Positions 1-11,548 of a stretch of DNA of 11,548 bases are shown here, one piece after another. Position numbers and translations under genes: made by a program. The first letter of the stretch is position 1. The number at the start of each line of letters is the position of its first letter. Origin of the DNA: Nitrosomonas sp. (GTDB lineage: Bacteria > Pseudomonadota > Gammaproteobacteria > Burkholderiales > Nitrosomonadaceae); assembly GCA_003514765.1 (NCBI GenBank), contig DOOY01000263.1, positions 1 through 11,548 of the forward strand, written 5' to 3'. A model generated the notes under the pieces. That model saw only the letters and a list, made by a program, of their open reading frames with translations, was not told the origin of the DNA and made no database searches.

Positions 1-2
1 AT

Positions 3-113
3 GACGATATGAAATTTCCCTCAAAAGACGATCACGCCAGAAATGCTAAAAAGTATTCGTATTTCACGATCTTCTTTGCCAGTATATTGATAATCCTGAA
101 TTTGTTACGATGA
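3..113 (+). other. possible 3' end of an incoming gene, or 34-residue small ORF
   Basis: One + strand frame is open from the left window edge to a TGA at 111-113. It reads a polar, Lys/Asp-rich stretch followed by an aromatic and aliphatic segment (YFTIFFASILIILNLL) and ends one arginine later, which looks like a C-terminal membrane anchor. It could be the tail of a gene beginning outside the window, or a separate small protein starting at the ATG at 9-11. No ribosome site can be judged so near the edge. I do not recognise it, and a chance ORF remains quite possible. Confidence 0.25.
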
Positions 114-221
114 TATGCCTTGGAACGCCGTCAGATGAGTAAAAACATTGAGCAACTATTTTATAGACAGGATTTGATTTTGAACTGTGGCGAAAGAATC
201 TCATCGAAGTAATAACACCTT

Positions 222-249
222 TTGATCGGCATTGCTCGGTGCGTATAAT
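222..249 (+). promoter_or_regulatory. sigma70-type promoter for the yoaA-like gene
   Basis: A perfect -10 hexamer TATAAT lies at 244-249. A partial -35 box TTGATC (4 of 6) lies at 222-227, with a 16-bp spacer. Transcription would start near 256, leaving a short leader of about 25 nt before the ATG at 281. The leader has no clear Shine-Dalgarno at normal distance; the purine run GGGAAGAG at 251-258 is too far upstream and may not be in the mRNA. Confidence 0.6.
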
Positions 250-280
250 AGGGAAGAGTCAATAATTTCTTTCCTTTTTC

Positions 281-2239
281 ATGCTCGATCTCAAATCGGT
301 TTTTTCATCAGACGGCCAGTTATCCAAACAGATTCCGGGGTTCCGCGCACGCGCCCAGCAACTGGAAATGGCGCAGGCGATTGCGGAAACGATTGGGAAA
401 AACGGTTTGCTGGTTGCGGAAGCGGGAACGGGGACGGGCAAGACATTTGCTTATCTGGTGCCCGCTTTGCTGGCGGGCGGCAAGGTGATTATTTCCACAG
501 GCACCAAAACGCTGCAGGATCAATTGTTCAATCGGGATATTCCAAGTGTGCGCGCAGCGCTGAATGTGCCGGTCAGCGTGGCTTTATTGAAAGGCCGCGC
601 CAATTATATCTGCCATTATCATCTGGAAAGAGCGTTGCAGGATAATTATCTGACTTTCGTCAATCGTGAGGAAATCAAATACCTGCAGAAAATAGAACGC
701 TATGCGGTGCATAGTAAGGACGGCGATAAAGGCGGCTTGAATACGGTGCCTGAGAATGCGGCGATCTGGCACCATGTCACGGCCACAAGGGAAAACTGCC
801 TGGGTTCGGAATGTCCGAATTATAAGCAGTGTTTTTTGATGGAAGCGCGTAAGAAAGCTTTGGCGGCGGATGTCGTGGTGGTGAATCATCACCTGTTTTT
901 TGCAGATGTTATGTTGCGCGACGAAGGATTGACCGAATTACTGCCCGCTTGTAATACGGTTATTTTCGATGAAGCGCATCAATTACCGGAGACTGCCAGT
1001 CTGTTTTTTGGCGAATCGATCAGTACCGGTCAGTTGCTTGATCTGGTGCAGGACTGTAAGGTAGAAGCCGTGCAAACGGCGCAGGACTGTGTGGTTTTGC
1101 CGGATGCGATAGCTTCAACAGACAAGGCTGTTAAGGATTTACGTCTGACAATTCAAGAAGAGAACGTGCGTTTTTCGTTGTTTGCTATTGCGAAGAACAA
1201 GGCATTTAATCAAGCATTGGATCATTTGCTGGAAAAATTGTCAGAATTGACGGAAATACTGGAGAGTCAGGCGGAACGGTCGGAAAGCCTGGAAAATTGC
1301 TGGCGTCGCGCAAACGATCATGTCGATTCGATCAAACGCTGGCGTAATGATACCGACGCGGATGCCGCTGGATTTGTGCGCTGGGTGGAAGTTTACAGCA
1401 AGGCTTTGCAGTTGAACGCTACGCCTTTGTCAATTGCTGAAATTTTTAATCGTCAACTGAATGCTTCGCCGCGCGCCTGGATATTTACTTCGGCAACATT
1501 ATCGGTCAAACAGAATTTTGACCATTATCTGGGTGAAATGGGCCTGGCGGCAGCGCAGTCTGCAAGTTGGGACAGTCCGTTTAATTATTCTGAGCAGGCA
1601 TTGCTGTATGTGCCGACCGGCTTGCCAGAGCCGCATCACAAGGGTTATACCGAACATGTTGTCAAGGCCGCCTTGCCGGTATTGAAGGCCAGCCGTGGCC
1701 GCGCCTTTTTTCTGTGTACCAGTCTGCGTGCCATGCAGCAGGTTTATGATCAGTTAACGGGTGATTTTGAGGTGGAAGGCATTGAGTATCCACTGTTATT
1801 GCAGGGGAATGGGTCACGCTCAAGCATGCTGAAACGTTTTCGTGAACTGGAAAATGCTGTTTTAATCGGCAGCCATTCGTTTTGGGAAGGTATTGATGTG
1901 CGCGGAGAAGCGTTGTCATTAGTGATTATCGATAAGCTGCCGTTTGCGCCGCCGGACGATCCGGTTTTGTCGGCACGCATTGAGAAAATAAACCGTGAAG
2001 GCGGCAATGCGTTTATGGAATATCAACTGCCGCATGCCGTGATTAGTTTGAAACAAGGCGCCGGCCGTTTGATCCGTGACGAAACGGATCGTGGCGTGTT
2101 GATGATTTGTGACCCACGGTTGACGGCTAAATCTTACGGCCGGAAAATCTGGCAAAGCCTGCCTCCGATGAAGCGCACCCGGCAACTGACAGATGTTGAG
2201 CGATTTTTCACGGATGAAAATCAGCCGCTGGTTTTTTGA
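281..2239 (+). CDS. yoaA: ATP-dependent DNA helicase, YoaA/DinG (XPD-like) family
   Basis: This is a 652-residue superfamily 2 iron-sulfur helicase. Walker A (AGTGTGKT) is at about residues 48-55 and the DEAH box at 230-233. Four cysteines (C111, C173, C178, C184) between them match the 4Fe-4S cluster of XPD/DinG helicases. A motif V-like GSHSFWEGIDVRGE and motif VI QGAGRLIR (592-599) complete the motor. Length and the N-terminal wording (DGQLSKQIPGFRAR) fit E. coli YoaA (about 636 residues) better than DinG (716). The family unwinds DNA 5' to 3' and acts in DNA damage and replication repair; E. coli YoaA works with the polymerase subunit HolC. The ATG at 281 is chosen because homologues begin at the equivalent place, although no good Shine-Dalgarno precedes it. 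It stands alone behind its own promoter. Nothing is missing. Confidence 0.93.
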   Translation: MLDLKSVFSSDGQLSKQIPGFRARAQQLEMAQAIAETIGKNGLLVAEAGTGTGKTFAYLVPALLAGGKVIISTGTKTLQDQLFNRDIPSVRAALNVPVSVALLKGRANYICHYHLERALQDNYLTFVNREEIKYLQKIERYAVHSKDGDKGGLNTVPENAAIWHHVTATRENCLGSECPNYKQCFLMEARKKALAADVVVVNHHLFFADVMLRDEGLTELLPACNTVIFDEAHQLPETASLFFGESISTGQLLDLVQDCKVEAVQTAQDCVVLPDAIASTDKAVKDLRLTIQEENVRFSLFAIAKNKAFNQALDHLLEKLSELTEILESQAERSESLENCWRRANDHVDSIKRWRNDTDADAAGFVRWVEVYSKALQLNATPLSIAEIFNRQLNASPRAWIFTSATLSVKQNFDHYLGEMGLAAAQSASWDSPFNYSEQALLYVPTGLPEPHHKGYTEHVVKAALPVLKASRGRAFFLCTSLRAMQQVYDQLTGDFEVEGIEYPLLLQGNGSRSSMLKRFRELENAVLIGSHSFWEGIDVRGEALSLVIIDKLPFAPPDDPVLSARIEKINREGGNAFMEYQLPHAVISLKQGAGRLIRDETDRGVLMICDPRLTAKSYGRKIWQSLPPMKRTRQLTDVERFFTDENQPLVF

Positions 2240-2260
2240 TGTTTTGATTTGGCGGTTACT

Positions 2261-2294
2261 CAGGGGTGTTTACTAATAATAGTTAACACCCCTG
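2261..2294. repeat. strong hairpin between the yoaA-like and MscS-like genes
   Basis: A 10-bp perfect stem (CAGGGGTGTT with AACACCCCTG) continues, after one T-T mismatch, into three more pairs closing a 6-nt AATAAT loop. It begins 22 bp after the yoaA-like stop codon. No run of T follows the stem on either strand, so it is not a canonical intrinsic terminator. It may be a terminator relic, an mRNA 3'-end stabiliser, or a regulatory site for the gene starting at 2354. Confidence 0.6.
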
Positions 2295-2353
2295 GTCATC
2301 CGAGCATACCCAATTATTTCACGTACAAGTTAACAAAGGTAGTCGTAGATTAT

Positions 2354-4147
2354 ATGAGAAATACAATAGCAATCAGTTTAAAGAATAGATTTCGTAACAT
2401 CTTATTATTTTTATTATTTTCTGGTGCGCTTCTGTTAATAACTGACAGTCGGGCTGAAAATGCCGAGCTGCCCCAGGCTGACAACAACCGCGCCACTCTA
2501 AAAGCGACAACATGGCCGCTTTCTCCCAGGCATAAACCTTCCCGCAATGACCTGCAAAGTGAAGAACAATCTTCTCACGAAGAAGTCGTCTTTAATAAGT
2601 TAAACACCATTATCGATAATATCAATGTGTTAAAAAAAGAACTTGAAGACAAAACAATTTTGTTGAATAAGGCAAAAACAGAAAAGGAAAAAACAACGAT
2701 CCTGAATGAAATAGATGAGATCAATCAATTAATTAAAGAACAGGAAAATGCGTTTGAGGTGATACAGACCGGTGGGCTGGATTTAGCCAAAGTTGAAGAT
2801 TCACAAGATAAGAGCTTTGACTGGCAGAAAAATTTACTTGAGATTCTGCAGCCGATCATGAATGAACTGCACCAGTATACTGAGGACAAACGTAAAGTCG
2901 TTCAGCTTCAAAACAAAATAGCGTTTTATCAATCGCAAATTAAAGATAGTAACAAGGCGCTTGAAAAAATGGCGCGTATTGATAAAGCAGGTCTTGAGCA
3001 AGCTGCGCTCGACAGGTTTGAAAAAGTCAGGAAAAAATGGAAAAACCTGCTGGAGGATAGTAAACATAAACTGGGCGTTGTGAAAATGCGACTGGATGGA
3101 ATGATTGCTGCCGAAAGTGAAAAGGAAGTATCGATTGGTGATCATATTCAGCAGTTTGTGCTGGGGCGCGGTGCCACCATTCTGATGGCAGTGCTTGCAG
3201 CCGTAGTTGTGTTCTTTTCCATGTCGTTGGTATGGAGTGCAATCATGTGGTTAAGCACGCGAAATCAAAATGGCAAATTGTCTTATTTTCAACGTATAAC
3301 CCATCTTGTCTACCGCACGATGATGGTGCTGTTTTCTATAGCAACCATTTTCTTTGTGTTAAATCAACGCAATGATCAGGTGTTGGTGGGGGTCGCGGTG
3401 TTATTGTTGATTGTCGTTATCTGGGCGTTAAAAAACTCTGTTCCACGCTATATGAATGAATTACAGACCATTCTCAATGCCGGCCCGGTCAGAGAGGGCG
3501 AGCGCGTTCTATACAATGGCGTACCGATGAAAATAGACCGGCTTAATTTCTTTTCAAGACTGACGAACCCGGCCATGCCCGAATTAAAGGTGAGGCTGCC
3601 GCTGTCAGAATTAAACAGCTATGTATCACGTCCATACAAAGACGATGAACCCTGGTTTCCGTGCAAGGAAGGTGATTTTGTGCTGCTTTCGAACGGGTGG
3701 TGCCTGAAGGTCAAGTGCATTACGCCGGAACATGTACTGCTTACTTTGGGTAATGGTGCCATGCCGCAAATCTATACCATTGAAGATTTTATGGAGGCCG
3801 GCCCAAAGAATCTATCGGAAGGATTTATTGTTGTCAGCGTGATCGGCATCGATTATAAGTATCAACAGCGATGCACGACCGATATCCCTGGAATTTTCAG
3901 GGAAGGGATACGCAAGGGATTGCTGCAGGAAGGCTATGGGCATGCACTCAAGGATCTTCTGGTCTACTTTAATCAGGCCAATAGTTCATCTCTGGATTAT
4001 AAAATCATCGCTGTACTCGATGGGAACGCTGCAGCAAACTACAACGATATAGTGCGCGATCTGCAACGTTTTGCTGTGGATGTCTGCAACCAGCAGCAAT
4101 GGAATATTCCTTTTAATCAAATGGTGGTGCATCAGGCTGAAAATTAG
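2354..4147 (+). CDS. exported coiled-coil MscS-family membrane protein
   Basis: The 597-residue product starts with a Sec-type signal peptide (basic start, hydrophobic core, SRA|EN cleavage near residue 34). Residues about 80-255 are charged and heptad-rich, predicted periplasmic coiled coil. Three membrane segments follow (about 273-300, 316-337, 342-360). The soluble C-terminal half has two beta-domain-like stretches (EGERVLYNGVPMK near 381-393 and EGDFVLLSNGWCLKVK near 439-454), then an alpha/beta region ending IPFNQMVVHQ, which matches the C-terminal domain end of MscS channels. The pore helix is poorly conserved compared with E. coli MscS. The family opens under membrane tension in osmotic downshock, but whether this divergent member is a channel is inferred. 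An in-frame TTG at 2249 would add 35 residues, run through the hairpin and bury the signal peptide, so the ATG at 2354 is preferred; a weak AAAGG lies about 14 nt upstream of it. It converges on the STAND gene with 29 bp between stops. Confidence 0.82.
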   Translation: MRNTIAISLKNRFRNILLFLLFSGALLLITDSRAENAELPQADNNRATLKATTWPLSPRHKPSRNDLQSEEQSSHEEVVFNKLNTIIDNINVLKKELEDKTILLNKAKTEKEKTTILNEIDEINQLIKEQENAFEVIQTGGLDLAKVEDSQDKSFDWQKNLLEILQPIMNELHQYTEDKRKVVQLQNKIAFYQSQIKDSNKALEKMARIDKAGLEQAALDRFEKVRKKWKNLLEDSKHKLGVVKMRLDGMIAAESEKEVSIGDHIQQFVLGRGATILMAVLAAVVVFFSMSLVWSAIMWLSTRNQNGKLSYFQRITHLVYRTMMVLFSIATIFFVLNQRNDQVLVGVAVLLLIVVIWALKNSVPRYMNELQTILNAGPVREGERVLYNGVPMKIDRLNFFSRLTNPAMPELKVRLPLSELNSYVSRPYKDDEPWFPCKEGDFVLLSNGWCLKVKCITPEHVLLTLGNGAMPQIYTIEDFMEAGPKNLSEGFIVVSVIGIDYKYQQRCTTDIPGIFREGIRKGLLQEGYGHALKDLLVYFNQANSSSLDYKIIAVLDGNAAANYNDIVRDLQRFAVDVCNQQQWNIPFNQMVVHQAEN

Positions 4148-4176
4148 CATAACTGATGGCGGATTTCATCAACCCA

Positions 4177-7100
4177 TTAAGGTGAAATGGGCAGCTCGGA
4201 ACATTGCTTTTGATATTCTATATCTGAAGAAATCCACTCGCGCCATTCTTTTTGAGTCATGTTGCGTGTCAGTTTATTGCAAAGCTGCTTAACCCAGTTA
4301 TTATGTGCGGGCCAGATGCGCAGCGTCATATCATCACTGCCGGATACGATGCGGGTACCATCGGGGTGATAATCGACGCTGTTGACACGTTTTTCATGTC
4401 CGCGCATGGGATCGCCGATAGCTTGACCGGTTTTGCTGTTCCACAGGCGTAATGTATTATCGCTGCTGCCTGAGGCAATCTGCTTGCCGTCCGGGCTGAA
4501 AGCAACGCCGTTGACGCGATCCGTATGTCCGATCATGGGTTCTCCGACAGGCTGATGCGTTTTTAAGTCCCAAAGAATCAGCGTATGATCTTTGCTGGCA
4601 GAAACCAGCTGGTTGTTGTCCGAGCTAAAAGCGACACTGGTCACGGCAGCTTCATGACCGGCTAACTCGGCAATGAGCCGGCCGGTGCTGACATGCCACA
4701 AACGCACTGTGTCATCGTAACTTGCCGATGCAATAAGCTGGCCATCCGGACTGAAGGCAACACCTCTGACCATTTCGGTATGACCTGACATGGGCTGGTG
4801 GACAAGTCGGCCGTTTTTTCTATTCCAAAGCCGCACAGTATTGTCTTTACTGCCTGAAGCGATATATTTGCCATCCGGGCTGAAAGCGACACTTTCAATA
4901 CCGTCTTTGTGTCCCGTCATGATATCTACGAGTGTCTGGCTTTCCGTCTCCCACAAACATAACAACTGATCACTGGCGCCGGAAACAATCCATTTGCCGT
5001 CCGGACTGAAAGCCACCCCATTTAATGAGCCGGTGTGCTCTTTCATGGGTTTGCCGGCCGTATTTCCGCTTTCCGCATCCCAAAGCTGTACGGTGGCATC
5101 ATCACTGCCGGATACGATAAGTTTTCCATCGGGGCTATAGGCTACACTTGCGACAAAGTTTTTATGCCCGCCTTTCAATTGTGAGTGAATGGGTTGATGA
5201 TCATTTGCATCCCATATCCGCAAGGTGGTGTCGCGGCCGCCCGAAACAAAATTTTCCCCATCCGAGCTGAAGACGACCGTCAGTACGGATTCTTCATGGC
5301 CTTGTATCGGTTTGCCAATGGTTTGACCGTTTTCGGTTTTCCACAGACGTAGGGTTCTATCATGAGCTGCCGATACAATTCTGGTGTTATCCGGACTGAA
5401 CGCCACGCTCCAGACGATATCGTCATGCCCTTGCAGCGGTTCTCCCAGCGCCTCCAGGGTTTGCGCATTCCATAATCGCAGGGTTTTATCCTGGCTGCTG
5501 GAAGCAATCATTAATCCATCGGAACTATAGTCAATGTGGGTGATACTGTCTTTATGTCCGTGTAGCGGATCATGGATGGGTTCCAGTGTTGTTGCGTCCC
5601 ACAATCGCAAAGTATTGTCATGACTGCCCGAGACAATGCGTGTGCCGTCCGGGCTGAAAACAACACTGGTTACCCCTTCCTTGTGGCCTTTGAGTTCGGC
5701 AACGGATTCCAGGGTATGGGTGTTCCAGAGACGCAGGTTTTTATCAAGACTGCCTGAAACGATGTGTTCGCCATTTGGACTGAACGCGGCGCTGGTCACC
5801 TGATCGCTGTGTCCTTGTAGCTTACCGATAAATTTTAGCGTGCTGGTACGCCAGAGTCGCAGTGTAGCATCCTGTCCGCCCGTTACAATATAGGCGCCGT
5901 CAGGGCTGAATGAAACGCTCAAAATGCCGCAACCGCGGTTGGTATCACCTTCATGAATACATTGATGCGCTTTCACCTGCTGGCTGATTAACTGGCCTTG
6001 AAAATTCCATAGCCGCAGCGTATTTCCCACGCCTGCTGTCGCAATCAATGTGCCCTGTTGATTGACGGCAATCGAAGTGATTCTGTCACCGGCGTTCCAG
6101 ATTTTTTGCGTGGCATTTTTTTTTGCCAGAACGGTAAGGATCGCCGAATCAACAGCTTCGCTCGGTGTGATTTGATTGATTGCGAGCAATTGCAAAATCG
6201 CGCGTTCATCGCCGCCCACCCTTGTGCCATTTGCCATATCCAGGCTTTCGGATACTACGCGCAGACTGCTTTGCGCCAAAAAGGTTTTTTCCTTGGCGAT
6301 ATTTGCGGCGTACCAACCATAGACAGCAATACCCGCCAGAGAGACCGCAAGTAACAACGCAGCACGCAGCTTGCGTGCCAGCCGGTTTAAATTTTCAAAT
6401 GCCAGTTGACGCTGGCGCACCTGTTCTTTTGCCCTGAGTTTCTGATTTTCTATCTGTCGAAGACGTTCATCACGCGCTTTACTGACAACGCTGACTAGCC
6501 GGTCATGAATGAGTTCTACCCGATTGGTTCCGAACTGCTGGTCAATCCGTAATAATCGATATTTATCGGCGAGAATAGACAGTTGACCGCGTGTTATGAA
6601 CCCATCCCGGATCGCCTGTTCAACCGGATAACTGCCGCGGTACTGGTTACCTTGTATAAGATAGGTCTCAATGAATTCAGAAACCTGGTCGGGCATGCCG
6701 TTGAGGGCTTCGTCATAAAAATCCTGTAATATATCCTGACCCGCCTGCTGCAACAGTAGCACATCAATTTTACCTTCCGGAGGACGGCGTTGATTAAGCT
6801 GATAGCAACATAAACTCAACAACACCGGTTCGATTACCGAGGTGTTGCCAGCTGTATTTTTGTCCAGATTGCCGACAAAGTGAACCAGTGGTTCGGCCAC
6901 GCCCGGCGCCAGCACGGCGGCACCTGCGCTGCTCACTGCGTCGATTGCGCGTTCCCGGTTCATTGGCAACAACCTTAACCGGTTGCGCAAAAGCGAGGGA
7001 ACTTGCTCTTTCCAGGTTTCCATTTCGGGAAGAAAATCTTCACGAAACGCCAGTAAGATACGATAGCGCTGAGAGGTCAGGTCGAGGGACGATATTTTAT

Positions 7101-7707
7101 GCTTGCTTGCAAAATAGACTGTCAGTTCACTCGGAATACGATTTTCTATCAAATCGGCCAGGCTGTTAAGATTTGATTGGATTCGGCTTGTGTTACCCTC
7201 TCCCCGGGAAAAGATTTCTTCAAATTGATCAAAAACCAGCACCGGCATTAACGGGTAATTATCATGGCTCCATATCTCCAGATCACGTCTATGCAGATAT
7301 TGCCACAGGCCCTCATCTTTATGCCACGGAGTAAAATCAGCCTGTGCGGTTTTTAATGCAGCCTGCAGTTTGCTGGCTGCCTGATCCAAAGGCGGCAAGG
7401 CCGCCGGGCTGTAATCAAGCCGCAAATGAACCGGGAAATAATGCTGAGCGCGCAACAGTGGGAAGAAACCTGCCTGTAATAGCGATGTTTTACCTAAACC
7501 TGATTTTCCGTAAAGAGCAGTCAGTGGTGCAAGCCGCACCATACGCAATAATTCTCTGGCTTCTTCTGAACGGCCAAAAAAATACTCACTCGATGCTTCA
7601 TCGTAGGGCGCAAGTCCAGGCCATGGATGCTGTGCATTTAACCGGACGATTTCCAACTGAGCGTTATTTTCAACAGCGGAATGAAGCGGGTCAACGGTCA
7701 TTTTCAA
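4177..7707 (-). CDS. STAND-type NTPase with membrane helix and 14 WD40 repeats
   Basis: The 1176-residue product opens with the nSTAND1-type block: HPWPGLAPYDE (27-37), FFGR (43-46), Walker A GKSGLGKT (67-74), Walker B VLVFDQFEE (156-164) and the downstream FREDF (221-225) and HDRL (401-404) motifs. A basic, coiled-coil-like linker (about 405-447) leads to one hydrophobic helix (about 448-468). Fourteen WD40 blades fill about 541-1134. A conserved-looking tail with LCNKLTRNMTQKEWREW ends the protein. STAND proteins bind a ligand through repeats, then oligomerise with ATP and switch on an effector. No effector domain is visible here, so the TIR protein 18 bp upstream is the likely partner. The start is uncertain: TTG at 7707 or ATG at 7701, both poorly spaced from the TGAGGA ribosome site, which instead suits an out-of-frame ATG at 7714. 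WD40-STAND proteins also have regulatory roles outside defence. Confidence 0.88.
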   Translation of the reverse strand: MKMTVDPLHSAVENNAQLEIVRLNAQHPWPGLAPYDEASSEYFFGRSEEARELLRMVRLAPLTALYGKSGLGKTSLLQAGFFPLLRAQHYFPVHLRLDYSPAALPPLDQAASKLQAALKTAQADFTPWHKDEGLWQYLHRRDLEIWSHDNYPLMPVLVFDQFEEIFSRGEGNTSRIQSNLNSLADLIENRIPSELTVYFASKHKISSLDLTSQRYRILLAFREDFLPEMETWKEQVPSLLRNRLRLLPMNRERAIDAVSSAGAAVLAPGVAEPLVHFVGNLDKNTAGNTSVIEPVLLSLCCYQLNQRRPPEGKIDVLLLQQAGQDILQDFYDEALNGMPDQVSEFIETYLIQGNQYRGSYPVEQAIRDGFITRGQLSILADKYRLLRIDQQFGTNRVELIHDRLVSVVSKARDERLRQIENQKLRAKEQVRQRQLAFENLNRLARKLRAALLLAVSLAGIAVYGWYAANIAKEKTFLAQSSLRVVSESLDMANGTRVGGDERAILQLLAINQITPSEAVDSAILTVLAKKNATQKIWNAGDRITSIAVNQQGTLIATAGVGNTLRLWNFQGQLISQQVKAHQCIHEGDTNRGCGILSVSFSPDGAYIVTGGQDATLRLWRTSTLKFIGKLQGHSDQVTSAAFSPNGEHIVSGSLDKNLRLWNTHTLESVAELKGHKEGVTSVVFSPDGTRIVSGSHDNTLRLWDATTLEPIHDPLHGHKDSITHIDYSSDGLMIASSSQDKTLRLWNAQTLEALGEPLQGHDDIVWSVAFSPDNTRIVSAAHDRTLRLWKTENGQTIGKPIQGHEESVLTVVFSSDGENFVSGGRDTTLRIWDANDHQPIHSQLKGGHKNFVASVAYSPDGKLIVSGSDDATVQLWDAESGNTAGKPMKEHTGSLNGVAFSPDGKWIVSGASDQLLCLWETESQTLVDIMTGHKDGIESVAFSPDGKYIASGSKDNTVRLWNRKNGRLVHQPMSGHTEMVRGVAFSPDGQLIASASYDDTVRLWHVSTGRLIAELAGHEAAVTSVAFSSDNNQLVSASKDHTLILWDLKTHQPVGEPMIGHTDRVNGVAFSPDGKQIASGSSDNTLRLWNSKTGQAIGDPMRGHEKRVNSVDYHPDGTRIVSGSDDMTLRIWPAHNNWVKQLCNKLTRNMTQKEWREWISSDIEYQKQCSELPISP
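4306..6087 (-). repeat. array of 14 WD40-blade coding repeats
   Basis: About 42-residue units recur with the core pattern VxSVAFSPDGxxIVSGSxDxTLRLW. Fourteen cores can be counted. At DNA level the segment encoding SPDG is nearly repeated across the array (GCCGTCCGGGCTGAA and close variants on the + strand). Fourteen blades fit two seven-bladed propellers. Blade 1 is the most divergent, and an insertion containing two cysteines (IHEGDTNRGC) separates it from blade 2. These are coding tandem repeats inside the STAND gene, not a CRISPR or intergenic repeat. Confidence 0.9.
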
Positions 7708-7722
7708 AACTCATTATTTAAA

Positions 7723-7728
7723 TCCTCA
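7723..7728 (-). promoter_or_regulatory. ribosome site overlapping the TIR-gene stop codon
   Basis: Read on the - strand the bases are TGAGGA. The TGA ends the SIR2-like/TIR gene and AGGA is a fair Shine-Dalgarno for the STAND gene, which implies translational coupling. The 8-nt spacing is ideal for an ATG at 7714, but that frame closes after seven codons. The STAND frame's own TTG (7707) and ATG (7701) lie 15 and 21 nt away. Confidence 0.6.
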
Positions 7729-9105
7729 GGCGTAATTCTGGTTCAGGCGCTCGCTGCGCACGAGTTTTTTCAATGCGGCATTCGTTTGTTCATCAGGCTG
7801 GCCGATGGGTGCGTGGCCAATGAGTAATTGTTTGAACTCATGCGGAATACATCGGTATGTTTCAAGCTTGAAATCCTGATCGACGATGATGGGAAAAATA
7901 AAGGTTCGCCCTTGAATGGCCTTGCTCCTTTCAATTGCTTCATGCCATTCCCGGCGGAAATATTTTTCGTCCAGGGAATCTGCATTTCTGGAAATGAGCG
8001 GAATAAAATAGCGGCATGTTTGAATGCCTTGCAGAATACGATTACGTAAATCATTTCCCGGTTCAATCGAATTTTTATCAAACCAGATTTCGTTGGATGA
8101 TACGCCTTGGGATTGAAGTGATTCAATCAGTGTTGCGGCAGACTGGCTGTCGGTTCCGCGGCAGTAGCTGACGAAAAACAGGGCGCCTCTTGGCACGGTT
8201 TCAGCTTTGGAAGAAGATGCATGCTCAACCGCTTTGTTTCTTGCCAGCCAGCGTTGATGAAGCTCGGAGATGAACATTGCCGGTGAGATATCGGAGATGA
8301 GTTTTGTGCCGGTGCTGTAACTTTCAAGAAAGTAAATAAGATTTTTATCGAGACAATTGCTTTCAATCAACCATTCTCTTTTTCTTTGTGTATCCAAAAG
8401 CCGGCCTTGCTTGGTCAACCGCAGAAAGAAACGGCTCAGCCACTCGGGAAAGTTGCATCCAATCAATAGGAGACTGCGTTGCTGCAATTCATCCAGAAAC
8501 CTGACTGGAACATGACTGCCGCGGGCAATGATGTTATGTACATACTCCAGCAGGTCTTCATCATGCACTGCAAACATCGGGCCGGCGCGGGATTTGCCAA
8601 ACAGGTAGAGAAGCTGTACTTCTCCATGACGTGCTTGCCAGTCTGAGGGCAGGTCTGATCCCTCGCTGGTGGGTAAATAAGGGGAATAAATAATCTCATT
8701 GACCGCGCAGCGTTCACGCAGGCAGCGGGCGAGCTGATCATCCGGTGTCAGTGTTATAAACAGCTGGAAAGAAGTGATAGCCGCAATTTGCCGCACCGGT
8801 TCCGGAATATGCGCATCGGGACCCGTTGTCAGACGTTTGATAGCATCATGAATGTCTGCGTATAAATCCTGAAGGTCGTATTCCTGTTCCTTTTTAATTT
8901 GAATAACGACATCGTTTAATTGATTGAAAGGCGTGTGCGAGATATGAGCCGGTTCAATATCATATTGTTTTAAAAGGTACTGCGCAATCTGTGCCTGAAA
9001 CGAATCGTTATTTTTTCCGCAAGTGAGCACTTGTTGTCCAATCACAGGAACGACAAGTCCATCTTCAATCCGTCTTAATAGCCGATTCCAGCTTTTTTCG
9101 TCCAT
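7726..9105 (-). CDS. SIR2-like domain protein with C-terminal TIR domain
   Basis: The 459-residue product has an N-terminal SIR2-like region (about 4-290) and a TIR domain (about 308-415). SIR2-like landmarks are GLVVPVIGQQ (16-25), FITLTPDD (116-123), LLYLFGK (165-171) and LLIGCNFPEW (213-222). At places where active SIR2 proteins have Asn (TxND) and His (HxHG) this protein has Thr/Pro and Phe, so NAD hydrolysis by this half is doubtful. The TIR half has FVSYCRGTDS (311-320), the loop IWFDKNSIEPGNDLR (340-354) and YFRREW (382-387), where E386 is the candidate catalytic glutamate. TIR domains of bacterial defence proteins cleave NAD or make cyclic ADP-ribose-type signals; activity here is inferred. 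The frame has no upstream start before a stop at 9139-9141, so the ATG at 9105 is the start. No Shine-Dalgarno precedes it. It leads the operon with the STAND gene. Confidence 0.85.
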   Translation of the reverse strand: MDEKSWNRLLRRIEDGLVVPVIGQQVLTCGKNNDSFQAQIAQYLLKQYDIEPAHISHTPFNQLNDVVIQIKKEQEYDLQDLYADIHDAIKRLTTGPDAHIPEPVRQIAAITSFQLFITLTPDDQLARCLRERCAVNEIIYSPYLPTSEGSDLPSDWQARHGEVQLLYLFGKSRAGPMFAVHDEDLLEYVHNIIARGSHVPVRFLDELQQRSLLLIGCNFPEWLSRFFLRLTKQGRLLDTQRKREWLIESNCLDKNLIYFLESYSTGTKLISDISPAMFISELHQRWLARNKAVEHASSSKAETVPRGALFFVSYCRGTDSQSAATLIESLQSQGVSSNEIWFDKNSIEPGNDLRNRILQGIQTCRYFIPLISRNADSLDEKYFRREWHEAIERSKAIQGRTFIFPIIVDQDFKLETYRCIPHEFKQLLIGHAPIGQPDEQTNAALKKLVRSERLNQNYA

Positions 9106-9111
9106 TGTGCC

Positions 9112-9237
9112 AGGTTCTGTTGACGTTTTATGTCTAAGTTATTTGAACACCTTGATATACCAAGGATTTCTGGAGTTTGACATTTCTTGCATTATTTTTT
9201 ATAAACAAGCTGTTGCAACCAAATGTCAACAGAACCT
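9112..9237. repeat. 126-bp segment bounded by 13-bp perfect inverted repeats
   Basis: The left end reads AGGTTCTGTTGAC (9112-9124) and the right end GTCAACAGAACCT (9225-9237), a perfect 13-bp inverted repeat. It extends by one G-T pair and three A-T pairs inward to 17 positions. The inside is AT-rich and non-coding, with two small palindromes (CCTTG/CAAGG at 9150-9165 and GTTGCAAC at 9212-9219). Size and ends resemble a transposase-less miniature element (MITE), but no clear target-site duplication flanks it. An alternative is a large regulatory hairpin. It ends only 6 bp before the start codon of the SIR2-like/TIR gene. Confidence 0.6.
9198..9229 (-). promoter_or_regulatory. candidate promoter for the TIR-STAND operon
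   Basis: On the - strand a perfect TTGACA (9224-9229) lies in the right arm of the inverted repeat. The best -10-like hexamer, TATAAA (9198-9203, 5 of 6), is 20 bp downstream; a poorer TTTATA gives 18 bp. Spacing is longer than the ideal 17, so strength is uncertain. A transcript from here would have a leader of about 85-90 nt and would lack the right arm, so it could not form the long hairpin with the left arm. Confidence 0.35.
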
Positions 9238-9266
9238 AAGGCCCTAAAAGATACCAACAGCACATT

Positions 9267-9788
9267 TTACGGTTTTTGAAGATTAATAATAATATCAGCG
9301 CCCAGTTCGTCTGTTGTAAATGCTGAATCACTGAATTTTGGAAAACCGAAATGCTGTTCGGGGTTATTCGACAATCCAAAAGGTTCTTCAGGCATCATAT
9401 TCCATTTTTTGTTTAATTTCCGGTTGCCATCAATATCGTGGTAACTGGCGACTGCGTAGGTACCCTGCTTTTCGAGATTAAAGCATACTTTATGCTGTTC
9501 CTCGGTGGCGGGAATACGGATACGCTTGGTGCGGCCTTTTTTATTCAAAAAATTGTCCGGATCATGATAGAGCTCAACGCTTAAAATGCCACCGGAACCA
9601 GCACCGTTGACAGTTACCCTGACTTGAGCAATATCAGGGTTACACGGATCAGTGGCTTCATAAGGGCGAATGTCCAGATGTTCTTTAGCAACGGCAATCG
9701 GTGCTAATAACAAACCGAGCACAAAAAAATTAAATAGTCCGACAGACCATAAAAATTTATAAAATATGTTCAATTTAAGATTATTCAT
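9267..9788 (-). CDS. small exported DUF2141 protein
   Basis: The 173-residue product begins with a signal peptide: LKLNIFYKF, then a long hydrophobic core, with a likely AVA|KE cleavage near residue 35. The mature part carries the DUF2141 pattern: VRVTVNGAGSGGILSVELYHD, later GTYAVASYHDIDGNRKLNKKW, EEPFGLSNNP and FGFPKFSDSAF. Two cysteines (DPCNPD and KVCF) could form a disulfide. The family is periplasmic or outer-membrane associated with an immunoglobulin-like fold, and no reaction is established for it. An in-frame GTG at 9908 would give 213 residues but overlaps the tex stop and masks the signal peptide, so the ATG at 9788 is chosen; only a weak GGA lies upstream. It follows tex on the same strand with a 116-bp gap, and its link to the TIR-STAND pair downstream is probably only positional. 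Confidence 0.8.
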   Translation of the reverse strand: MNNLKLNIFYKFLWSVGLFNFFVLGLLLAPIAVAKEHLDIRPYEATDPCNPDIAQVRVTVNGAGSGGILSVELYHDPDNFLNKKGRTKRIRIPATEEQHKVCFNLEKQGTYAVASYHDIDGNRKLNKKWNMMPEEPFGLSNNPEQHFGFPKFSDSAFTTDELGADIIINLQKP

Positions 9789-9852
9789 TGTAGTAAATCC
9801 GGCAACTCTTGCAGATGTAAAAAAACACTTCAAAAATACCATAAAAAATTTT

Positions 9853-9859
9853 AAAGGAG
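9853..9859 (+). promoter_or_regulatory. strong orphan Shine-Dalgarno
   Basis: AAAGGAG stands 8 nt before an ATG at 9868 on the + strand. It is the best ribosome-binding sequence in the window, yet the frame behind it is open for only 34 codons and runs antisense into the end of tex. Confidence 0.45.
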
Positions 9860-9867
9860 AAACTTTG

Positions 9868-9972
9868 ATGAATGCAGCGCGTGTATTGATGGCATCGGTC
9901 GTTATCACGCTTTTCCCAGCTGCATCGTTAATGCGATACGTTTACGTTTTTCATCTACCGTCAGCACTTTAA
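9868..9972 (+). CDS. possible 34-residue hydrophobic peptide or truncated gene start
   Basis: The frame starts MNAARVLMASVVITLFPAAS, which looks like the beginning of a signal peptide or a single membrane helix, and stops at 9970-9972. Its last two thirds overlap the tex 3' end on the other strand, so those residues are dictated by tex codons. It could be a real small membrane peptide, the surviving 5' end of a gene cut off by a rearrangement at the tex border, or coincidence. There is no homologue I recognise. Confidence 0.25.
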   Translation: MNAARVLMASVVITLFPAASLMRYVYVFHLPSAL

Positions 9973-11548
9973 CCTTAACGACCTGCCCGGCTTTGACAAT
10001 GGCATGCGGATCTTTTACAAATTTGTCGGCCAGAGCGGAAATATGCACGAGTCCGTCCTGATGCACACCGATGTCGATAAATGCACCAAAGGCGGCTACG
10101 TTGGTAACGACACCTTCGAGCACCATGCCTGGGTGTAAATCCCGGATGGTTTCAACCCCCTCTTTGAATACTGCTGTGGTAAAGGTGGAGCGGGGATCGC
10201 GTCCCGGTTTTTCGAGCTCGAGCAGAATGTCTTTGACGGTTGGCAATCCAAATTGTGCGTTGGTGTATTTTTCTGGACGAATTGATTTTAAAACCGTTTG
10301 ATTACCGATCAATGCTGCAACATTCAACCTGACATCCGCCAGAATCCGCTCAACAAGCGGATAAGATTCCGGGTGAACGGCAGAAGCATCAAGCGGGTTG
10401 GCGCCATGCAAGATACGTAAAAACCCGGTTGCCTGCTCAAAGGTTTTTTCACCTAGAGCGGAAACTTTCAGCAGGTCTGTACGGCGGAAAAACATACCTT
10501 CTTGATTGCGATATGCAACGATATTGTGTGCAATTTTACTGTTAAGCCCGGCAACGTAGCGCAGCAAAGCCGCCGAAGCAGTATTGACATCGACGCCGAC
10601 AGCATTGACGCTGTCTTCTACCACAGCGTCAAGTGTCTGTGCCAGCTGTTTCTGATTGACATCATGCTGATATTGGCCGACACCGATGGATTTGGGGTCG
10701 ATTTTAACCAGTTCAGCCAATGGATCTTGCAAGCGGCGCGCGATCGATACCGCGCCACGCAGTGACACATCCAGATCAGGTAATTCTTCTGAAGCGAGTT
10801 GGGAGGCCGAATAGACCGATGCGCCAGCTTCCGAGATTATCAGTGATGTCAGTTTTAGCTGTGGGTATTTCTTGATCAGATCTCTGGCCAGGTGATCGGT
10901 TTCTCTAGACGCTGTGCCGTTACCGATAGCAATCAGCGATGCATGATATTGTTCTGCAAGTTGCTTTAAGCTTTCGATGGCACCATCCCAGTCGTTTTTG
11001 GGCGGATGCGGATAAATGGTCGCGGTTGTGAGTACTTTTCCTGTTGAATCAATGACGGCGGCTTTCACGCCTGTTCTTAATCCCGGATCAAGGCCGATGG
11101 TAATGCGCGGGCCTGCGGGTGACGCCAGCAGCAGTGCTTTAAGATTCTGCGCAAAAACCTGGATAGCATCGGTTTCTGCGCGTTCCCGTAATTGATTCAT
11201 GCATTCGGTCTCAAGGTGTGCCAGGATTTTGTTACGCCAGCTTGAGCGTACCGTATCGGCCAACCAGGCATCCGCTGGCCGTTTTTGATGATTAATATTG
11301 AATTGTTGTGCAATCAATGCTTCGCAGGGATTAAACAAGGTGTTGCGTTTTTTTTCTTCGATTTCCGAATCCAGATACAGTTTTAACTTCAGAACAGTTT
11401 CCCGCTCGCCACGCAATAATGCCAGCGCACGGTGCGACGGAATTTTGCCGATTGCTTCGGCATAGTCATGGTAATCGACAAATCGGGTGTCGGTGTCTTT
11501 TTTGTCTCTGGCAACCTTTGCGGTCAGTATGGCGTGGGCGCGCAGATA
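9905..11548 (-). CDS. tex: Tex family RNA-binding transcription accessory protein (5' end outside window)
   Basis: 547 codons are present; the frame stays open to the right edge, so about 170-200 N-terminal residues are missing. The order is the usual Tex core: PSHRALALLRGE helical region, a YqgF/RuvX-like nuclease-fold domain (GLDPGLRTGVK, IGNGTASRET), the highly conserved DVSLRGAVSIARRLQDPLAE and KIDPKSIGVGQYQHDV, helix-hairpin-helix segments (AVGVDVNTAS, LLKVSALGEKTFEQ), and a C-terminal S1 RNA-binding domain (GMVLEGVVTNVAAFGAFIDIG, HQDGLVHIS). Tex binds nucleic acids in transcription and is involved in toxin-gene expression and stress in several bacteria. Oddly, the protein stops (TGA then TAA) only five residues after the S1 motif KRIALTM, whereas the E. 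coli protein has a basic tail of several tens of residues there. This may be natural variation or a border effect. Confidence 0.93.
   Translation of the reverse strand, partial: YLRAHAILTAKVARDKKDTDTRFVDYHDYAEAIGKIPSHRALALLRGERETVLKLKLYLDSEIEEKKRNTLFNPCEALIAQQFNINHQKRPADAWLADTVRSSWRNKILAHLETECMNQLRERAETDAIQVFAQNLKALLLASPAGPRITIGLDPGLRTGVKAAVIDSTGKVLTTATIYPHPPKNDWDGAIESLKQLAEQYHASLIAIGNGTASRETDHLARDLIKKYPQLKLTSLIISEAGASVYSASQLASEELPDLDVSLRGAVSIARRLQDPLAELVKIDPKSIGVGQYQHDVNQKQLAQTLDAVVEDSVNAVGVDVNTASAALLRYVAGLNSKIAHNIVAYRNQEGMFFRRTDLLKVSALGEKTFEQATGFLRILHGANPLDASAVHPESYPLVERILADVRLNVAALIGNQTVLKSIRPEKYTNAQFGLPTVKDILLELEKPGRDPRSTFTTAVFKEGVETIRDLHPGMVLEGVVTNVAAFGAFIDIGVHQDGLVHISALADKFVKDPHAIVKAGQVVKVKVLTVDEKRKRIALTMQLGKA

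Follow-up and report, generated by a model that had tools for sequence, protein, structure and literature searches.

The locus lies in an 11,548-nucleotide stretch of Nitrosomonas DNA, called the window below, and consists of two adjacent genes, both read with all their features on the minus strand; the host of the pair is an ammonia-oxidising bacterium. Gene 1 (7726..9105) is an open reading frame of 459 aa, with a TIR_2 match at E 9.1e-15, that encodes a SIR2-fold domain (residues 1-293; 8227..9105) followed by a TIR domain (residues 305-453; 7747..8193). Gene 2 (4177..7707) encodes a STAND protein of 1176 aa from a TTG, or of 1174 aa from an ATG at 7701, with a divergent nSTAND1 NTPase whose Walker A and B motifs are intact (residues 22-433; 6409..7644), a single hydrophobic, predicted transmembrane segment (residues 450-468; 6304..6360) and a putative sensor part of 14 WD40 blades (4306..6123), probably forming two seven-bladed propellers. 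At the junction (7708..7728) an AGGA overlaps the TGA stop of gene 1 and is followed by 18-24 bp to gene 2. An earlier sequence-only reading had described this SIR2-like/TIR gene beside a membrane STAND-WD40 gene, and its account of frames, domains, blades and junction is borne out. The pair is flanked by DUF2141 (9267-9908), Tex, a 632-aa protein and YoaA, and an Rfam scan gave nothing at the gathering score. Genes were called as the longest ORF, which leaves starts and flanking genes approximate, especially where a genome is rich in G+C.

Gene 1, with 404 homologues at E <= 0.001, combines a decayed domain with a preserved one. Its N-terminal part has a SIR2 fold of the ThsA/KomC/Avs5/DSR2/SPARSA type, residues 1-291 matching ThsA. 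At the catalytic Asn and His positions, which were assigned by eye, the window carries T120 and F169, and among aligned relatives the Asn of TxNxD is kept in 1/67 and the His of HG in 0/69, where F (58), L (6) or Y (5) stands instead; a second alignment gave 3/120 and 0/120. Other positions of the pocket are still conserved, namely D122 (67/67 sequences with a letter there) and G170 (69/69). In Avs5, protection is reported to be lost with N110A, with D112A and with Ala or Gln in place of the HG/NG residue (PMC12931631). A role of the SIR2 part as a second NADase was considered and rejected on the near-complete loss of both catalytic residues. Catalytic SIR2 relatives act as tetramers or filaments, and the SIR2-like part, devoid of catalytic residues, is probably a scaffold. 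The TIR fold is recovered by Pfam, by solved sequences (the nearest including SPARTA TIR-APAZ, AbTIR and Cat1) and by fold comparison, in which the nearest folds are those of SPARTA. The glutamate E386 (7948..7950), which by alignment is predicted to be catalytic, is kept in 69/69 relatives and in 119/120 sequences of the second alignment, the remaining one having a gap, and the aspartate of the WFD motif is kept in 69/69. The TIR domain is thus predicted to be the effector, an enzyme of the NAD-destroying type. PADLOC gave no full-length model match for gene 1, its PDC-S66 match being limited to residues 295-406 and a weak ThsB match (E 1.4e-4) to the TIR part.

The NTPase sequences of gene 2 and its relatives form a divergent nSTAND1 clade dedicated to the SIR2-TIR partner. 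In a search of the clade's loci the relatives pass PF20703 (nSTAND1) at about 80-117 bits against a cut-off of 27.1, compared with mostly 127-399 bits, and 61-106 for a few fragments, for other nSTAND1 proteins of the same genomes; the window's database copy (P0121) lists PF20703. The Walker motifs GxSGLGK[TS] and DQFEE are present in 13/13 NTPase sequences examined. In a Foldseek search with the STAND model, full-length Apaf-1 came second among the targets, the NTPase alignment (A2) had no match by sequence among solved structures at E 0.01, and PADLOC gave a single match for gene 2, within the WD40 region, and no full-length model match. A transmembrane-like segment occurs in 48/53 C-terminal parts, the window included, versus 13/326 control segments, and gene 2 is probably membrane-anchored; the anchor may not be universal, because 5/53 (L005, L013, L016, L028 and L034) fall below the hydrophobicity cut-off. 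Lys and Arg are more numerous in the 15 residues before the segment than in those after it in 34/53 cases, fewer in 9 and equal in 10, a bias that weakly suggests a sensor outside the cytoplasm. This bias is modest, and a basic helix preceding the segment could account for it. Parts of the FHA and TPR types usually belong to the cytoplasm, which counts against an outside sensor.

The part that follows the NTPase and helix varies between relatives, comprising WD40 propellers, TPR, FHA, LytR_C-like, trypsin-like and other types. The LytR_C-like label comes from one sub-threshold Pfam match (L018, E 0.0027), with seven others grouped by eye and L052 and L056 giving no LytR_C match by Pfam, and the pairing of FHA-type STAND proteins with gene 1 is indirect, resting on contigs of equal length in two homologue lists. 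At one syntenic Nitrospira locus the TIR and NTPase parts are about 76% identical, yet one copy has TPRs and the other WD40s. The C-terminal part of gene 2 can thus be exchanged while NTPase and TIR stay, and these two loci offer a natural experiment on what the sensor determines. On a TIR tree built by a quick method with long branches flagged, leaving out L053, which is broken, and L023, whose contig stops behind gene 1, sensor types are clustered, with 7 changes against a least possible 6 and a shuffled mean of 16.3, four rows (L017, L039, L047, L050) having no sensor label. Given this clustering, exchange is infrequent, and sensor type for the most part tracks lineage. The C-terminal part is the least identical in 8/8 WD40-WD40 pairs compared (51% between the window and L006, against 66% and 72% for the other parts), which fits a conflict system; relaxed constraint would look alike. 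The WD40 array was also considered as a recent, near-identical amplification, which its mean repeat identity of 42% rejects, and a search of its DNA for tandem repeats gave none at score 40.

The association of the two genes is conserved. The NTPase gene lies directly downstream of a SIR2-TIR relative in 54/56 loci, on the same strand in 54/54 paired loci, with 10-106 bp between the TIR stop and the start of the NTPase domain; the two are separate ORFs, not fused, both in the window and at 54/56 loci. Across 125 genomes of one family, which we take to be Nitrosomonadaceae, the family of the genome (G001) with the N. aestuarii locus L001, 27/28 places found from gene 1 and 34/34 genes found from the NTPase are paired, broken or cut NTPase genes (the L079, L080, L083 and L114 frames) being counted as paired. 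In a second family 9/9 places found from the NTPase are paired, four of them in three genomes already known to have gene 1. The same genomes supplied 30 ordinary nSTAND1 loci for comparison, 0/30 with a SIR2-TIR neighbour, and the adjacency is more than chance neighbourhood. The sequence-only reading would have been refuted by homologues that mostly stand by themselves, or by a pair confined to a single lineage and locus, and neither is the case. Presence is patchy, gene 1 reaching E <= 1e-30 in 22/125 genomes of that family, with three clean empty sites and with flanks that differ between loci. A phylum-wide sample, with up to four candidates scored per genome, contained gene 1 in at least 3/398 genomes at E <= 1e-20, and all three carry pairs (the L068/L070 genomes and L134). 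As annotated, relatives of gene 1 occur in Pseudomonadota, Nitrospira, Myxococcales, Acidobacteriaceae, Gemmatimonadetes and a Mycobacterium species, several of these records being metagenome-assembled.

The genomic surroundings say less. Neighbours were sampled at 37/57 loci, two genes per side, giving 125 proteins, of which 101 were scanned against defence models; of the 24 outside that scan, eight were scanned with Pfam only. Among the 101, and within the best 25 of 29 families, a phospholipase effector, PD-T4-6 kinase, C3a189 kinase, DrmD and mad6 have one member each, and a HEAT-ARM model, which also matches the WD40 protein of the window, has two. The enrichment of the pair in defence islands, which the earlier reading had anticipated, is therefore weak. 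Some modules (e.g., L018, L026 and L034) are adjoined by TPR-S proteins, part of which are patatin or CHAT fusions, and three more TPR-S proteins occur among the 101. Carriage by phages or plasmids was rejected on near-empty searches: no relative was found in phages, none was confirmed in viral contigs, and the one plasmid match lies on a non-mobilizable 2.5-Mb replicon. DUF2141 was likewise rejected as an obligate third component, its relatives occurring in 61/125 genomes, compared with 22 that have the pair, and adjoining gene 1 at 7/18 loci examined.

Taken together, the pair looks like a cell-defence or suicide module built along the lines of animal and plant immune receptors, and we put the probability that it is a two-gene, membrane-anchored STAND/TIR conflict module at roughly 0.6. 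The defence role, the trans-activation and the topology are all inferred. That the STAND protein senses a signal and activates its TIR partner in trans had been proposed from the window and is still the best reading, which now takes in the SIR2 decay, the sensor variation and the dedicated NTPase clade that the proposal had missed: an apoptosome-like STAND protein, anchored in the membrane, would switch on, in trans, a TIR NADase carried by a pseudo-SIR2 scaffold. The C-terminal part of gene 2 would sense a trigger, as the propellers of Apaf-1 do; with autoinhibition released, the NTPase would swap its nucleotide and assemble into an oligomer at the membrane, gathering its partner through the pseudo-SIR2 domain and packing the TIR domains together. 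NAD hydrolysis by the clustered TIRs would then arrest the cell or kill it and thereby limit an infecting phage or other invader. No adaptor common to both proteins that could account for their binding was seen (Pfam on gene 1; best 25 of 75 families on gene 2), and the pair is not known to confer a phenotype; both points count against the conflict-module reading. It is tempting, and more tentative, to picture an envelope-spanning NLR, with the NTPase and the TIR NADase on its dead sirtuin in the cytoplasm and an exchangeable sensor beyond the inner membrane, in which phage entry or an envelope breach would directly trigger NAD destruction and an occasional sensor swap, its boundary lying immediately ahead of the transmembrane helix, would keep switch and effector. 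With this topology, if true, the pair would amount to a bacterial immune receptor reading the envelope and not the cytoplasm.

Three other explanations were weighed. The pair might not be anti-phage at all, serving instead as a membrane-stress, allorecognition or contact-signalling switch to dormancy or death in floc- or biofilm-forming bacteria; few known defence genes stand nearby, many relatives belong to Nitrosomonas, Nitrospira, Accumulibacter, Thauera and Methylococcales, which are wastewater or freshwater bacteria, and the trypsin-like and LytR_C-like parts would suit an envelope signal. We consider this unlikely, as patchy presence with empty sites fits a conflict system, and so does the low identity of the C-terminal part, subject to the same reservation about relaxed constraint. 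Rather improbable, too, is a Thoeris-like arrangement in which the TIR domain makes a cyclic ADP-ribose-type messenger for a third protein instead of depleting NAD, with the TIR perhaps tuned by a nucleotide bound in the dead SIR2 pocket. The persistence of D122 and G170 despite the lost catalytic residues would agree with it, as would the TPR-S proteins and their patatin or CHAT fusions beside some modules, but no third gene is constant, neither among the window's flanking genes nor in DUF2141, which is more widespread than the pair. Some TIR domains are scaffolds, and the STAND protein has a membrane-like segment of its own, so that the output might lie elsewhere, for example in membrane perturbation by the STAND helix; the invariance of Glu386 and of the WFD aspartate, which interaction alone would not need, makes a TIR domain of purely protein-interacting function highly improbable.

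The putative conflict module combines three known themes, a STAND protein with a TIR apparently in trans, a non-catalytic sirtuin fold and an exchangeable sensor, for whose combination no description was found; new here are the SIR2 active site lost with the TIR glutamate kept, the exchangeable C-terminal part and the patchy presence with empty sites. Avs5 (AVAST type 5, SIR2-STAND) is a single protein whose SIR2 effector is active, and Avs systems join effector and STAND in one polypeptide, whereas the pair has two proteins, lost SIR2 residues, a TIR as predicted effector and a membrane-like helix. Thoeris resembles it in using a SIR2 fold together with a TIR fold, but places them on separate proteins, an active-SIR2 ThsA (SIR2-SLOG) and a ThsB TIR, and is not known to include a STAND NTPase. 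SPARTA (short Ago and TIR-APAZ) is Argonaute-guided and has neither a STAND protein nor a SIR2 domain on the TIR protein. The Apaf-1 apoptosome and NLRs share the NTPase with two propellers, but use CARD and caspase, not SIR2-TIR in trans, and are not known to have a membrane helix. Swarozyc, a DUF4062 TIR-like NADase, is antiphage and assembles with the phage portal via its own auxiliary domain; it resembles the pair as a TIR-type NADase, but no STAND partner was found in the available part of its description (PMC13174449). In bDLD3-TIR with bDLD3-STAND-FGS pairs and other EAD-coupled systems, too, a TIR effector and a STAND protein from neighbouring genes are coupled in trans, and the nSTAND1 clade is named in the same account, although both of their proteins carry the same adaptor, none being seen in the pair within the scope given above, and no pseudo-SIR2 was found in the available part of that account (Kaur 2021, PMC8195603). 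The EACC1 membrane-associated system shares with the pair two genes, a conserved transmembrane helix and a division into constant and variable parts, but there EACC1, in most cases joined by a caspase, makes up the constant part, the variable one is interpreted as the effector, and no SIR2-TIR was found in the available part of its description (Kaur 2020, PMC7159879).

The pseudo-SIR2-TIR gene of the window (9105-7726, minus strand, 459 aa) and the gene for a divergent nSTAND1 NTPase downstream of it (7707/7701-4177, minus strand) form a near-obligate and specific pair. Among 56 loci with relatives of the former, sampled at one genome per species, an NTPase ORF lies directly downstream on the same strand in 54, the NTPase domain beginning 10-106 bp past the TIR stop; the two unpaired loci are a contig edge (L023) and a broken gene (L053). 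In the family to which N. aestuarii belongs (125 genomes), the SIR2-TIR gene was found at 28 places in 22 genomes (E <= 1e-30), and the NTPase follows in 27 of them, with its frame broken in two (L079, L083) and short in one (L080); at the sole unpaired place (L084) the SIR2-TIR gene is truncated. Searching these genomes from the NTPase side gave 36 places representing 34 genes, two of which are split: 27 belong to the pairs already found, and the remaining seven, more distant and in two cases without the N-terminal part (L117, L121), are preceded by a gene with the Pfam domains SIR2_2 and TIR_2. A second family yielded nine places in eight of 250 genomes, all paired; four lie in three genomes previously known to carry the SIR2-TIR gene, and five constitute a fresh test.

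As a specificity control, 30 ordinary nSTAND1 loci were taken, one per genome and best-scoring first, and none had a SIR2-TIR neighbour within about 1.5 kb on each side. Weak matches to the SIR2-TIR profile (14-23 bits) occurred in six of them, four inside the NTPase's own ORF (L183, L191, L192 and L193, the first with an additional small match in the SIR2 part of the profile) and two in an upstream ORF, in the TIR part only (L166, L189). Together with the near-constant pairing, the control shows that the NTPase of the pair represents a divergent clade dedicated to its SIR2-TIR partner; TIR domains fused to, or adjoining, other nSTAND1 proteins also exist.

Motif positions in the SIR2-TIR proteins were read by eye, guided by the pattern and by the strands of the model. 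The HG-motif histidine of SIR2 is present in none of 69 aligned proteins (F in 58, L in 6, Y in 5), and of the 67 with a letter at the TxNxD positions one has the Asn and all keep the Asp; the TIR glutamate is kept in 69/69. Among the 120 best homologues, the His occurs in none, the Asn in three and the TIR Glu in 119, with one gap. In Avs5, the N110A and D112A mutants are reported to lose protection, as are those in which the HG/NG residue is replaced by Ala or Gln, while Asn or His at that residue still works (PMC12931631). Given the lost catalytic residues and these unprotective mutants, the SIR2 part is less likely to be a second NADase than a scaffold or a regulator that binds nucleotide. 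What the sequences show is a pair of constant partners in which the SIR2 domain has no catalytic residues and the motifs of TIR and NTPase are intact.

The module lies between DUF2141 and a 632-aa protein, the latter next to YoaA, in the window and its closest relatives; elsewhere its flanks differ. Eighteen DUF2141 loci were examined (14 best-scoring, four lower-scoring). The SIR2-TIR gene is present in seven of the 14; DUF2141 directly adjoins the 632-aa gene, with nothing between, in three (L139, L145, L147) and YoaA in one (L141); L142 and L148 retain only an N-terminal stretch of the SIR2-TIR gene (43 residues in the former; in the latter it carries a frameshift and runs into the end of the contig), and L143 has neither this gene nor the 632-aa gene or YoaA. 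The lower-scoring loci (L149, L150, L151, L157) have DUF2141 only. As these empty or remnant sites and the differing flanks show, the pair behaves as accessory genes.

The 632-aa protein (2249-4147, plus strand), beside YoaA also in L001 (N. aestuarii) and L003, has hydrophobic stretches by eye and no match above cut-off in Pfam or NCBIfam. Between DUF2141 and the SIR2-TIR gene, the window carries a roughly 126-bp MITE-like insert (9112-9237; 17-nt inverted ends, 94% complementary) that N. aestuarii lacks at this position, its two ORFs being separated by 36 bp. One genome (G021) holds five NTPase-clade genes, close to distant (L057, L118, L119, L120, L128), each with a SIR2-TIR partner; the pair at L128 is adjoined on the opposite strand (7072-10835) by another kind of TIR gene and by an nSTAND1-WD40 gene that the end of the contig may have truncated. 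On a Methylococcaceae contig (L023:7947-9959), a separate 670-aa WD40 protein overlaps the called SIR2-TIR ORF start by four bases. Few known defence genes are among the neighbours of the pair. TPR-S proteins, in some cases carrying a patatin or CHAT fusion, are its repeated neighbours in several loci and, alone or in such fusions, directly flank modules at L018:4411-9864 and 13184-15784, L026:7756-9825 and L034:7725-9710. From its Pfam name we take TPR-S to be part of conflict systems; a text search of the open-licence literature yielded nothing on it.

The C-terminal part after the NTPase, the putative sensor, is variable. With a profile built on the repeats of the window itself, at least five WD40 repeats were counted in 34 of 54 C-terminal parts, one or two in three (among them L047, cut by its contig) and none in 15; two more (L017, L050) are cut or truncated. 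Parts without WD40 are TPR (L026, L028), LytR_C-like (L018, L020, L022, L033, L052, L054-L056; by eye except L018), trypsin-like (L046) or without assigned family (L041-L043, L045). Among 120 listed STAND homologues, 20 are without two or more WD40 repeats and eleven have FHA in the precomputed Pfam column. Eight WD40-WD40 pairs were compared, and in every one identity is lowest in the C-terminal part. Two Nitrospira (L026, L032) share a common locus. Identity there is 83-93% for the outer flanking genes, 73-78% for the TPR-S gene and downstream genes adjoining the module, 75.6% for the SIR2-TIR gene and 75.5% for residues 1-430 of the NTPase; homology ends after residue 430, where L026 continues with TPR and L032 with WD40, and the C-terminal parts align at 22%. 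The TIR tree (quick method) places these loci as sisters with support 100. Over the whole tree, sensor type requires 7 changes (least possible 6, shuffled mean 16.3) and is therefore clustered; WD40 alone needs 5, LytR_C-like 2 and TPR 2. The Nitrospira swap and this clustering show that sensors are exchanged, but infrequently; the accessory module has differing sensor parts, with one clear exchange.

A hydrophobic segment of 19 residues with a mean hydropathy of at least 1.6 lies in the first 150 residues of 48 of the 53 C-terminal parts, that of the window among those counted, versus 13 of 326 control segments drawn from the SIR2-TIR proteins and NTPases. Of the 53, 34 have more Lys/Arg ahead of the segment than behind it, 10 have equal numbers and 9 have fewer ahead, a bias that weakly favours a cytoplasmic NTPase with the sensor on the outer side. 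The module may be pictured as an envelope-spanning NLR, with a cytoplasmic NTPase, a TIR NADase carried on a dead SIR2 and an exchangeable sensor beyond the inner membrane; we give this reading a probability of roughly one in four, lowered by the infrequent sensor exchange on the tree. In the most likely mechanism, the sensor part would bind a trigger, the STAND protein would oligomerise in an NTP-dependent manner and recruit its partner via the pseudo-SIR2, and the clustered TIR domains would cause NAD loss, ending in cell arrest or death.

No description of the pair was found among the results listed from the open-licence literature, subscription papers being mostly outside the search. The closest published systems are bDLD3-coupled TIR and STAND pairs (PMC8195603), the EACC1 two-gene membrane system (PMC7159879), DGR-diversified STAND sensors (PMC10907252), Avs5 (PMC12931631), the CARD-NLR relative LypABC (PMC13236601) and Swarozyc (PMC13174449). 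The parts of the module are already known; their combination did not appear among the results listed from that literature.
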